64,000 nucleotides of DNA. Source: Microbacterium terricola. Its GTDB lineage: Bacteria; Actinomycetota; Actinomycetes; Actinomycetales; Microbacteriaceae. Position 1 is the stretch's first letter. Every line of letters starts with the position of its first letter. Under the pieces are notes generated by a model. It was not told where the DNA came from. It worked only from the letters and a program-made list of their open reading frames with translations, and ran no database searches. Below are positions 1 to 64,000 of this stretch, one piece after another. The stretch is taken from positions 1,488,001 to 1,552,000 of the forward strand of contig NZ_AP027141.1 in assembly GCF_027943945.1 (NCBI RefSeq), in the 5' to 3' direction. The translations under genes were made by a program, and so were the position numbers.

Positions 1-104
1 ATCACGACGGTGATCGCGAGGGCCAGGATCGCGACCCCGATCGCCGCTCCCACGCCGAGCCGCGTGCGCGCGGACGCGCGGACAGGCTCCTCGGACGGGG
101 TCAC
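1..104 (-). CDS. Probable ComEA-type DNA-binding protein, N-terminal fragment (gene runs off the window)
   Basis: Only about 34 codons are inside the window. They read as a short charged N-terminus followed by a hydrophobic helix from about residue 16 (LGVGAAIGVAILALAITVV), which suits a single-pass membrane-anchored protein. An in-frame TAG lies four codons upstream, so the GTG at 104 is the first usable start; it sits 6 nt after a TAGCGT -10 box. The ComEA call rests mainly on position: in Microbacteriaceae leuS is usually followed by comEA and comEC on the same strand. The helix-hairpin-helix domain that would prove it is outside the window. Confidence 0.5.
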   Translation of the reverse strand, partial: MTPSEEPVRASARTRLGVGAAIGVAILALAITVV

Positions 105-110
105 TCCGTC

Positions 111-116
111 ACGCTA
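111..116 (-). promoter_or_regulatory. -10 box TAGCGT, leaderless start
   Basis: TAGCGT ends 6 nt before the GTG at 104. No Shine-Dalgarno sequence is possible in that space, so the transcript probably begins at the start codon. Confidence 0.5.
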
Positions 117-195
117 GGCGCGCGTGTCGGGCCCCTGTCGGCGCGCCGGGCGACCCGTGGACCGGGTCACCGCGGCGGCGCGCTGGGGAGGAGCG

Positions 196-2781
196 TCAGC
201 GCGTGCTGAAGCTGACCACCTTCGGTGCGCGCACGATGGCGCGCACGATCTGCTTGTCCCCGAGGGAGCGCAGCACACGCTCGTCGGCGCGCGCGGCGGC
301 CTCGAGCTCGTCACTCGAGATGCGGGCGGGAACCTCGAGCGTCGCACGGACCTTGCCGTCGATCTGCACGACGGCGGTGACCGAATCCTCCACGAGGAGG
401 GTCGGATCCGCCTGCCGCCATGTGGCGAGGCCGACGAACGGCTCGTAGCCGAGCATCTCCCACATCTCCTCCGCGGTGTGCGGGGCGAACAGGTCGAGGA
501 TCATCGCCGTCGCCTCCGCCGCCTCGCGGACCGCGGGGTCGGCGGGGCCGGCACCGGTGTCGATGACCTTGCGGGTGGCGTTCACCAGCTCCATCAGGCG
601 GGCGACGACGACGTTGAACTTCGTCTGCTCGACGAGACCGGGGGCGTCGGCCAGCAGGCGGTGCGTCACGCGGCGCAGCGCCGTGTCGCCCTCGGCCCAG
701 ACGACGTCGGGGGCACTCGACACGTCGTGGGCGACGCGCCACGCCCGCGCGAGGAACTTCTGCGCGCCGGTGGTGGAGACGTCCTCCCAGTTGATGTCGT
801 CCTCGACCGGGCCGGCGAACGCGATCGCGACGCGCACCGCATCCGCACCGGGGTCGACCATGCTCGCGGCGAACTCGACCAGATTGCCCTTGCTCTTGGA
901 CATCTTCGAGCCCGACAGCAGCACCATGCCCTGGTTGATCAGGCTCGAGAACGGCTCGGTGAAGTCGACCAGGCCCATGTCGAACAGCACCTTCGTCAGG
1001 AACCGCGCGTACAGGAGGTGGAGGATCGCGTGCTCCACGCCGCCGATGTAGCTGTCGACGGGCGCCCAGCGGTGCGCCTCCTCCACGGGGAAGGCGTGGT
1101 CGGTGGCGTTCGGCGACAGGAAGCGGAGGAAGTACCACGAGCTGTCGACGAACGTGTCCATGGTGTCGGGGTCGCGCAGGGCGGCCTCGCCCGTCTCCGG
1201 GTCGACCGTCTGCATCCATTCGGCCGCGCCGCCGAGCGGCGACGTGCCCTTCGGCGTGAGGTCGAGGCCCTTCACGTCCGGCAGGGTGAGCGGCAGCTGG
1301 TCGCCGGGAACCGGGACGATGCGCCCGTCCTCCGTGTGGATCATCGGGATGGGGGTGCCCCAGAAGCGCTGACGCGAGATGAGCCAGTCGCGGAGGCGGT
1401 ACGACTTCGCGGCGCGGCCGGAGCCGGAACGCTCGAGTTCCTCGATCATGCGCGCGACGGCGTTGCGCTTGTTGAGGCCGTCCAGGGTGCCCGAGTTGAT
1501 CAGACGCCCCTCGCCGGTGAGCGCGACGCCGGTGACCGCCGGGTCGAGGTCGGCCAGGGTCGAACCGTCGAACCCTGGATCGATCGGGTCGCCGTTGTCG
1601 TCGAGCTCGATGACGGGGATGGAGCCGGTGACCGGCGCGGTCGTGTCGACGACGACCTTGACCGGCAGGTCGAAGGCGCGGGCGAAGTCGAGGTCGCGCT
1701 GGTCGTGGGCGGGAACGGCCATGACGGCCCCGTGACCGTAGTCGGCCAGGACGTAGTCGGCGGCCCACACCGGCAGTCGCTCGCCGTTGACCGGGTTGAC
1801 GGCGTACCGCTCCAGGAACACGCCGGTCTTGGGCCGGTCGGTGGCCTGACGCTCGATCTCGGACTCCTTGCCGACGCGGTCCAGGTAGTCCTGGAAGCGC
1901 ATCCGGACATCCGCCGATGCGCCCGCCGCGAGCTCCGCCGCCAGGTCGCTCTCGGGCGCCACGACGAAGAAGGTCGCACCGTGGAGGGTGTCGGGGCGCG
2001 TGGAGAAGACGGTGACCTTCTCGTCGCGGCCTTCGATGGTGAAGTCGATGTCTGCGCCGATCGAGCGGCCGATCCAGTTCCGCTGCATGCGGATCACCTT
2101 CGACGGCCAGAAGCCCTCGAGCTGATTCAGGTCGTCCAGCAGGCGGTCGGCGTACTGGGTGATCTTGAAGTACCACTGGGTGAGCTTCTTCTTCACCACC
2201 TCGGTGCCGCACCGCTCGCAGCGGCCGTCGACGACCTGCTCGTTCGCGAGGACGGTCTGGTCGTGGGGGCACCAGTTGACCGGGCTCTCCTTGCGGTACG
2301 CCAGGTCGCGCTCGTACAGCCGCTGGAACAGCCACTGGTTCCAGTGGTAGTACTCCGGGTCGCTCGTGTGCAGGATGCGCGACCAGTCGTAGGACGAGCC
2401 GTACTCGCGGAAGCTCTTCTTGTGCTGCTCGATGTTCGCGTAGGTCCACGCACGCGGATCCGCGCCGCGCTGGATGGCGGCGTTCTCCGCGGGGAGGCCG
2501 AACGAGTCCCAGCCGATCGGGTTGAGCACGTTGTACCCGCGGTGCCGCCAGAAGCGGGCCACGATGTCGACGTAGGCGTAGCTCTCCGCGTGGCCCATGT
2601 GCAGGTCGCCGGAGGGGTACGGGAACATGCCGAGCACGTACTTGCGCGGCCGGGTGTCGTCGTGGCCGCCTGCGCGGAACGGGTCGGCCTCCGACCAGCG
2701 CGCCTGCCACTTCTGCTGGATCGCGTACGCGTCGAAGCCCTCGCCGGGCACGGCGGAGTCGGTGGGGGGTGTGTTGCTCAC
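196..2781 (-). CDS. leuS: Leucine--tRNA ligase
   Basis: Class I aminoacyl-tRNA synthetase charging tRNA-Leu in the cytoplasm. The 861-residue protein carries HMGH (HIGH motif, about residue 61), a Cys-rich zinc region (CPHDQ...CERC), a CP1 editing domain, and KMSKS near residue 628, followed by the anticodon-binding and C-terminal domains. Length is normal. I prefer the GTG at 2781 (protein starts MSNTPPTDS); a TTG five codons upstream is also open. No T-box or leader hairpin is visible upstream. A TAACCT box at 2830-2835, overlapping the end of pabB, could be its -10. Confidence 0.97.
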
Positions 2782-2832
2782 GGGAACGGGTACCAATCTG
2801 AAGATCCGAGGCGCACGTGGCGCACGTCCAGG

Positions 2833-4104
2833 TTACCGGACGCCCGCTGCCCAGCCGGGGGGAAGCGCGGCGCCCGCGGCGGCGAGCGGCGCCCGCGCCT
2901 TGAGCGCCACCTCGTCGACCTCCGCGGCAGGGTCGGACAGCCACGTGATGCCGCCGCCTGCGCCTACGTACGCGCCGTCCTCGTGCGCGACGATCGAGCG
3001 GATCACCATCGCCAGGTCGAGCGCGCCGTCGTCGGACACCCACCCGAAGCACCCCGAGTACACCCCGCGGGGGGCGCCCTCGAGCCCCTGCACGATCGAC
3101 ATGGCCGAGATCTTCGGGGCGCCGGTCATACTCCCCGCCGGGAAGGTCGCGTCGATCAGGTCGCCCACGGTGGTGTCCGGCCGCAGGCGCCCGGAGACCG
3201 TGCTGACCAGCTGGTGCACGGCAGGGTATGTCTCCACGGCCAGCAGCGCGTCGACGCCCACCGAACCGGGCTCGCACACGCGGGAGAGGTCGTTGCGCAT
3301 GAGATCGACGATCATGACGTTCTCGGCCCGCTCCTTGACGCTGCCGACGAGATCCTCGACCTGCGCGGCATCGTCGGCGCTGTCGACGCCGCGGGGCCGG
3401 GTGCCCTTGATGGGGCTCGTCCGCACGATCCCGGACTCGACCTGCAGGAACCGCTCAGGGCTGGCGCTGATCAGGGCCGTGTCCCCCGCGACGATCAGAC
3501 CGCCGTGATGGGCGGGCGTCGCCCGGCGGAGCCGCAGGTAGGTCTCCACGGGGTCGATCCCGCCGTCGATCGCGAACCGCGTGGTCAGGCAGAGCTGGTA
3601 GGCGTCCCCCGCGCGGATCGCCGCGCGGCACTCCTGCACCATCGCCGCGTACCGCTCAGGCGAATGACGCGCGACGGCGGTGGCCTGCTCGGGCGCGGAG
3701 CCTGGTTCGCGTGGCGCGGTCGGGAGCGCCGCGAGAGCGCGGAGCAGGGATGCTGCCGCCCTCGCGGGTGCCAGGAGCCACACCCGTCGGCGGACATGGT
3801 CGAACGACAGCATCCAGTCGACGCGCAGCCACAGATCCGCATCCGGCTCGTATCCGAACCAGCCCACGCGGCCGGATCGGAAGGGACCGGACTCGGGGGC
3901 GTCGCCGTCGCCGGCGCAGGGCACAGCGCGCACCGGCGCTGAGTCGCTCTCCCGGGACCCCGTGCCCAGCCAGCTCCAGCCGGTCGTCGCATCGGGGCCG
4001 GCGTCCAGCCAGAACGCGCCGGCGTCCGACGCGGCCGCCAGGGCGAACGCGCGCGCCGGATCGATCCAGCCGTCGGCCGGCACGGCGACGAACGGCTCGG
4101 ACAT
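2833..4104 (-). CDS. pabB: Aminodeoxychorismate synthase component I (chorismate-binding)
   Basis: Converts chorismate with ammonia to 4-amino-4-deoxychorismate for folate synthesis. The C-terminal chorismate-binding domain holds PIKGTRPRG (231-239), VDLMRNDLSR, FPAGSMTGAPK and the late GAGGGI loop. The lysine of PIKGT (K233) is typical of PabB, where anthranilate synthase TrpE has PIAGT; this favours PabB. There is no fused glutaminase domain and no pabA or pabC neighbour, so the amidotransferase partner must be elsewhere. The ATG at 4104 lies 6 nt after a TAGCCT -10 box. The promoter is back to back with that of the DedA gene. Confidence 0.88.
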   Translation of the reverse strand: MSEPFVAVPADGWIDPARAFALAAASDAGAFWLDAGPDATTGWSWLGTGSRESDSAPVRAVPCAGDGDAPESGPFRSGRVGWFGYEPDADLWLRVDWMLSFDHVRRRVWLLAPARAAASLLRALAALPTAPREPGSAPEQATAVARHSPERYAAMVQECRAAIRAGDAYQLCLTTRFAIDGGIDPVETYLRLRRATPAHHGGLIVAGDTALISASPERFLQVESGIVRTSPIKGTRPRGVDSADDAAQVEDLVGSVKERAENVMIVDLMRNDLSRVCEPGSVGVDALLAVETYPAVHQLVSTVSGRLRPDTTVGDLIDATFPAGSMTGAPKISAMSIVQGLEGAPRGVYSGCFGWVSDDGALDLAMVIRSIVAHEDGAYVGAGGGITWLSDPAAEVDEVALKARAPLAAAGAALPPGWAAGVR

Positions 4105-4110
4105 ACTCCC

Positions 4111-4116
4111 AGGCTA
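4111..4116 (-). promoter_or_regulatory. -10 box TAGCCT of pabB
   Basis: TAGCCT ends 6 nt before the pabB ATG. The spacer (GGGAGT) also looks like a Shine-Dalgarno sequence but touches the start codon, so leaderless initiation is more likely. Confidence 0.5.
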
Positions 4117-4134
4117 CGGGCCGCCCGCTCCCCC

Positions 4135-4140
4135 TAGGCT
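4135..4140 (+). promoter_or_regulatory. -10 box TAGGCT of the DedA gene
   Basis: TAGGCT ends 6 nt before the GTG at 4147. It is 18 bp from the opposite-facing pabB -10 box, so two polymerases could not occupy both sites at once. Confidence 0.55.
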
Positions 4141-4146
4141 CATGGC

Positions 4147-4830
4147 GTGAACGAGTTCCTCACGTGGCTGCTCGATGCCGTGCAGAGCATCGACCCGGTG
4201 CTGAGGACCGTGCTCGCGGCGACGGCCATGATGCTCGAGACGAGCGTGCTCATCGGACTCGTGGTGCCGGGTGACACCATCGTCATCATCGCGGGCACCG
4301 CCGTCGCCTCCCTCGCGGAAGGGGTGATCCTCGCCCTGGCGGTGGTCGTCGGCGCGCTGGTCGGCGAGAGCATCGGCTTCTGGCTGGGCAGGGTGCTCGG
4401 CCCCGCGCTGCGCCGGTCGGCGCTCGGGCGGCGCATCGGCGAGCAGAACTGGCGGCGCGCAGAGCGGTACCTGCGGCGCCGGGGCGGTCCGGCGATCTTC
4501 CTGTCCCGCTTCCTGCCCGTCTTGCACTCCATCGTGCCGCTCACGGTCGGGATGAGCGGCTTCTCCTACCGCCGGTTCCTCGCGTGGACGATCCCGGCGT
4601 GCGTGCTCTGGTCGGGCGTGTACGTCACCGTGGCCGCCGCGGCGGCCGGGACGTATCGCGAGCTCGCCGACCAGCTGCACGCGGCGGGCTACCTCCTCGT
4701 CGCCGTCTTCGTCGCCTTCGCCCTGCTGGTCTTCATCGCCAAGAAGGTCATCGAGCGGGTCGAGCGACGCCACTTCGAGGGTGCCGACGATCCGGACGCA
4801 GAGAACACGGAGCAAGGCGTGGGAGACTGA
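4147..4830 (+). CDS. DedA family (SNARE-associated/VTT domain) membrane protein
   Basis: A 227-residue integral membrane protein with the DedA pattern: an N-terminal amphipathic stretch, a hydrophobic segment containing ETSVLIGLVVPGDTIVI, and the conserved FLSRFLPVLHSIVPLTVG loop near residues 118-135, followed by more membrane helices. Family members act in membrane lipid handling such as undecaprenyl-phosphate or phospholipid translocation, but the substrate of this one cannot be read from sequence. The ATG at 4142 is followed by TGA two codons on, so the GTG at 4147 is the start. The App1-like gene follows 4 nt after the stop. Confidence 0.9.
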   Translation: MNEFLTWLLDAVQSIDPVLRTVLAATAMMLETSVLIGLVVPGDTIVIIAGTAVASLAEGVILALAVVVGALVGESIGFWLGRVLGPALRRSALGRRIGEQNWRRAERYLRRRGGPAIFLSRFLPVLHSIVPLTVGMSGFSYRRFLAWTIPACVLWSGVYVTVAAAAAGTYRELADQLHAAGYLLVAVFVAFALLVFIAKKVIERVERRHFEGADDPDAENTEQGVGD

Positions 4831-4834
4831 GAGG

Positions 4835-5869
4835 ATGCCCGGCTCCTCCGCTCCTGTGCCCACCAAGGTGCTGTGGCTGGCCCGTCTCGAACGCCGCGTG
4901 CATGCCTGGCGGGAACGCCGGGCTCGCGCGCGCGGTCAGGTGCCGACCGTGATGCCCTTCCCCGGCTATGCCGGTGAGGACTGGGTGCGGGTCCTCGGCC
5001 GCGTGCTGATCGTCCCGCCGGTGAAGCAGCGTCGCTCCGGCGAATACGCCAGCGTGCGCGGCTGGCGCAGTTTCGCGTCGGTGCCGATCGGCTTCGCCTC
5101 GGTCACCGTCACCGTCGCCGGGCACGACCACCAGGTCGTCGCCGATCGCGGCGGCGTGGTCGACACGGTGCTTCCCGGGCGCCTCGAGCCGGGCTGGCAG
5201 TCCATCTCGATGTCGGTCGAGGGCGGCGAGAGCGTCGAGGCGAAGGTCTTCGTCGTCGCCTCTGACGTGCGCTTCGGGATCATCTCCGACATCGACGACA
5301 CCGTCATGGTCACCGCCCTGCCGCGGCCGTTCATCGCGGCCTGGAACTCGTTCGTGGTGGACGAGCACGCCCGACAGCCCGTCGCCGGCATGGCGGTCCT
5401 CCTCGAGCGGATCGCCCGCGAGCACGCCGGTGCCCCTGTGGTGTACCTGTCGACGGGCGCATGGAACGTCGCTCCCACGCTGCTGCGCTTCCTGCGCAGG
5501 CACCTCTTCCCGCCGGGGGCGATGCTCCTCACCGACTGGGGTCCCACGCACGATCGCTGGTTCCGCAGCGGCAAGGATCACAAGAGCACGAATCTGCGCC
5601 GGCTCGCAGCAGAGTTCCCCGACGTCACGTGGCTTCTCCTCGGCGATGACGGGCAGCACGACGACGAGCTGTACACGACCTTCACGAGCGAGCATCCGGC
5701 CAACGTGGCGGGCGTCGCGATCCGTCGCCTCTCCCCCGCTGAGGCCGTGCTCGCCGGTGGCCGCACCGCGGTCAACGACCACTCCGCAGCCTCCGTGCCG
5801 TGGGTGACGGGCCCGGACGGCGCGGCACTCCTCGAGCGACTCGAGGAGATCGGGCTGATCGAGCGCTGA
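4835..5869 (+). CDS. App1-family (DUF2183) phosphatase domain protein
   Basis: A 344-residue protein with the DUF2183/App1 catalytic domain. It shows DIDDT (152-156, HAD-like nucleophile motif), YLSTGAWN, and GPTHDRWFRSGKDHK followed by LLGDDGQHD. The yeast relative App1 is a phosphatidate phosphatase; the bacterial substrate is unknown. The N-terminal half is a beta-rich region of the kind seen in actinobacterial homologues. The ATG at 4835 is preceded by GGAG at 4822-4825, inside the end of the DedA gene, so the two are probably cotranscribed. The pairing with a DedA lipid transporter fits a membrane-lipid role, as inference. Confidence 0.85.
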   Translation: MPGSSAPVPTKVLWLARLERRVHAWRERRARARGQVPTVMPFPGYAGEDWVRVLGRVLIVPPVKQRRSGEYASVRGWRSFASVPIGFASVTVTVAGHDHQVVADRGGVVDTVLPGRLEPGWQSISMSVEGGESVEAKVFVVASDVRFGIISDIDDTVMVTALPRPFIAAWNSFVVDEHARQPVAGMAVLLERIAREHAGAPVVYLSTGAWNVAPTLLRFLRRHLFPPGAMLLTDWGPTHDRWFRSGKDHKSTNLRRLAAEFPDVTWLLLGDDGQHDDELYTTFTSEHPANVAGVAIRRLSPAEAVLAGGRTAVNDHSAASVPWVTGPDGAALLERLEEIGLIER

Positions 5870-5885
5870 CGTCGGAGCCCGCGCG

Positions 5886-5891
5886 TAGGCT
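5886..5891 (+). promoter_or_regulatory. -10 box TAGGCT of the SRAP gene
   Basis: TAGGCT ends 7 nt before the ATG at 5899; no Shine-Dalgarno sequence is present. Confidence 0.5.
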
Positions 5892-5898
5892 GACAGCC

Positions 5899-6615
5899 AT
5901 GTGCGGACGATTCGTCGTGGCTGATGTCGGCTCCCAGCTGGTCGGCGTGCTGCGCGCAGACCTGGTCGCCGACGATCTGCCCGCCCCCTCGTACAACGTG
6001 GCCCCGACCGACCGCGCGGCGATCGTCATCGACTCGGCGAAGACCGACCCTCCCACGCGGCGGATCGAATCGGCGCGCTGGGGGCTCGTCCCGGCGTGGG
6101 CGAAGGATCCTTCGGTCGGCTCACGCGCGTTCAACGCCCGGGCGGAAGAACTCGAGTCGAAGCCGATGTTCCGCAAGGCCTTCGAGAAGCGTCGTGCCGT
6201 CGTCCCGGTCTCGGGCTACTACGAGTGGAAGACGCTCGACAAGCAGAAGACGCCGCACTACATCCATCCCGCTGACGGCGAGCCGCTGTTCCTCGCCGGC
6301 CTCTACGAATGGTGGAAGAACGCGGGTGCCGCCGACGACGATCCCGACCGCTGGCTGCTGAGCTTCACGATCCTCACCCGTGACGCCATCGGGCACCTCG
6401 GGTCGATCCACGACCGCATGCCCCTGTTCGTCGATGCCGACCACGCCGATGCGTGGCTCGACCCGTCGACCGACAACGTCCGAGATGTGCTCGACGCGGC
6501 GATCGACGCGGCCCCTGTCGTCGCAGAGACCCTCGCCGACCATGTCGTCTCGAAGGCGGTCGGCAACGTCCGCAACAACTCCCCCGCGCTCATCGAGGCC
6601 GTCGACGAGGAGTGA
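5899..6615 (+). CDS. SOS response-associated peptidase (SRAP/HMCES/YedK family)
   Basis: A 238-residue SRAP protein. Family members crosslink to abasic sites in single-stranded DNA through the N-terminal cysteine after removal of Met1, shielding the lesion. All active-site elements are here: MCGRF with Cys2, SYNVAPT with Asn33, YYEWK with Glu109, and IHDRMP with His171. The start must be the ATG at 5899, because Cys2 has to follow Met1 directly. No LexA box is obvious in the short upstream gap. Confidence 0.95.
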   Translation: MCGRFVVADVGSQLVGVLRADLVADDLPAPSYNVAPTDRAAIVIDSAKTDPPTRRIESARWGLVPAWAKDPSVGSRAFNARAEELESKPMFRKAFEKRRAVVPVSGYYEWKTLDKQKTPHYIHPADGEPLFLAGLYEWWKNAGAADDDPDRWLLSFTILTRDAIGHLGSIHDRMPLFVDADHADAWLDPSTDNVRDVLDAAIDAAPVVAETLADHVVSKAVGNVRNNSPALIEAVDEE

Positions 6616-6622
6616 GCCCGCG

Positions 6623-6628
6623 TAGGCT
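6623..6628 (+). promoter_or_regulatory. -10 box TAGGCT of the glycosylase-like gene
   Basis: TAGGCT ends 6 nt before the ATG at 6635. Confidence 0.5.
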
Positions 6629-6634
6629 CGGAGC

Positions 6635-7645
6635 ATGACCGTCCTGGCCGACCGCACCGCTGTGGTGCTCGAGCGCACCCGGTGGGAGCAGCGCGAGCAG
6701 GCACATCAGGTGCGCGCAGACGAGCTCACCGCCGCGCACCGTGCACGCGCGTCGCGGGGCGAGAAGCATCCGGTCGACGACTTCCTGTTCACGTACTACT
6801 CGTACAAGCCGGCGATCCTGCGCCGCTGGCATCCGGGCGCGGGCGTCGAGCTGGCCGATGCGGCCGACTCGCCGCGCGCACAGTGGCGCTGGTACACGGC
6901 GGGGACGGCCGGCGGCAGCATCCGGGTCGATGCCGAGCGGTTCGCCGCGGAGAAGTCGCAGCTCGCCGCGCTGTGCGAGCGGATGCTGCGGCTGACCGCC
7001 CCAGGGCAGTTCGGCTGCTTCGGGCTGCACGAGTGGGCGATGGTCTACCGCGCACCCGAGCACCGGCACGCGGTTCCGCTGCGGCTGGGGCGCGCGGGCA
7101 CCGACGATGTCGTCGAGGCGCACGAGCTGCGCTGCACCCACATCGACGCGTTCCGGTTCTTCACCGACGACGCGGTGCCGCGCAACCGCTTCGCGCCCAC
7201 GCGCGAGGCGCAGCCGGTGCTGGACCAGCCGGGGTGCCTGCACGCGGGAATGGACGTCTACAAGTGGGCGGTGAAGCTCGGCCCGATCGTTCCCGGTGAG
7301 CTGCTGCTCGACGCCTTCGAGCTCGCCCGCGACATCCGCGCCGTCGACATGGCCGCCTCCCCGTACGACCTGGCCGAGTGGGACGTGGAGCCCATCCGCA
7401 TCGAGACAGCCGAGGGCAAGGCGGACTACGTGCGGCGCCAGCGCGGCTTCGCCGAGCGTGGCACGGCGCTCCGCGGCGCGATCCTCGACGCGTGGCAGGG
7501 CGGAAGCCTGATCGCTCAGGCGGTCTCGGCCTCGAGCGCGAAGGCCGCGGCGAACTGCTCCTCGGCACTGAGCGGCGCGCGGGTGACGAGGTCGTGCACG
7601 AAGCCGAGCTTGACGCGCACCGGCGGCACGATCTCGAACGGGTAG
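6635..7645 (+). CDS. Conserved actinobacterial protein, often named 3-methyladenine DNA glycosylase; 3' end overlaps the converging gene
   Basis: A 336-codon frame whose first roughly 290 residues look like a conserved actinobacterial family (VDDFLFTYYSYKPAILRRW near residue 48, LHEWAMVYR near 132, LHAGMDVYKWA near 204). Database names for the family say 3-methyladenine DNA glycosylase, but I see no AlkA, Tag or AAG signature, so enzyme activity is unproven. The last 42 or so residues run antisense through the end of the metallopeptidase gene at 7516. In the +1 frame a stop lies at 7509-7511, just before that gene. The tail may therefore come from a small indel, or be a real overlap. Confidence 0.7.
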   Translation: MTVLADRTAVVLERTRWEQREQAHQVRADELTAAHRARASRGEKHPVDDFLFTYYSYKPAILRRWHPGAGVELADAADSPRAQWRWYTAGTAGGSIRVDAERFAAEKSQLAALCERMLRLTAPGQFGCFGLHEWAMVYRAPEHRHAVPLRLGRAGTDDVVEAHELRCTHIDAFRFFTDDAVPRNRFAPTREAQPVLDQPGCLHAGMDVYKWAVKLGPIVPGELLLDAFELARDIRAVDMAASPYDLAEWDVEPIRIETAEGKADYVRRQRGFAERGTALRGAILDAWQGGSLIAQAVSASSAKAAANCSSALSGARVTRSCTKPSLTRTGGTISNG

Positions 7646-8601
7646 AGGTCGCCCTGCCCCATCGACCGGTTGATGCGGTTGAACGCCTGCGACATCCACT
7701 CCCAGTCGCTCAGCAGCTGCTGCACCGACTGGTTCTCGTACGACTCGCGCGGCTGCACGTCGGTGTCGCGCAGGTTGGTGACGGCGGCGTCCAGACGGAT
7801 GCCGATCGCCGCGGCGGTCTGCAGGGTGCCGGTGATGTGCAGGTAGTGGGCGAACGTCTCGGCGAAGTCCTCCCAGGGATGCATCGTGGCGTACTCGGAG
7901 ATGAAGGCCGTCCGCCAGTCCGCGGGTGCGCCGAGCGAGTAGTGCCGCTTGATCGCGTCGCGGTAGCTCGCCCGCTCGTCGCCGAACAGCTCCCGGCACC
8001 GAGTCCACGAGGCGTCGTCCGTGAGGAGCACGGTCTGGTAGTAGTGGCCGACCTCGTGGCGCAGGTGGCCGAGGACGGTCCGGTAGGGCTCGCCGAGGCG
8101 CACGCGCAGGGCTTCGCGCCGGTCGTCGAGACTCTCCGCGAGGTCGAGGGTGATGATGCCGTTGGCATGCCCGATCATCACGGGCGACCCGGTGGACAGG
8201 CTCGAGATCAGATCGAACCCGAGTCCGCCGCGCTGCCGGTTCCAGGGGACGATGGGCAGACCCAGGTCTCCCAGCTGGAGCAGCAGGCGCCGCTTCGCCT
8301 CCTCGACGCTCGCGAGCTTCTCCATGGCCACCGTGTCGTCGGCAGGGGGCTGCGTGCGCGTGAGGCGGCACGAGAAGCACCGGCCCGCCGGCGCGTCCTC
8401 CCGGACCAGCCAGTTGCACGACCATTCGCGCTGCGAGCAGGGATACCAGCGCATCCCGTCGATCTCCACGCGCCCGGCGTGCAGGCCGTAGAACTGCCGC
8501 GAGACGATGTGGAATCCGAGCTCGGCCGTGCAGTGATCGCAGACGAGTGCGTCGAGGAAAACGAAATGCCGGCAGGAGGGGCAACGCGGCTGTGCAGTCA
8601 C
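7516..8601 (-). CDS. Putative zinc-binding metallopeptidase with N-terminal zinc ribbons
   Basis: A 361-residue protein opening with CPSC and CDHC, a zinc-ribbon pair at residues 7-24, then further Cys pairs (PCSQREWSC, CFSC). The catalytic helix is HEVGH at 182-186, with an acidic residue in the downstream DFAETFAHY segment as a possible third ligand. This matches the actinobacterial putative zinc-binding metallopeptidase family. The substrate is unknown and there is no signal peptide, so it is cytoplasmic. The GTG at 8601 is chosen because TACGGT ends 7 nt before it; a GTG at 8610 would give three extra residues. Confidence 0.82.
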   Translation of the reverse strand: MTAQPRCPSCRHFVFLDALVCDHCTAELGFHIVSRQFYGLHAGRVEIDGMRWYPCSQREWSCNWLVREDAPAGRCFSCRLTRTQPPADDTVAMEKLASVEEAKRRLLLQLGDLGLPIVPWNRQRGGLGFDLISSLSTGSPVMIGHANGIITLDLAESLDDRREALRVRLGEPYRTVLGHLRHEVGHYYQTVLLTDDASWTRCRELFGDERASYRDAIKRHYSLGAPADWRTAFISEYATMHPWEDFAETFAHYLHITGTLQTAAAIGIRLDAAVTNLRDTDVQPRESYENQSVQQLLSDWEWMSQAFNRINRSMGQGDLYPFEIVPPVRVKLGFVHDLVTRAPLSAEEQFAAAFALEAETA

Positions 8602-8608
8602 GCTCCCC

Positions 8609-8614
8609 ACCGTA
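8609..8614 (-). promoter_or_regulatory. -10 box TACGGT of the metallopeptidase gene
   Basis: TACGGT ends 7 nt before the GTG at 8601 and lies just beyond the tetR-type stop codon, so the gene can be transcribed separately from the regulator. Confidence 0.45.
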
Positions 8615-8621
8615 GTGCCGT

Positions 8622-9236
8622 TCAGCCGGCCGCTTCCGCCAGTCGAGTCTCGATCGGCGCCCAGCCGCCCTCGAGGATGGCGAACCCGGCATCGAGTTCG
8701 GCGCGCTGGTCTTCGCTCTCGGCGACGAGCGTCTGCATCTGCAGGACGAACCTGGCGTACACGCGGATCTCAGCCGTGGGTCCGGCAAGCCCGAGTTCGT
8801 CGGCGATGGTGCTCGCCAGGGCATCCTCGTGCCGCAGCCACATCTTCGTCGCGTAATCGCGAAGGGCCGGAGTCTCCTTGAGGAACGTCATGAACGTGCG
8901 CGCGACGTCATCGCCGTGCTCCGCGAGGTTCATGCCGATCTCGGCGAGGTAGAAGTCGTACAGAGCGCGGTTGATCGTCGTGCCGGAAGGCCGGTCGCGC
9001 ACCGCGGCGACGAGCCGATCCCGCTGCTCGTCGTCTTCGTCGAAGACGAGTGCTTCCTTCTGGGCGAAGTGCGCGAACACCGTGGTCGGCGAGACGTCGG
9101 CGGCATCGGCGATCTCGCGGATGCTCACATTGTCGAATCCGCGCTCGAGGAAGAGCTGTGTCGCGACGTCGGAGATCGCCTTCCGAGTGGCGGCCTTCTT
9201 GCGCTCGCGGCGTCCTGGAGGCTGCGTTGTCGACAT
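8622..9236 (-). CDS. TetR/AcrR family transcriptional regulator
   Basis: A 204-residue repressor-type protein. The N-terminal helix-turn-helix spans about residues 12-58 (IREIADAADVSPTTVFAHF) and is followed by a helical ligand-binding domain. It is divergent from the MFS efflux gene at 9305, the classic arrangement in which the regulator controls both promoters and is released by a transported drug. The ATG at 9236 follows a TATAGT -10 box by 6 nt, so the message is probably leaderless. The ligand cannot be predicted. Confidence 0.93.
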   Translation of the reverse strand: MSTTQPPGRRERKKAATRKAISDVATQLFLERGFDNVSIREIADAADVSPTTVFAHFAQKEALVFDEDDEQRDRLVAAVRDRPSGTTINRALYDFYLAEIGMNLAEHGDDVARTFMTFLKETPALRDYATKMWLRHEDALASTIADELGLAGPTAEIRVYARFVLQMQTLVAESEDQRAELDAGFAILEGGWAPIETRLAEAAG

Positions 9237-9242
9237 GACCCC

Positions 9243-9298
9243 ACTATACCGAACCTGGTCCAATCCTGAATTGACACTAAAACTGGTCTCGATACACT
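9243..9298. promoter_or_regulatory. Divergent tetR/MFS promoter region with candidate operator repeats
   Basis: On the plus strand TTGACA (9271-9276) and TACACT (9293-9298) are separated by 16 bp and end 6 nt before the MFS ATG. On the minus strand TATAGT (9248-9243) ends 6 nt before the regulator ATG. Two direct repeats, AACCTGGTCC (9252-9261) and AAACTGGTCT (9280-9289), start 28 bp apart; one lies upstream of the regulator -10 box and the other inside the MFS promoter spacer. They are candidate binding sites for the TetR-type protein. This is inference, since TetR operators are usually palindromic. Confidence 0.55.
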
Positions 9299-9304
9299 TA
9301 TGGC

Positions 9305-10582
9305 ATGACTTCACTCAATCCATCCCACTCGACCCGCGTCCGCAGACGCGCCTGGGTCATGCTCGTCGTGCTGACGATGCTCACCGTCATCGGCATGACG
9401 GTCGTTCTCCCCGTCCTCCCCTTCCTGGTTCTCCGGTACGTCGGCAACGAGAACGACCTGGCGATCTGGGTCGGCGTCCTCGAGGCCATCAACGGACTCT
9501 GCGCCTTCCTCGTGGCTCCCTTCCTCGGTCGCCTCTCGGATCGCTTCGGACGCCGGCCGGTCATCATCGTCGCTGCCTTCGGCGCGGCTTTCGCGATGAC
9601 CCTGTTCGGCCTCGGAGGCGCGATCTGGGTGCTCGTGCTCGCCCGCGCCATCCAGGGTGTGACCGCAGGTGATCTCCCTGCACTGTTCGCCTACCTCGCC
9701 GACATCACACCGCCCGAAGAGCGCGCCAAGCGCTTCGGCATCCTCGGCGCGCTCTCCGGCATCGGAATGATGATCGGCCCCGCGGTAGGTGGACTGCTGG
9801 CAGGGGTGAGCCTTCAGCTTCCCGTCTTCATCACCGCCGGGATCTCCCTCCTCGTCGCGGTCCTGAGCATCTTCCTGCTCCCCGAGAGCCTCACGCCCGA
9901 GAACCGCATCCCCACGATCTCCATGCGCGACGTGCAGCCGTTCTCCGTCTTCAAGGACGCGTTCGGCCGCAAGGAGCTGCGCGGACTGCTGATCGGCTGC
10001 GGCCTGCTCGCGCTGTCGTTCGGATTCTTCGTGAACAACTTCAGCGTCCTCGCGCTCGACTCCATCAACTGGGGTCCTACGGAGATCGGGCTGATGACGG
10101 CATCCATCGGCATCATCGACATCCTCATCCAGGGCGTGCTGCTGGGCATCCTGCTCCCCCGCATCGGCGAGCGCGGCGTCATCATCAGTGGGATCGTCGG
10201 ACAGACCATCGGCCTGGTCGCGTTGGCCCTGGTCGCGTCGATCATCGCCCAACCGTGGGTGTTCATCGTCGGCGCACTCATGCTCGCTGCAGGGCAGGGT
10301 GCTGCGCAGGCGGCGATGGACGGAGCCATGTCCAACGCTGTCGGCGACGACGAGCAGGGCTGGCTCGGTGGGGCAACCCAGTCGCTCAGTGCGGCGATGT
10401 CGACCGTCGCACCGCTGATCGCTGCCGCGCTCTACGCCACGGTCAGCCACGCTGCGCCCTACTGGCTCGGTGCGGCGATCATGGTCGTCGCCGCGATCAT
10501 CGTCTCTCGAGCGCACATCGCGAATACGGCGAAGGGTGCGGTCGAGGTGGGTCGGGTGGAACTCGTGGATGCGATGAGCTGA
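9305..10582 (+). CDS. MFS transporter, TetA/TCR-like drug efflux family
   Basis: A 425-residue membrane protein with about 12 hydrophobic helices. It carries the MFS motif A after helix 2 (FLGRLSDRFGRRPVII, about residues 75-90) and a helix-5 GPAVGGLLAG motif C, typical of proton-driven drug antiporters. TetA-like exporters share the ARAIQG and YLADIT...RAKRFG segments seen here. With the divergent TetR regulator it probably forms an inducible efflux unit; the substrate is unknown. A bidirectional terminator follows. Confidence 0.9.
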   Translation: MTSLNPSHSTRVRRRAWVMLVVLTMLTVIGMTVVLPVLPFLVLRYVGNENDLAIWVGVLEAINGLCAFLVAPFLGRLSDRFGRRPVIIVAAFGAAFAMTLFGLGGAIWVLVLARAIQGVTAGDLPALFAYLADITPPEERAKRFGILGALSGIGMMIGPAVGGLLAGVSLQLPVFITAGISLLVAVLSIFLLPESLTPENRIPTISMRDVQPFSVFKDAFGRKELRGLLIGCGLLALSFGFFVNNFSVLALDSINWGPTEIGLMTASIGIIDILIQGVLLGILLPRIGERGVIISGIVGQTIGLVALALVASIIAQPWVFIVGALMLAAGQGAAQAAMDGAMSNAVGDDEQGWLGGATQSLSAAMSTVAPLIAAALYATVSHAAPYWLGAAIMVVAAIIVSRAHIANTAKGAVEVGRVELVDAMS

Positions 10583-10616
10583 CCGCTCTGCCCACGCATG
10601 CTCCAGGAACACAAAA

Positions 10617-10636
10617 ACCCCCGGGCAACCGGGGGT
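10617..10636. terminator. Bidirectional rho-independent terminator between the MFS gene and tRNA-Ala
   Basis: An 8-bp perfect stem (ACCCCCGG/CCGGGGGT) with a GCAA loop. It is followed on the plus strand by a T-rich GTTTT and preceded by an A-run (10613-10617) that becomes the U-tract for the converging tRNA-Ala transcript. Confidence 0.85.
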
Positions 10637-10642
10637 GTTTTG

Positions 10643-10715
10643 TGGACCTGAGGGGACTCGAACCCCTGACCCCCTGCATGCCATGCAGGTGCGCTACCAG
10701 CTGCGCCACAGGCCC
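10643..10715 (-). tRNA. tRNA-Ala(GGC)
   Basis: A 73-nt cloverleaf. The acceptor GGGCCTG pairs with CAGGTCC (one G-U), the D-arm contains GCGCAGCTGGTAGCGC, the anticodon stem CCTGC/GCAGG encloses loop ATGGCAT with anticodon GGC, and the T-arm contains GGTTCGAGTCC. The discriminator is A and CCA is not encoded. Confidence 0.97.
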
Positions 10716-10750
10716 TCACGCTGCACCCGCCTGCGCGGGACAACTCCACT

Positions 10751-10756
10751 AGATTA
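10751..10756 (-). promoter_or_regulatory. Possible -10 box TAATCT for tRNA-Ala
   Basis: TAATCT lies about 35 bp upstream of the tRNA 5' end in the only AT-rich patch of the gap to rsfS; no convincing -35 box is seen. Confidence 0.3.
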
Positions 10757-10792
10757 CTACATCCCGGAGCGTGCTCCGAACCACCGCGAGGG

Positions 10793-11173
10793 TCAATCGA
10801 CCGACGGGGCGCCCGTCGGGAGGTCGATCGGGACGACGGGGCAGTCCTTCCACAGGCGCTCGAGCCCGTAGTACATCCGCTCCTGCTCGTGGAAGACGTG
10901 CACGACGAGGTCGCCGAAGTCCAGCAGCACCCAGCGGGCCTCCTGCCGGCCCTCGCGGCGGATGCGCTTGTGCCCGTTCTCGAGCAGCTGGTCTTCGATC
11001 TCATCGGCGATCGCCGCCACGTTGCGCTCGTTGCGGCCGGTGATCAGCAGGAAGATGTCGACCAGCGGCAGCGGCTCCGACACGTCGAGCGCGACGAGGT
11101 CCTCTCCGCCCTTCGCATCCGCCGCGATCGCGGCGATCTGCAGCATGTCGCGCGACTGCGCGGTGGCGGTCAC
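10793..11173 (-). CDS. rsfS: Ribosome silencing factor RsfS
   Basis: A 126-residue RsfS (Iojap-like) protein. In other bacteria it binds ribosomal protein uL14 and blocks subunit joining during starvation. The family core is visible: ALDVSEPLPLVDIFLLITG near residue 28, WVLLDFGDLVVHVFH near residue 81, and YYGLERLWKD near the end. The GTG start overlaps the stop of the upstream membrane protein by 4 nt (GTGA), so translation is probably coupled. The nadD-rsfS neighbourhood is common across bacteria. Confidence 0.96.
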   Translation of the reverse strand: MTATAQSRDMLQIAAIAADAKGGEDLVALDVSEPLPLVDIFLLITGRNERNVAAIADEIEDQLLENGHKRIRREGRQEARWVLLDFGDLVVHVFHEQERMYYGLERLWKDCPVVPIDLPTGAPSVD

Positions 11174-12246
11174 TGGAACACCCCCGTGACGATGGCGACG
11201 ATCAGCACGCCGACGAGGGCGACGGCCAGCACACCGGCGGTGATCGCGAGCGTCAGCATGAGCTTGCTCCCCTTCTCGGGGGCGGGCGGCTGGATGATCT
11301 CGCCTGCGCTCTTCACGGTGCTGATCGCGGCGCTGGCGGCGATCGGCGTCGGCGACGAGTGCGCGGGCAGCTCGCCGTCCACGAGGACCGCATCGACCTC
11401 CTTGCCGTCGGCCGTGCCGTGCGCGTGACCCGTGGATCCGAGGCCCTCGGGCAGGTTGAGCGTCCCCGTGATGAGGATCTCGCCCGTGGCGGTCACCGGC
11501 GCCACGATGGACGCGCCGGCACCGGCCGGGGTCTGCGAGAGGATGAGCGCGTTGGTCGCGGCCATGGAGCCGGTCGCCGACCGCGCGAGCAGCTGATCGA
11601 ACGAGGGCGGCAGGTCGACGGAGGCCGGCTCGCCGGCCAGCAGCTCGGCACCCAGCTCGGGGTGCACGAGCGGACGGTCGACGACCTCCTCCTGCGCCTC
11701 GGGCTCGGGTGCGGACTCCTCGACGAGTTCCTCGGCCGCGGCCGGCTCCTCGTCCGCTTCGAGTTCTGCCTGCGCGGGCTCAGCCTCCTCAGGCGACGTC
11801 TCGTCGACCTCCGCCTCGAGGATCTCCGAGGAATCGGTGTCGGTCTCTGACGAGGTCTCGGTCTCAGACGCGGTCTCGGTCTCAGACGAGGTCTCGGGCT
11901 CGGACTCGGGCGCGGCGAACTGTGCCGTGTGCGCGGCGGCCACCTCGGGAGTGATGACCGGCACCGAGGCGGTGCGGATCTTTTCCTGCTGACGTGCCTG
12001 ACGACGGGTCAGCGGCGAGATGCCGAGGTCGACGGCCTCGTCGGGGACGGGTGCGGGGGGCAGCTCGACCGGCTCGGCGGCGCGCGCCAGCGGGGCGGGC
12101 GGCGGATTCTCCGGGGTCGCTGCGGGCTCGTCGGGGGCAGCTCCGCCGTCGTCTGGGGAGATGACGGGAACCGCGCCGGTCTGGCGCAGCTCACGCAGCT
12201 GCTTTCGGGTCAGCGGAGGGTTATCCGGCTGATCGGGTGTGCTCAT
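11170..12246 (-). CDS. Acidic low-complexity membrane protein of unknown function
   Basis: A 358-residue protein with no enzyme motif that I recognise. Two copies of a basic motif lie near the N-terminus ([18 protein letters not shown] and [20 protein letters not shown]). They are followed by Pro/Ala-rich sequence, a Ser-Glu-Thr repeat (SETET) run and a long Glu/Ala-rich region. A single hydrophobic helix near the C-terminus (about residues 326-355) would anchor it, probably with the acidic part in the cytoplasm. The LTRRQ-type motif recurs in Microbacteriaceae membrane proteins, as far as I recall. It overlaps nadD (ATGA) and rsfS (GTGA), so it is part of one translation-coupled operon. Confidence 0.75.
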
Positions 12247-12839
12247 GCCTTGCTCCGATAGAGGTGGTGCTTCGCAATGTATTGGACAACCCCGTCGGGT
12301 ACGAGGTACCACACCGGGTGACCGCGACGGACTCGGTCACGGCAGTCCGTCGATGAGATCGCCAGGGCGGGGATCTCGAGTTGGCTGACATCGTCAGTGG
12401 GCAGCCCGTCCGTGTTCAGCACGTGGCCGGGCCGCGACACTGCGACGAAGTGCGCCAGGTCCCACAGTTCATCATGGTCGCGCCAGCTGAGAATCTGCGC
12501 GACGGCGTCCGCGCCGCTGATGAAGAACAGGTCGGCGTCGGGTCGCTGCGACTTCAGATCACGCAGCGTGTCGATCGTGTAGGTCGGCCCGGTGCGGTCG
12601 ATGTCGACCCGGCTGACGGTGAAGCGGGGATTGGATGCTGTCGCGATCACGGTCATCAGGTAGCGGTGCTCGCCGAGCGAGACCTTCTCCTTCTGCCAGG
12701 GCTGGCCGGTCGGCACGAACACGACCTCGTCGAGGTCGAACGACTCGGCGACCTCACTCGCCGCCACGAGGTGACCGTGGTGGATGGGGTCGAACGTCCC
12801 ACCCATGACCCCGATCCTGGGGGCTCGCGCAGCCGTCAT
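12243..12839 (-). CDS. nadD: Nicotinate-nucleotide adenylyltransferase
   Basis: Adenylates nicotinate mononucleotide in NAD synthesis. This 198-residue nucleotidyltransferase shows [11 protein letters not shown] (residues 14-24), the ATP-binding signature, and [13 protein letters not shown], the ISSTxxR motif of the family, near the C-terminus. Length is normal for NadD. The stop overlaps the next ATG by 4 nt. Confidence 0.96.
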
Positions 12840-12848
12840 TCAGGCGGC

Positions 12849-13073
12849 CTAGTGGCCGTGCCCCGCCTGCTGAACGTCGTTGGCGTGCGCGCGTGCGTAC
12901 GCCTCGGCCTTGTGTGCGTGGCGGTTGGCGACGTTGCGGTAGGACGCGGTCACCAGCGCGAGGACGCCGAAGACGGTGAGGGCCACGAGGCCGTAGCCCA
13001 CGGTCTCGAGCGCGACGTTGCCGTGGTGCTCGGCTTCCTCAACGGCAAGGGCGAGAAGCGGGGCGAAAGTCAT
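12849..13073 (-). CDS. Small membrane protein with His-rich tail
   Basis: A 74-residue protein with one clear transmembrane segment (GYGLVALTVFGVLALVTASY, about residues 26-45) and a His-rich C-terminus ending HGH. It is preceded by GGAGCACGC before the ATG and by a TAAACT box about 43 nt upstream. It lies between proA and nadD on the same strand. The family is not recognised; similar small proteins beside nadD occur in related genomes, as recollection only. Confidence 0.75.
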   Translation of the reverse strand: MTFAPLLALAVEEAEHHGNVALETVGYGLVALTVFGVLALVTASYRNVANRHAHKAEAYARAHANDVQQAGHGH

Positions 13074-13115
13074 GCGTGCTCCGATCGGGTCTGCGCCGGA
13101 CCCGGCGCGTTGTCC

Positions 13116-13121
13116 AGTTTA
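13116..13121 (-). promoter_or_regulatory. -10 box TAAACT upstream of the small membrane protein
   Basis: TAAACT lies in the proA-to-12849 gap, giving a leader of about 35 nt with a GGAG ribosome site. It would allow expression of nadD-rsfS independent of proA. Confidence 0.4.
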
Positions 13122-13126
13122 GGGCG

Positions 13127-14386
13127 TCAGACGCGCACTTGCCCGGAACCCCGCGCCAGCCACTTCGTGCTGGTGAGCTCCGGCAGGCCCATCGGACCGC
13201 GTGCGTGCAGCTTCTGCGTCGAGATGCCGACCTCGGCGCCGAAGCCGAACTCGGCGCCGTCGGTGAAGCGCGTGGACGCGTTGGCCATCACCACGGCCGA
13301 GTCGACCTCGGCCAGGAAGCGCTCGGCGGCGGCGTCGTCCTGGGTGATGATCGACTCGGTGTGGTGGGTCGAGTACTGGCGGATGTGCTCGAGTGCCTCG
13401 TCGAGATCGTCCACGACCCGCATCGACAGCTCGAGGCTGAGGTGCTCGGTGGCCCAGTCCGCGTCGGTCGCGGGGACGATCCCGCTTGCGAGGGCGGCGA
13501 CGGCGGCATCACCGTGCACCGTGACGCCCCGCTCCTGCAGGGCGCCGACGACGGGGCCGACCAGGCGCTCGGCGGCGTCCCTGTGCACCAGGACGGTCTC
13601 GACCGCATTGCAGACGCTCGGCCGCTGCACCTTCGCGTTGACGACGATCTCGCGGGCCCACTCGAGCGGTGCGGTGGCGTCGAGCAGGATGTGCACGACG
13701 CCGGCGCCCGTCTCGATGACCGGAACCGAGGACTCGGTCACCACCGTCTCGATCAGCTGCGCACTGCCACGGGGCACGAGGACGTCGACGATGCCGCGGG
13801 CCTGCATCAGCTCGCGGGCCCCCTCCCGGCCGAACTCGTCGACCGTCTGGATGGCCTCGGGATCAATGCCCTCCGCGGCGAGGGCCGCGCGCATCACGGC
13901 GATGAGGGCCGCGTTCGTCTTCTCCGCCGCCGTTCCCCCGCGCAGCACGACCGCGTTCCCCGAGCGCAGCGCGAGCGCGGCGATGTCGACGGTGACGTTC
14001 GGGCGGGCCTCGTAGATCGACCCGACCACGCCGAACGGCACGCTGACCTTCGTGAGCTCGACCCCGTTCGCCAGCGTGCGGCGATCGAGGACCCGTCCCA
14101 CCGGATCGGGCAGCTCGGCGACGTCGCGCACCGCGGCGGCCAGTGCCGAGACACGGGTCGCATCCAGCCGGAGGCGGTCCTGCAGGCCGATCGAGAGACC
14201 GGACTCGGCGCCGCGGGCCAGATCCTCCGCGTTGGCCGCGACGATGTCGTCGGTCGCGGCCTCGATCGCGTCCGCGATCGCCTGCAGCGCGGTGCTCTTG
14301 GCCCGGTCGCTCAGCAGCCCGACCGATCGTGCGGCGCTCTGCGCCCGCAGCATCCGATCGCGTGCGGAGAGCACAGTCGTGGTCAT
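13127..14386 (-). CDS. proA: Glutamate-5-semialdehyde dehydrogenase (gamma-glutamyl phosphate reductase)
   Basis: Second step of proline synthesis: NADPH-dependent reduction of gamma-glutamyl phosphate. The 419-residue aldehyde-dehydrogenase-fold protein has the catalytic Cys259 in QRPSVCNAVETVL, the VPFGVVGSIYEARPNV signature at about 116-131 and LRGGTAAEKTN. It follows proB by 20 bp and still has its own TAGACT -10 box 6 nt before the ATG, so it may be transcribed both from the proB side and alone. Confidence 0.97.
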   Translation of the reverse strand: MTTTVLSARDRMLRAQSAARSVGLLSDRAKSTALQAIADAIEAATDDIVAANAEDLARGAESGLSIGLQDRLRLDATRVSALAAAVRDVAELPDPVGRVLDRRTLANGVELTKVSVPFGVVGSIYEARPNVTVDIAALALRSGNAVVLRGGTAAEKTNAALIAVMRAALAAEGIDPEAIQTVDEFGREGARELMQARGIVDVLVPRGSAQLIETVVTESSVPVIETGAGVVHILLDATAPLEWAREIVVNAKVQRPSVCNAVETVLVHRDAAERLVGPVVGALQERGVTVHGDAAVAALASGIVPATDADWATEHLSLELSMRVVDDLDEALEHIRQYSTHHTESIITQDDAAAERFLAEVDSAVVMANASTRFTDGAEFGFGAEVGISTQKLHARGPMGLPELTSTKWLARGSGQVRV

Positions 14387-14392
14387 CGGACC

Positions 14393-14398
14393 AGTCTA
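14393..14398 (-). promoter_or_regulatory. -10 box TAGACT of proA
   Basis: TAGACT ends 6 nt before the proA ATG, inside the 20-bp gap after proB. Confidence 0.5.
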
Positions 14399-14406
14399 GC
14401 GACGGC

Positions 14407-15207
14407 TCAGGCGTGCGATCCGGCCGCGGGATTCGGCGCGAACCAGGTGCCGATGTCGGCGCCGGCCAGCGCCTCGGCGACCAGGTCCGCGCTCGTGACG
14501 AGGACGCCGATGCCGGATGCTGCGGCCAGCCGCGCGGCTGAGACCTTGGTCGCCGCTCCCCCTGTGCCGACGCTGTTGACCACGACGGAGCCGAACTCGA
14601 ACCCGTCGAGGCTGTCGTCGTGCGCGACCAGCGGGATCGGGGCGGCACCGGGCTCGTCCGGCGGGCGCGTGTACAGCGACTCGATGTCGCTGAGGAGCAC
14701 CAGGGCGTCCGCACTGATGAGCTGCGCGACGAGTGCGGCGAGCCGATCGTTGTCGCCGAAGCGGATCTCGTGCGTCGCCACCGTGTCGTTCTCGTTCACG
14801 ATCGGCAGGATGCGCAGCCCGAGCAGGCGCTCCATCGCGCGCTGGGCGTTCGAGCGGTGCGTGGGGTTCTCGAGGTCTCCCGCGGTCAGCAGCACCTGTC
14901 CTGCGACGATCCGGTAGGAGCGCAGCGCCTCCTGGTAGCGGTAGATGAGCACGTTCTGCCCGACCGCGGCCGCCGCCTGCTGCGTGGCCAGGTCGTGCGG
15001 GCGCGAGTCGAGCGCGAGGAACGGCATGCCCGTGGCGATGGCGCCGGAGGACACCAGCACGACCTCGGTGCCGCGGCCGTGCGCCTGCGCGAGTGCCTCG
15101 ACGAGGGGCCCGATCTTGGCGGCGTTCTCACCGCTGATGGACGACGAGCCGACCTTCACGACCACCCGGCGAGCGGTGGCCAGTGCGGCGCGGTCCACCG
15201 CCGTCAC
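14407..15207 (-). CDS. proB: Glutamate 5-kinase, short form without PUA domain
   Basis: First step of proline synthesis: ATP-dependent phosphorylation of glutamate. The 266-residue protein is a complete amino-acid-kinase domain ([11 protein letters not shown] near the N-terminus, [29 protein letters not shown], and the [15 protein letters not shown] [12 protein letters not shown]). The C-terminal PUA domain found in roughly 370-residue ProB proteins is absent. The GTG start overlaps the obgE stop (GTGA). An open frame continues upstream but has no ProB sequence there. Confidence 0.95.
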
Positions 15208-16709
15208 TCGTCGTCCACCTGATCGCTGAGCGTGGCCAGGCGCTCGGACTCGAGCTCGGCGCGTGCTTCCGCCTTCGCGTCCATGCGCTCGTGGTAGCGC
15301 TCGCGGCGCTGCGAGGTGGTGCGACGCGGGTTCATGTCCAGTCGCGGGTCGGTGCCGCGAGGCGCGGTCATCAGCTCGGCCGCGGAGGTCATCGTGGGGT
15401 GCCAGTCGAAGATGATGCCGTCGCCCTCGCCGATCACGACGGTGGCGCCGGGCGTGGCGCCTGCGCGGAACAGCTCCGTCTCGACGCCCAGCTTCTCGAG
15501 GCGATCGGCGAGATAGCCGACGGCCTCCTCGTTCTGGAAGTCGGTCTGCTGCACCCACCGCAGCGGCTTGGCGCCGAGCACGCGGAAGATGTCGCCGTAG
15601 GTCCCACCCTCGACGCGGATGCTGAAATCGCGCTCCGAGCCCCGCGGGCGGATCACGATGCGCTCGGCCGCCGGCTTCGCGGCTTCCGCGACGCGGTGCG
15701 CGGCGACGATGTCGCCGAGTGCGAAGGTGAGCTGGCGCAGGCCCTCGTGACTGACCGTGGAGATCTCGAACACGCGGAAGCCGCGGGCCTCGAGGTCGGG
15801 ACGCACGAGCTCGGCGAGATCCTTCGCCTCCGGCACGTCGAGCTTGTTGAGCGCGACCAGCTGCGGGCGTTCGAGCAGGGGGACCTGACCCTCGGGCACC
15901 GGGTAGGCGGCCAGCTCGGCGAGGATGACCTCGAGATCGCTCAGCGGGTCGCGTCCCGGTTCCAGCGTCGCGCAGTCCAGCACGTGCACGAGGGCGGTGC
16001 AGCGCTCGACATGACGGAGGAACTCCAGACCGAGGCCCTTGCCTTCGCTGGCGCCCTCGATCAGCCCTGGCACGTCCGCGACGGTGAAGCGGAGGTCGCC
16101 AGCCTGGACGACGCCCAGGTTCGGGTGCAGTGTGGTGAACGGGTAGTCGGCGATCTTGGGCCGTGCGGCGGAGATCGCGGCGACGAGGCTGGATTTGCCC
16201 GCAGACGGGAAGCCCACCAGGGCCACATCGGCGACGGTCTTGAGTTCGAGCTGGACGTCGCCGGTCCAGCCGGGCGTGCCGAGCAGGGCGAATCCGGGCG
16301 CCTTGCGCTTCGGGTTGGCGAGCGTCGCGTTGCCGAGTCCGCCGATGCCGCCGGGCGCGACGACGAAACGCATGCCGGGCTCGATCATGTCGACCAGGGT
16401 GGTGCCGTCGGCGTCCTTCACCAGCGTGCCGACGGGCACGGGCAGCTCGAGATCCTCGCCGACCGCGCCGGAGCGGTGGTCGCCCATGCCGAAGCCGCCG
16501 TTGCCTGCAGAGCGGTGCGGTGAGTGGTGGTAGGACAGCAGCGTCGTCACGTTCGGGTCTGCGACCAGGATGATGTCGCCGCCGTTGCCCCCGTTGGCGC
16601 CGTCGGGGCCGGCCAGCGGCTTGAACTTCTCGCGCTTGACCGACACGCAGCCGTTGCCGCCCTTGCCTGCGGCCAGGTGCAGTGTCACTCGGTCGACGAA
16701 CGTGACCAT
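15204..16709 (-). CDS. obgE: GTPase ObgE/CgtA
   Basis: Essential GTPase of 50S ribosome assembly and stress control. The 501-residue protein has the glycine-rich Obg fold (1-158), the P-loop GFPSAGKSS (166-174), switch region [23 protein letters not shown], and a C-terminal OCT domain. The remaining tail is charged. It lies downstream of rplU-rpmA, the standard bacterial order, separated from rpmA by a strong hairpin. proB overlaps its stop codon. Confidence 0.97.
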
Positions 16710-16742
16710 GCGCTCCCCCTCACGGTAGATCCTGGATATGTG

Positions 16743-16778
16743 CGTGGAGGGGGCGAGCCGAAGCCCGCCCCCTCCACG
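16743..16778 (-). terminator. Strong hairpin between rpmA and obgE
   Basis: A 13-bp perfect stem (CGTGGAGGGGGCG with its complement) around a 10-nt loop. There is no U-tract after it, so it may attenuate or process the transcript rather than end it fully, making obgE less expressed than the ribosomal genes. Confidence 0.6.
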
Positions 16779-16799
16779 AGAATTCTGTCTGCGTTGCGA

Positions 16800-17057
16800 C
16801 TACTGCGCGGCCGCCACGATGTTGACGACCTTGCGGCCGCCCTTCGTGCCGAACTCGACAGCGCCCGCCTCGAGAGCGAACAGCGTGTCGTCGCCACCGC
16901 GGCCGACGTTGGCGCCGGGGTGGAAGTGCGTGCCGCGCTGGCGGACGATGATCTCGCCGGCGAGGACCTGCTGACCGCCGAAGCGCTTCACGCCGAGGCG
17001 CTGAGCGTTGGAGTCACGACCGTTACGGGTGGAGCTTGCGCCCTTTTTGTGTGCCAT
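16800..17057 (-). CDS. rpmA: 50S ribosomal protein bL27
   Basis: An 85-residue bL27, located near the peptidyl-transferase centre. The start [16 protein letters not shown] is the classic N-terminus without the Firmicutes-type cleaved extension, and [16 protein letters not shown] is diagnostic. It lies 19 bp after rplU on the same transcript. Confidence 0.99.
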
Positions 17058-17076
17058 CTCTGCGTCTCCTGTGGCT

Positions 17077-17385
17077 TTACTTGATGCCGGTGACCTTGAC
17101 GCGCGTGAGGTCCTGGCGGTGGCCCTGGCGCTTCTTGTAGCCGGTCTTGTTCTTGAACTTCTGGATCACGATCTTGGGGCCGCGCTCTTCGCCGAGCACC
17201 TCAGCGGTGACGGTGACCTTCGCGAGCTTGTCGGCGTCGGTCGTGACCGCGTCGCCATCCACGAAGAGGACGGCGGGCAGCTCGAGCGTCTCGCCGACCT
17301 TCGCCTTCTGACGGTCGAGGACGACGATCGTGCCGACCTCCACCTTCTCCTGCCGGCCGCCGGCGCGCACTACTGCGTAGACCAC
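17077..17385 (-). CDS. rplU: 50S ribosomal protein bL21
   Basis: A 102-residue bL21 with the family ending of [21 protein letters not shown]. It starts with GTG, preceded by an AGGTG ribosome site. It is the first gene of the rplU-rpmA transcript, with a leader of about 135 nt from the promoter at 17526-17555. Ribosomal-protein leaders of this length can be autoregulatory, but I cannot assign a known leader family. Confidence 0.98.
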
Positions 17386-17525
17386 TTCACACCTGTTTCA
17401 TCTGGGAGCGCACCGCTCCGTTGTCTGGAAAGACTTGTCTGGGTTGACCCAAAGAGAGTCAGGTGCGGAACCACAGCTCTCGACTGGTCGCCGTCGCACG
17501 ACGACACGTCACGCACCAAGGGTCC

Positions 17526-17555
17526 ACTTTACCCGATGCGAGGGGTACCACGCAA
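17526..17555 (-). promoter_or_regulatory. rplU-rpmA promoter
   Basis: TTGCGT (17555-17550) and TAAAGT (17531-17526) are separated by 18 bp on the minus strand. Transcription would begin near 17519 and give a structured leader before rplU. The opposite strand carries the DUF4031 promoter about 45 bp away. Confidence 0.65.
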
Positions 17556-17601
17556 AAGCAGGCGGGTCGTGTCGCCTGTGCGTTCGCCGTGTGCCCTCAC
17601 C

Positions 17602-17607
17602 TAGGAT
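17602..17607 (+). promoter_or_regulatory. -10 box TAGGAT of the DUF4031 gene
   Basis: TAGGAT ends 7 nt before the GTG at 17615. Confidence 0.5.
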
Positions 17608-17614
17608 CGGCCGC

Positions 17615-17890
17615 GTGGCGATTCTCATCGACGATCCACGCTGGCCGGCGCACGGCCGGCTGTGGGCGCACCTGATCAGCGATGCCTCGCTGGAGGAGCT
17701 GCACGCGTTCGCCGACGCCAACGAGATCCCGCGACGCGGATTCGACCGCGACCACTACGACGTCCCGGCCGAGGCGCATGCCCGACTGGTCGCCGCGGGC
17801 GCCCGTCACGTCGACGGACACGCCCTGGTGCGCGCCCTCATCGCCTCAGGTCTGCGGATCACGGCGCGCCAGCGCCGTGGCCTGTCCTGA
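17615..17890 (+). CDS. DUF4031 family protein
   Basis: A 91-residue protein of the DUF4031 family (VAILIDDPRWPAHGRLWAHL start, ELHAFADANEIPRRGFDRDHYDVP in the middle). Function is unknown. The start is the GTG after the TAGGAT box. The last codons, GLS-stop, are encoded by a short dispersed repeat (CCTGTCCTGAGC) that appears to have inserted at the 3' end, so the natural C-terminus may have been different. The gene converges on rne. Confidence 0.85.
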   Translation: MAILIDDPRWPAHGRLWAHLISDASLEELHAFADANEIPRRGFDRDHYDVPAEAHARLVAAGARHVDGHALVRALIASGLRITARQRRGLS

Positions 17891-17920
17891 GCTTGTCGAA
17901 GGGCGCGCCAGCGCCGTGGC
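17863..17920. repeat. 19-bp direct repeat flanking a short dispersed repeat unit
   Basis: The 19-bp word starting GGCGCGCCAGCGCC occurs at 17863-17881 and again at 17902-17920. Between them lie exactly 20 bp with the core CTGAGCTTGTCGAAG, a word I recall as a dispersed short repeat in many actinobacterial and other genomes. The arrangement looks like an insertion with target duplication, or slippage duplication, at the 3' end of the DUF4031 gene. Confidence 0.8.
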
Positions 17921-17922
17921 GT

Positions 17923-20409
17923 CTAGCCCTCGTTGATCGGCGCGTGCGCCACCGGGGTGCCGGTGAGTGCGGCGGTGGTCACGCGACGGCGGGAACGTCC
18001 CTCTCCCGGAGCCTTGGGCTCGGGCAGGGCGTTGAGGACCGAGTCCAGCAGCAGATCGGCGTTGGTCTTCGGCGCGGCAGTCTGCGACGAATCCTTCCGC
18101 TTCTTCCGCTGCTTCTTCGGACGCTCGCTGGGAGCCTGCTCGGTCGCGATCGCGGCGGGTGCGGCCGCCTCGGCGACCTCGTCGCCGACCGGGTGGATCG
18201 TCGACGCCGCGATCTGGGCCAGCGCCGACTTCATGCCCTCGGTGATGACGTGGGTGCCCGTGGCCGGCGCGGTGCTCTGCGGCGGCGTGGAGCGCGGCCG
18301 GCGGTTGGACGACGAGTTCGTGTTCGACGAGCGATGCTTGACGACCGGATCGTGGTGCACGATCACGCCGCGCCCCGCGCAGACCTCGCACGGCTCGCTG
18401 AAGGTCTCGAGGAGGCCCAGGCCGAGCTTCTTGCGGGTCATCTGCACGAGACCGAGTGAGGTGACCTCGGCCACCTGGTGCTTGGTGCGGTCGCGGCTGA
18501 GGCATTCGACGAGGCGCCGTAGCACGAGGTCGCGGTTCGACTCGAGCACCATGTCGATGAAGTCGACCACGATGATGCCGCCGATGTCGCGCAGGCGCAG
18601 CTGGCGGACGATCTCCTCGGCGGCCTCAAGGTTGTTCTTGGTGACGGTCTCCTCGAGGTTGCCGCCGGTGCCGACGAACTTGCCGGTGTTGACGTCGACG
18701 ACCGTCATGGCCTCGGTGCGATCGATCACGAGCGAGCCGCCTGAGGGCAGCCACACCTTGCGGTCCAGCGCCTTCTCGATCTGCTCGGTGACGCGGAACT
18801 CGTCGAACGGGTCGGCGTCGCCTTCGTGTGCGACGACCCGATCGAGCAGGTCGGGGGCGACGCCCTCCAGGTAGCGCGAGATCGTCTGGTGCGCCTCTTC
18901 GCCCTGGATCAGCATCTTCGTGAAGTCCTCGTTGAAGACATCGCGGACGATCTTCACGAGCAGATCGGGCTCGGAGTGCAGCAGCGCGGGCGCCTGTCCG
19001 TTGGCGACCTGGGCGCTGATGTGCTCCCACTGCGTGGTGAGGCGCTGCACGTCGCGGGTCAGCTGGTCCTCGGTGGCGCCTTCGGCGGCCGTGCGGACGA
19101 TGACGCCGGACGACTCCGGCAGCACCTCCTTGAGGATCTTCTTCAGGCGGGCGCGCTCGGTGTCGGGCAGCTTGCGCGAGATGCCGTTCATCGCGCCACC
19201 AGGGACGTACACGAGGTAACGGCCCGGCAGCGAGATCTGGCTGGTCAGGCGTGCGCCCTTGTGGCCGACCGGGTCCTTGGTGACCTGGACGAGCACGCGG
19301 TCGCCGCTCTTCAGCGCCAGCTCGATGCGGCGCGGCTGGTTGCCGGTCTCGACGGCATCCCAGTCCACTTCGCCCGAGTACAGCACGGCGTTGCGGCCGC
19401 GGCCGATGTCGACGAAGGCCGCCTCCATGCTGGGCAGCACGTTCTGGACGCGCCCGAGGTACACGTTGCCGATCAGTGAGGCTTCCTGGCTGCGTGCGAC
19501 ATAGTGCTCGACGAGCACGTTGTCCTCGAGCACGGCGATCTGGATGCGGCCGTTCTTGGAGCGGACGATCATGACGCGGTCGACGGCCTCGCGGCGGGCG
19601 AGGAACTCGGCCTCGGTCACGACGGCGCGGCGGCGGCCGGCCTCACGACCGTCGCGACGGCGCTGCTTCTTCGCCTCGAGACGGGTCGATCCCTTGATGC
19701 GCTGCGGCTCGGTGATGAGCTCGACCGCGCGCTGGCGCGGCTGACGCTCGACCGGCTCGGAGGCGGGCTCGCGGCCTTCCGCGGCGCCGCCACGGCGGCG
19801 GTTGCGGCGGCGCGACGAGCTCTGGGCGGGCTGCTCGTCCTCCTCGTCCGCTGCCTCGGGGGCGGCGGCCAGCGGCGCGATCGCCGGTGCGTAGAACATG
19901 AGCTGCGTCGAGACAGCAGACACGAACACCTCGGGCAGCAGGCCCAGGCTCACGGCCGTGACCGGACCGGACTCCTCCGGCGCCGCCTCGGGCTCCTCGG
20001 ATGCTGCGGGCTCAGCCTCGGCGGATGCTGCGGGCTCGGCCTCGGCGGATGCTGCGGGCTCGGCCTCGGCGGATGCTGCGGGCTCGGCCTCGGCGGATGC
20101 TGCGGGCTCGGCCTCGGCAGATGCCTCGGCCTCGGCCTCGGCAGATGCCTCGGCCTCGGCGGATGCCTCGGGCGCGGCCTGAGCGGTGTCGACGTCGGTC
20201 GGCGCGTCGGGAGACGCGACCGCGTCCTCCGCGGCGACCTCGGGCTCGCCGACCGGCGCAGCCTCCGGGGTGGCCTCGTCCGCGACCGGAGCGGCCTCTG
20301 CGGGGGCAACCTCCGTCGCCTCGACGACGTCGGTCGTCTCGGCGGCTACCGGCGCTTCGCGCTCGGTGAGGGTGTTGTCGTCGTATTCGTCGTTGCCATC
20401 GGCCGTCAC
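17923..20409 (-). CDS. rne: Ribonuclease E/G family endoribonuclease
   Basis: An 828-residue RNase E-type enzyme for mRNA decay and rRNA processing. The first roughly 210 residues are Ala/Glu-rich low complexity with SAEAEPAA repeats. An Arg-rich stretch (SSSRRRNRRRGG) follows, then the catalytic core: S1 region (IGNVYLGRVQNVLPSMEAAFVDIG...), VVDVNTGK and IVVDFIDM with the metal-binding aspartates, and the zinc-link CEVCAGRG. The C-terminal tail is basic and rich in Ser, Asn and Lys. The GTG at 20409 has AGGA upstream; earlier frame sequence is not RNase E-like. Disordered tails on both sides of the core are usual in actinobacterial RNase E. Confidence 0.95.
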   Translation of the reverse strand: MTADGNDEYDDNTLTEREAPVAAETTDVVEATEVAPAEAAPVADEATPEAAPVGEPEVAAEDAVASPDAPTDVDTAQAAPEASAEAEASAEAEAEASAEAEPAASAEAEPAASAEAEPAASAEAEPAASAEAEPAASEEPEAAPEESGPVTAVSLGLLPEVFVSAVSTQLMFYAPAIAPLAAAPEAADEEDEQPAQSSSRRRNRRRGGAAEGREPASEPVERQPRQRAVELITEPQRIKGSTRLEAKKQRRRDGREAGRRRAVVTEAEFLARREAVDRVMIVRSKNGRIQIAVLEDNVLVEHYVARSQEASLIGNVYLGRVQNVLPSMEAAFVDIGRGRNAVLYSGEVDWDAVETGNQPRRIELALKSGDRVLVQVTKDPVGHKGARLTSQISLPGRYLVYVPGGAMNGISRKLPDTERARLKKILKEVLPESSGVIVRTAAEGATEDQLTRDVQRLTTQWEHISAQVANGQAPALLHSEPDLLVKIVRDVFNEDFTKMLIQGEEAHQTISRYLEGVAPDLLDRVVAHEGDADPFDEFRVTEQIEKALDRKVWLPSGGSLVIDRTEAMTVVDVNTGKFVGTGGNLEETVTKNNLEAAEEIVRQLRLRDIGGIIVVDFIDMVLESNRDLVLRRLVECLSRDRTKHQVAEVTSLGLVQMTRKKLGLGLLETFSEPCEVCAGRGVIVHHDPVVKHRSSNTNSSSNRRPRSTPPQSTAPATGTHVITEGMKSALAQIAASTIHPVGDEVAEAAAPAAIATEQAPSERPKKQRKKRKDSSQTAAPKTNADLLLDSVLNALPEPKAPGEGRSRRRVTTAALTGTPVAHAPINEG
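19999..20160. repeat. 24-bp minisatellite inside rne
   Basis: Five near-identical 24-bp units (GGATGCTGCGGGCTCNGCCT plus CGGC; only the first differs, at the N position) run from 19999 to 20118. Degenerate units of 24 and 18 bp follow to 20160. They encode the SAEAEPAA repeats of the RNase E N-terminal arm and keep the reading frame, so copy number may vary between strains without breaking the gene. Confidence 0.95.
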
Positions 20410-20591
20410 TGGCTTGCTTCCTGCGGGCGACACCGCGCGTCGCCCGGCGAAATCTCGTGCGGCGCCGCACCTGCGGTGCCGCGAACTCACTCGGTCTGCA
20501 GCCGGCCCGTGGCTCGGGCTGCGAAGGGCGATCATCGCCCCGAAGTCTTCTGTGATGCCTTGTCGCGGCGCGGCCGCAACACATCGAGATC

Positions 20592-20640
20592 ATTATCGCA
20601 CTTTCGCGCGCGGATTGCGCGAAGCCGTCGATGCGATAAT
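20592..20640. promoter_or_regulatory. Divergent rne / VKOR promoters with mirrored -10 words
   Basis: ATTATCGCA (20592-20600) and TGCGATAAT (20632-20640) are perfect inverted copies separated by 31 bp. Each contains GATAAT as a -10 box, pointing outward to rne (leader of about 175 nt) and to the VKOR gene (6 nt before the ATG). The extended match beyond the hexamer (TGC) suggests an extended -10 or a shared regulator site. Confidence 0.6.
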
Positions 20641-20646
20641 CCGAGC

Positions 20647-21249
20647 ATGCCCCCGCAGCAGACCCACACGCGTCCCCTGGCCCTGGCGATCTGGCTCATC
20701 ATCGCCGGCGCGATCGGCTGGTGGGCGGCGTTCTCGCTCACCGCCGAGCGCTTCCACCTCCTGCAGAACCCCGGCTCGACGGCATCCTGCGATTTCAGTC
20801 CGCTCGTGCAGTGCACGGCCAACCTGGCGTCATGGCAGGGCAGCGTGTTCGGCTTCCCCAACCCGATCCTCGGTCTCGCCGGGTGGGTGGCACCCATCGT
20901 CGTCGGGTTCGCGATCCTCGCCCACGCGCGGTTCGCACGCTGGTTCTGGTGGCTCTTCGAACTCGGCCTGACGTTCGCTTTCGTGTTCGTGATCTGGCTG
21001 ATCGGCCAGAGCATCTACGTGCTCGGCACGCTGTGCCCGTGGTGCATGGTGACCTGGGTGGTGACGATCCCGACGTACTACGCGGTGACGCTGCACGTGC
21101 TGCGCGCAGGACTGCTGCCCGCTCCCCCGGCGATCCGGCGGGGCGCCGAGGCCCTGATGGGCTGGGTGCCCCTGCTCGCGATCGTCAGCTACGCGATCAT
21201 CGCGGTGCTCGCGCAGCTGCGCCTGGACGTGCTCGGCGCCCTGTTCTGA
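20647..21249 (+). CDS. Vitamin K epoxide reductase (VKOR) family membrane protein
   Basis: A 200-residue protein with four to five membrane helices. The VKOR cysteines are present: Cys in STASCDFSPLVQC on the first loop and CPWC (near residue 136) at the quinone-side active site. In actinobacteria VKOR reoxidises a periplasmic DsbA-like protein using menaquinone, supporting disulfide formation in exported proteins. No fused thioredoxin domain and no DsbA gene is adjacent. The ATG is 6 nt after GATAAT. Confidence 0.93.
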   Translation: MPPQQTHTRPLALAIWLIIAGAIGWWAAFSLTAERFHLLQNPGSTASCDFSPLVQCTANLASWQGSVFGFPNPILGLAGWVAPIVVGFAILAHARFARWFWWLFELGLTFAFVFVIWLIGQSIYVLGTLCPWCMVTWVVTIPTYYAVTLHVLRAGLLPAPPAIRRGAEALMGWVPLLAIVSYAIIAVLAQLRLDVLGALF

Positions 21250-21267
21250 GGTCGGCGGGGCGGACCG

Positions 21268-21681
21268 TCAGAACCAGATATCGAGCTCGCGCGCCGCGGA
21301 CTCCGGGCTGTCGGACCCATGCACGAGGTTCTGCTGCACCTTGACGCCCCAGTCCCGGCCGAAGTCGCCGCGGATCGTACCGGGCGCTGCCGTCGTGGGG
21401 TCCGTGGTCCCCGCGAGGGAGCGGAAGCCCTCGATGACGCGGTTGCCGGCGAGCCGGATCGCGACGGACGGGCCGGAGAGCATGAACTCGAGCAGCGGCT
21501 CGTAGAAGGGCTTGCCCTCGTGCTCGGCGTAGTGGCGCTCGAGCCGCTCACGGTCGGGCTCGACGAGGCGGATGTCGACGAGCGCGTACCCCTTCGCTTC
21601 GATGCGGGCGAGGATCGCGCCCGTCAGTCCGCGGGCGACGCCGTCGGGCTTGACGAGGACGAGAGTCTCTTCGGTGGCCAT
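21268..21681 (-). CDS. ndk: Nucleoside diphosphate kinase
   Basis: A 137-residue Ndk that balances NTP pools by phosphate transfer through a histidine. It shows LVLVKPDGVARG at the N-terminus, NRVIEGFRSLAGTTDP, and the active His121 in NLVHGSDSPESA. It is the last gene of the ileS-folC-DUF4233-ndk run, starting 2 bp before the end of the DUF4233 gene. It converges with VKOR; no terminator is obvious in the 18-bp gap. Confidence 0.98.
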   Translation of the reverse strand: MATEETLVLVKPDGVARGLTGAILARIEAKGYALVDIRLVEPDRERLERHYAEHEGKPFYEPLLEFMLSGPSVAIRLAGNRVIEGFRSLAGTTDPTTAAPGTIRGDFGRDWGVKVQQNLVHGSDSPESAARELDIWF

Positions 21682-21682
21682 G

Positions 21683-22102
21683 TCAGTCTCCGTTCGGGAT
21701 GTCGGACTCCGCCGCCAGCAGCGCGTTGCGCCGGTCGAGGGAAGCCCCCTTGATGGTGGCATACGCCCACATGCCACCGAAAACCAGGCCGACGATCGCG
21801 AGGGCGGGGACCAGGATGCCGCCGAGCAGCACGACGACCTGGAGCGCCCAGCCGAGCGCGATGCCCCAGGGGTAACGGAGCAGGCCGCTGACGGCGAGCA
21901 TCAGCAGCGCCACGATCGTGCCGGCCACGATGCCCCACCAGGGCTCGATCCCCGCCGGGAGGGCCTTCAGCCCGTAGAGGACGAGCCCGCCGAGGAAAGC
22001 GATGACCGACTCGAACACGAGGACGATCGAGCCCAGTGACTCCGCCGCTCCTCGGCGGCGGCGCGGACGCGGAGCCGTCGCGGCGGGCGCGTCGGCGGTC
22101 AC
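21683..22102 (-). CDS. DUF4233 family membrane protein
   Basis: A 139-residue protein with a basic N-terminus (RPRRRRG) and four predicted membrane helices, matching the actinobacterial DUF4233 family found between folC and ndk. Function is unknown. The GTG start overlaps the folC stop (GTGA). Confidence 0.88.
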   Translation of the reverse strand: MTADAPAATAPRPRRRRGAAESLGSIVLVFESVIAFLGGLVLYGLKALPAGIEPWWGIVAGTIVALLMLAVSGLLRYPWGIALGWALQVVVLLGGILVPALAIVGLVFGGMWAYATIKGASLDRRNALLAAESDIPNGD

Positions 22103-23451
22103 GCGGTCCACCCGCTCTTCCAGTCGTCCTCGCGGGCGAGAGTGAGCGCTTCGCCGGCCAGCAGCACGGAGCCGGCGACGACGACCGCGCGCCGCTCGCC
22201 CGACGCGGCCCACTCGCGCGCAGCGTCCGCGGCGTCGGCGAGACCCGGATGCACCGTCACGGGGATGCCCGCGGCTTCGGCCAGATCGGCCACCACATCG
22301 GCGTCCTCTGCGCGTTCGGAGACGGGTGCGGTGGCGAAGATGTGCGTGGCGACCGGGGCGAGGGCCGCCACGATGCCTGCGGCGTCCTTGTCGGCGAGCA
22401 CACCCAGGACCACGCCCCACTCCTCGAACGCGAACGACTCGCGGAGGGCGTCGGCGAGGGCGCGCGCACCGTGCGGGTTGTGCGCGGCGTCGACGAGCAC
22501 GGTCGGCTCGATGCCGACGAGCTGCAGGCGTCCGGGCGAGGTGGTCTCCGCGAAGCCCTGCGTGAGGACGTCCTGGTCGATCGACCGCGCGGCTCCGCCG
22601 ACGAGCGACTCGACGGCGGCGATCGCCAGCGCGGCGTTCTGGCCCTGGTAGGAGCCGTACAGCGGCAGGTAGACCTCGTCGTACCCGCCGGCGAGGCCGC
22701 GCACGGAGATCTGCTGGCCGCCCACGGCGAGGCGGCTCTCACGCAGCGCGAAATCGTCGCCCTCGAAGGCGATCTGGGCGCCGCGGACGCCGGCGGCCGC
22801 GCGCAGCACCGATTCCGCCGCGGGATCCTGCCGGGCGGAGACGACGGCTGCGCCGTCCTTGATGATCCCCGCCTTGACCTCGGCGATCTCGGCGATCGTG
22901 TCGCCCAGCCGGTCGGCGTGATCGATGTCGATCGGCGCGATCACCGCGACGTCGCCGTCTGCGGTGTTCGTGGAGTCCCATGACCCGCCCATGCCGACTT
23001 CGATGACCGCGACGTCGACGGGCGCATCGGAGAAGACGAGGAAGGCGAGCGCCGTGAGGAGCTCGAAGAACGTCAGGGGCGGTTCGCCCGATGCCGCGAG
23101 CTCGGCGTCGACGAGCGCGACGAAGGGCTCGATCTCCTCCCAGGCGTCCGCGACGGCGGCGTCGGACGCCGGCTCGCCGTCGACCACGATCCGCTCGGTG
23201 AACCGCTCGAGATGCGGGCTGGTGAACAGCCCGGTCCGCAGTCCGTGGGCGCGCACGAGGCTCTCGATCATCCGGCTCGTGGACGTCTTGCCGTTGGTCC
23301 CGGTGACGTGCACGACGCGGTACGTGCGCTGCGGGTCGTCGAGGAACTCGAGCAGGCGCCGGGTGCGCTCGACGCGGGGCTGCACCCAGCGCTCGCCCTG
23401 ACGGCTCAGCAGTGCGGCGTACACGGCATCTGCCCTGGACCGGTCGCTCAT
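22099..23451 (-). CDS. folC: Folylpolyglutamate synthase / dihydrofolate synthase
   Basis: Adds glutamate to dihydropteroate and folates. The 450-residue Mur-ligase-like enzyme has the P-loop [13 protein letters not shown] (about 49-61), [11 protein letters not shown], the [10 protein letters not shown] motif and [12 protein letters not shown] in the C-terminal domain. It overlaps the ileS stop by 4 nt, so it would share the T-box-controlled transcript. Confidence 0.97.
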
Positions 23452-26400
23452 CGGGTGGCCTCGACCTTCGTGACGGTGACGGTGAATCCGCCCGCATTGG
23501 CGAAGGCCTTTGCGGCGAAAGCGGCGGTGTGGTCGCCCGGACCGGTGTACGGACCGCCTGCGGCGAGCACCTCGGCGCCGGTGGCGTCGCGCACCGCGTG
23601 CGCCAGCGCCAGCGTCTCGCCGGCGACGTCGGCCGCATCGAACCCGGACGCGAGGGCAGCGGCGTCGGCCGTGTCCTCGAAGTCGAGCTGGAGGCGGATC
23701 CGGTCGCTCACGTCGAAGCCGGCCGCCTTCCGGGTGTCCTGCACGGCGCGCACGACGTCGCGGGCGAAGCCTTCGGCCTCGAGCGCGTCCGTCGTGGTGG
23801 TGTCGAGCAGGACGAAGCCGCCCTGGGTGCCCGGCGTGCCGCCGAGGAGGGCGAGCGCCTCGCCCTCGGGGCGTCCGGTGGTCTCGAGCACGAGGTCGTA
23901 CTCCCCCGGCTCCAGCGCGAGTCCGCCCGCGACGACCACGCCGTCCGACTCCGTCCAGAAGCCGCCCTTCGCGGCGTGGATGGCCTGCTGCACCTGCTTG
24001 CCGAGGCGCGGGCCCGCCGCGCGGGCGTTCACCGCCAGGCGGTGCGTGATGCCGTACGCGGCCGCCGTGCCCTCGCCGAGTTCGACGAGCTCGACGTCCT
24101 TCACGTTGAGCTCCTCGCGCAGGATGTCGTCGAACTGACGGAGGGCGGCAGCATCCGGTACGACGACGCTGAGCCGCGGCAGCGGAAGGCGCACGCGCTT
24201 GCCCTCCTTCTTGCGCAGCGCGTTGGCGACGCTGGAGACCTCGCGGACCGTGTCCATCGCGGTGCGGATGTCGGATGCGGGGGCGAAGGCCGCTGCGTCG
24301 GGCCAGTCCTCCAGGTGCACGCTGCGACCGCCGGTCAGCCCCTGCCAGATGCGCTCGGAGATGAGCGGGATGAGAGGTGCGGCGACCCGGGTGACCGTCT
24401 CGAGCACGGTGTACAGGGTGTCGAACGCCTCGGTCGAGCTCTCCGAGCCCGTCGACGCGTCCGCCCCGACCCAGAACCGGTCGCGCGAGCGCCGGATGTA
24501 CCAGTTGGTGAGCGCCTCGACGAACTCGCGCAGCTTCACCGCCGCGGTCGTCGAATCGAGCACCTCGAGCTCACGGGCGACATCGCGCACGAGGTCGCCG
24601 GTGAGGGCCAGGATGTAGCGATCCAGGACGTTCGTCGAGTCGGTGCGCCAGGTGGCGTGGTACCCGTCGGGCCCTGAGGCGTTCGCGTACGTCGCGAAGA
24701 AGTACCAGGCGTTCCACAGCGGCAGCAGGAACTCGCGCACGCCGGAGCGGATGCCCTCCTCGGTGACGACGAGGTTTCCGCCGCGCAGCACGGACGACCC
24801 CATCAGGAACCAGCGCATCGCGTCGGAGCCGTCACGGTCGAACACCTCGGACACGTCGGGATAGTTGCGCAGCGACTTCGACATCTTCTGCCCGTCGCTG
24901 CCGAGCACGATGCCGTGGCAGGCCACGCCCGTGAATGCGGGCCGGTCGAACAGCGCGCCGGAGAGCACGTGCATCACGTAGAACCAGCCGCGCGTCTGCC
25001 CGATGTACTCGACGATGAAGTCCGCGGGCGCGTGCTCGTCGAACCAGTCGCGGTTCTCGAACGGGTAGTGCACCTGTGCGTACGGCATCGATCCGGAGTC
25101 GAACCACACGTCGAACACGTCCTCGATGCGTCGCATCGTCGAGCGGCCGGTCGGGTCGTCCGGGTTCGGCCGGGTGAGGTCGTCGATGTACGGGCGATGC
25201 AGGTCGACCTCGCCGGTCTCGTTGACCGGCAGGCGCCCGAAGTCACGCTCCAGCTCTTCCAGCGAGCCGTACGCGTCGACACGCGGGTACTCGGGGTCGT
25301 CGCTCTTCCAGATCGGGATCGGCGAGCCCCAGTAGCGGTTGCGGCTGATCGACCAGTCGCGGGCGCCCTCGAGCCACTTCCCGAACTGGCCGTGCTTGAC
25401 GTTCTCGGGTGCCCAGGTGATCTGCTCGTTGAGCTCGACCAGGCGGTCCTTGATCTGCGTGACGCGCACGAACCAGCTCGAGACCGCCTTGTAGATGAGC
25501 GGGTTGCGGCAGCGCCAGCAGTGCGGGTACGAGTGCTCGTAGCTGGCCTCGCGCAGCAGGCGGCCCTCGGCCCTCAGCAGGCGGATGAGCGGACGGTTGG
25601 CGTCCATCCAGAGCTCCCCCGCGACATCGCTCACCTGCGGCAGGAAGCGTCCGCCGTCGTCGAGGCTCATGATCAGCGGGATGCCGGCGGCCTCGGTGAC
25701 CCTCTGGTCGTCCTCGCCGTAGGCCGGCGCCTGGTGGACGATCCCGGTGCCGTCGCTGGTGGTGACGTAGTCGTCGACGAGGATGCGCCAGGCGGTGCCG
25801 GTGCCCCAGGTCTCGGCGTCGGCGTAGTAGTCGAACAGCCGGTCGTAGTGCACGTCGGCGAGGTCAGCCCCGAGAACCGTCTGCTCGATGGCAGCCCGCG
25901 CGTCGGCGGGGGTCTCGTAGCCGAGCTCCTTCGCGTGCGGGCCCAGCAGGTCCTCCGCGAGGAGGTAGCGGTGCGATTCGGCCTCGCCGGCCTCGTCGTC
26001 GCGGTGCACGTCCGCGGCACCGAGCGGCCCGCCCGGCACGACGGCGTAGCGGATCTCCGGACCCACGGCCAGTGCGAGGTTCGTGGGAAGGGTCCACGGC
26101 GTCGTGGTCCAGGCGAGTGCGCGCACGGCGGTGAGGCCCAGTGCCTCCGCCTTCGCGCCGACCAGCGGGAAGGTGACTGTGACGGACGGGTCCTGGCGCA
26201 TCTTGTAGACGTCGTCGTCCATGCGCAGCTCGTGGTTCGACAGCGGCGTCTCGTCGCGCCAGCAGTACGGCAGGACGCGGTAGCCCTCGTAGGCGAGGCC
26301 CTTGTCGTAGAGGCTCTTGAAGGCCCAGAGCACCGACTCCATGAACCCGGTGTCGAGCGTCTTGTAGCCGCGCTCGAAGTCGACCCATCGCGCCTGACGG

Positions 26401-26849
26401 GTGACGTAGTCCTCCCACTCGCGCGTGTACTCGAGCACCGACTCGCGGGCCTTCGCGTTGAACGACGCGAGACCCATCTGCTCGATCTGGCTCTTCTCCG
26501 TGATGCCCAGCTGCTTCATCGCCTCGAGCTCCGCGGGCAGCCCGTGGGTGTCCCAGCCGAAAACGCGGTCGACCTTCTTGCCGCGCATGGTCTGGAAGCG
26601 CGGGAACAGATCCTTCGCGTAGCCGGTGAGGAGGTGACCGTAGTGCGGCAGGCCGTTCGCGAACGGCGGGCCGTCGTAGAAGACCCACTCGTCGGCACCC
26701 TCGCGCTGCGCGATCGACGCGCGGAAGGTGTCGTCCTGCTCCCAGAACGCGAGGACGTCGCGCTCGATCTCGGGGAAGCGCGGGCTCGGGACGACAGCGG
26801 CCGGCCCGAAGGCGGCGCCGCTCTGCGACGAGGGGCGGGGATAGGTCAT
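23448..26849 (-). CDS. ileS: Isoleucine--tRNA ligase, type 2 (eukaryote-like)
   Basis: A 1133-residue class I synthetase. The signature is HYGH (69-72) within [14 protein letters not shown], with [10 protein letters not shown] after it and KMSKSLRN near residue 655. The HYGH form and length mark the type-2 IleRS group, which in other bacteria is naturally insensitive to mupirocin. The start is the ATG at 26849 with GGAGAG ahead of it. A translational T-box precedes it, so synthesis should rise when uncharged tRNA-Ile accumulates. folC overlaps the stop. Confidence 0.97.
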
Positions 26850-27047
26850 GTCTCTCCAGCAGGTTGCGATGCTTCCTGCGAGGACGACTCCTCGGAGCCG
26901 CGGTACCACCCCGCGTGCCGGCGACCCCTCTCGGATCGACCGGCCACTTTCACTGCGGCTGTGACGGGCCTGCCCCGCTCGGTTCTACTGGGGGCCGGAG
27001 CCCTGTTCTTCCGAGAGCTCCCCGGTGATGTCCGGATCGATGCTCGT
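26850..27047 (-). promoter_or_regulatory. T-box riboswitch controlling ileS
   Basis: On the minus strand the leader contains the T-box consensus GGGGTGGTACCGCGG (26912-26898). About 115 nt earlier is a specifier stretch GGACATCACCGGGGAGC with ATC (isoleucine) at 27029-27027. The compact stem I with the specifier near the 5' end resembles the ultrashort stem-I T-boxes described for actinobacterial ileS, which act on translation. The hairpin CGAGGA-GTCG-TCCTCG and the GGAGAG ribosome site follow. No terminator with a U-run is present, which supports translational control. Confidence 0.93.
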
Positions 27048-27053
27048 GCGACG

Positions 27054-27059
27054 ATTCTA
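27054..27059 (-). promoter_or_regulatory. -10 box TAGAAT of the ileS T-box transcript
   Basis: TAGAAT places the transcription start near 27047, directly before the T-box stem I. It is only 8 bp from the opposite-facing -10 box of the pentapeptide-type gene. Confidence 0.6.
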
Positions 27060-27067
27060 CCCGCACG

Positions 27068-27073
27068 TATGCT
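27068..27073 (+). promoter_or_regulatory. -10 box TATGCT of the pentapeptide-type gene
   Basis: TATGCT ends 7 nt before the ATG at 27081. Confidence 0.5.
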
Positions 27074-27080
27074 CGAGCGC

Positions 27081-27740
27081 ATGCCCCGCCGCAGCACCGG
27101 TCCTCTGCCTCCGCGCTCGGCGGCCCCCGACCTTCCGCGCGTCCTCGAGGATGCGGATGGATGGCGGCCGCACGCCGACCTCCAGCAGGTGCGGCTCGCC
27201 GGCCTGACGGGTGACGTCGACCTCGCCCATGCCCGGCTGACCGAGTGCGTGGTGGCGACGGCATCCGTCGATCGACTGGATCTCTCGGGGGCGACGCTCG
27301 TGGATGTCGAGGTCGAGGAGCCCCGGGCGACGGCGATCGCGGCGGGCTCAGGGCGCTGGAGATCCGTGCGGGTGACCGGCGGGCGCATCGGCACCCTCGA
27401 TCTCGCCCGGGCCGAGCTGGAGGCGGTCGAGCTGCGCGGCGTCCGGATCGACTACCTCGCCCTCACCCAGGCGACCGTCCGCGACCTGCTCATCGTGGAC
27501 TGCACGATCGGCACGCTGGATGTCCCCTTCGCCCGGCTCGAGCGGGTAAGTGTGGAGGACAGTCGCGCCGACGAGGTCGACACGCGCGAGCTCCGGGCGA
27601 AGGACCTCGACCTGCGCGGACTCGACGCGCTCGCGTACACCGATCCGACGGCGCTGCGCGGGGCGACGCTGTCGGCCCGTCAGGTCGCGGAGCTCGCAGA
27701 CGCGTTCGCCGCCGCGCTGGGCATCGACGTCCGCGACTGA
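27081..27740 (+). CDS. Pentapeptide-repeat-like protein
   Basis: A 219-residue protein built of repeating short units with a central Leu/Val/Ile every five residues (VDRLDLSGATLVDVEVEE, IGTLDLARAELEAVELRG, IGTLDVPFARLERVSVED). This suggests a right-handed beta-helix of the pentapeptide-repeat kind, though the A(D/N)LXX rule is loose. Some such proteins mimic DNA and bind gyrase; nothing here proves that. The gene is divergent from the ileS T-box promoter and ends 6 bp before the ABC transporter ATPase gene on the other strand. Confidence 0.8.
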   Translation: MPRRSTGPLPPRSAAPDLPRVLEDADGWRPHADLQQVRLAGLTGDVDLAHARLTECVVATASVDRLDLSGATLVDVEVEEPRATAIAAGSGRWRSVRVTGGRIGTLDLARAELEAVELRGVRIDYLALTQATVRDLLIVDCTIGTLDVPFARLERVSVEDSRADEVDTRELRAKDLDLRGLDALAYTDPTALRGATLSARQVAELADAFAAALGIDVRD

Positions 27741-27746
27741 CGCCGG

Positions 27747-29270
27747 TCAGCGTCCGGCGGCGAGCAGCTCCTTCGTGAACGGATGCCGGGGGGCCGCGAA
27801 CACGGCCGCCACCGGGCCGAGTTCGACCACCGCACCGTCCTGCATCACCGCGACCTCGTCCGCGACCGACGCGACCACCTCGAGGTCGTGCGAGACGAAG
27901 AGCATCGTGAGGTCGCGCTCCTCCTGCAGTCGCCGCAGGAGCGCGAGCACCCGTTCGCGCACGGACGGATCGAGCGCGGAGACCGGCTCGTCCAGCACGA
28001 GCAGCTGCGGACCGACGGCGAGAGCGCGCGCGATCGCGGCCCGCTGCCGCTGACCGCCGGACAGCTGGGCGGGCCGGCGTCCGGCGAGGGCCGGGTCGAG
28101 ATCGACCTCCCGCAGCAGGTCCGCGACCCGCGCCTGCCGCTCGGCGGCGGGCACGCCCCCGGCCGCCAGCGCCTCGCGCAGCGAGCGTGCCACGCTCCAG
28201 CGGGGGTCGAAGGCGCCGAGGGGGTTCTGGTGCACGAACTGCACGCGACGACGCAGGGCCGCGTCGTCGCCGGCACGCCACGCGAGTCCGCCGATGCGCA
28301 CGGTTCCCGAGTCGGGCTGCTCGACGCCGACGATCATGCGGGCGAGAGTCGTCTTGCCTGAGCCGGACTCGCCGACGATCGCGAGGGTGCGGCCGCGTGC
28401 CACCTCCAGCGAGACGTCGACGACGGCGGGGCGGTCGAAGCTCTTCGAGACGCCCTGCACGCTGAGCAGCGCGTCGTCCGCGGCGGGCGCCGCTGCACGC
28501 GGCGCGTGGCGGGTCGCGTCGACCAGCATGCGCGTGTACGGATGCTGTGGATCGTCGAGGACGGCGGCGGCGGCCCCCTGCTCGACGAAGCGCCCGTCGC
28601 GCATGACGACGATCCGGTCGGCGACGCGGCGCACCGCAGCGAAGTCGTGGCTCACGAACACGACGGCGACGCCGGAGTCGGCGATCCCGCGCAGCAGGTC
28701 GAGGACGCGCGCCTGCACCGTCGCGTCCAGCGCGGTGGTCGGCTCGTCTGCGACGAGGACGGCAGGGCGACCGGCGAGGGCCGAGGCGATCAGCGCACGT
28801 TGACGCAGCCCTCCGGACAGCTCGTGCGGGCGCTGCCTGGCACGGTATGCCGGATCGGGCATGGACACGCTGGCGAGCAGCTCCTCGACGCGCTGCTCCC
28901 GTGCGGCGGGTGTGAGCTCGCGCTCGTGGAGCCGCAGCGGCTCGGCCACCTCGGCGCCGATCCGGCGCAGGGGGTCGAGCGAGACGAGGGCGTCCTGCGA
29001 CACCAGCGCGATGCGGGCACCGCGCACGCGCCGCCAGCCTGCCTCGCCCAGTGCGCCGGCGTCGGTCCCGTCGACCTCGAGCGCGTCCGCCGTCACCGCG
29101 GCTCCCGCAGGGGTCAGTCCCAGCAGAGCCCGCGCGGTGAGCGACTTGCCGGCGCCGGATTCGCCGACGATCGCCAGGCACTCGCCTGGTGCGACGGACA
29201 GGTCGACGCCGTCGACGACGACGGAGTCGCCGAAGGCGATGTGCAGATTGCGGACCCGGAGCGCCGTCAC
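27747..29270 (-). CDS. ABC transporter ATP-binding protein, tandem Dpp/Opp-type fusion (two ATPase domains)
   Basis: A 507-residue protein carrying two complete ABC ATPase domains in tandem. Walker A is GESGAGKS then GESGSGKT, the signatures are LSGGLRQRA and LSGGQRQRA, and Walker B is ADEPTTALD and LDEPVSALD. It corresponds to DppD and DppF fused, energising the two permeases encoded just upstream. The GTG start overlaps the permease stop (GTGA). Peptide or nickel is the usual cargo of the family. Confidence 0.94.
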   Translation of the reverse strand: MTALRVRNLHIAFGDSVVVDGVDLSVAPGECLAIVGESGAGKSLTARALLGLTPAGAAVTADALEVDGTDAGALGEAGWRRVRGARIALVSQDALVSLDPLRRIGAEVAEPLRLHERELTPAAREQRVEELLASVSMPDPAYRARQRPHELSGGLRQRALIASALAGRPAVLVADEPTTALDATVQARVLDLLRGIADSGVAVVFVSHDFAAVRRVADRIVVMRDGRFVEQGAAAAVLDDPQHPYTRMLVDATRHAPRAAAPAADDALLSVQGVSKSFDRPAVVDVSLEVARGRTLAIVGESGSGKTTLARMIVGVEQPDSGTVRIGGLAWRAGDDAALRRRVQFVHQNPLGAFDPRWSVARSLREALAAGGVPAAERQARVADLLREVDLDPALAGRRPAQLSGGQRQRAAIARALAVGPQLLVLDEPVSALDPSVRERVLALLRRLQEERDLTMLFVSHDLEVVASVADEVAVMQDGAVVELGPVAAVFAAPRHPFTKELLAAGR

Positions 29271-30079
29271 GACGCCGCTCCATCGGCGCGGGCGCGCAGC
29301 ATCCGTCCGACGACGGTCGCCGCGATCACGGTGAGGGTGATCGCCGCCCCCGGGAAGACCGACACCCACCACGCCTGGCCGAGCACGTTGCGTCCGCCGG
29401 CGAGCATCAGCCCCCACTCCGGCGTCGGCTCGGTGGGGCCGAGTCCGAGGAAGCTGAGCCCCGCGGCGGCGAGGATGCTGGAGCCGATGCCGATCGTCGC
29501 GAGCACGCTGAGAGCGCCGAGCACCCCGGGCAGGACATGCCGGGTTAACGCCCTGGCCGCGGGAACCCCGAGGATGCGGGCAGCCTCCACGTGCTCGGCC
29601 GTCCGGAGCGTCCGGGTCTGCGCGCGAGCGAGCCGGACGTAGACGGGCACCGCCGCGATCGTGACGGCGACGGCGACGTTCGCGGGGCCCGGACCGAGCA
29701 CCGCGACCACGACGAGGGCGACGAGGAACTCGGGGAAGGCGAGCAGGATGTCGGTGGCCCGCATCGCGGCGGTGTCGACGAGCCGCGGTGCGACCCCGGA
29801 GAGCGACCCGACGATCAGGCCCACCACGAGCGCGAGCGAGGTGGCGAGCAGGCCGATGCCGACCGACCGGGCCGCCCCGTGGATCACCCGCGCGTACACG
29901 TCCCGGCCGCTCTGGTCGGTGCCGAACGGATGGGCGGCGCTCGGGGCGCGCAGCGTCGCGGCGAGGTCGGTCTGCAGCGGGTCGGCCGACGTGAACAGGC
30001 TCGGCGCGACCGCGACCAGGCCGATCAGCCCGAGCACGGCGATCGCGAGGATCAGGAGCGCCCGCCGCCCGCGGGTCAC
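29267..30079 (-). CDS. ABC transporter permease, DppC/OppC-like
   Basis: A 270-residue inner-membrane subunit with about six helices. It has the N-terminal HPFGTDQSGRDVYARV motif of DppC-type permeases and the EAARILGVPAARAL coupling helix that contacts the ATPase. The start is the GTG at 30079, overlapping the preceding permease stop (GTGA). Confidence 0.94.
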   Translation of the reverse strand: MTRGRRALLILAIAVLGLIGLVAVAPSLFTSADPLQTDLAATLRAPSAAHPFGTDQSGRDVYARVIHGAARSVGIGLLATSLALVVGLIVGSLSGVAPRLVDTAAMRATDILLAFPEFLVALVVVAVLGPGPANVAVAVTIAAVPVYVRLARAQTRTLRTAEHVEAARILGVPAARALTRHVLPGVLGALSVLATIGIGSSILAAAGLSFLGLGPTEPTPEWGLMLAGGRNVLGQAWWVSVFPGAAITLTVIAATVVGRMLRARADGAAS

Positions 30080-31053
30080 GAGAGGCTCCGTGGCCGCGCG
30101 GGCCGCGCGGAGCGCAGCCGCGGGTCGAGCACCGGATAGAGCACCTCGACGAGCAGATTCACGATCACGAAGACGAGCGCGCTGAGCAGGATGATCCCCG
30201 TGATGACGGGCAGGTCGCGGTCGGTGATCGCGGTGAGGGTGACCCGGCCGATGCCCGGCCGGGCGAACACGGTCTCCACCAGGACGGCTCCGCCGAGCAG
30301 CGACCCGACGAAGTAGGCGGCGAGGGTCAGCGCCCCGGTCGCGCCGTGGCGCAGCGTGTGGTGGAGGGTCAGCCACGTGTGGCCGGCGCCCCGTGCGCGG
30401 ACCGTCGTGGCGAACGGCTGCCGCTCGGCCTGCACGATGCCGTCGCGCAGCACCTGGCCGAGCAGCGCGGCGACCGGCAGCGCGAGGGTCACCGCGGGCA
30501 GCACCAGCGTGGCGGGATTCCGCGAACCGGAGACCGGGAACCAGCCGAGACCGAACGCGAAGACGCTCAGCAGCACGAGCCCGATCCAGAACACCGGCGA
30601 CGAGAGCACCACCAGCTCGACCGCCGCGACGGCGGTGCGCGTCGCCGTGCCGCGGGCGAACAGCGCCACCGCGAACGCCGTCAGCGCCGCCAGCACCAGG
30701 GCGAGCGCGGTGAGCTGCAGCGTCGCGCCGAGCTGGCGGCCGATGACCTCGGTCACCGGCATCCGGAGCTGGTAGGACTCCCCCAGGTCGCCGTGCAGGA
30801 GCCGCCCGAGGTAGGCCAGGTACTGCTCGAGCGGTGGGCGATCGAGGCCGAGCTCTGCGCGGATCCCGGCCTTCACCTCCTCGCTCACCTGCGCCTGCGG
30901 GCCGAGCATGACGTCGACCGGGTCGCCCGGGATCACCCTGAGCGCGAGGAAGGCCAGCGTCGCCGCGCCCCAGAGCACCAGCAGAACGGATGCGGCGAGT
31001 CCTGCGACGCGCGTGATCACCGCGCGCGCATCGACCCGGGTGCCCTCCGTCAT
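30076..31053 (-). CDS. ABC transporter permease, DppB/OppB-like
   Basis: A 325-residue inner-membrane subunit. The N-terminal helix is followed by RVIPGDPVDVMLGP and LGLDRPPLEQYLAYLGRLL, both typical of DppB. The coupling motif is TTVRARGAGHTWL and the GRVTLTAITDRDLPVI end is characteristic. The ATG at 31053 has GGAGGA upstream. It is translated after the lipoprotein gene, with a 32-bp gap. Confidence 0.94.
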   Translation of the reverse strand: MTEGTRVDARAVITRVAGLAASVLLVLWGAATLAFLALRVIPGDPVDVMLGPQAQVSEEVKAGIRAELGLDRPPLEQYLAYLGRLLHGDLGESYQLRMPVTEVIGRQLGATLQLTALALVLAALTAFAVALFARGTATRTAVAAVELVVLSSPVFWIGLVLLSVFAFGLGWFPVSGSRNPATLVLPAVTLALPVAALLGQVLRDGIVQAERQPFATTVRARGAGHTWLTLHHTLRHGATGALTLAAYFVGSLLGGAVLVETVFARPGIGRVTLTAITDRDLPVITGIILLSALVFVIVNLLVEVLYPVLDPRLRSARPARPRSLS

Positions 31054-31085
31054 GCCGTCCTCCGTGCGCCGTGGGGCGCCGCGCG

Positions 31086-32708
31086 TCAGCCGACGGTCAC
31101 GTCGTAGAACAGGGGGCGCCCGTACAGATCGTAGGTGAGACCCGACACCGTTTCGCCGACCGCGGTGATGAGCGACGGGCTGTACAGGGGCACGATCGCG
31201 ACGTGGTCGGCGTTCCACTGCTGCACGTCGGCGTAGATCGCGTTGCGCTCGTCCGTGTCGGTGGTCGCGACGCCGCTCTCGAGCAGCGTGTCGAGCTCGG
31301 GATCGCTCACCTGCGACGCGTTCTGGAAGCCGTCGGTGTGCAGGTGGCTGCGCAGCAGGTCGGGGTCGACGCCCGAGAAGCCCCAGTCGGTCAGGTCGAA
31401 CGTCTTCGGCCCGTACTGCTCGTTGTAGGCGCCCGGTTCGAGCACCTCGCGCACGATCTCGAAGCCGACCGCCTTGAGGTCCGACTGGATGGCGTTGGCG
31501 AGAGCGGTGCGGTCGTCGGGGACCGGCGTCCAGGCGATCCAGCGGGCGCTGAGGCGCTCACCGTCCTTCACGCGGTAGCCGTCAGCATCCCGCTCGGTCC
31601 AGCCGGCCTCGTCGAGGAGCGCGTTCGCGGCGTCCTGGTCGAACTCCCACGTGCCCTCGAGCGAGGCGTCGTACCCGGGAGTGGTGGATCCGAGGATGCT
31701 CCATGCGCGCGGGAACTGGCCGTAGAAGATCTCGTCGACCGCCGTGTCGATGTCGATCGCCCGGGAGAACGCCTGCCGCACCTTCTGGTCGGCGAACACG
31801 CCGTACTTCTCGTTGAGGTACAGCGAGTAGGGCAGACCCGGGTACTCCATCGAATCGACCGTCAGCGAGTCGGGCAGCTCGGCGGCGAGGTTCGGCGGGA
31901 TGTTGCTCGCGAGATCGGCCTCGCCGCTCTCGACCACGCCCGTGCGCACCGCGGCCTCCGGCAGGATCTCGACGCGCAGCGTCTCGAACTTCGGCGCACC
32001 CTGCCCATCGGGACCCCACGCGTAGTCGTCGTTGCGCGTGTAGACGATCTCCTGATCGGGCGTGTAGTCGGTGAGCTCGAACGGGCCCGTGCCGACCGTG
32101 ATGCCCGGTCCGCCGGCCTTCAGCTCATCGGCGGACTCGGCGAGGACGGCCGGCGAGTAGAACCCGAGCAGCGCGGTCGACGCCGCCTGCAGGAACGGTG
32201 CGTACGGCTGGGTGAACTCGACCGTGACGGTGTGCTCGTCGACGACCTCGGTGCCCGCGTAGAACTCCCCGCCGAGCATGCTCGCCGCCTGCGCCGAAGC
32301 GGTCTCCGGGTCGGCGATGCGGTCGAAGTTCGCCTTCACCGCGGCGGCGTCGAACGCCTCGCCGTCATGGAAGGTCACATCGTCGCGCAGGTGGAACGTG
32401 TAGCTGGTGCCCCCGCCCTCGACATCCCACGATTCCGCGAGCCACGGCGAGAACGTGCCGTCGGCCTCCTGGAAGACGAGGGAGTCGAGCACCGCGCGCT
32501 GGACCATCGCGGAGACGTCGAGCTGGCTGGTCTGCGGGTCCATGTGCCCTGCGGAGAGGTTCGCCCCCTCGATCGCCCACACGACTTCGCCGTCGAGGTC
32601 GGCCGTCGGCTCGCCGGTGCCCGAGCCCGCGCACGCGCTCAGGGCGAGGGCGGTGGAGACGGCCAGGGCGACCGCGGCGACGGCGCGCGGGGTGTGCGGA
32701 GCAGGCAT
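31086..32708 (-). CDS. ABC transporter substrate-binding lipoprotein (SBP_bac_5 family)
   Basis: A 540-residue extracellular solute-binding lipoprotein. The signal peptide ends in the lipobox LSAC (Cys26), so the protein is lipid-anchored outside the membrane. The mature part shows the family-5 pattern (ESWDVEGGGTSYTFHLRDDVTFHDG, VKANFDRIADPE, TGPFELTDY). The cargo is probably an oligopeptide but is not determined. It is the first gene of the four-gene importer and has its own promoter and a GAGGA ribosome site. Confidence 0.94.
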   Translation of the reverse strand: MPAPHTPRAVAAVALAVSTALALSACAGSGTGEPTADLDGEVVWAIEGANLSAGHMDPQTSQLDVSAMVQRAVLDSLVFQEADGTFSPWLAESWDVEGGGTSYTFHLRDDVTFHDGEAFDAAAVKANFDRIADPETASAQAASMLGGEFYAGTEVVDEHTVTVEFTQPYAPFLQAASTALLGFYSPAVLAESADELKAGGPGITVGTGPFELTDYTPDQEIVYTRNDDYAWGPDGQGAPKFETLRVEILPEAAVRTGVVESGEADLASNIPPNLAAELPDSLTVDSMEYPGLPYSLYLNEKYGVFADQKVRQAFSRAIDIDTAVDEIFYGQFPRAWSILGSTTPGYDASLEGTWEFDQDAANALLDEAGWTERDADGYRVKDGERLSARWIAWTPVPDDRTALANAIQSDLKAVGFEIVREVLEPGAYNEQYGPKTFDLTDWGFSGVDPDLLRSHLHTDGFQNASQVSDPELDTLLESGVATTDTDERNAIYADVQQWNADHVAIVPLYSPSLITAVGETVSGLTYDLYGRPLFYDVTVG

Positions 32709-32746
32709 GGGTGTCCTCGGGATGCTGTGACAGGGGATGCTCTCAC

Positions 32747-32752
32747 GCTACC
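32747..32752 (-). promoter_or_regulatory. -10 box TAGCGT of the ABC importer operon
   Basis: TAGCGT lies about 38 nt before the ATG of the binding protein, leaving a short leader with GAGGA. This differs from the leaderless genes elsewhere in the window. Confidence 0.5.
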
Positions 32753-32814
32753 CGATTTCTGTACCCCGTCGATCAATGCCACCAGAAGGGTTTGGCTCCC
32801 TCCCTTCTCCCTCC

Positions 32815-32906
32815 CCTTGTCGCGAGATAAGGAAATGTCGCCGGGCCAGGAACGGTATTGGCAAACCCCTCCTCCTCACATGCCTTCTCCTTGTCTCGCA
32901 ACCAAG
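32815..32906. repeat. Imperfect palindromic repeat unit, left of the DUF559 gene
   Basis: Two inverted arms, CCTTGTCGCGAGATAAGG plus AAATG (32815-32837) and CATGCCTTCTCCTTGTCTCG plus CAACCAAG (32879-32906), share the word CTTGTCTCGC with each other and with the unit at 33901-33990. The inner sequence is not conserved between units. It looks like a short interspersed palindromic repeat. Confidence 0.7.
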
Positions 32907-32910
32907 ACCG

Positions 32911-33798
32911 CTACTCCCCGGCCTGGTGCAGACCACGGGCGATCGCGCCCATGACGAGATCCTGCACCTCGTGCCAGCGGTGGATGATCTGCTCGTAGCC
33001 CACCCGGATCACGTGGTAGCCCATCAGCATGAGCTCCGCGTCATGTCTGATGTCCGAGGTCCGCTGGGCGCCGACATGATGACCGCCGTCGATCTGGACG
33101 ATCAGCCGGTCGCCGACGAGCGTGTCGACCCTGTGTCCGCTGATCCAGATCTGGATCCGGATCGGCACGCGCAGCCATGCCAGACGGATGCGGAAGATCG
33201 TCTCGAGACCGGAATCGGCGAACGGCGTGGCTGCATCGAGCAGAGCGCGAGCCCGCGCCGGCAACGGCAGCGTGGCGAGTGCGGAGGTTGAGACGAGCTC
33301 GTGACGGATCGCCGATTCCCACATCGCCAGCGCCGTCTCGAACGGCTGGCACGTCGCCGCCAGACACAGCACGTTCTCAATCGGATCGACCAGTGCGTGA
33401 GGGTGCCGCGGCACGACGGGTGCGCCCCAGTGCAGATGTCCCGCAGCCTCGATGTGGGCCGAGTGGGCAGGGACGGCGACGTGGCGCTCCGTGGCGGGCA
33501 GCGTCCACACGCCACGACGGCGCGCCTGCGTCACACACGTCAGAATGACGCCATCGGATGCTGCGGCCTTCAGCTCCGGATCTGCACCGGGCAGAGCGAT
33601 CCAGACACGACGCAGGCGCTCCAGCATCCCGCCATCCACAGCCGCGCGAACTGCGCGATCGCTGAAACCTCTGGCGCGCAGCGCACTCGAACGGACCACG
33701 CCGCCTTGGTCGTCGACGAAACTCAGGATTCTCGCGAGACGTGCATCGGCGCCATCGGGCTGCCGCGCCGTCATCCAGTCCCGGGTGATGACATCCAT
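32911..33798 (-). CDS. DUF559 (Vsr-like endonuclease fold) protein with AbiEi-type N-terminal domain
   Basis: A 295-residue protein. The N-terminal part (about 15-65) resembles the winged helix of AbiEi-type antitoxins (LSFVDDQGGVVRSSALRARG, RLRRVWIA). The C-terminal part (about 215-290) is DUF559, a PD-(D/E)xK-like fold: VDTLVGDRLIVQIDGGHH, then DIRHDAELMLMGYHVIRV. The usual acidic residue before IDG is Gln here, which also occurs in related actinobacterial copies, so activity is uncertain. No partner toxin gene is adjacent. The gene is framed on both sides by palindromic repeat units, suggesting a movable or variable cassette. The frame stays open upstream, but that part lies in the repeat and is not coding. 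Confidence 0.8.
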   Translation of the reverse strand: MDVITRDWMTARQPDGADARLARILSFVDDQGGVVRSSALRARGFSDRAVRAAVDGGMLERLRRVWIALPGADPELKAAASDGVILTCVTQARRRGVWTLPATERHVAVPAHSAHIEAAGHLHWGAPVVPRHPHALVDPIENVLCLAATCQPFETALAMWESAIRHELVSTSALATLPLPARARALLDAATPFADSGLETIFRIRLAWLRVPIRIQIWISGHRVDTLVGDRLIVQIDGGHHVGAQRTSDIRHDAELMLMGYHVIRVGYEQIIHRWHEVQDLVMGAIARGLHQAGE

Positions 33799-33900
33799 CG
33801 TGCGATGCTCGCGGCGACCGACGGGGCGTGGAGGTCCCCGCGCCCAACACGGGGACCGTCGGCGGCAACCTCGCGCTGGGGAGGAATCGCGCCGCCCGCA

Positions 33901-33990
33901 TCGTCCGCGAGACAAGGAGATGCCACGACCGGAGGTGCGTTCACCCGGGCGCGAGACCTCCCGTGGCCCCATTTCCTTGTCTCGCGACGA
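33901..33990. repeat. Imperfect palindromic repeat unit, right of the DUF559 gene
   Basis: Arms TCGTCCGCGAGACAAGGAGA plus TGCCAC (33901-33926) and GTGGCCCCATTTCCTTGTCT plus CGCGACGA (33963-33990) are inverted copies. Inner matching words GGAGGT (33931-33936) and ACCTCC (33956-33961) extend the fold, so the whole 90 bp can form one long hairpin. The arms carry the same GCGAGACAAGGARATG word as the left unit. Confidence 0.8.
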
Positions 33991-34033
33991 GGGGCGGTGG
34001 TGGTGCGACCTGAAGCCGGTGCCGCGGCCACGA

Positions 34034-34039
34034 TAGAAT
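34034..34039 (+). promoter_or_regulatory. -10 box TAGAAT of valS
   Basis: TAGAAT lies 60 bp before the valS ATG, giving a leader of about 54 nt with AGGAGA; the -35 match is weak. No T-box motif is seen. Confidence 0.5.
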
Positions 34040-34099
34040 TGCCGCACACCCACACTCAGGCACGCTCACACAGTGCCGCACATATTCAGGAGACCCCTC

Positions 34100-36679
34100 A
34101 TGGCCGACGCGCAGATTCCCGACAAGCCCGCCCTCGAGGGTCTCGAAACCAAGTGGGATGCCGCCTGGGGCGCGCAGGGCACGTACCTGTTCGACCGGGC
34201 AGCCGCCGCCGAGCGCGGCCGCGGCGGAGTGTTCTCCGTGGACACTCCCCCGCCGACGGCGTCGGGCTCCCTCCACATCGGGCACGTGTTCTCGTTCACC
34301 CACACCGATCTGAAGGTGCGGTTCGAGCGGATGCGGGGCAAGACCGTGTTCTACCCGATGGGGTGGGACGACAACGGGCTGCCGACCGAGCGCCGCGTGC
34401 AGAACTACTACGGGGTCCGCTGCGACCCGTCGCTGCCGTACGACGCCGACTTCACGCCCCCGTTCGAGGGCGGCGACAACAAGTCCAGCAAGGCCGCCGA
34501 CCAGGTGCCGATCAGCCGTCGCAACTTCATCGAGCTGTGCGAGCGTCTGACCGTCGAGGACGAGAAGCACTTCGAGGCGCTGTTCCGCCAGCTCGGCCTC
34601 AGCGTCGACTGGACCCAGACATACCGCACGATCTCCGACGACACGATCCGCACCAGCCAGCTGGCGTTCCTGCGCAACTTCGACCGCGGCGAGGCGTACC
34701 AGGCGATGGCGCCGACGCTGTGGGACATCGACTTCCGCTCGGCGATCGCCCAGGCCGAGCTCGAGGACCGCGACCAGCCGGCGGCCTACCACCGCGTCGC
34801 TTTCCACCGGACCGACGGCTCCGGCGACATCCACATCGAGACGACCCGTCCCGAGCTCCTCGCTGCCTGCGTCGCCCTCGTGGCCCACCCTGACGACGAG
34901 CGCTACCAGGCCTCGTTCGGCACCACGGTGCGCACCCCGCTCTTCGACGTCGAGGTGCCGGTGCTCGCGCATCCGCTCGCCCAGCAGGACAAGGGATCGG
35001 GCATCGCCATGATCTGCACCTTCGGCGACGTCACCGACATCATCTGGTGGCGCGAGCTCGATCTGCCGAACCGCACGATCCTCGGCCAGGACGGCCGCGT
35101 GATCGCCGACGCGCCCGACGTGATCACGACGGATGCTGCCAAGGCCGCGTACGCCGAACTCGCCGGCAAGACGGTGTTCAGCGCCAAGAAGCGCATCGTC
35201 GAGCTGCTGCAGGAGTCGGGCGAGCTGATCGGCGACCCGAAGCCCTTCACCCACCCGGTGAAGTTCTACGAGAAGGGCGACCGCCCGCTCGAGATCGTGT
35301 CGACCCGTCAGTGGTACATCCGCAACGGCGCGCGCGACACCGACCTCCGTGACCGGCTCGTCGAGCTCGGCAAGGGCATGGGCTGGCACCCCGACTTCAT
35401 GCGCGTGCGCTACGAGAACTGGGTCGGCGGCCTCACCGGCGACTGGCTCGTGTCGCGGCAGCGGTTCTTCGGCGTGCCGATCCCGGTCTGGTATGCCCTC
35501 GACGAGAACGGCGAGCGTGACTACGAGCGCGTGCTCACGCCGGACCTCGCCCTGCTTCCCGTCGACCCCACGACCGACGTGCCGGCCGGCTACACCGCCG
35601 AGCAGCGCGGCGTGCCCGGCGGCTTCGACGGTGAGAAGGACATCTTCGACACCTGGGCTACGTCGTCGCTCACGCCGCAGCTCGCCGGCGGCTGGGAGCG
35701 CGACCCGGAGCTCTGGAACCTGGTCGCCCCGTTCGACCTGCGCCCGCAGGGCCAGGACATCATCCGCACGTGGCTGTTCTCCACGATGCTGCGCAGCGCC
35801 CTCGAGGACGGCAGGGCACCGTGGACCGACGCGGCCATCTCCGGCTTCATCGTCGACCCGGACCGCAAGAAGATGTCCAAGTCGAAGGGCAACGTCGTCA
35901 CCCCGGCCGACATCCTCGCGCAGCACGGCACCGACGCGGTGCGGTACTGGGCCGCGTCGAGCCGCCTCGGCGCGGATGCCGCGTTCGACCCGCAGAACCC
36001 GACCCAGGTCAAGATCGGTCGTCGCCTCGCGATCAAGGTGCTCAACGCCGCGAAGTTCGTGCTGTCGTTCCCCGTCCCCGAGGGTGCGGAGATCACGCAC
36101 GCCATCGACGCGTCGATGCTCGCCACGCTCGACCAGGTCGTCCGCGACGCCACGCGCGCGTACGAGGCCTACGACCACGCCCGCGCGCTCGAGGTGACCG
36201 AGTCGTTCTTCTGGACCTTCTGCGACGACTACCTCGAACTGGTCAAGGAGCGCGCCTACAACCAGACCGACGTCGGACAGGCGTCCGCGGCGCTCGCCCT
36301 GCGCACCGCGCTGTCGACGCTGCTGCGCCTGCTCGCACCGGTGCTCGCCTTCGCGGCCGAGGAGTCGTGGTCCTGGTTCGAGGAGGGCTCGGTGCACACG
36401 GCATCGTGGCCCGAGCCGCTCGGCATCGAGGGCGACCCCGCCGTGCTGTCGACCGTGAGCGGCGCCCTCATCGGCGTCCGCCGCGCCAAGACTGAGGCGA
36501 AGGCCTCGCAGAAGACGCCGGTGACGCGTCTGACCCTGGCCGCTGACCCGGCCACGATCGCGGCCGTGCAGCTCGCGGAGGGCGACCTGAAGGCCGTCGG
36601 CCGGATCGCTGAGATCGAGTACGCCGCAGCCGACACGCTGACGGTGTCCGGCGTCGAGCTCGCTCCGCAGGAGGTCTGA
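34100..36679 (+). CDS. valS: Valine--tRNA ligase, archaeal-like type
   Basis: An 859-residue class I synthetase. HIGH is at 59-62 (GSLHIGHVFSFTHTD), followed by MGWDDNGLPTERRVQNYYG, with [10 protein letters not shown] near residue 591. GWDDNGLPTERR and the lack of the C-terminal coiled-coil place it with the archaeal/Rickettsia-like ValRS group rather than the common bacterial form, which has PGxDHAGIATQ. This type occurs in several actinobacteria. The ATG at 34100 is set by the AGGAGA ribosome site. It is followed by an 82-residue small protein one base after the stop. Confidence 0.95.
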   Translation: MADAQIPDKPALEGLETKWDAAWGAQGTYLFDRAAAAERGRGGVFSVDTPPPTASGSLHIGHVFSFTHTDLKVRFERMRGKTVFYPMGWDDNGLPTERRVQNYYGVRCDPSLPYDADFTPPFEGGDNKSSKAADQVPISRRNFIELCERLTVEDEKHFEALFRQLGLSVDWTQTYRTISDDTIRTSQLAFLRNFDRGEAYQAMAPTLWDIDFRSAIAQAELEDRDQPAAYHRVAFHRTDGSGDIHIETTRPELLAACVALVAHPDDERYQASFGTTVRTPLFDVEVPVLAHPLAQQDKGSGIAMICTFGDVTDIIWWRELDLPNRTILGQDGRVIADAPDVITTDAAKAAYAELAGKTVFSAKKRIVELLQESGELIGDPKPFTHPVKFYEKGDRPLEIVSTRQWYIRNGARDTDLRDRLVELGKGMGWHPDFMRVRYENWVGGLTGDWLVSRQRFFGVPIPVWYALDENGERDYERVLTPDLALLPVDPTTDVPAGYTAEQRGVPGGFDGEKDIFDTWATSSLTPQLAGGWERDPELWNLVAPFDLRPQGQDIIRTWLFSTMLRSALEDGRAPWTDAAISGFIVDPDRKKMSKSKGNVVTPADILAQHGTDAVRYWAASSRLGADAAFDPQNPTQVKIGRRLAIKVLNAAKFVLSFPVPEGAEITHAIDASMLATLDQVVRDATRAYEAYDHARALEVTESFFWTFCDDYLELVKERAYNQTDVGQASAALALRTALSTLLRLLAPVLAFAAEESWSWFEEGSVHTASWPEPLGIEGDPAVLSTVSGALIGVRRAKTEAKASQKTPVTRLTLAADPATIAAVQLAEGDLKAVGRIAEIEYAAADTLTVSGVELAPQEV

Positions 36680-36680
36680 C

Positions 36681-36929
36681 ATGCAGCTCGGAACGCGTTG
36701 GACCTCGGGCGACGTGCCGCCCGCCGCGGTGCCCGCGGAGCTTCATCAAGCGATCGGCGACGTGGATGCTGCCATCCCCGGCGACCAGCTCGGCCAGCCG
36801 CGCCCGCGCTGGACGCTCACCTGGCTGGAGGGCAAGCCGATCGCCGAGCTCGACACCGGGGTGATCGTCAGCATCGACGCGACCGGCCGTCCCGTGGTGC
36901 GGCACGACATCGACGACGAGTTCGGGTAA
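36681..36929 (+). CDS. Small conserved-type protein of unknown function downstream of valS
   Basis: An 82-residue protein (MQLGTRWTSGDVPPAAVPAE..., WTLTWLEGKPIAELDTG, ending RHDIDDEFG) starting one base after the valS stop, so it is probably cotranslated with valS. It looks like a small beta-rich domain and has no membrane segment or known motif. The coding style (G/C third positions) matches valS. Confidence 0.7.
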   Translation: MQLGTRWTSGDVPPAAVPAELHQAIGDVDAAIPGDQLGQPRPRWTLTWLEGKPIAELDTGVIVSIDATGRPVVRHDIDDEFG

Positions 36930-36956
36930 GCCAAGCCCCGGACGGATGCCGGACCG

Positions 36957-38225
36957 CTACCCCGGCACGTCCGCGCCGGCGCGGCGGGTCCCGCCGATGA
37001 GCAGCGGGACCGCGATCAGCGTCGCCACGATGGTCGCCGCGCCGCCGATGTAGAGCGGCAGTCGCAGATCGATGCGGCCGATCCATCCCCCGATGAGCGT
37101 CGCGATCGGGAACAGCCCCCACGTGAACGTGCGGATGATCCCGAGCACCCGGCCGAACAGGGCCGCCGGCACGATCTGCTGCCGCAGGCTCCCCCACGGC
37201 ACGTTCCACACCGAGACCGCGCCGGCCATGAGGGCGAACGCGATCACAGCCGTCCAGACCTCGGGTGCCACGCCCGTGAGCACCGTGAACACGCCGCCGG
37301 TCAGCACGGCGCCGACCATCACCCGCCCCCTGCCGAAGCGACCGACCAGCCGGGGTGCGACGAGCGAGCCCACGAGCGCGCCCACCCCGATGCCGGCGGT
37401 GACGAAGCCGACGGCCGCGGGAGCGACGTTCTGCGTGTCGAGGAAGTACAGGATGAGCACCGACTGCGCGAGCGCCAGCGCCGAGCCGATGAACGAGGTG
37501 AAGAGCACCATCGAGCGGAGGTAGCTGTGGCCCCACAGGTAGACGACCGCCTCGCGAGCGGTGATCCGGCCGGCCGGCGCGCTCGGGACAGCCGGATCGC
37601 GGAGTGCACGCGCGGCGGTGAGGGGCAGGAACAGCGCGAGCACGATCGGCACGACGTACCCTGCCGCACCGATCCACAGCGGCAGCCCCAGCGCGACGGC
37701 GAAGAGGATGCCGCCGATCGGCGTCGCGATGAAGTTGTCGATCGTGACCTGTGCCGCCTGCATCCATCCGTTCGCCCTGTCGAGCTGATCTCGGCGCACG
37801 ACACCGGGGATGACCGCGTTCGTCGCGTTGTCGAACAGCGTCTCCCCGAGCCCGAAGGCGAGCGTCCCGGCGAACAGCGTCCACAGGGAGAGACTGCCGG
37901 TCACGCTGAGCACGGCGAGCCAGACGGCGACCGCTCCGCGGATGCCGTTGGCGAGCGCCATCACGACGCGGCGGTCGAAGCGGTCGACGACCATGCCGGC
38001 AGGGAGGCCGAACAGCAGCCAGGGCACGAACGCAAGCGCTCCGATCACCGAGATCGCGAGGGGATCGCGAGTGAGCGTCGTGGCGATGAGCGGTACGGCG
38101 GTGCGGCCGATGCCGTCCGCCAGGTTGCTGAAAGCCGCCGCCGTCCAGAGCTTGCCGAAGTCGCGGCCGAGCGGGTCTTTGACGGGGCGGACGCGGTCGC
38201 CCCGCGGTGTGGCTGTCGCGGTCAT
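36957..38225 (-). CDS. MFS exporter, MFS_3/EntS-like
   Basis: A 422-residue 12-helix transporter with motif A as [17 protein letters not shown] (about residues 73-89). The family includes siderophore and drug exporters (EntS-like). Its ATG overlaps the stop of a 75-residue ORF, which itself follows an ArsR-type regulator, so the three probably form one operon under that regulator. The substrate is unknown. Confidence 0.9.
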
Positions 38226-38449
38226 CGCGGCATGATGCCGCTGTGGCCGGCCGCGAGCGCGTCACGACGGCGCTCGGTCGCGGGTACCACGGCCACCGCA
38301 GCGCGGCCGTGTGCAGCGCGTCGGTCGATGCGGTCGAGCGCGATCTGCTCGAGGCGCCCGGAGACGGCGAGAAGGAGGCGGTCGGCGGAGGTGAGCTGGC
38401 CCGTGGTGCCGGACGAGAGGCGGGCGGGGTGGAGAACGGCGGTGGACAT
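38222..38449 (-). CDS. Small ORF translation-coupled between the ArsR-type regulator and the MFS exporter
   Basis: A 75-residue frame ([19 protein letters not shown]..., Arg/Ala-rich) that begins 1 nt after the regulator stop and overlaps the MFS ATG by 4 nt (ATGA). It has no recognisable domain. The tight packing argues that it is translated, either as a real small protein or to carry ribosomes to the exporter start. Confidence 0.55.
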
Positions 38450-38450
38450 G

Positions 38451-39029
38451 TCAGTGTCCTTCCTCAGGGAGCGGGAAGATGTCGGCACGGAGGGAGACGG
38501 GGCGCACGCCCTCGCCTTCCTGATCGCGATACCGTTCCACGGTCTCGTCGATCACGGATTGCACGCGGGCGATGAGCTCGCGGGTCTGTTCCAGGGTGAG
38601 GTGGGCGGTCGCGGTGCTGATCATCGCGGAATCCTCCTCGAGGTCGTCGGGGGCCTGGATGCCCTCGGCGACGTACCGCATGAGCTGCTGATGCCGGCGG
38701 TTGAGGAACTCGGTCATGACCACCTGCGTCGCGGCCTTCCCCGACGGCGTCTTCATGGCCTCGGGGTTCGTCAACGAGATTCCGCCACGAGGGCGCTCCC
38801 ACCAGCGCTCGCGCGCCGTGCCGCGGTCCTCGACCTCCCGGATGAGGTCGTGCTTGGCGAGGGCGCGCAGGTGGTAGCTCGTCGATCCGGACGATTCCCC
38901 CGTCATCGCGGCGAGGCTGCTCGCCGTCTGCGGCCCGTACTGCGACAGGATGTCGTAGATCTGGACGCGCAGCGGGTGGGCCAGCGCACGCAGTGCGCGG
39001 CCATCCAGCATCCGGGTGTCATCGCTCAT
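38451..39029 (-). CDS. ArsR-type winged-helix (HTH_20) transcriptional regulator
   Basis: A 192-residue regulator. The winged helix spans about residues 10-75 (RALAHPLRVQIYDILSQYG, TASSLAAMTGESSGSTSYHL RALAKHDLI). A helical C-terminal region (residues 100-170) probably serves dimerisation or ligand sensing; no metal-binding Cys cluster is seen. The ATG at 39029 lies 6 nt after TATCTT, so the message is leaderless. The TGCA array that covers its own promoter is the likely operator, implying autoregulation. Confidence 0.88.
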   Translation of the reverse strand: MSDDTRMLDGRALRALAHPLRVQIYDILSQYGPQTASSLAAMTGESSGSTSYHLRALAKHDLIREVEDRGTARERWWERPRGGISLTNPEAMKTPSGKAATQVVMTEFLNRRHQQLMRYVAEGIQAPDDLEEDSAMISTATAHLTLEQTRELIARVQSVIDETVERYRDQEGEGVRPVSLRADIFPLPEEGH

Positions 39030-39031
39030 GG

Positions 39032-39091
39032 TGCAAAGATACCTTTGCAACGCTCTCTATGCAAGCGTTTCTTTGCAACAGGTTCTTTGCA
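39032..39091. promoter_or_regulatory. Operator array: five TGCA words at exact 14-bp spacing
   Basis: TGCA begins at 39032, 39046, 39060, 39074 and 39088. Neighbouring copies form overlapping 18-bp sites of the form TGCAA-N8-TTGCA; the clearest are TGCAAAGATACCTTTGCA (39032-39049), TGCAAGCGTTTCTTTGCA (39060-39077) and TGCAACAGGTTCTTTGCA (39074-39091). The array covers the -10 box of the ArsR-type gene and lies just upstream of the M3 peptidase -10 box. Confidence 0.8.
39036..39041 (-). promoter_or_regulatory. -10 box TATCTT of the ArsR-type gene
   Basis: TATCTT ends 6 nt before the ATG at 39029 and sits inside the first TGCA operator. Confidence 0.55.
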
Positions 39092-39107
39092 CTGTGCGCC
39101 GACGCAA

Positions 39108-39113
39108 TACGCT
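39108..39113 (+). promoter_or_regulatory. -10 box TACGCT of the M3 peptidase gene
   Basis: TACGCT ends 6 nt before the ATG at 39120. The last operator words lie where its -35 region would be. Confidence 0.5.
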
Positions 39114-39119
39114 GGGGGC

Positions 39120-41183
39120 ATGACGGATGCTGAGACGAACCCCCTCCTCACCCCCAGCGCGCTCCCGTACGGTCTTCCGGACTACCGGCTGATCCGCACC
39201 GAGCACTACCTGCCGGCCTTCGAGGCCGCGTTCGCGGAGCATCGCGCCGAGGTCGCCGCGATCACCCGTGTGCGTTCGATGCCCACTTTCGAGAACACCA
39301 TGGAGCCGCTCGAAGCGAGCGGCCGCCTCCTCGGCGATGTCGCCCGCAGGTTCTACACCGTCTCGTCCGCCGACGCGACGCAGGAGATCCAGGACATCGA
39401 CGAGGCGCTCGCTCCCCTCATGTCGGCGCACGAGGACGCGATCCAGCTCGACGCGGAGCTGTACTGGCGCATCAAGACGCTGCACGAGAGCCTCGACGCG
39501 CTCGAGCTGGAGCCGGAGCAGCGCTATCTGGTCGAGCGGCACTTCCGAGAGATGACCCACGCCGGTGCCGGGCTCGACGAGACCGCCAAGCAGACGCTGA
39601 CCGCGCTGAACCAGCGACTGTCCACCCTGACCACGACCTTCGAGAAGAACCTGCTCGCCGACTCCAACGACCTCGCCGTCGTGTTCCGCGACGCCTCGGA
39701 GCTCGACGGTCTCACCGCCGGCGAACTCTCCGCCGCGGCCCAGAACGCCGCTGACCGCGGGTTGGACGACGCCTGGGTGGTGACCCTGACCCTGTTCACG
39801 GGGCACCCCTACCTGTCGACCCTGACCGATCGTGAGAGCCGCAGGCGCATCTTCGAGGCATCGCGCTCGCGAGGCAGCCGCGGCAACGAGCACGACAACC
39901 GCGAGGTCCTCCAGCAGATCGTGCGCCTGCGCGCCGAGCGCGCTGCCCTGCTGGGCTACGCCACGCACGCGGAGTACGTCACCTCCGATGAGACGGCCGG
40001 CTCTCCGGCCGCGGTGCACGATCTGCTGCGCCGCCTGGCCGTCCCGGCCGCGGAGAACGCCCGCCGTGAGCAGGCGGCGCTCCAGGCGATCATCGACGGG
40101 GAAGGCGACGATGCCTCGTTCCCGCTGGCGGCCCACGACTGGGCGTTCTACACCGAGAAGGTGCGCGCGGCCGAGTACGACCTCGACCGCACGGCACTGC
40201 GCCCGTGGTTCGAAGCAGAGCGAGTCCTGCAGGACGGCGTGTTCCGCGCGGCGACCGCGCTGTACGGCATCACGTTCACCGAGCGCGATGACCTGCCTTC
40301 GTACCACCCCGACGCGCGGGTGTTCGAGGTGCACAACGCCGACGGCTCGGCGCTGGGGCTGTTCATCCTCGACCTGTACACGCGCGACACGAAGCGGGGC
40401 GGCGCGTGGATGAACTCGATCGTGTCGCAGTCGCGGCTGCGTGACACGGCACCGGTCGTGGTGAACAACCTCAACGTCCCCAAGCCTGCCGTCGGGCAGC
40501 CGACGCTGCTCACCCTCGACGAGGTCACGACCCTCTTCCACGAGTTCGGTCACGCGCTGCACGGCCTGTTCGCGACCGTCACCTACCCGCACTTCGCCGG
40601 CACGAACGTGTTCCGCGACTTCGTCGAGTTCCCGAGCCAGGTCAACGAGATGTGGATCTACTGGCCCGAGATCCTCGCCGGGTATGCCCGCCACTTCGAG
40701 ACGGACGAGCCCCTCCCCCGCGAGATCGTCGAGAAGCTGCACGCGTCGGAGGCATTCAACCAGGGCTTCGCGACGAGCGAGTACCTCGCTGCAGCGTGGC
40801 TCGACCAGGCGTGGCACTCCCTCGACGCCGAGGCCGCCGCTGCCGCCCCCGACGTCGCCGGGTTCGAAGCCGCTGCCCTGACCGACATCGGACTGGACAA
40901 CCCCGCTGTGCCGACGCGCTACTCGTCCACCTACTTCGCGCACGTGTTCTCGGGCGGCTACAGCGCCGGCTATTACTCCTACATCTGGAGCGAGGTCCTC
41001 GACGCCGACACGGTCGAGTGGTTCCGCGAGAACGGCGGGCTCACCCGCGCGAACGGCGACCGCTTCCGGGAGCGACTCCTCGGCGTCGGCGGATCGAAGG
41101 ATCCGCTGGCGGCCTACCGCGACTTCCGCGGGCGGGATGCCGACATCGGGCCGCTGCTGGAGCGTCGCGGCCTCGCGAGCTGA
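39120..41183 (+). CDS. M3 family metallopeptidase (Dcp/oligopeptidase A-like)
   Basis: A 687-residue zinc oligopeptidase. The catalytic helix HEFGHALH starts at residue 474, and the third ligand lies in the EFPSQVNEMW segment about 26 residues later. Length and the closing HVFSGGYSAGYYSYIWSEVL fit Dcp-type peptidyl-dipeptidases. There is no signal peptide, so it is cytoplasmic and probably trims peptides left by other proteases. It shares a regulatory region with the divergent ArsR-type gene and converges with the epoxide hydrolase gene. Confidence 0.95.
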   Translation: MTDAETNPLLTPSALPYGLPDYRLIRTEHYLPAFEAAFAEHRAEVAAITRVRSMPTFENTMEPLEASGRLLGDVARRFYTVSSADATQEIQDIDEALAPLMSAHEDAIQLDAELYWRIKTLHESLDALELEPEQRYLVERHFREMTHAGAGLDETAKQTLTALNQRLSTLTTTFEKNLLADSNDLAVVFRDASELDGLTAGELSAAAQNAADRGLDDAWVVTLTLFTGHPYLSTLTDRESRRRIFEASRSRGSRGNEHDNREVLQQIVRLRAERAALLGYATHAEYVTSDETAGSPAAVHDLLRRLAVPAAENARREQAALQAIIDGEGDDASFPLAAHDWAFYTEKVRAAEYDLDRTALRPWFEAERVLQDGVFRAATALYGITFTERDDLPSYHPDARVFEVHNADGSALGLFILDLYTRDTKRGGAWMNSIVSQSRLRDTAPVVVNNLNVPKPAVGQPTLLTLDEVTTLFHEFGHALHGLFATVTYPHFAGTNVFRDFVEFPSQVNEMWIYWPEILAGYARHFETDEPLPREIVEKLHASEAFNQGFATSEYLAAAWLDQAWHSLDAEAAAAAPDVAGFEAAALTDIGLDNPAVPTRYSSTYFAHVFSGGYSAGYYSYIWSEVLDADTVEWFRENGGLTRANGDRFRERLLGVGGSKDPLAAYRDFRGRDADIGPLLERRGLAS

Positions 41184-41199
41184 CCGGGCGCGACTGCGC

Positions 41200-42318
41200 T
41201 CAGTCGAACAGCCGGAGCTCATGCGCGAACGCGCGCGCGCGATCGGCCATGTCGGCGGGCACTTCGGCGACCGCGAAGTGCCCGCCGCGCTCGAGTCGCT
41301 CGAAGGTGCGGATGTCGCGATAGTGGTGCCGGGCGAGTGACTCGGGATAGTCGGCCTCGTGCCGCTGGATGTGGATCGAGGCGGGTACATCGACCGGGGG
41401 AAGCGGACCCGGCGTGTCGGCACCCTCGTAGTACGTGCGGAAGGACGTGCCGATGGAGCCCGTGACCCAGTAGATCATCGCCTCGGTGAGGATGCGTTCG
41501 CGGGAGATGAGGCGCTCGACGGCCTCCGGATCGCCCTTCGGGGTGTCGCTCCACTCGACGAGCTTCTCGGCCAGCCAGGCGAGCAGACCGGCCGGCGAGT
41601 CGTGCAGGGCGGTGGCGAGGGTGTCGGGGCGCGTGGCCTGGACGTGACCGTACGCGCCGTGGGCATCGCCCCACGTGGCGATCCGCTCGAAGAAGGCGAC
41701 CTCGTCGGGGCGCGTCAGCAGGGCGCGCTCTTCGCGGGAGGGGAAGTGCGCGTGCGTCACCAGGATGCCGGCGACGTGGTCGGGGTGGGTCGCGGCGATG
41801 AGGTCGTTGACGTTCGCCGACACGTCCTCGCCGTACGTGACGTACCGCCGATAGCCGAGCACGTCGGTCATCAGCACGTGCATGATCGTGGCGAGACGCG
41901 TCTCGGTGAGCGGACCGTCGTCGTAGGTGGGCGAGAACGCGAAGCCGGGGAAGCTCGCCACCACCACATGGAAGTCGGGCAGGAGGTCGGCGAACGCGAG
42001 CTGGAGCGCGAACGTGTGCGGCCAGCCGTGCATGACCAGGAGCGCGGGGGCGTCCGGATCGGCGGATCTCAGATGGGCGAAATGGATGCGGGCGTCGCCG
42101 ACGTCGGCGAGGAACTGCGGGTGCGCGTTCAGCCAGCGCTCGCGTGCCCGCCAGTCGAACGTGCGCCACGAGTCGACCAGCGTTGCGAGATACCCGCTCG
42201 ACATGCCCGAATAAGGGCGCCGCGGCGAGTCGGTCAGCAGCCGGGTGCGCGCGAGGCGCTCGTCCAGATCGGTCAGGACCTCGTCGGCGACATGGAGCGA
42301 GAACGGCTCGATTCCCAT
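41200..42318 (-). CDS. Epoxide hydrolase family protein (EHN plus alpha/beta hydrolase)
   Basis: A 372-residue alpha/beta hydrolase with the N-terminal EHN region (IEPFSLHVADEVLTDLDERLARTR) typical of soluble microsomal-type epoxide hydrolases. HGWP (97-100) forms the oxyanion loop, Asp165 in YGEDVSAN is the likely nucleophile, and His347 in GGHFA completes the triad. GEDVS replaces the usual GGDWG, so the pocket may differ. The substrate is unknown. The ATG follows TACGGT by 6 nt. Confidence 0.88.
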   Translation of the reverse strand: MGIEPFSLHVADEVLTDLDERLARTRLLTDSPRRPYSGMSSGYLATLVDSWRTFDWRARERWLNAHPQFLADVGDARIHFAHLRSADPDAPALLVMHGWPHTFALQLAFADLLPDFHVVVASFPGFAFSPTYDDGPLTETRLATIMHVLMTDVLGYRRYVTYGEDVSANVNDLIAATHPDHVAGILVTHAHFPSREERALLTRPDEVAFFERIATWGDAHGAYGHVQATRPDTLATALHDSPAGLLAWLAEKLVEWSDTPKGDPEAVERLISRERILTEAMIYWVTGSIGTSFRTYYEGADTPGPLPPVDVPASIHIQRHEADYPESLARHHYRDIRTFERLERGGHFAVAEVPADMADRARAFAHELRLFD

Positions 42319-42324
42319 GCGGTC

Positions 42325-42330
42325 ACCGTA
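42325..42330 (-). promoter_or_regulatory. -10 box TACGGT of the epoxide hydrolase gene
   Basis: TACGGT ends 6 nt before the ATG at 42318. Confidence 0.5.
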
Positions 42331-42351
42331 GCGACCGCATCCGACATCGGG

Positions 42352-43620
42352 TCAGGCGCTCTTGCGCTTCTGCCGGAGCACCACGGTGGGCGGTGCGCCC
42401 TCGTCGACCGAGGCGCGGGTGATGACGACCTTGTCGACGTCTTCGGCCGACGGGATCTCGAACATGATCGGCCCGAGCACGTCCTCCAGGATGGCGCGGA
42501 GACCGCGGGCGCCGGTCTTGCGGTCGACAGCGAGGTCGGCGATCGACTCGAGCGCCTCGGTGTCGAACTCGAGCTCGACGCCGTCGAGCTCGAACATCCG
42601 CTGGTACTGCTTGACCAGCGCGTTCTTCGGCTCGGTCAGGATCTCCATCAGGGCGACGCGGTCGAGCGGCGACACCGAGGCCACGACGGGCAGGCGGCCG
42701 ATGAATTCGGGGATGAGCCCGAACTTGTGCAGGTCTTCCGGCTGGACCTCGCTGAACAGGGTCAGGTCATCGCCCTTGTTGTGCAGCGGGGCGCCGAAGC
42801 CGACGCCGTGCTTGCCCACGCGCGACGAGATGATGTCTTCCAGCCCGGCGAAGGCGCCGGCGACGATGAACAGCACGTTCGTCGTGTCGATCTGGATGAA
42901 CTCCTGGTGCGGATGCTTGCGACCGCCCTGGGGCGGCACCGACGCGACCGTGCCCTCGAGGATCTTCAGCAGCGCCTGCTGCACGCCCTCGCCTGACACG
43001 TCGCGCGTGATCGACGGGTTCTCGGCCTTGCGGGCGATCTTGTCGACCTCATCGATGTAGATGATGCCGGTCTCGGCGCGCTTGGTGTCGAAGTCGGCCG
43101 CCTGCAGCAGCTTGAGGAGGATGTTCTCGACGTCTTCGCCGACGTAGCCCGCCTCGGTGAGCGCCGTGGCGTCGGCGACCGCGAACGGCACGTTCAGGCG
43201 CTTGGCGAGAGTCTGCGCGAGATAGGTCTTGCCGCAGCCGGTCGGACCGAGGAGCAGGATGTTGCTCTTGGCGATCTCGATCTCGTCTGCGCGCTGCTCG
43301 GCCGTCTGGAGCGTGCCGTGCGCGCGGACGCGCTTGTAGTGGTTGTAGACCGCGACGGACAGAGCGCGCTTGGCGTCGTCCTGGCCGACCACGTACTCGT
43401 CGAGGAAGGAGAAGATCTCGCGGGGCTTCGGCAGTTCGAACTCGGCGACCTCGCCCGACGACGACTCGGCCATGCGCTCTTCGATGATCTCGTTGCACAG
43501 CTCGACGCACTCGTCGCAGATGTAGACGCCGGGGCCGGCGATCAGCTGCTGGACCTGCTTCTGGCTCTTGCCGCAGAACGAGCACTTGAACAGGTCGGCG
43601 CTCTCACCGATGCGTGCCAT
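42352..43620 (-). CDS. clpX: ATP-dependent Clp protease ATP-binding subunit ClpX
   Basis: A 422-residue AAA+ unfoldase. The N-terminal zinc-binding domain has Cys13, Cys16, Cys35 and Cys38 (CSFC...CDEC). The Walker A motif GPTGCGKT is at 125-132, followed by Walker [11 protein letters not shown], and a pore loop AYVG-like GYVGEDVEN. It recognises and unfolds substrates for ClpP1P2, encoded upstream on the same strand. The ATG has GGGAGG upstream. A hairpin separates it from clpP2, so it may be expressed at a different level. Confidence 0.98.
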
Positions 43621-43738
43621 GCGTGCATCCTCCCGATGTCCGGCCTGTCGGCCTGGCGTGATTCGAGCCTAACCGCTGGCGGAGACAACGGTGCGTATTG
43701 CGACGCGGCGCCGCGCAGTCCGCCCTCAGCGGACAACG

Positions 43739-43774
43739 CAGGAGGACCCCGGCACGGTGGCCGGGGTCCTCCTG
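43739..43774 (-). terminator. Strong hairpin after clpP2
   Basis: A 15-bp perfect stem (CAGGAGGACCCCGGC and its complement) around a 6-nt loop, beginning 18 bp after the clpP2 stop. The U-tract is poor (GCGTTGT). It probably ends or trims the clpP transcript before clpX. Confidence 0.75.
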
Positions 43775-43792
43775 TCGTCGTGCTGCGTCGTG

Positions 43793-44464
43793 CTACTTGG
43801 TGAGCGCGGCGGGGGTGCGCTTGCGGGTCGTCAGCACCTGGTCGACGAGGCCGTACTCGACGGCCTCGACGGCGCCCAGGATCTTGTCGCGGTCGATGTC
43901 CTTGTTGACCTGCTCCTGGGGGCGGCCGGAGTGCTTCGCGAGCGTCTCCTCCAGCCAGGTGCGCATCCGCATGATCTCGGCGGCCTGGATCTCGATGTCG
44001 GACGCCTGTCCGTGCCCCGACTCGCCGACGGCGGGCTGGTGGATGAGGATGCGGGCGTTCGGCAGGGCGAGGCGCTTGCCAGGGGCTCCGGCGGCCAGCA
44101 GCACGGCGGCGGCCGAGGCGGCCTGGCCGAGCACGACCGTCTGGATCTGGGGCGAGATGTACTGCATCGTGTCGTAGATCGCCGTCATGGCCGTGAACGA
44201 GCCGCCGGGCGAGTTGATGTACATGATGATGTCGCGGTCGGGGTCCTGGCTCTCGAGCACGAGGAGCTGCGCCATCACGTCGTCGGCCGACGCGTCGTCG
44301 ACCTGCACGCCGAGGAAGATCACGCGGTCCTCGAAGAGCTTGTTGTACGGATCCTGGCGCTTGTACCCGTAGGCGGTGCGCTCTTCGAACTGGGGCAGGA
44401 TGTAGCGGCTGCCGGGTGCCTGCAGCCCGTTGTGGGCTGTTCCTCCGAAGGTGGGGATGTTCAT
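43793..44464 (-). CDS. clpP2: ATP-dependent Clp protease proteolytic subunit ClpP2
   Basis: A 223-residue serine protease subunit. It has an extended N-terminus before the core, Ser117 in GQAASAAAVLLAAG, His142 in ILIHQP, and PGGSF. The AASAA nucleophile context, where ClpP1 has AASMG, identifies it as ClpP2; in mycobacteria ClpP1 and ClpP2 form a mixed 14-mer and ClpP2 docks ClpX. It is 35 bp downstream of clpP1. Confidence 0.97.
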   Translation of the reverse strand: MNIPTFGGTAHNGLQAPGSRYILPQFEERTAYGYKRQDPYNKLFEDRVIFLGVQVDDASADDVMAQLLVLESQDPDRDIIMYINSPGGSFTAMTAIYDTMQYISPQIQTVVLGQAASAAAVLLAAGAPGKRLALPNARILIHQPAVGESGHGQASDIEIQAAEIMRMRTWLEETLAKHSGRPQEQVNKDIDRDKILGAVEAVEYGLVDQVLTTRKRTPAALTK

Positions 44465-44499
44465 TGCGTGTGTCGTCCTTCTCTTTGCCTTCGGGATGC

Positions 44500-45084
44500 C
44501 TAGTTCGCGGTGCCGCCGCCGCCGACGACGTCCGTCGCCGACTCGCGGATGTGGTCGACGAAGCCGTACTCGAGCGCCTCGTCCGCCGAGAACCAGCGGT
44601 CGCGGTCGCCGTCTGCGTTGATCTGCTCGACCGACTTGCCGGTCTGCGCTGCGGTGATCTCGGCGAGGCGCTTCTTCATGTCGAGGATGAGCTGCGCCTG
44701 CGTCTGGATGTCGCTGGCCGTGCCGCCGAAGCCGCCGTGCGGCTGGTGCAGCAGGACGCGCGCGTTCGGGGTGATGTAGCGCTTGCCCTTCGTGCCGGCG
44801 GTCAGCAGCAACTGACCCATCGAGGCCGCCATGCCGATGCCCACCGTGACGATGTCGTTGGGGACGAACTGCATGGTGTCGTAGATCGCCATGCCCGCGG
44901 TGATCGAGCCACCGGGCGAGTTGATGTAGAGGTAGATGTCCTTCTGCGTGTCCTCGGCTGCGAGGAGCAGGATCTTGGCGCAGATCTCGTTCGCGTTCTC
45001 GTCGCGCACCTCCGAGCCCAGCCAGATGATGCGGTCCTTCAGCAGCCTGTCGAAGACGCTCGTCGCGACAAGGGGATCGGCCAT
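44500..45084 (-). CDS. clpP1: ATP-dependent Clp protease proteolytic subunit ClpP1
   Basis: A 194-residue ClpP with Ser88 in [11 protein letters not shown], His113 in LLHQP, and [15 protein letters not shown]. It is shorter at the N-terminus than ClpP2, as usual. It follows tig after a terminator and precedes clpP2, giving the standard order tig, clpP1, clpP2, clpX. Confidence 0.97.
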
Positions 45085-45168
45085 GTTCACTCCTGATTCG
45101 GTGGTCGTGTTATCGAATCTACCGGCGCGCCGTCGGCGACCCGCCCGTGTTCGCCCTGGGCAAAGCGA

Positions 45169-45198
45169 AAGGGACGGATGCTGCTGCATCCGTCCCTT
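45169..45198 (-). terminator. Rho-independent terminator of tig
   Basis: A 13-bp stem (AAGGGACGGATGC and its complement) with a 4-nt loop, followed on the minus strand by TTTCGCTTT. It begins about 25 bp after the tig stop, so clpP1P2 needs its own promoter. Confidence 0.88.
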
Positions 45199-45222
45199 CC
45201 ACGCGTGCGTGTCAGCGGGAGA

Positions 45223-46653
45223 TTACTCGGCTGCCTCGTCCGCGTCGGCCTTCTTGGCCGGTGCCTTCTTCGCCGCAGGCTTCTTGGCAGGTGCCTTCTT
45301 GGCCGGTGCCTTCTTCGCGGGCTTCTCCTCGACGACCTCGTCCGCGGCGTCGGCCTCAGCGGCCTCGTCCTCGTCCTCGACGGCGGCGAAGCCGGTCAGG
45401 TCGACGGGCGCGCCGTTCGTGTCCACGACGGTCACCTTGCCGAGCGCGACGGCGAGGGCCTTGTTGCGGGCGACCTCGCCGATCATGGCGGGCAGCTGGT
45501 TCTGCTGCTGCAGCGCCTCGACGAACTCCTGCGGCGCCATGCCGTACTGCGCGGCCGACTGCACGAGGTACTGGGTCAGCTCATCCTGCGACACCTGGAC
45601 GTTGGCCTTCTCGGCGATGGCGTCGAGCAGCATCTGCGTGCGGAACTGCTTCTCGCTCGCCTCGGTCACCTCGGCGCGGTGCGTGTCGTCCTCGAGACGA
45701 CCCTCACCCTCGAGGTGCGCGTGGACCTCGTCCTCGACCAGCTGCGGCGGCACGGGGATGTCGGCCTTCTCGAGCAGCGTCTCGATCAGCTTGTCGCGCG
45801 CAGCCGACGCCTGGGTGAACGTGGACTGCTCGCCCACGCGCTCCTGCAGGCTCTCGCGCAGCTCGGCGATCGTGTCGAACTCGCTCGCGATCTGAGCGAA
45901 GTCGTCGTCGGCCTCGGGCAGCTCGCGCTCCTTGACGGCGGTGACGGTGACGGCCACCTCGGCCTCCTCGCCGGCGTGGTCGCCGCCGATGAGCTTCGAG
46001 CGGAACGTGGTGTCCTCACCCGCGGTGAGCGAGTCGATGGCCTCGTCGATGCCCTCGAGCAGCTCGCCCGAGCCGATCTCGTACGACACGCCCTCGGCGC
46101 GGTCGATCTCCGAACCGTCGATGGTCGCGACCAGGTTGAGCTCGACGAAGTCGCCGGTGGTGGCAGGACGGTCGACGGTCACGAGGGTGCCGAAGCGCGC
46201 GCGCAGGCGGTCGAGCTCGGCGTCGATGGCGGACTCGTCGACCTCGGCGGCCTCGACCTCGATGGTGGTGCCCTCGTAGGCGGGCAGGTCGAACTCGGGA
46301 CGCACGTCGACCTCGACCTCGACCTTCAGGTCGCCGGAGAAGTCCTTCTCGTTCGGCCACTCGACGACATCGGCGCTCGGGCGACCGAGGACGCGCAGCT
46401 CGTTGGCGGCGACGGCGTCACGGTAGTAGCTGTCGAGGCCCTCGCTGACGGCGTGCTCGAGCACGACGCCGCGGCCGACACGCTGGTCGATGATCGGCGC
46501 GGGGACCTTGCCCTTGCGGAAGCCGGGGATCTGGACGTCCTGCGCGATGTGCTCGTACGCGTGCGCGAGGGCGGGCTTGAGCTCCTCGGGCGGGACCGTG
46601 ATGTGCAGCTTGACCCGGGTCGGGCTGAGCTTCTCGACGGTGCTGTTGACCAT
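45223..46653 (-). CDS. tig: Trigger factor
   Basis: A 476-residue ribosome-bound chaperone and prolyl isomerase. The N-terminal ribosome-binding domain contains FRKGKVP (residues 44-50, the tail of the GFRKGK signature). The FKBP-type domain is near 160-245 and the helical C-domain follows. The last 40 residues are Lys/Ala repeats ([12 protein letters not shown]) flanked by Glu/Asp, an extra low-complexity tail seen in actinobacterial trigger factors. It lies just upstream of clpP1. Confidence 0.97.
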
Positions 46654-46725
46654 GCCTTTTCGTTCTCCTTTTGCGCGACCACGCGCGCGGGAGCGCCGCG
46701 CGGTCTGGGTTCGTGGGGCCGACAG

Positions 46726-46799
46726 TCGGGGCGACAGGATTTGAACCTGCGACCTCCCGCTCCCAAAGCGGGCGCTCTACCAAGCTGAGCTACGCCCCG
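46726..46799 (-). tRNA. tRNA-Pro(TGG)
   Basis: A 74-nt cloverleaf. The acceptor CGGGGCG pairs with CGCCCCG, the anticodon stem CCCGC/GCGGG encloses loop TTTGGGA with anticodon TGG, and the T-arm is CAGGTTCAAATCCTG. The discriminator is A and CCA is not encoded. A TAGACT -10 box lies at 46847-46842. Confidence 0.97.
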
Positions 46800-46841
46800 G
46801 GCGGGGGTGCGCACGCACGCGTGCGCCGATCGGCCCTGAGA

Positions 46842-46847
46842 AGTCTA
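46842..46847 (-). promoter_or_regulatory. -10 box TAGACT for tRNA-Pro
   Basis: TAGACT points to a start near 46835, about 36 bp before the tRNA. The divergent tRNA-Gly has the same hexamer at 46903-46908. Confidence 0.45.
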
Positions 46848-46902
46848 GCCGACGCAGCCGTGAGACACCCGCACGGTGGACGGAAGCGCCGATGGCGTCC
46901 AG

Positions 46903-46908
46903 TAGACT
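46903..46908 (+). promoter_or_regulatory. -10 box TAGACT for tRNA-Gly
   Basis: TAGACT lies 31 bp before the tRNA-Gly 5' end; the -35 box is weak. Confidence 0.45.
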
Positions 46909-46939
46909 GCTGGATGCTGCCGCCTGAACGGGCGACTGC

Positions 46940-47010
46940 GGGGATGTAGCTCAATGGTAGAGCCTCAGTCTTCCAAACTGATGGTGCGGGTTCGATTCCC
47001 GTCATCCCCT
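46940..47010 (+). tRNA. tRNA-Gly(TCC)
   Basis: A 71-nt cloverleaf. The acceptor GGGGATG pairs with CATCCCC, the D-arm is GTAGCTCAATGGTAGAGC, the anticodon stem TCAGT/ACTGA encloses loop CTTCCAA with anticodon TCC, and the T-arm is CGGGTTCGATTCCCG. CCA is not encoded. Confidence 0.97.
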
Positions 47011-47016
47011 CTGCCC

Positions 47017-47047
47017 CATGAAACCCCTGCCCTGCAGGGGTTTCATG
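47017..47047 (+). terminator. Hairpin terminating tRNA-Gly
   Basis: A 14-bp perfect stem (CATGAAACCCCTGC and its complement) around CCT begins 7 bp after the tRNA. The 3' side contains TTT but no extended U-run follows. Confidence 0.7.
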
Positions 47048-47078
47048 CGTTCCGGGGCCGATCGAAGGAGCACCATCC

Positions 47079-48053
47079 ATGCGCGCACTCATCCACACCG
47101 CTTTCGGCGACCCGACGGAGGTCCTCGAGGTCGCGGAGCGTCCGCTCCCCGAGCCCGGTCCCGGACAGGTGCGGGTGCGGACGGTGCTCTCGCCCATCCA
47201 CAACCACGACCTGTGGACGATCCGCGGGACGTACGGGTTCAAGCCCGAGCTGCCCGCGGCGTCGGGCACCGAGGCCGTCGGCGTGGTCGATGCCCTCGGC
47301 GAGGGTGTGGACGGACTCCAGGTGGGTCAGCGGGTCACCGGAGGAGCTTTCGGCGTGTGGGCCGAGTACTTCGTGGCGAAGGCGGCCGGGCTCCTGCCCG
47401 TCCCTGACGCGATCGACGACGAGACGGCCGCGCAGCTGGTCTCCATGCCGTTCAGCGCGCTCGCCCTGCTCGACTCGCTGGGCGTGCAGTCGGGCGACTG
47501 GATCGTGCAGAACACCGCCAACGGGGCCGTCGGCAAGCTGGTCGCGCAGTTCGCCCCTGCCCGCGGCGTCCGCGTGCTCGGGCTGGTGCGTCGGGACGCC
47601 GGCGTCGACGAGCTCGCCGCCCTCGGCATCGGCGACGTCGTGTCTACCGAGAGCGCCGGCTGGCGCGATCGTGCCGCTGAGATCCTCGACGGGGCTGAGC
47701 CGCGCGCGGCGGTCGACTCGGTCGGCGGGACGGCCGCCGGCGAGCTGCTGTCGCTGCTCGGCGAGGGCGGCACGCTCGTCTCGTTCGGGGCCATGGGCTC
47801 GGGAACGCTCCAGATCGCGTCGAGCGACCTCATCTTCAAGCAGGCGACCGTGAAGGGCTTCTGGGGAAGCACGGTGAGCAGGACGATGGATGCCGCCACG
47901 CGGGGAGCCCTCATCGGCGAGCTGTTCCAGCGGATCGGCTCGGGCGAGGTGAAGCTGCCCGTCGAGGCGGTGTTCCCGTTCGAGGACGCCCGCGCCGCTG
48001 CGGCCGCCAGCGCGGTGCCCGGACGCGCAGGGAAGATCCTGCTGCGCTTCTGA
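47079..48053 (+). CDS. Zinc-type alcohol dehydrogenase/quinone reductase-like oxidoreductase (MDR family)
   Basis: A 324-residue medium-chain dehydrogenase/reductase. The N-terminal GroES-like fold (PLPEPGPGQVRVRT) lacks the zinc cysteines. A Rossmann NAD(P)H fold follows (QNTANGAVGKLVAQFA near residue 145, VDSVGG near 210). The NTANGAVG loop resembles 2-enoyl thioester reductase (MECR/ETR)-like members. The ATG has GGAG seven bases upstream. Substrate and partner are unknown. Confidence 0.85.
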   Translation: MRALIHTAFGDPTEVLEVAERPLPEPGPGQVRVRTVLSPIHNHDLWTIRGTYGFKPELPAASGTEAVGVVDALGEGVDGLQVGQRVTGGAFGVWAEYFVAKAAGLLPVPDAIDDETAAQLVSMPFSALALLDSLGVQSGDWIVQNTANGAVGKLVAQFAPARGVRVLGLVRRDAGVDELAALGIGDVVSTESAGWRDRAAEILDGAEPRAAVDSVGGTAAGELLSLLGEGGTLVSFGAMGSGTLQIASSDLIFKQATVKGFWGSTVSRTMDAATRGALIGELFQRIGSGEVKLPVEAVFPFEDARAAAAASAVPGRAGKILLRF

Positions 48054-48064
48054 ACTCGGCGCGC

Positions 48065-48130
48065 CTCAGACCTCGCCGAGCATCTCGACGAAGCTCTCGG
48101 GCAAGACCACGTCCTGCCCGCGCCGTATCT
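48065..48130 (-). pseudogene. Duplicated 3' fragment of the A1S_2505-like gene
   Basis: This stretch reads GQDVVLPESFVEMLGEV-stop on the minus strand and matches the end of the gene at 48531 (GENVVLPDSFVGVLGEV-stop). The 22 bp from 48061 are identical to 48526-48547, including the bases after the stop. Only about 21 codons remain and an in-frame TAG cuts them off, so it cannot encode a protein. Confidence 0.8.
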
Positions 48131-48131
48131 T

Positions 48132-48497
48132 CTAGCCCCGTCGCGACTGCTCGAGTCGCCGGGCGACCTCGTCGACACCGGCGAGCGCCACCGCGCCGAC
48201 GGCACAGGTGACGCCGGCGGTGAAGGTGACCGCGGCCCAGACCATGAGATCGATCTTCGTCGAGACATCGCCGTAGCAGCTCCCGACCGCGGATACCTCG
48301 TCGTCACCTTCGGCGAACGCGATCCAGCCCTCGGATCCCGCGTCGCAGACGCCACCCACCGCGATGGCGAGGACAGCCGCGAGAGCGATCAGACCCATCG
48401 CAGAGAACGCCAGCACGTACAGGTGCCGCAGCGGCGCGCTCAGCGGGGAGGGAGTGCGAGGGTGGGCCGCCGCTGCGGGCTCAGGCATCGAGTTCAT
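48132..48497 (-). CDS. Hypothetical membrane protein
   Basis: A 121-residue protein with two hydrophobic helices (about 27-49 and 83-108) joined by an acidic loop with two cysteines (GGVCDAGSEGW and SCYGD), which could form an external disulfide. The family is not recognised. TATGAT ends 6 nt before the ATG at 48497. The gene sits exactly between two copies of the A1S_2505-like 3' end, suggesting it was inserted at, or caught up in, a duplication. Confidence 0.7.
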   Translation of the reverse strand: MNSMPEPAAAAHPRTPSPLSAPLRHLYVLAFSAMGLIALAAVLAIAVGGVCDAGSEGWIAFAEGDDEVSAVGSCYGDVSTKIDLMVWAAVTFTAGVTCAVGAVALAGVDEVARRLEQSRRG

Positions 48498-48503
48498 AGC
48501 CGG

Positions 48504-48509
48504 ATCATA
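48504..48509 (-). promoter_or_regulatory. -10 box TATGAT of the hypothetical membrane protein gene
   Basis: TATGAT ends 6 nt before the ATG at 48497. Confidence 0.5.
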
Positions 48510-48530
48510 GATCCCAGAGCTCGTGGCGCC

Positions 48531-48893
48531 TCAGACCTCGCCGAGCACCCCGACGAAGCTGTCCGGGAGCACCACGTTCTCGCCCGCACCGGCGAAGAAG
48601 CCCGCGACCTGCTCCGCCGAATAGCCGGCGATCCCGCATCCGACCTCGGTGACGAGGAAGCGGAGCTCCGGATGCTGCGCCGCGAACGCCACGAACCGGT
48701 GCGCCTGCTCCTCGAACACCGTCAGACCCGACATCGTGTCGATGCCGTACGACTGCCCCTGCAGCCCCTCGGACTGCCCCCAGACCGCGCCGAAGCGGTC
48801 GTAGGCGAAGCGTGCCGCTCCCCCGCCGTGAGCGCCCGACGCGTTCGAGCCGAAGACGAACACCTCCCCCGGTGCGAGGGACTCGATGCGCAT
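48531..48893 (-). CDS. A1S_2505-like (phage-related) small protein
   Basis: A 120-residue protein with VFVFGSNASGAHGGGAARFA near the N-terminus, QGQSYGIDT in the middle and LRFLVTEVGCGIAGYS near residue 80. This matches a widespread small family labelled A1S_2505 phage-related. The function is unknown and no other phage gene is nearby. It starts 1 nt after the carbonic-anhydrase-like gene and is probably cotranscribed with it. Confidence 0.8.
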   Translation of the reverse strand: MRIESLAPGEVFVFGSNASGAHGGGAARFAYDRFGAVWGQSEGLQGQSYGIDTMSGLTVFEEQAHRFVAFAAQHPELRFLVTEVGCGIAGYSAEQVAGFFAGAGENVVLPDSFVGVLGEV

Positions 48894-48894
48894 G

Positions 48895-49431
48895 TCAGAC
48901 CTCCTGTGCCTCGGCGTGCACGGCAAGGTGCGCTCGATAGATCTCCGCGTTGCGGCGGATGCCCGCCTTCTCCTCGTCGCTGAGCGCGCGCCGCACCTTG
49001 GCCGGCACGCCCGCGACGAGGGAACCAGGAGGGATGACGGCGCCCTCGAGCACCACCGCTCCCCCGGCGACCAGACTGCCCGCACCGATGACCGCACCGG
49101 AGAGCACGACACTGCCCATGCCGATGAGGCATCCGTCCTCGATCGTGCAGCCGTGCACGACCGCGTTGTGCCCGATCGAGACGTCCGCTCCGATCGTGAC
49201 CGGATGGCCACGGTCGACGTGCACCGACACGTTGTCCTGCACGTTGCTGCCTGGTCCCAGGGTGATGGTGTCGCTGTCGGCGCGGAGCACCGCGTTGTAC
49301 CAGACGCTGGCGCCCTCGCTGAGGGTGACGGCGCCGACGACGCGCGCACCCGCCGCCACGAAGCTGGTCGGGTCGAGCACGGGGGTCCTGCCCGCGAGGG
49401 CGAGGACGGAGGCGCCGGGACTCACGGTCAT
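48895..49431 (-). CDS. Gamma-carbonic anhydrase-like hexapeptide-repeat protein
   Basis: A 178-residue left-handed beta-helix protein. Hexapeptide repeats run through most of the chain (VQDNVSVHVDRGHPVTIG, IGHNAVVHGCTIEDG, IGMGSVVLSGAVIGAGSLV). The three metal-ligand histidines expected of gamma-CA/YrdA-like proteins can be placed in the HVDRGH and GHNAVVH segments. Carbonic anhydrase activity is not proven for most such proteins. The ATG is 6 nt after TAATCT. Confidence 0.9.
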   Translation of the reverse strand: MTVSPGASVLALAGRTPVLDPTSFVAAGARVVGAVTLSEGASVWYNAVLRADSDTITLGPGSNVQDNVSVHVDRGHPVTIGADVSIGHNAVVHGCTIEDGCLIGMGSVVLSGAVIGAGSLVAGGAVVLEGAVIPPGSLVAGVPAKVRRALSDEEKAGIRRNAEIYRAHLAVHAEAQEV

Positions 49432-49437
49432 GACGAG

Positions 49438-49443
49438 AGATTA
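49438..49443 (-). promoter_or_regulatory. -10 box TAATCT of the gamma-CA gene
   Basis: TAATCT ends 6 nt before the ATG at 49431. Confidence 0.5.
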
Positions 49444-49473
49444 CCGCGGGCGCTTAGCCCAGCCTTCGCTTGC

Positions 49474-49501
49474 TTGCGGAATATCGGGGCCTGAGTACCG
49501 T
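49474..49501 (+). promoter_or_regulatory. dps promoter
   Basis: TTGCGG (49474-49479) and TACCGT (49496-49501) are separated by 16 bp. The leader is about 33 nt and carries GGAG before the dps ATG. Confidence 0.5.
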
Positions 49502-49541
49502 TGGATTCCTAGGCACGTCGCTGCTGGATGGAGACAGAACC

Positions 49542-50027
49542 ATGACGAAGAACCACACCATTTCCGCCACCGCCGCCGACCCGACCGTGGCTGCCGGAAC
49601 CGCGCAGTTCCTCACCCCCGTCGTCCTCGGACTCCAGGCCCTCGTCGTCAACGGCAAGCAGGCCCACTGGAACGTCCGCGGCACCAACTTCCTCTCGATC
49701 CACGAGCTGCTCGACACGGTCGTGGACCACGCGCAGGCTGCCTCCGACGAGGCCGCGGAGCGCATCGTCGCCCTCGGTCTGCCGATCGACGCGCGCCTCG
49801 CGACGATCGCCCAGAAGGCGACGCCTTCGGCCATCGGCGCCGGGTTCACGCAGTGGGACGAGACGGTCCGCGACATCGTCGCCGACATCGACGTCATCCT
49901 CGTCGACGTGCAGGCGGCGATCGACGGACTCGACGAGATCGACCTCACCAGCCAGGACATCGTGATCGGCATCAAGGCCGGCCTCGAGAAGGACCGCTGG
50001 TTCCTCTCGGCGCACCTCGCCGAGTAG
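49542..50027 (+). CDS. dps: Dps family DNA-binding ferritin-like protein
   Basis: A 161-residue Dps. The ferroxidase segment KQAHWNVRGTNFLSIHELLD (about residues 39-58) and DEAAERI are present. Dps dodecamers store iron and protect DNA from oxidants in stationary phase or starvation. It has a short N-terminus without a long basic tail. A promoter with both boxes and a ribosome site contrast with its leaderless neighbours. Confidence 0.95.
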   Translation: MTKNHTISATAADPTVAAGTAQFLTPVVLGLQALVVNGKQAHWNVRGTNFLSIHELLDTVVDHAQAASDEAAERIVALGLPIDARLATIAQKATPSAIGAGFTQWDETVRDIVADIDVILVDVQAAIDGLDEIDLTSQDIVIGIKAGLEKDRWFLSAHLAE

Positions 50028-50042
50028 TCCGCGCTGACGACA

Positions 50043-50069
50043 AAGCCCCCCGGTGCACCCGGGGGGCTT
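50043..50069. terminator. Bidirectional terminator between dps and the amidohydrolase gene
   Basis: An 11-bp stem (AAGCCCCCCGG and its complement) with a 5-nt loop. It is flanked by AA and TT, so it can serve both converging transcripts. Confidence 0.8.
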
Positions 50070-50084
50070 CGTCGTGCCGGTCGG

Positions 50085-51584
50085 CTACGCGGCGTGCGTG
50101 ACCCGGCCGCCGAGCAGGGTCGCGGTGACCTCCATGCCGCGCAGCGAGATCTCGTCGGCCGTGAGCGGATCTGCAGCGCACAGCGCCAGGTCCGCGATCG
50201 CCCCGGGCTCGATGCGCGCCCCGGATCGCGACCCTCCGCGGGTGGATGCCGCCAGTGCCGTGTCGATGGAGAGCCCCTGCTCCGGGTGCCAGGCGGGCCG
50301 TCCGTCGCGCGTGCGGAACACGGCGGCGGCCATCGCCGCCCACGGGTCGAGGGGCGAGACCGGCGCGTCCGAGCCGAACAGCAGGTTCGCCCCCGCGTCG
50401 GCGAGCATCCGCAGCGGGTACGGCACGGCGGTCTGCTCCGCCCAGATCGTGTCGGTGAGGTCGCGGTCGTCGACGGCGTGCTCCGGCTGCACGCTCGCGC
50501 CGACGCCGAGCCGAGCGAAGCGCGGGATGTCGGCGTGCGCGACCAGCTGCGCGTGCTCGATCGTGCCGGTCGCGCCGGTGACGCCGAAGGCGTCGAGCGC
50601 GTGCGAGTTCGCCACATCGCCGATCGCGTGGATGGCGCACGACAGCCCGTTCGCGGTCGCCCGCGTCATCAGCTCGAGCAGCTCGGCGGGCGGCACGGTC
50701 AGCATGCCGTGGTTGTGGGGGTCACCGGGGTACGGGTGCGAGCACGCCGCGGTGCGGGTGCCCAGCGATCCGTCGGTGATCACCTTGAGCGAGCCGACGC
50801 GCACCAGATCGGATGCCGTGGCCACCGCATCCCCCGAACGAAGGCCTTCGGCGATCGCCCGATCGAGCAGGTCGGGGTAGATCCCGAACTCGGCGCGCAG
50901 CGTGTCGAATCCGCCATCGAGCCGACGGCGCCACGCCGAGGCGTTCCAGGCCATGTCGAGGTCGACGAGCCCGACGATCCCGCGGGCCGCCGCATCCTGC
51001 GCCATCTCGGCGACGAGGCGGTCGCCGACCGCGGGTTCCACCTCGTTCAGCCGCCGCGAGATCTCGAATGCCGGCGCCTCGCGCAGCATCCCGTCCCCGA
51101 CGGCGGGGTGGCCCTCTCGGCGCAGCGCTGCGCTGTTCAGCCAGACGCTGTGGACATCCGCGTTGATCAGATAGGTCGGCACCTCGCCGGTCGCGCCGTC
51201 GAGCAGATCGAGGCTCGGCGCGTCCGGCCAGAACGCGTCGCGGAATCCCGTGCCGATGCGGCGCCCGTCGGCGAGCAGGGGGGCGGTCGCCATGATCGAC
51301 GCGGCCTCCGCCGCCGAGCGCGCGCCGCCGAGATCGGTCCGCTGCGCGACGAGGGCCCACTGCACGGTGTGCACATGGTGGTCCCACAGCCCGGGCACGA
51401 GCCAGGTGCCGTCGGCGTCGAGCACGGGACCGACGGGTTTCAGGGCGGCGGTGGGCGCGATGTCGGTGATCCGGCCGCCCGTGATGAAGATGTCGAAGAG
51501 TCCGTCATGCGGCAGCATCTCGCGGCCCGCACCGGCCACTCGGGCACCGCGGATCGTGCCGACCTGGTCGCCGATCGTCGTCAT
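50085..51584 (-). CDS. Amidohydrolase family protein (YtcJ-like)
   Basis: A 499-residue metal-dependent hydrolase. It shows the N-terminal beta region, VPGLWDHHVHT (HxH metal site, about residues 64-74), HAIGDVANSHALD and EHAQL with later metal ligands, and GSDAPVSPLDPW with the catalytic Asp. The long insert and order are typical of YtcJ/imidazolonepropionase-like proteins. The substrate is unknown. Its ATG overlaps the PaiB-like stop by 4 nt, so the two are translation-coupled. Confidence 0.9.
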   Translation of the reverse strand: MTTIGDQVGTIRGARVAGAGREMLPHDGLFDIFITGGRITDIAPTAALKPVGPVLDADGTWLVPGLWDHHVHTVQWALVAQRTDLGGARSAAEAASIMATAPLLADGRRIGTGFRDAFWPDAPSLDLLDGATGEVPTYLINADVHSVWLNSAALRREGHPAVGDGMLREAPAFEISRRLNEVEPAVGDRLVAEMAQDAAARGIVGLVDLDMAWNASAWRRRLDGGFDTLRAEFGIYPDLLDRAIAEGLRSGDAVATASDLVRVGSLKVITDGSLGTRTAACSHPYPGDPHNHGMLTVPPAELLELMTRATANGLSCAIHAIGDVANSHALDAFGVTGATGTIEHAQLVAHADIPRFARLGVGASVQPEHAVDDRDLTDTIWAEQTAVPYPLRMLADAGANLLFGSDAPVSPLDPWAAMAAAVFRTRDGRPAWHPEQGLSIDTALAASTRGGSRSGARIEPGAIADLALCAADPLTADEISLRGMEVTATLLGGRVTHAA

Positions 51585-52219
51585 CGTGGGGTCACCCTCG
51601 CGTCGCGGGCCCGTGCCATCTCGGCGGCCAGGGCGGGATTCGGTGCGGAGCCGCCCTCGGAGAGCTCCATGATGATCGTGTCGACGACCTCGGGCGACTT
51701 GTTCTGACTGAGCTTCCGCTTGGCCACCACCCTGGTGGGAGTCAGGCGGAATCCGACGGTGCCCTTCTCCAGCCGGCGCACGAAGTCCGCGTCGTTCGGC
51801 CGCTCCCACAGCAGCCGCGGGTCCTCACGTCCGCTCTCGAAGTGCGCGACGAGACGGTCGAGCACGCGCAGGTTCTCCTCCGGTGAGAGGATCTCGGGCA
51901 CGCCCGTCAGATGGGCTGACACGAAGTTCCACGTCGGCACGTTCGCTACCTCGCCGTACCAGCCGGGCGAGATGTAGCCGTGCGGGCCCTGCACGACCAC
52001 GAGCAGCTCACGCTCCCCCAGCCCGTGGATCAGATCGTCGGGCTTGCCGACGTGCCCGACGATGGTGAGGTCGTCGCGGTCATCGTCGAGCAGGACGGCG
52101 TAGTGCGACGCGACGAGCCCTTCGGGCGTGCTGCTCACCAGCGTCACCCACGGATTCTGCGCGATGAGGCGGCGCAGCTCGGCGACGTCGGTCATCGCGA
52201 AACTCGGATTCTGGCGCAT
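51581..52219 (-). CDS. PaiB-like FMN-binding protein (negative transcriptional regulator family)
   Basis: A 212-residue split-barrel flavin-binding protein. It has NPWVTLVSSTPEGLVASH, GHVGKPDDLIHGL, GYISPGWYG and VPTWNFVSAHLTG, the PaiB signature series. Bacillus PaiB is named as a regulator of sporulation and protease genes, but most homologues have no known role. It is followed at once by the amidohydrolase gene. Confidence 0.92.
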   Translation of the reverse strand: MRQNPSFAMTDVAELRRLIAQNPWVTLVSSTPEGLVASHYAVLLDDDRDDLTIVGHVGKPDDLIHGLGERELLVVVQGPHGYISPGWYGEVANVPTWNFVSAHLTGVPEILSPEENLRVLDRLVAHFESGREDPRLLWERPNDADFVRRLEKGTVGFRLTPTRVVAKRKLSQNKSPEVVDTIIMELSEGGSAPNPALAAEMARARDARVTPR

Positions 52220-52231
52220 GATTCGTCTCCT

Positions 52232-53227
52232 TCAGCGCTGGCAGGACGGGCACCAGTACAGCTTGCGGGCGCCCATCTCCTCCAGCACGATCTGCGTGCC
52301 GCACACCCGGCACGGCAGCCCCGCGCGGTGGTAGACCCAGTGTCGGTCATCGCGGTGCGCCATCGCCTTGCGATAGTCGCCCGCCGACAGGCCGTCCATC
52401 GTCATCATCTGGCCCGTCTCGACGCCGATCGCCAGCAGACGCGTCCAGTCGCGCCAGAGCTCGCGCACGACCTCCTCCGGGACGTCACGGCCGGGCGTGT
52501 GCGGGTCGAGGCGGGCACGGAAGAGCAGCTCGGCGCGGTACACGTTCCCGATCCCGCTGACCACCGCCTGGTCCATCAGCAGCAGCCCGATCGGCGTGGG
52601 CTTGCGGCGCACGACCGCGGTGAAGCGCTCCTCGCCCTCGGCCAGGTCGTCGACGAGGGGGTCGGGTCCGAGCTTGGCGATGGTCGCGGCGACCTCATGA
52701 GGGCTCTGGAGCTGACACGCGGTCGGGCCGCGGAGGTCAGCGCACGTCTGCTCGGCGAGCAGGCGCAGACGCACCTGGCCGACCACCGGCGGCGGCCACT
52801 CGTCCGCGTCGTCCGCCAACCCGGTCGTCTGCTCCGACATGCGCACATGCACGCGGGTCCGGCGCGGTGCCCCGATCGAGGTCAGGGAGTTCTCCCCCGC
52901 CGCATCCATCACCCTGTCGATGTCGGTGCCGCGCTGGTTGGTCTGGCCCATGCGCCCGTTCGCGGATGCGATGGTCGGGTCCACCAGGATCTCGCCCGCG
53001 AAGTCCCACGCGCCGTACATGCCGAGGTGGATCCGCAGCCACAGGTCGCCGTCGAACGCGAGGAACATCTGCTTGCCGACGGCGCGCACCTCGACCGCCT
53101 CTCGGCCGTCGATGACGGCTGCGCCTTCGGCGAAGCGTCCCTGCGGTGAGGAGGCGCGGACGCTGCGCCCGACGAAGTTTCGGTCGAACTGACGGGCGAT
53201 GCGGTGGACGGAGTGCCCCTCGGGCAT
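52232..53227 (-). CDS. Fpg/Nei family DNA glycosylase
   Basis: A 331-residue base-excision repair enzyme. MPEGHSVHR is the Nei-type N-terminus, with Pro2 and Glu3 as catalytic residues after Met removal. The H2TH region holds VSGIGNVYRAE near residue 226, and the C-terminal zinc finger is CRVC...CPSC. MPEGHS, as against MPELPE, favours the Nei subgroup, which acts on oxidised pyrimidines. Its ATG shares one base with the rpiB stop (TGATG). Confidence 0.96.
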   Translation of the reverse strand: MPEGHSVHRIARQFDRNFVGRSVRASSPQGRFAEGAAVIDGREAVEVRAVGKQMFLAFDGDLWLRIHLGMYGAWDFAGEILVDPTIASANGRMGQTNQRGTDIDRVMDAAGENSLTSIGAPRRTRVHVRMSEQTTGLADDADEWPPPVVGQVRLRLLAEQTCADLRGPTACQLQSPHEVAATIAKLGPDPLVDDLAEGEERFTAVVRRKPTPIGLLLMDQAVVSGIGNVYRAELLFRARLDPHTPGRDVPEEVVRELWRDWTRLLAIGVETGQMMTMDGLSAGDYRKAMAHRDDRHWVYHRAGLPCRVCGTQIVLEEMGARKLYWCPSCQR

Positions 53228-53772
53228 CAGCCGGCTTCTGGATCGAACGAGCTGTCCGTCGCGGCCAGCACATCGGGCTGTCCGACGACGGCACGGGGGT
53301 CGGGCTCGAGGGAGCCATCGGTCTCGTACGCCGCGAGCTGCGCGATGCGCCGCACGTGCCGCTCGTCGCCGGTGAACGGCGTGGCGACGAACCGGTCGAT
53401 GAACGCGGAGGCCTCGTCGAACGTGTGCTGGCGCGCGCCGATCGAGATCACGTTCGCGTCGTTGTGCTCGCGGGCGAGCTCAGCCGTGGCGATGCTCCAC
53501 ACCAGCGCCGCGCGGATGCCGGCCACCTTGTTCGCGGCGATCTGCTCACCGTTGCCGGAGCCGCCGAACACGACGCCGAGCGCGTCGAGACCGGCGGCCT
53601 GGTCGCGGGCGACGGCCTGCGCCGCGCGGATGCAGAATGCCGGGTAGTCGTCCTGCGCGTCGTACTCGACGGGACCGTGATCGATGACCTCGTGGCCCTG
53701 GGCGGCCAGGTGGTGCTGCAGCTGCGTCGAGAACTCGAGGCCCGCGTGATCGGTCGCGATGTGGATGCGCAT
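53227..53772 (-). CDS. rpiB: Ribose-5-phosphate isomerase B
   Basis: Interconverts ribose-5-phosphate and ribulose-5-phosphate in the pentose phosphate pathway. The 181-residue RpiB/LacA-type protein shows ATDHAGLEF (residues 6-14), GVVFGGSGNGEQIAANKV (about 67-84, active-site loop) and HNDANVISIGAR. The catalytic Cys of the E. coli type is Ser here (GGSGNG), as in other actinobacterial RpiB proteins. The ATG is 6 nt after TAGGAT. The gene is translated with the glycosylase gene. Confidence 0.94.
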   Translation of the reverse strand: MRIHIATDHAGLEFSTQLQHHLAAQGHEVIDHGPVEYDAQDDYPAFCIRAAQAVARDQAAGLDALGVVFGGSGNGEQIAANKVAGIRAALVWSIATAELAREHNDANVISIGARQHTFDEASAFIDRFVATPFTGDERHVRRIAQLAAYETDGSLEPDPRAVVGQPDVLAATDSSFDPEAG

Positions 53773-53778
53773 GCTCCC

Positions 53779-53784
53779 ATCCTA
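53779..53784 (-). promoter_or_regulatory. -10 box TAGGAT of rpiB
   Basis: TAGGAT ends 6 nt before the ATG at 53772. Confidence 0.5.
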
Positions 53785-53830
53785 GGGATCGCGGCGGGTG
53801 CGCGATCCGTCGCCGCGGACGCGCACCGCG

Positions 53831-53836
53831 TAGGCT
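53831..53836 (+). promoter_or_regulatory. -10 box TAGGCT upstream of pepN
   Basis: TAGGCT ends 7 nt before a TTG at 53844 and 70 nt before the favoured GTG at 53907. Either pepN has a 63-nt leader, or a leaderless TTG start adds 21 residues. Confidence 0.5.
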
Positions 53837-53906
53837 GGACGGGTTGTCGCCGACGCCATCCGCGCCGATCCGCGACCGCTTCGTCCTCACCCATGGGAGC
53901 AACGCA

Positions 53907-56450
53907 GTGCCTGGAGAGAACCTCACCCGCATCGAGGCGCAGGAGCGCCGCGCGATCGTCTCGACGGAGTCGTACGACGTCGTGCTGGATCTGACGAAGG
54001 GCGCCGAGGTCTTCGCCTCGCGCACGACGATCCACTTCTCCGCGACGCCTGGCGCGTCGACGTTCATCGACCTGATCGCCCGCGACGTGCGCGAGATCAC
54101 CCTGAACGGCGTGTCGATCGATCCTGCGTCGGCCTTCGCCGACTCACGCATCGCCCTCGACGGCCTCGCCGAGCAGAACGAGCTCGTCGTCGACGCCGAC
54201 TGCCTCTACACGAACACGGGTGAGGGCCTGCACCGCTTCGTCGATCCCGTCGACGACGAGGTCTACCTGTACTCCCAGTTCGAGGTGCCCGACTCGCGGC
54301 GCATGTACGCCGTGTTCGAGCAGCCCGACCTCAAGGCCACGTTCCGCTTCACGGTCACCGCACCGGCCGCATGGAAGGTCATCTCGAACTCGCCGACTCC
54401 GACCCCCGCGGTCGACGGCGACACCGCCACGTGGGCGTTCGAGCCCACTCCGGTCATCTCGTCGTACATCACGGCGCTCATCGCCGGCCCCTACGAGGCG
54501 ACCTTCTCCGAGCTGACCAGCGCGTCGGGGCGCACCATCCCGCTCGGCGTCTACGGCCGCAAGAGCCTGTGGCAGTTCCTCGACGCCGACTACATCTTCG
54601 ACAAGACGCGTGAGGGCTTCGCGTACTACGAGGAGAAGTTCGACTACCCGTACCCGTTCGCCAAGTACGACCAGCTGTTCGTGCCCGAGTTCAACGCCGG
54701 CGCCATGGAGAACGCGGGTGCGGTGACCTTCACCGAGACCTATGTGTTCCGCAGCAAGGTCACCGACGCGGTCAAGGAGCGTCGCGTCGTCACGATCCTG
54801 CACGAGCTGGCCCACATGTGGTTCGGCGACCTCGTCACGATGAAGTGGTGGAACGACCTCTGGCTGAACGAGTCGTTCGCCGAGTGGGCGTCCACGATCG
54901 CCACGGCAGAGGCCACCGAGTGGACCGAGGCGTGGACGACGTTCAACGCGATGGAGAAGACCTGGGCGTACCGCCAGGACCAGCTGCCGTCGACGCACCC
55001 GGTCGTCGCCGAGATCAACGACCTCGAGGACGTGCAGGTCAACTTCGACGGCATCACCTACGCGAAGGGCGGCTCGGTCCTCAAGCAGCTCGCCGCGTGG
55101 GTCGGCATCGAGCAGTTCTTCGCCGGCGTCTCGCAGTATTTCAAGAAGCACGCGTACTCGAACACCGAGCTCGGCGACCTGCTCGGCGAACTCGAGACCA
55201 CGAGCGGCCGCGACCTCAGCGGCTGGTCGAAGAAGTGGCTCGAGACCGCGGGGGTCAACACGCTCGCCCCGGCGATCTCCGTGTCGGGCGACGGCACACT
55301 CACCCGGTTCGCGATCGTCCAGACGGCGCCGGCGGACTACCCGACGATCCGTCCGCACCGTCTCGGCGTCGGCTTCTACACCCTGTCCGGCCAGACGCTC
55401 GAGCGCAGCCACTACGTCGAGCTCGACGTTGACGGCGACCTCACCGAGGTGCCCGAGCTGAAGGGGCTCGCTCAGCCCGATCTGATCCTGCTCAACGACG
55501 AGGACCTCGCCTACGCGAAGATCCGCCTCGACGAGCGCTCCCTGCACACGGCTGTCGACCACCTCGCCGGCATCAGCGACCCGCTGGCGCGCTCGCTCGT
55601 CTGGGGCGCCGCCTGGGATCAGACGCGGGATGCTGAGGCCTCTGCGACCGCGTACCTCGACCTCGTGCTGCGCAACATCGGCACGGAGACCGAGTCGACG
55701 ACGGTCCGCACGACCCTCGCCCAGCTGCAGCTCGCCGCGAACGCCTACGTCGACCCGGCCACGCGCGACCGGGCCCGCGCGAAGGTGGCCGACGGCCTGT
55801 GGGCCCTGGCGAATGCCGCAGCCCCCGGCAGCGACAGCCAGCTGCAGTTCGTGACGGCGTTCGCGTCCGCCGCATCGACGTCGGCGCACTGGGACACCGT
55901 CCGCCAGGTGCGCGACGGCGAGATCGCCTTCGACGGGCTCGCGATCGACACCGACCTGTCCTGGCAGCTGCTGGTCTCGCTCGCCGCGGGTGGACGCGTG
56001 AGCGCCGAGGACATCGACGCCGCGCTGGCCGCTGACAACACGGCCAAGGGCGGCGAGTTCGCGGCTCAGGCAAAGGCGGCGCTGCCGTCGGCGGCGGCGA
56101 AGCAGGCCGCGTGGGCGTCGCTGGTCGACCGCGACGACCTGCCGAACACGATCGTCCGCTCCGCCGCGCTCGGATTCACCCACCCCGCCGGTGTCGACCT
56201 GCTCGGCGAGTTCGTGCCGCGATACTTCGACATGCTGCTGCCGGTGTGGGAGTCGCGCAGCTACAAGATCGCCGAGTACCTCATCGCCGGGCTGTACCCG
56301 GCCGCGCTCGCGAACCGCGAGCTGCGTGACGCGACCCGCGCGTGGCTCGCCGCGAACGCGGACGCGCCCGCAGCCCTGCGACGCCTGGTGAACGAGAACC
56401 TCGCCGGTGTCGAGCGTGCGCTCGCGGTGCAGGAGCGCGACGCGCAGTAG
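53907..56450 (+). CDS. pepN: Aminopeptidase N (M1 family)
   Basis: An 847-residue zinc aminopeptidase. GAMEN (265-269) binds the substrate N-terminus and HELAHMW starts at 299, with the third ligand in the NESFAEW segment. The GTG at 53907 gives the N-terminus MPGENLTRIEAQERR typical of relatives and has GGAG seven bases upstream. It is cytoplasmic and frees N-terminal residues from peptides. It starts a run with mscS, glbO and a flavoprotein, and pepN next to glbO is common in actinobacteria. Confidence 0.96.
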   Translation: MPGENLTRIEAQERRAIVSTESYDVVLDLTKGAEVFASRTTIHFSATPGASTFIDLIARDVREITLNGVSIDPASAFADSRIALDGLAEQNELVVDADCLYTNTGEGLHRFVDPVDDEVYLYSQFEVPDSRRMYAVFEQPDLKATFRFTVTAPAAWKVISNSPTPTPAVDGDTATWAFEPTPVISSYITALIAGPYEATFSELTSASGRTIPLGVYGRKSLWQFLDADYIFDKTREGFAYYEEKFDYPYPFAKYDQLFVPEFNAGAMENAGAVTFTETYVFRSKVTDAVKERRVVTILHELAHMWFGDLVTMKWWNDLWLNESFAEWASTIATAEATEWTEAWTTFNAMEKTWAYRQDQLPSTHPVVAEINDLEDVQVNFDGITYAKGGSVLKQLAAWVGIEQFFAGVSQYFKKHAYSNTELGDLLGELETTSGRDLSGWSKKWLETAGVNTLAPAISVSGDGTLTRFAIVQTAPADYPTIRPHRLGVGFYTLSGQTLERSHYVELDVDGDLTEVPELKGLAQPDLILLNDEDLAYAKIRLDERSLHTAVDHLAGISDPLARSLVWGAAWDQTRDAEASATAYLDLVLRNIGTETESTTVRTTLAQLQLAANAYVDPATRDRARAKVADGLWALANAAAPGSDSQLQFVTAFASAASTSAHWDTVRQVRDGEIAFDGLAIDTDLSWQLLVSLAAGGRVSAEDIDAALAADNTAKGGEFAAQAKAALPSAAAKQAAWASLVDRDDLPNTIVRSAALGFTHPAGVDLLGEFVPRYFDMLLPVWESRSYKIAEYLIAGLYPAALANRELRDATRAWLAANADAPAALRRLVNENLAGVERALAVQERDAQ

Positions 56451-56492
56451 CCCTCCCCTCACGCACAGCCGCACGACCAGAGGATCCGGACG

Positions 56493-57608
56493 ATGGACAT
56501 GTTCTTCGCAGAGACCGCGGACGGAGCCGACCCGACGTTCTGGGAGAGCGTCGGGTCGGTGCTGGTGCCCCTGGGATACAAGTCCCTCGGCGTCGCCGGC
56601 ATCATCGTCGGCGCGTTCGTCGTCGCGTGGCTCCTCCGGCTGATCATCGCCCGCGTGGTGCGGCGCATCGTCAGTGGTGCGAAGTCCAAGGCCAACGTGG
56701 ATGACACGCAGGCGCTGGATCGGTCGCCCTTGGCTGCAGTGCGGCTGGTCCAGCGCACACGCACGCTCGGCTCGATCCTGCAGAACATCGTGAACGTGAC
56801 GATCGTCATCATCGCGCTCATCCTGATCGTCAACGTGATCGATCCGAGCGTGCTCGGCTCGTTCGCGCTGCTCAGCGCCGCCATCGGCGCGGGTCTCGGC
56901 TTCGGCGCGCAGAACATCGTCAAGGACGTGCTCAACGGGATCTTCATCGTCGCCGAGGACCAGGTGGGGATCGGCGACGTCGTCGACCTCGGATTGGCGA
57001 CGGGTGTCGTCGAGTACGTCAGCGTGCGCATCACGCACGTGCGCGACGTGAACGGCACCCTCTGGTACGTCCGCAACGGCGAGATCACGCGGATCGGCAA
57101 CATGTCGCAGGGCTGGGCCCGCGCCATCGTCGACCTCGCAGTGCCGGCGGACGCCCAGGTGGACGAGGTGGAGAAGGCGCTGCTGGCCGCAGCGGAGGGC
57201 CTCGCGGCCGATCCGAAGTGGCGCACCCGCGTCATCGAGAAGCCCGAGGTGTGGGGCCTCGAGTCCATCTCCGGCGACGCGTTGGTGATCCGCATCGTCG
57301 TGAAGACCAGGGCGAGCGCGAAGGACGACGTGGCGCGAGAGCTGCGGATGCGCCTCAAGCACGCCGTCGACGAGCTCGGGCTGACTCTGCCGGCCCTGAA
57401 CTCGATCGTGCTCACCGGCATCGAGGGGGCGCAGCGCGTGCGCGGCGCGAACCCGCCGAAGACGAAGCCCACCCCCACCCAGGTGGCCGAACGCCCCGTG
57501 TGGAAGCCGAAGCGGACCCCGCGCAAGAAGCCGACGGATGCCGCCGCCACCGATGCGGGGAGTGGCACGCCGGGCCCGGGCGGGTCAGACGACGAGGGCA
57601 CACCATGA
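56493..57608 (+). CDS. Mechanosensitive ion channel, MscS family
   Basis: A 371-residue channel protein. Three hydrophobic helices lie in the first 150 residues. The pore helix is ALLSAAIGAGLGFGAQNIVKDVLNGI (Gly/Ala pattern as in MscS TM3, about residues 126-151). The cytoplasmic beta and vestibule domains follow, and the last 60 residues form a basic Pro/Lys/Thr-rich tail. It releases solutes on osmotic downshock. The stop overlaps the globin start (ATGA). Confidence 0.93.
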   Translation: MDMFFAETADGADPTFWESVGSVLVPLGYKSLGVAGIIVGAFVVAWLLRLIIARVVRRIVSGAKSKANVDDTQALDRSPLAAVRLVQRTRTLGSILQNIVNVTIVIIALILIVNVIDPSVLGSFALLSAAIGAGLGFGAQNIVKDVLNGIFIVAEDQVGIGDVVDLGLATGVVEYVSVRITHVRDVNGTLWYVRNGEITRIGNMSQGWARAIVDLAVPADAQVDEVEKALLAAAEGLAADPKWRTRVIEKPEVWGLESISGDALVIRIVVKTRASAKDDVARELRMRLKHAVDELGLTLPALNSIVLTGIEGAQRVRGANPPKTKPTPTQVAERPVWKPKRTPRKKPTDAAATDAGSGTPGPGGSDDEGTP

Positions 57609-58069
57609 GCGACGAGCCGCTCAGCTTCTACGACGAGGTCGGCGGCCACGACACCTTCGTGCGCCTGGTTGACGAGTTCTATCGCGGCGTCGCGGGCGAC
57701 GAGGTGCTGAAGCCGATGTACCCCGAGGAGGACCTCGGGCCGGCACGTGAGCGCCTCACGATGTTCCTCGAGCAGTACTGGGGCGGACCAGCCACCTACA
57801 GCGAGCAGCGCGGGCATCCGCGGCTGCGGATGCGCCACCAGCCGTTCCACGTCAACCCGGACGCGCGCGACCGCTGGCTGCAGCACATGCGCGCCGCGGT
57901 CGACACGCTCGAGCTGCCGCCGCTGCATGAGGCCACGCTGTGGGATTATCTCCAGCGTGCCGCTTTCGCGATGGTGAACACCTTCGAACCCACCGGCATC
58001 GGTCCGGCCGCGCAGGGGCGCGCCGCCACCGACATCCCCCTCACCCCGACGACGAAGGAGTCGCCATGA
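57605..58069 (+). CDS. glbO: Truncated hemoglobin, group II (GlbO type)
   Basis: A 154-residue 2-over-2 globin. FYRGV, YPEEDLGPARERLTMFLEQYWGG and RGHPRLRMRHQPFHV are hallmarks of the GlbO group; the His in RMRH is the proximal heme ligand. In mycobacteria GlbO binds oxygen and is linked to membrane respiration or peroxide chemistry. It overlaps mscS before it and the flavoprotein after it, each by ATGA. Confidence 0.95.
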   Translation: MSDEPLSFYDEVGGHDTFVRLVDEFYRGVAGDEVLKPMYPEEDLGPARERLTMFLEQYWGGPATYSEQRGHPRLRMRHQPFHVNPDARDRWLQHMRAAVDTLELPPLHEATLWDYLQRAAFAMVNTFEPTGIGPAAQGRAATDIPLTPTTKESP

Positions 58070-59733
58070 CCACAACCACCACCCACTCCGCCGATCTGCT
58101 CGTGATCGGATGGGGCCTGGCCGGTCTCGTCGCCGCAGGAGAAGCGGCAGCACTCGGCAAGAAGGTGGTGATCGTCGACCAGGAGCCCCGCACCAATCTG
58201 GGCGGTCAGGCCTGGTGGTCGTTCGGAGGGCTCTTCTTCATCGACTCTCCCGAGCAGCGCCGGCTGGGGATCAAGGACTCCCTCGATCTGGCGCGGCAGG
58301 ACTGGTTCGGCAGCGCCGGGTTCGACCGTGAAGAGGATGCGTGGCCGCGCCGCTGGGCGGAGGCCTACCTGCAGTTCGCGCACACCGAGAAGCGGTCGTG
58401 GCTGCGCGAGCGCGGCGTCGGATTCTTCCCGATCGTGGGCTGGGCCGAGCGGGGCGGATACACCGCCATCGGGCCGGGCAACTCCGTGCCGCGCTTCCAC
58501 GTGACGTGGGGCACCGGTCCGGGCGTCGTCGCGCCGTTCCAGGCGGCACTCGAGATCGCCGAGGCCGAGGGCAGGGTCACGATCCTGCCCCGCCACCGCG
58601 TGACCGCGCTCACGATGGTCGACGGGACGGTCACCGGCGCGGCCGGTGACGTGCTGGCGCCCTCCGGCGCGGTGCGCGGCGTCGCCACCTCCCGCGAGGT
58701 GGTCGGCGACTTCGAGGTCACCGCCGCCGCGACCGTCGTCTCCTCCGGCGGCATCGGCGGCAACCACACGATGGTCCGCCGGCAGTGGCCGGCTCGCCTC
58801 GGAGCTGCACCGGAGTCGATGATCACCGGCGTCCCGGCCTACGTCGACGGCTCCATGTATCCGGTCGCGGAGGCCGCCGGCGCCCGCTTCATCAATGGCG
58901 ACCGCATGTGGCACTACGTCGAGGGCATCCAGAACTGGGACCCGGTCTGGCCTCAGCACGGCATCCGCATCCTTCCGGGTCCCTCGTCGGTGTGGCTCGA
59001 CGCGACCGGCAAGCGTCTGCCCGTGCCGCTCTTCCCCGGGTACGACACGCTCGGCACGCTCGCCCACCTGCGGGAGACCGGCTACGACCACTCCTGGTTC
59101 GTGCTCTCCCAGAAGATCATCGAGAAGGAGTTCACGCTCTCGGGCAGCGAGCAGAACCCCGACCTGACCGGCAAGGACATGCAGCTGCTGATCAAGTCGC
59201 GCCTGGGCAAGGGCGCGTCCGGCCCGGTGCAGGCGTTCATGGACAACGGCGTCGACTTCGTCGTCCGCGACAATCTCGACGACCTCATCGCCGGCATGCG
59301 TGCACTCCCGGGCGGCGACGCCCTCGACGGCGAACTGGTGCGGCTCGAGGTCGAGGCCCGCGACCGCGAGGTGGACAACGATTTCACGAAGGACGCTCAG
59401 ATCGCCATGCTGCGCTCCGCGCGGGCATTCCGGGGAGACAAGCTCATCCGCACGGCGACGCCGCATCGCATTCTCGACCCGAAGTCGGGACCGCTCATCG
59501 CCGTCAAGCTGCATGTTGTCACGCGCAAGTCGCTCGGCGGCATCGAGACCGATCTCGACGGCCGGGTGGTCGTCGACGGGGTCGAGCCGATCCCCGGCCT
59601 CTACGCGGCAGGCGAGGCGAGCGGCTTCGGCGGCGGCGGCGTGCACGGATACCGAGCGCTCGAGGGCACGTTCCTCGGAGGGTGCCTGTTCTCCGGGCGG
59701 ACCGCCGGGCGCTCGGCCGCGCGCGCGATCTAG
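58066..59733 (+). CDS. FAD-binding dehydrogenase (KsdD/fumarate reductase-like flavoprotein)
   Basis: A 555-residue flavoprotein with the N-terminal FAD motif LVIGWGLAGLVAAGEAAALG (about residues 12-31), GGQAWWSFGG, and the C-terminal GLYAAGEASGFGGGGVHG. This is the FAD_binding_2 group that includes 3-ketosteroid dehydrogenases and fumarate reductases. The substrate is unknown. It is translation-coupled to glbO, so it may supply or use electrons near the globin, as inference. Confidence 0.9.
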   Translation: MTTTTTHSADLLVIGWGLAGLVAAGEAAALGKKVVIVDQEPRTNLGGQAWWSFGGLFFIDSPEQRRLGIKDSLDLARQDWFGSAGFDREEDAWPRRWAEAYLQFAHTEKRSWLRERGVGFFPIVGWAERGGYTAIGPGNSVPRFHVTWGTGPGVVAPFQAALEIAEAEGRVTILPRHRVTALTMVDGTVTGAAGDVLAPSGAVRGVATSREVVGDFEVTAAATVVSSGGIGGNHTMVRRQWPARLGAAPESMITGVPAYVDGSMYPVAEAAGARFINGDRMWHYVEGIQNWDPVWPQHGIRILPGPSSVWLDATGKRLPVPLFPGYDTLGTLAHLRETGYDHSWFVLSQKIIEKEFTLSGSEQNPDLTGKDMQLLIKSRLGKGASGPVQAFMDNGVDFVVRDNLDDLIAGMRALPGGDALDGELVRLEVEARDREVDNDFTKDAQIAMLRSARAFRGDKLIRTATPHRILDPKSGPLIAVKLHVVTRKSLGGIETDLDGRVVVDGVEPIPGLYAAGEASGFGGGGVHGYRALEGTFLGGCLFSGRTAGRSAARAI

Positions 59734-60404
59734 CCGGACGCGCCGGTCGCCCGCACGGCCGTCAGACCCACCCGCTGCGGTCCGCGGACGAGGACGTGGC
59801 CACGCGCCAGCGTGAGCCGCGTCCAGGCGCCCGAGGTCAGCACGCGCGCGTCCTCCTCGCCCGCGATGAAGCCCATCGTGAAGGCGGCGAACGCCGCGCC
59901 GAGCGGAAGCCCGTGGAGCTGCTCGTCGACCGCACCCCAGACATCCGCACGGATCACGCGAACCACGTCCTCGCCCGGATCGGCCGGCATGGCCTCGGCG
60001 ACCATGGCGATGCCGAACTGGGCGCGCGCGGCGAGCAGCGACGCGGGCAGGGCGGCGCCCTGCGCCCACCCGCCCCGCGGCGGCGAGACGCCCGCCCACG
60101 CGGGCGACTGAGCGGTCTCCGGCAGCACGAGCGCAGCGGCGTCGTCGTCGGCGGGGGCCAGTGCGGATGCGTCGACCACGAGGTCGCAGACGAGCTCCGG
60201 GTCGACGTGCACCGCCCGCAGCGCGAGGACGGTGGGCGTGCTGTCGAACAGTCCGCGCGGGGCGAGCGGCGCCGCGGTCATCGCGAGCGTGCCGTGCTCT
60301 GCGCGGAGCCGCACCGCTCCGTCCCCGACGGTGCGGGCACGGCCGGCGAAGGTGAGGGCATCGGCGGCGGCTGCGGCATCGACGAAGATCAGGCGCTGAG
60401 ACAT
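59730..60404 (-). CDS. Conserved-type protein of unknown function, bidirectional-promoter partner of tesB
   Basis: A 224-residue protein (MSQRLIFVDAAAAADALTFAGRARTV...) of alternating beta and helix character with no known motif, signal or membrane helix. It contains LPLGAAFAAFTMGFIAGEEDARV and a C-terminal WTRLTLARGHVLVRGP stretch. It stops 4 bp inside the end of the flavoprotein gene (converging overlap). The ATG at 60404 is 18 bp from the tesB GTG and shares its -10 element. Coding bias matches the rest of the window. Confidence 0.75.
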   Translation of the reverse strand: MSQRLIFVDAAAAADALTFAGRARTVGDGAVRLRAEHGTLAMTAAPLAPRGLFDSTPTVLALRAVHVDPELVCDLVVDASALAPADDDAAALVLPETAQSPAWAGVSPPRGGWAQGAALPASLLAARAQFGIAMVAEAMPADPGEDVVRVIRADVWGAVDEQLHGLPLGAAFAAFTMGFIAGEEDARVLTSGAWTRLTLARGHVLVRGPQRVGLTAVRATGASG

Positions 60405-60410
60405 CCGCCC

Positions 60411-60417
60411 TAAACTA
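60411..60417. promoter_or_regulatory. Symmetric bidirectional -10 element TAAACTA
   Basis: TAAACT (60411-60416) ends 6 nt before the tesB GTG on the plus strand. On the minus strand TAGTTT (60417-60412) ends 7 nt before the ATG of the unknown gene. Both start codons lie within 18 bp, so the one element appears to drive two leaderless genes. Confidence 0.75.
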
Positions 60418-60422
60418 CCAAG

Positions 60423-61313
60423 GTGCACCCGTCACCCGAGCCAGAGGCCGACCCCGTCGCCGCACTACTGCAGGTCCTCGATCTCGCCGGCTCGGACGCG
60501 CGGACGACCGAGGACATCTTCACCGGCCGCTCGCAGGCGATGCCGCTGGGGCGCGTCTTCGGCGGGCAAGTGCTCGCGCAGGCGATCGTGGCCGCGGGCC
60601 GGACGACCCCGGAAGGACGCGCCGCGCACTCGATGCACGGCTACTTCCTGCGCCCGGGCGACTCGGCGATGGGCATCACCTTCGCCGTGGATCGCATCCA
60701 TGACGGACGCTCGTTCTCGACCCGGCGCACGCAGGCGTTCCAGGACGGCGTGCCGATCTTCTCGATGATCGCGTCGTTCCAGGACGAGGATCCGGGGCTC
60801 GAGCACCATGAGCCCCTTCCCGATGGGATCCCCGCGCCCGAGGACCTGCCCGACTTCGAGCAGAACCTCACGGGTCTGCATCCCGTCTCCAAGCGCCTGT
60901 TCACCGATCGGCCAGCCGACCTGCGGCATGTGCCGTCGCCGATCTATCTCACCGTCGACGGCGATCGGCAGCCGCGCCAGGCGGTCTGGATGCGGATGCG
61001 ACGACCGCTGCCCGATGACCCTGAGGTCCACCGCGCGACGCTCGCGTACCTGAGCGACCTCACCATCCAGGAGTCGATCCTGCGCGCGCACGGGATCGCC
61101 TGGACGACTCCCGGTCTGAAGGTCGCGAGCCTCGATCACGCCATGTGGTGGCATCGGCCCGCTCGTGTCGAGGACTGGATCCTGTACGTGCAGGAGTCCC
61201 CCAGTGCGCGGGGCGGCCGAGGTCTGGCGACCGGGCGCATCTACACGCGCGACGGCCAGCTGCTGGCCAGCGTCGCGCAGGAGATCATGGTCCGCATCCC
61301 CGACGCGGACTGA
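60423..61313 (+). CDS. tesB: Acyl-CoA thioesterase II
   Basis: A 296-residue double-hotdog thioesterase. The first hotdog ends near FSMIASFQDE, and the second has the LASLDHAMWWH-like KVASLDHAMWWH motif at about 236-247, with Asp, Thr and Gln catalytic residues in the TesB pattern (GGQVLAQAIVAA near residue 48, DLTIQESILRAHG). It hydrolyses acyl-CoA to free fatty acid and CoA. It starts with GTG and has no leader. Confidence 0.95.
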   Translation: MHPSPEPEADPVAALLQVLDLAGSDARTTEDIFTGRSQAMPLGRVFGGQVLAQAIVAAGRTTPEGRAAHSMHGYFLRPGDSAMGITFAVDRIHDGRSFSTRRTQAFQDGVPIFSMIASFQDEDPGLEHHEPLPDGIPAPEDLPDFEQNLTGLHPVSKRLFTDRPADLRHVPSPIYLTVDGDRQPRQAVWMRMRRPLPDDPEVHRATLAYLSDLTIQESILRAHGIAWTTPGLKVASLDHAMWWHRPARVEDWILYVQESPSARGGRGLATGRIYTRDGQLLASVAQEIMVRIPDAD

Positions 61314-61326
61314 GGCCTCCCGGCCG

Positions 61327-61812
61327 TCAGCGCCGGTGGGCGTAGGCGAGGGGCTCGCCGAGGAACGGCTCCCACACGGCGCGCTCCTCCGGGGTGAGCC
61401 GCAGCGGCCGCCCGGAGGCGGCGTCCACCTTGACGACGACAGTGGTCGCCCTGGCGTACACGTCCTGTGTCCGCCCCTGCGCCGTCTCGAGCGGGCTGCA
61501 CACCTCGTAGCAGACCTCGATGCTCGAGCCGCCGAGGCGGCTGAACCAGATCTGCACGTCGAGGGGATCGCGCTGATACGGCACCGGGGCGAGGTACTCG
61601 ATCTCCTGGCGGGCGATCAGCGTGAGCACCCCGCTGGCGATCCCGGAGTCGAGCACCGCCGTCGGCGGAGCCGTCTCGCCGGGCAGCGGCTTCCAGAAGG
61701 CGCGCACGCGCGCCTCTTCGAGCAGCTTCAGCATCGACGTGTTGTTCACATGGTTGAACGCGTCGAGGTCGCCCCACCGCAGCGGGATCGGGATGTGGAG
61801 ACGCTCAGTCAC
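61327..61812 (-). CDS. Acyl-CoA thioesterase, 4HBT/YbgC-like hotdog protein
   Basis: A 161-residue single-hotdog protein. IPLRWGDLDAFNHVNN near residue 10 carries the Asp expected at the active site of 4HBT-type thioesterases. The GTG start overlaps the ettA stop by 8 nt in another frame, so the gene is expressed with ettA. It converges with tesB, so two thioesterases lie side by side. Confidence 0.92.
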   Translation of the reverse strand: MTERLHIPIPLRWGDLDAFNHVNNTSMLKLLEEARVRAFWKPLPGETAPPTAVLDSGIASGVLTLIARQEIEYLAPVPYQRDPLDVQIWFSRLGGSSIEVCYEVCSPLETAQGRTQDVYARATTVVVKVDAASGRPLRLTPEERAVWEPFLGEPLAYAHRR

Positions 61813-63487
61813 GCGTGAGCTTGCGGTAGGTGGAGCGGTGCGGCTTGGCCGCATCGGCGCCGAGGCGCGAGATCTTGTTCTCCTCGTATGCCTCGAAGTT
61901 GCCCTCGAACCAGTACCACTTGTCCGGCTCCTCTTCGGTGCCCTCATAGGCGAGGATGTGCGTCGCGATCCGGTCGAGGAACCACCGGTCGTGGGTGATG
62001 ACCACCGCACAGCCGGGGAACTCGAGCAGTGCGTTCTCGAGGCTGCCGAGGGTCTCGACATCCAGGTCGTTGGTCGGTTCGTCGAGGAGCAGGAGGTTGC
62101 CGCCCTGCTTGAGCGTGAGGGCGAGGTTCAAGCGGTTGCGCTCTCCACCGGAGAGCACGCCCGCCTTCTTCTGCTGATCGGGCCCCTTGAAGCCGAACTG
62201 CGACACGTACGCGCGCGAGGGGATCTCGACCTTTCCGACCTGGATCCAGTCCAGGCCGTCGGACACGACCTCCCACAGGTTCTTGTTGGGGTCGATGCCG
62301 CCGCGGGTCTGGTCGACGTACGAGATCTCGACGGTCTCGCCGATCTTGACCTCGCCAGCGTCTGCCGGCTCGAGGCCGACGATCGTCTTGAAGAGCGTGG
62401 TCTTGCCCACGCCGTTCGGTCCGATGATGCCGACGATGCCGTTGCGGGGCAGGCTGAACGAGAGCCCGTCGATCAGGACGCGGTCGCCGAAGCCCTTCTT
62501 CAGGTTCTTCGTCTCGAGCACGAGCTGACCGAGGCGCGGCCCCGGCGGGATCTGGATCTCCTCGAAATCGAGCTTCCTGGTGCGCTCGGCCTCCGCTGCC
62601 ATCTCCTCGTACCGGGCGAGGCGCGACTTCGACTTGGTCTGGCGGCCCTTGGCGTTGCTGCGCACCCACTCGAGCTCGGAGGCCAGCCGCTTGGCGAGCT
62701 TCGCGTCTTTCTTGCCCTGGACCTGCAGTCGCTCCTGCTTCTTCTCCAGGTAGGTCGAGTAGTTGCCCTCGTACGGGTAGAGGCGACCGCGGTCGACCTC
62801 GCAGATCCATTCCGCGACGTGGTCGAGGAAGTACCGGTCGTGCGTGACGGCCAGGACGGCGCCGGGGTACTTGGCGAGGTGCTGCTCGAGCCACAGGACG
62901 CTCTCGGCGTCGAGGTGGTTCGTGGGCTCGTCGAGCAGCAGCAGGTCGGGCTTCTGCAGCAGGAGCTTGCACAGCGCGACGCGGCGCTTCTCACCACCGG
63001 AGAGGTTGCCGACGATCGCCTCGGACGGAGGGGTGCGCAGGGCGTCCATCGCCTGCTCGAGCTGGGAGTCGAGGTCCCAGGCGTCAGCGGCGTCGATCTC
63101 CTCCTGGAGCGTCCCCATCTCGGCGAGGAGGGCATCGAAGTCCGCATCGGGGTCGGCCATCAGACCGGAGATCTCGTTGAAGCGGTCGAGCTTCCCCTTG
63201 ATCGGCCCGACGCCCTGCTGCACGTTCTCGAGGACGGTCTTGTCCTCGTCGAGCTCGGGCTCCTGCATCAGGATGCCGACGCTGTAGCCGGGGCTGAGCT
63301 TGGCCTCACCGTTGGAGGGCTGGTCGAGTCCGGCCATGATCTTCAGGATCGTCGACTTGCCCGCCCCGTTGGGGCCGACCACGCCGATCTTCGCGCCGGG
63401 GAGGAACGCCATCGTGACATCGTCGAGGATGACCTTGTCGCCGACCGCCTTGCGGGCGCGGACCATCTGGTAGATATATTCGGCCAT
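61805..63487 (-). CDS. ettA: Energy-dependent translational throttle protein EttA (ABC-F)
   Basis: A 560-residue ABC-F protein with two ATPase domains. Walker A is GPNGAGKS then GPNGVGKT, the signatures are LSGGEKRR and LSGGERNR, and Walker B is LLLDEPTNHLD and LLLDEPTNDLD. EttA binds the ribosomal E site and gates the first elongation steps by ADP/ATP ratio. The linker and PtIM region are near residues 245-320. No membrane domain is present. Upstream lie TAGGCT (about 40 nt ahead) and AGAGGAG. Confidence 0.95.
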   Translation of the reverse strand: MAEYIYQMVRARKAVGDKVILDDVTMAFLPGAKIGVVGPNGAGKSTILKIMAGLDQPSNGEAKLSPGYSVGILMQEPELDEDKTVLENVQQGVGPIKGKLDRFNEISGLMADPDADFDALLAEMGTLQEEIDAADAWDLDSQLEQAMDALRTPPSEAIVGNLSGGEKRRVALCKLLLQKPDLLLLDEPTNHLDAESVLWLEQHLAKYPGAVLAVTHDRYFLDHVAEWICEVDRGRLYPYEGNYSTYLEKKQERLQVQGKKDAKLAKRLASELEWVRSNAKGRQTKSKSRLARYEEMAAEAERTRKLDFEEIQIPPGPRLGQLVLETKNLKKGFGDRVLIDGLSFSLPRNGIVGIIGPNGVGKTTLFKTIVGLEPADAGEVKIGETVEISYVDQTRGGIDPNKNLWEVVSDGLDWIQVGKVEIPSRAYVSQFGFKGPDQQKKAGVLSGGERNRLNLALTLKQGGNLLLLDEPTNDLDVETLGSLENALLEFPGCAVVITHDRWFLDRIATHILAYEGTEEEPDKWYWFEGNFEAYEENKISRLGADAAKPHRSTYRKLTRD

Positions 63488-63579
63488 GAGCTCTGCGTTC
63501 TCCTCTTGCGCGACGACGTCAGCCTCCTAGCCTACCGTCGAGCAGCACCGCACTCCCCCGGCGCGGCCCGCGCCCGGCG

Positions 63580-64000
63580 TCACCAGTCGATGGGCCGCGT
63601 GTTGCCGACGAGACAGCCCCCGGCGTCGAGTCCTGGCAGGACGACGACCACGGGATCGCCCGTCGCCGGGCCGACCTGCCCGACCAGGCACTCGTCGCCC
63701 CACCGGACCGAGAACTGGATGCTCTCCGCCGGGTTGCCGACAGTGCTCTCGTCTTCGGTCACCTGCATCGCGGACTTGTCGAAGCCCGCGGCGATGAGCG
63801 CATCGATGTACGCACGGCCGGAGACCTTGTCGTCGGACGCCCAGACGTCTTCGACCACCTCGCTGAAGAGCGGCAGGTTGTCGTCGGCGCTTCCCTCGGG
63901 GACGAGGCCGACACCCGTGGGCGTCGGTGTCGGGGTGGCCGATGCCGTGGCGCTCCGCGTCGGAGTGGGCGTCGACGATGCCGTCGGGACGGGCTCGGCC
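63580..64000 (-). CDS. DUF6993-like putative lipoprotein, C-terminal part (gene runs off the window)
   Basis: The last 139 codons are visible. A Pro/Thr/Ser-rich linker (PTPTRSATASATPTPTPTG) precedes a compact domain (FSEVVEDVWASD, YIDALIAAGFDKSAMQVTEDES, SVRWGDECLVGQVG, DAGGCLVGNTRPIDW-stop) with two Cys that may pair. This fits actinobacterial DUF6993 proteins, usually exported. The signal peptide or lipobox is outside the window. Function is unknown. Confidence 0.65.
   Translation of the reverse strand, partial: AEPVPTASSTPTPTRSATASATPTPTPTGVGLVPEGSADDNLPLFSEVVEDVWASDDKVSGRAYIDALIAAGFDKSAMQVTEDESTVGNPAESIQFSVRWGDECLVGQVGPATGDPVVVVLPGLDAGGCLVGNTRPIDW

Follow-up and report, generated by a model that had tools for sequence, protein, structure and literature searches.

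The DNA analyzed here is a 64,000-nucleotide stretch of the Microbacterium terricola genome (the window; contig NZ_AP027141.1), in which an uncharacterized gene on the minus strand and tesB, a gene for a TesB-like acyl-CoA thioesterase on the plus strand, diverge from start codons separated by 18 bp (60405 to 60422 in the letters of the window; Table 1). Along the plus strand, the junction reads CAT (60402 to 60404), CCGCCC, TAAACTA, CCAAG, and GTG (60423 to 60425). The heptamer TAAACTA occurs once in the window, where 0.02 occurrences were expected. The product of the uncharacterized gene had no Pfam or NCBIfam match, and 14 members of its family gave one match at chance level (0.11); its homologues carry the precomputed annotations PF26035 and PF26572, and its predicted fold may resemble that of DNA sliding clamps. 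The tesB product passed the cutoffs for Pfam thioesterase domains but scored 248.4 bits against TIGR00189 (TesB acyl-CoA thioesterase II), below the curated cutoff of 292.85, and is therefore labeled only TesB-like. Beyond tesB lie a further minus-strand open reading frame (ORF) that ends at 61327 and, at 61805 to 63487 on the minus strand, a gene for an ABC-F-like ATPase with two ABC domains and an ABC_tran_Xtn linker.

An in-frame stop codon of tesB (TAA, 60411 to 60413) lies within the heptamer, so GTG60423 is the sole possible start upstream of the conserved domain. On the minus strand, the longest ORF begins at GTG60428 and crosses the heptamer; if translation began there, the box would lie within the coding sequence and the two genes would overlap. 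The length of this frame speaks for such a start, but homologues begin at the ATG, with M1 invariant in 14 of 14 aligned sequences (whose starts are themselves predictions), and the distance from box to start varies from 6 to 11 nt in relatives, which would break the frame. We regard initiation at GTG60428 as very improbable and retain the ATG at 60404.

Table 1. Features of the divergent junction, in window coordinates
Feature	Position	Strand	Remark
Uncharacterized gene, 224 aa, ATG start	59730-60404	-	
TesB-like acyl-CoA thioesterase gene (tesB), 296 aa, GTG start	60423-61313	+	Pfam thioesterase domains above cutoff
TAAACTA, predicted symmetric -10 box common to both genes	60411-60417	both	Overlapping -10s in relatives
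T at predicted -12 for tesB, required by the plus reading alone	60411	+	Non-T in 14/17 relatives with their own leaderless tesB -10
T at predicted -12 for the minus gene, required by the minus reading alone	60417	-	A on the plus strand
Extended -10 of the minus gene, TGG before TAGTTT	60418-60420	-	
Remaining spacer, minus -10 to ATG	60405-60410	-	Predicted minus transcription start at 60404 or 60405, from the -10 spacing
Spacer of 6 nt, TAAACT to the tesB GTG	60417-60422	+	Predicted tesB transcription start at 60423

The heptamer can be read as a -10 element in either direction. The plus hexamer TAAACT (60411 to 60416) ends 6 nt before the tesB GTG, and the minus hexamer TAGTTT (60417 to 60412) ends 7 nt before the ATG of the divergent gene. 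Both genes have the leaderless layout, with TANNNT so close to the start codon that a Shine-Dalgarno site cannot fit, and none is visible on either side of the gap. The original prediction had described an 18-bp gap, two hexamers 6 to 7 nt from the starts, and no room for Shine-Dalgarno sites, and the letters confirmed this anatomy. The -10s on opposite strands overlap in such a way that positions -7 and -11 can coincide reciprocally, and the layout predicts divergent transcription starts 18 or 19 bp apart. An extended -10 accompanies the minus reading and is lacking from the plus reading. No -35 element was recognizable about 17 bp upstream on either side, where ATCAGG (60388 to 60393) and, on the minus strand, CTCGGG (60440 to 60435) are found. 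Since only the minus side has an extended -10 and neither side has a -35-like hexamer, the minus direction is expected to be the stronger one, and the plus direction, to judge from the same letters, could be weak.

Leaderless genes of Actinobacteria, which make up 19% of genes on average, are described as having TANNNT without a conserved -35, with transcription starting at the start codon (PMC3160421, PMC3898074). Such sites were counted in 464 kb of the M. terricola genome, composed of the window and 20 stretches of 20 kb, in which a simple codon-position rule called 352 genes (a crude caller, with alternative starts counted). TANNNT lay 6 or 7 nt before the start of 73 of the 352 called genes; 6 nt was the commonest spacing (57 sites), 7 nt accounted for 16 sites, and the background was about 3.4 per distance. 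Both hexamers of TAAACTA thus stand at the leaderless spacing of their own genome, and this was counted in favor of a two-way promoter. The base that follows the hexamer was G or C at 65 of the 73 sites, T at 6, and A at 2, and both A cases were the two directions of the TAAACTA site itself. As A followed none of the 71 other hexamers, none of them has the TANNNTA symmetry; the site shares the layout of actinobacterial leaderless genes and differs in this symmetry, which makes TANNNTA unlike a one-way leaderless promoter in the 464-kb sample. For the same reason, both outer bases of TAAACTA look as though they had been retained for the opposite reading. The single TGN extended -10 among the 73 sites was again the minus side of TAAACTA, and the commonest hexamer of the sample was TAGGCT (13 of 73).

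A strict pattern for the whole junction (CAY-N5-7-TANNNTA-N4-6-RTG) occurs at two places in the M. terricola genome. At the second place (L227), no minus-strand ORF of at least 120 aa starts, and there are two successive plus-strand ORFs; the TAAACTA locus is the only divergent case. A pattern with wider spacing gave 3 forward and 5 reverse matches in the same genome, versus 16 and 17 for the pattern read backwards, a rough control in that reversal alters the motif too, and in none of the 38 genomes examined did the wider pattern exceed this control on either strand. With counts no higher than the rough control and one divergent case in the genome, a general genome-wide class of such pairs was rejected.

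Other short divergent gaps of this genome are built differently from the TAAACTA junction. A 42-bp gap in the window (4105 to 4146, with starts taken from the longest ORFs) seemingly contains two separate one-way boxes, each 6 nt ahead of its start codon, TAGCCT for the minus gene and TAGGCT for the plus gene; divergent pairs with two leaderless genes seem ordinarily to be built in this way. Three short gaps elsewhere in the genome (L237, 2692 to 2716; L243, 16828 to 16843; L246, 3888 to 3900) lack TANNNTA symmetry, and their plus genes have leaderless boxes at 6 nt (TAGTCT, TAGCCT, and TAGGCT, respectively).

The junction was compared with its counterparts in relatives. Among the first 217 loci that had the minus gene, 216 had a divergent tesB nearby; a start up to 1.5 kb away was accepted, which was loose enough to admit two loci of other families with gaps of 567 and 678 bp. 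Nine loci of this first round lacked a minus-gene match, and four of these were from other families. In the set enlarged with 80 stretches from other genera, 286 of 303 loci have the pair. Dropped from the 303 were 9 loci without a minus-gene match, 8 without a tesB match in the stretch, and 18 identical over 120 bp; L025, L027, and L030, which belong to other families, had been excluded beforehand, as had 22 loci (L227 to L248) from the M. terricola genome itself or from pattern matches. The final set comprised 268 distinct Microbacteriaceae loci, of which L212 has no minus -10 by our rule, leaving 267. Sampling was uneven: 80 named loci are the best 80 of more than 588 matches, 109 of 295 genus genomes were read through loci (some of the other 186 may belong to species that the named loci already represent), and of 117 family genomes that gave a match, 110 were read, as 30 loci and 80 stretches.

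A minus -10 was located 6 to 11 nt before the minus start in 267 of the 268 distinct loci, with a spacer of 6 to 8 nt in 192 and of 9 to 11 nt in 75. An overlapping plus -10 was kept in 244 of these 267 loci, as TANNNTA in 236, as an 8-bp form in 7, and as a 9-bp form in 1; the commonest cores were TAAACTA (168), TAAGCTA (37), and TAGACTA (25). Judged by this comparison, the box is an old shared element, widespread among Microbacteriaceae. The loci fell into several classes with respect to tesB. In 193 of 267, tesB is preceded by a Shine-Dalgarno-like leader that follows the box (leadered loci), in 181 of the 193 at 20 to 80 nt from the box. The rule used to recognize such leaders was loose, firing in 197 of 2,661 control windows inside tesB (7%); a GGAG, AGGA, or GAGG core was present in 180 of the 193. 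In 45 of 267 loci (compact loci), tesB is leaderless and starts 6 to 8 nt past the shared hexamer, and 28 of the 45 also have a minus spacer of 6 to 8 nt, as in the window. A further 17 have their own TANNNT 5 to 8 nt before the tesB start, and 12 fit no class. These labels came from simple rules that were revised for spacer range, choice of box, and start search, and a few are doubtful by eye: L061 was classed as compact though the similar L065 is leadered, and among the 12 that fit no class, L224, L265, and L286 look compact. L164 contains the palindrome TAAGCTTA, and one version of the rules had scored it as asymmetric.

The conservation of individual bases bears on whether the box serves tesB at all. 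It might serve the minus gene only, as an extended -10 (TGNTAGTTT) whose look as a plus -10 is incidental, with tesB transcribed from further upstream or by read-through. Consistent with this possibility, the minus extended -10 is conserved, with CA at the equivalents of 60419 to 60420 in 136 of 193 leadered relatives (and in 4 of 45 compact ones); M. tuberculosis promoters with TGN are reported to be the stronger ones (PMC3898074); and neither a -35-like hexamer nor a TG is present for the plus direction. However, the base required by the plus reading alone (60411 equivalent) is also conserved, being T in 179 of 193 leadered loci. Leaderless boxes of the genome sample avoid A at the corresponding place (0 of 71), the 60411 equivalent is replaced chiefly in loci with a separate tesB -10, and a read-through tesB message would here have no visible Shine-Dalgarno site. 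A promoter that faces only the minus gene is therefore improbable. Under the preferred reading as a two-way -10, the AT-rich core of the box looks as if it were a compromise between two readings: in plus-strand letters, 168 of 244 symmetric loci have AAACTA as the minus hexamer, and 8 of 23 asymmetric ones have AGCCTA, which on the minus strand is TAGGCT, the hexamer seen most often at leaderless sites of the genome sample.

The block might instead be an operator for a regulator of both genes, its resemblance to a promoter being secondary, and CTAAACTANCAA is indeed partly symmetric and conserved across much of the family. Yet most of its conserved positions have a promoter reading, in the two -10s and the minus TGN, and its first base tracks the presence of a separate tesB -10. 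Moreover, no half-site of equal conservation was found outside the block in the 26 tabulated columns, and the core varies (TAAACTA, TAAGCTA, TAGACTA) as the TANNNTA rule permits. On this evidence an operator is highly unlikely to be what has been conserved, and we return to the shared -10.

If the outer base is kept for tesB, loci in which tesB has acquired a separate promoter form a natural single-base experiment. Symmetry was lost in 14 of the 17 loci with their own leaderless tesB -10 and in 9 of the 250 others (Fisher P = 6.6e-15, a value that overstates the association because the loci are related by descent). In pairs controlled for kinship, most often 5 agreed and 0 went against the association, with a median P of 0.0625 (range, 0.0625 to 0.375), which is not significant; the median in the first tree (192 rows) was 0.125 and became 0.0625 after the addition of 80 stretches from other genera. 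The minus side mirrors this result: A after the plus hexamer, the base required by the minus reading alone, followed none of the 17 one-way tesB boxes (14 have G, 2 have T, and 1 has C). There were exceptions of both kinds. Symmetry was retained despite an own tesB -10 in L090, L108, and L318, while L326 and L328 have CAAACTA, with the tesB start a few bases downstream and no visible substitute for the plus -10. Among the 9 asymmetric loci for which the rule gave no separate leaderless tesB -10, some (L021, L298, and L301) have, by eye, a plausible leadered TANNNT. Taken with the 244 symmetric loci, the restriction of loss mainly to loci in which tesB has its own -10 supports by comparison the original prediction that one symmetric -10 serves both genes.

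The gap of L090 contains two successive units of TANNNT plus start codon, TAAGTTAGCCGGATGACCGCC and TAGACTGGTCGGATGACCGCT, which resemble a duplicated leaderless tesB start.

The history of the tesB leader differs from that of the box. On a FastTree tree of both proteins, which came with long-branch warnings, the compact state requires 29 changes, of which at least 13 are forced by well-supported branches. The window and its nearest sampled relative, L111, are sisters (support, 100), and both are compact; the next nearest (L125, L114, L115, and L005) have the same CCGCCCTAAACTACCAAG, then a leader. With a compact sister and leadered neighbors that share the box, leaderlessness on both sides looks recent in this genome, and it recurs elsewhere in the tree. 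Because tesB is leadered in 193 of 267 loci and yet 184 of those 193 keep the symmetry, the comparison indicates that tesB leaderlessness is a derived, local state, unlike the shared box. The expectation that both genes are leaderless thus agrees with the layout in M. terricola and fails as a conserved feature of the locus. The comparison of the gap in relatives, which had been suggested as a check, likewise gave a divided answer: the symmetry is conserved, whereas the gap is often long, with tesB leadered and both genes remaining.

Promoters of related design are known. Bidirectional promoters of E. coli and Salmonella described by Warman, Grainger, and colleagues read one shared -10 in both directions, with starts most often 18 bp apart and, at that distance, reciprocally coincident -7 and -11 positions (PMC12825309, PMC10268837); divergent starts mapped 7 to 25 bp apart were taken as the mark of this class. 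The present box is like them in that, with a plus start at 60423, T60416 would stand at -7 and A60412 at -11, and a minus start at 60405 would exchange the two positions. It is unlike them in that both products are predicted to be leaderless, the starts are predicted from the layout, and conservation and loss of the box can be followed across the family. In the csoR-cueA divergon of Bradyrhizobium liaoningense, the -10s partly overlap, the csoR start was mapped to the first base of its ATG, and cueA transcription starts 42 nt before its ATG (PMC5057107). That layout resembles most relatives of the present locus and differs from the locus itself in having one leaderless side, a CsoR operator over the -10s, and experimentally mapped starts. 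The adjacent divergent genes prpD and Rv1129c of M. tuberculosis are both mapped as leaderless (PMC3898074); the source passage does not state the distance between them or whether a -10 is shared. The lysG/lysE region of the same organism is reported to combine overlapping promoters and a leaderless second promoter within one 108-bp region (PMC5648196).

In the open-licence literature searched, we found no description of a shared -10 from which both mRNAs are leaderless and no paper that combines Microbacterium, leaderless genes, and transcription start sites. Nothing decisive came from three further papers: PMC5333194, on overlapping divergent promoters of EcoRV; PMC10937400; and PMC12340547, where no mention of divergent promoters was found. 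The cases found, then, are bidirectional promoters, overlapping -10s with one leaderless side, and a divergent pair with two leaderless genes; the combination of both properties on one -10 was not among them. In this sense the arrangement may be called extreme, as the original prediction had it, with the qualification that each property has precedents separately.

We consider it likely that TAAACTA is a bidirectional -10 for the housekeeping sigma factor and that both messages are leaderless. RNA polymerase would load on TAAACTA in either orientation. Loading in the plus orientation would begin tesB transcription at or beside G60423, and loading in the minus orientation would begin the uncharacterized gene at A60404 or at 60405, the latter lying exactly 18 bp from 60423. 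Each message would then be translated by initiation on its 5'-terminal start codon. From the sequence we infer that transcription starts there, that initiation occurs in both orientations, and that translation of either mRNA proceeds without a leader. By geometry, polymerase could not bind both ways at once, and the mutual exclusion per initiation event that had been predicted is expected sterically. It may matter little: as reported for five bidirectional promoters of E. coli, polymerases competed little at basal activity, weakening one direction hardly affected the other, and interference appeared once one direction was activated (PMC12825309).

Bidirectional -10s are reported to be common in transcript maps, and the authors suggest that evolution removes some of them over time (PMC12825309, PMC10268837). 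For the present family we offer a tentative account, which falls somewhat short of being probable. Throughout the family, one 7-bp two-way -10 may hard-wire the output of two unrelated proteins, one clamp-like and the other a thioesterase, and selection would keep it from turning one-way while tesB lacks a separate promoter. Where the tesB leader has been trimmed, repeatedly, the result would be about the smallest possible two-gene promoter, 24 bp including both 5' ends and start codons, with both translations dependent on leaderless initiation. The relatives provide something near a single-base experiment, in that the base needed by one reading is kept while that reading seems to be needed and changes mainly when tesB has its own promoter. 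Selection for bidirectionality thereby becomes testable at one locus over hundreds of species, and the compact form offers a clean setting in which to ask how the ratio of the two products is determined by polymerase orientation and by leaderless translation.
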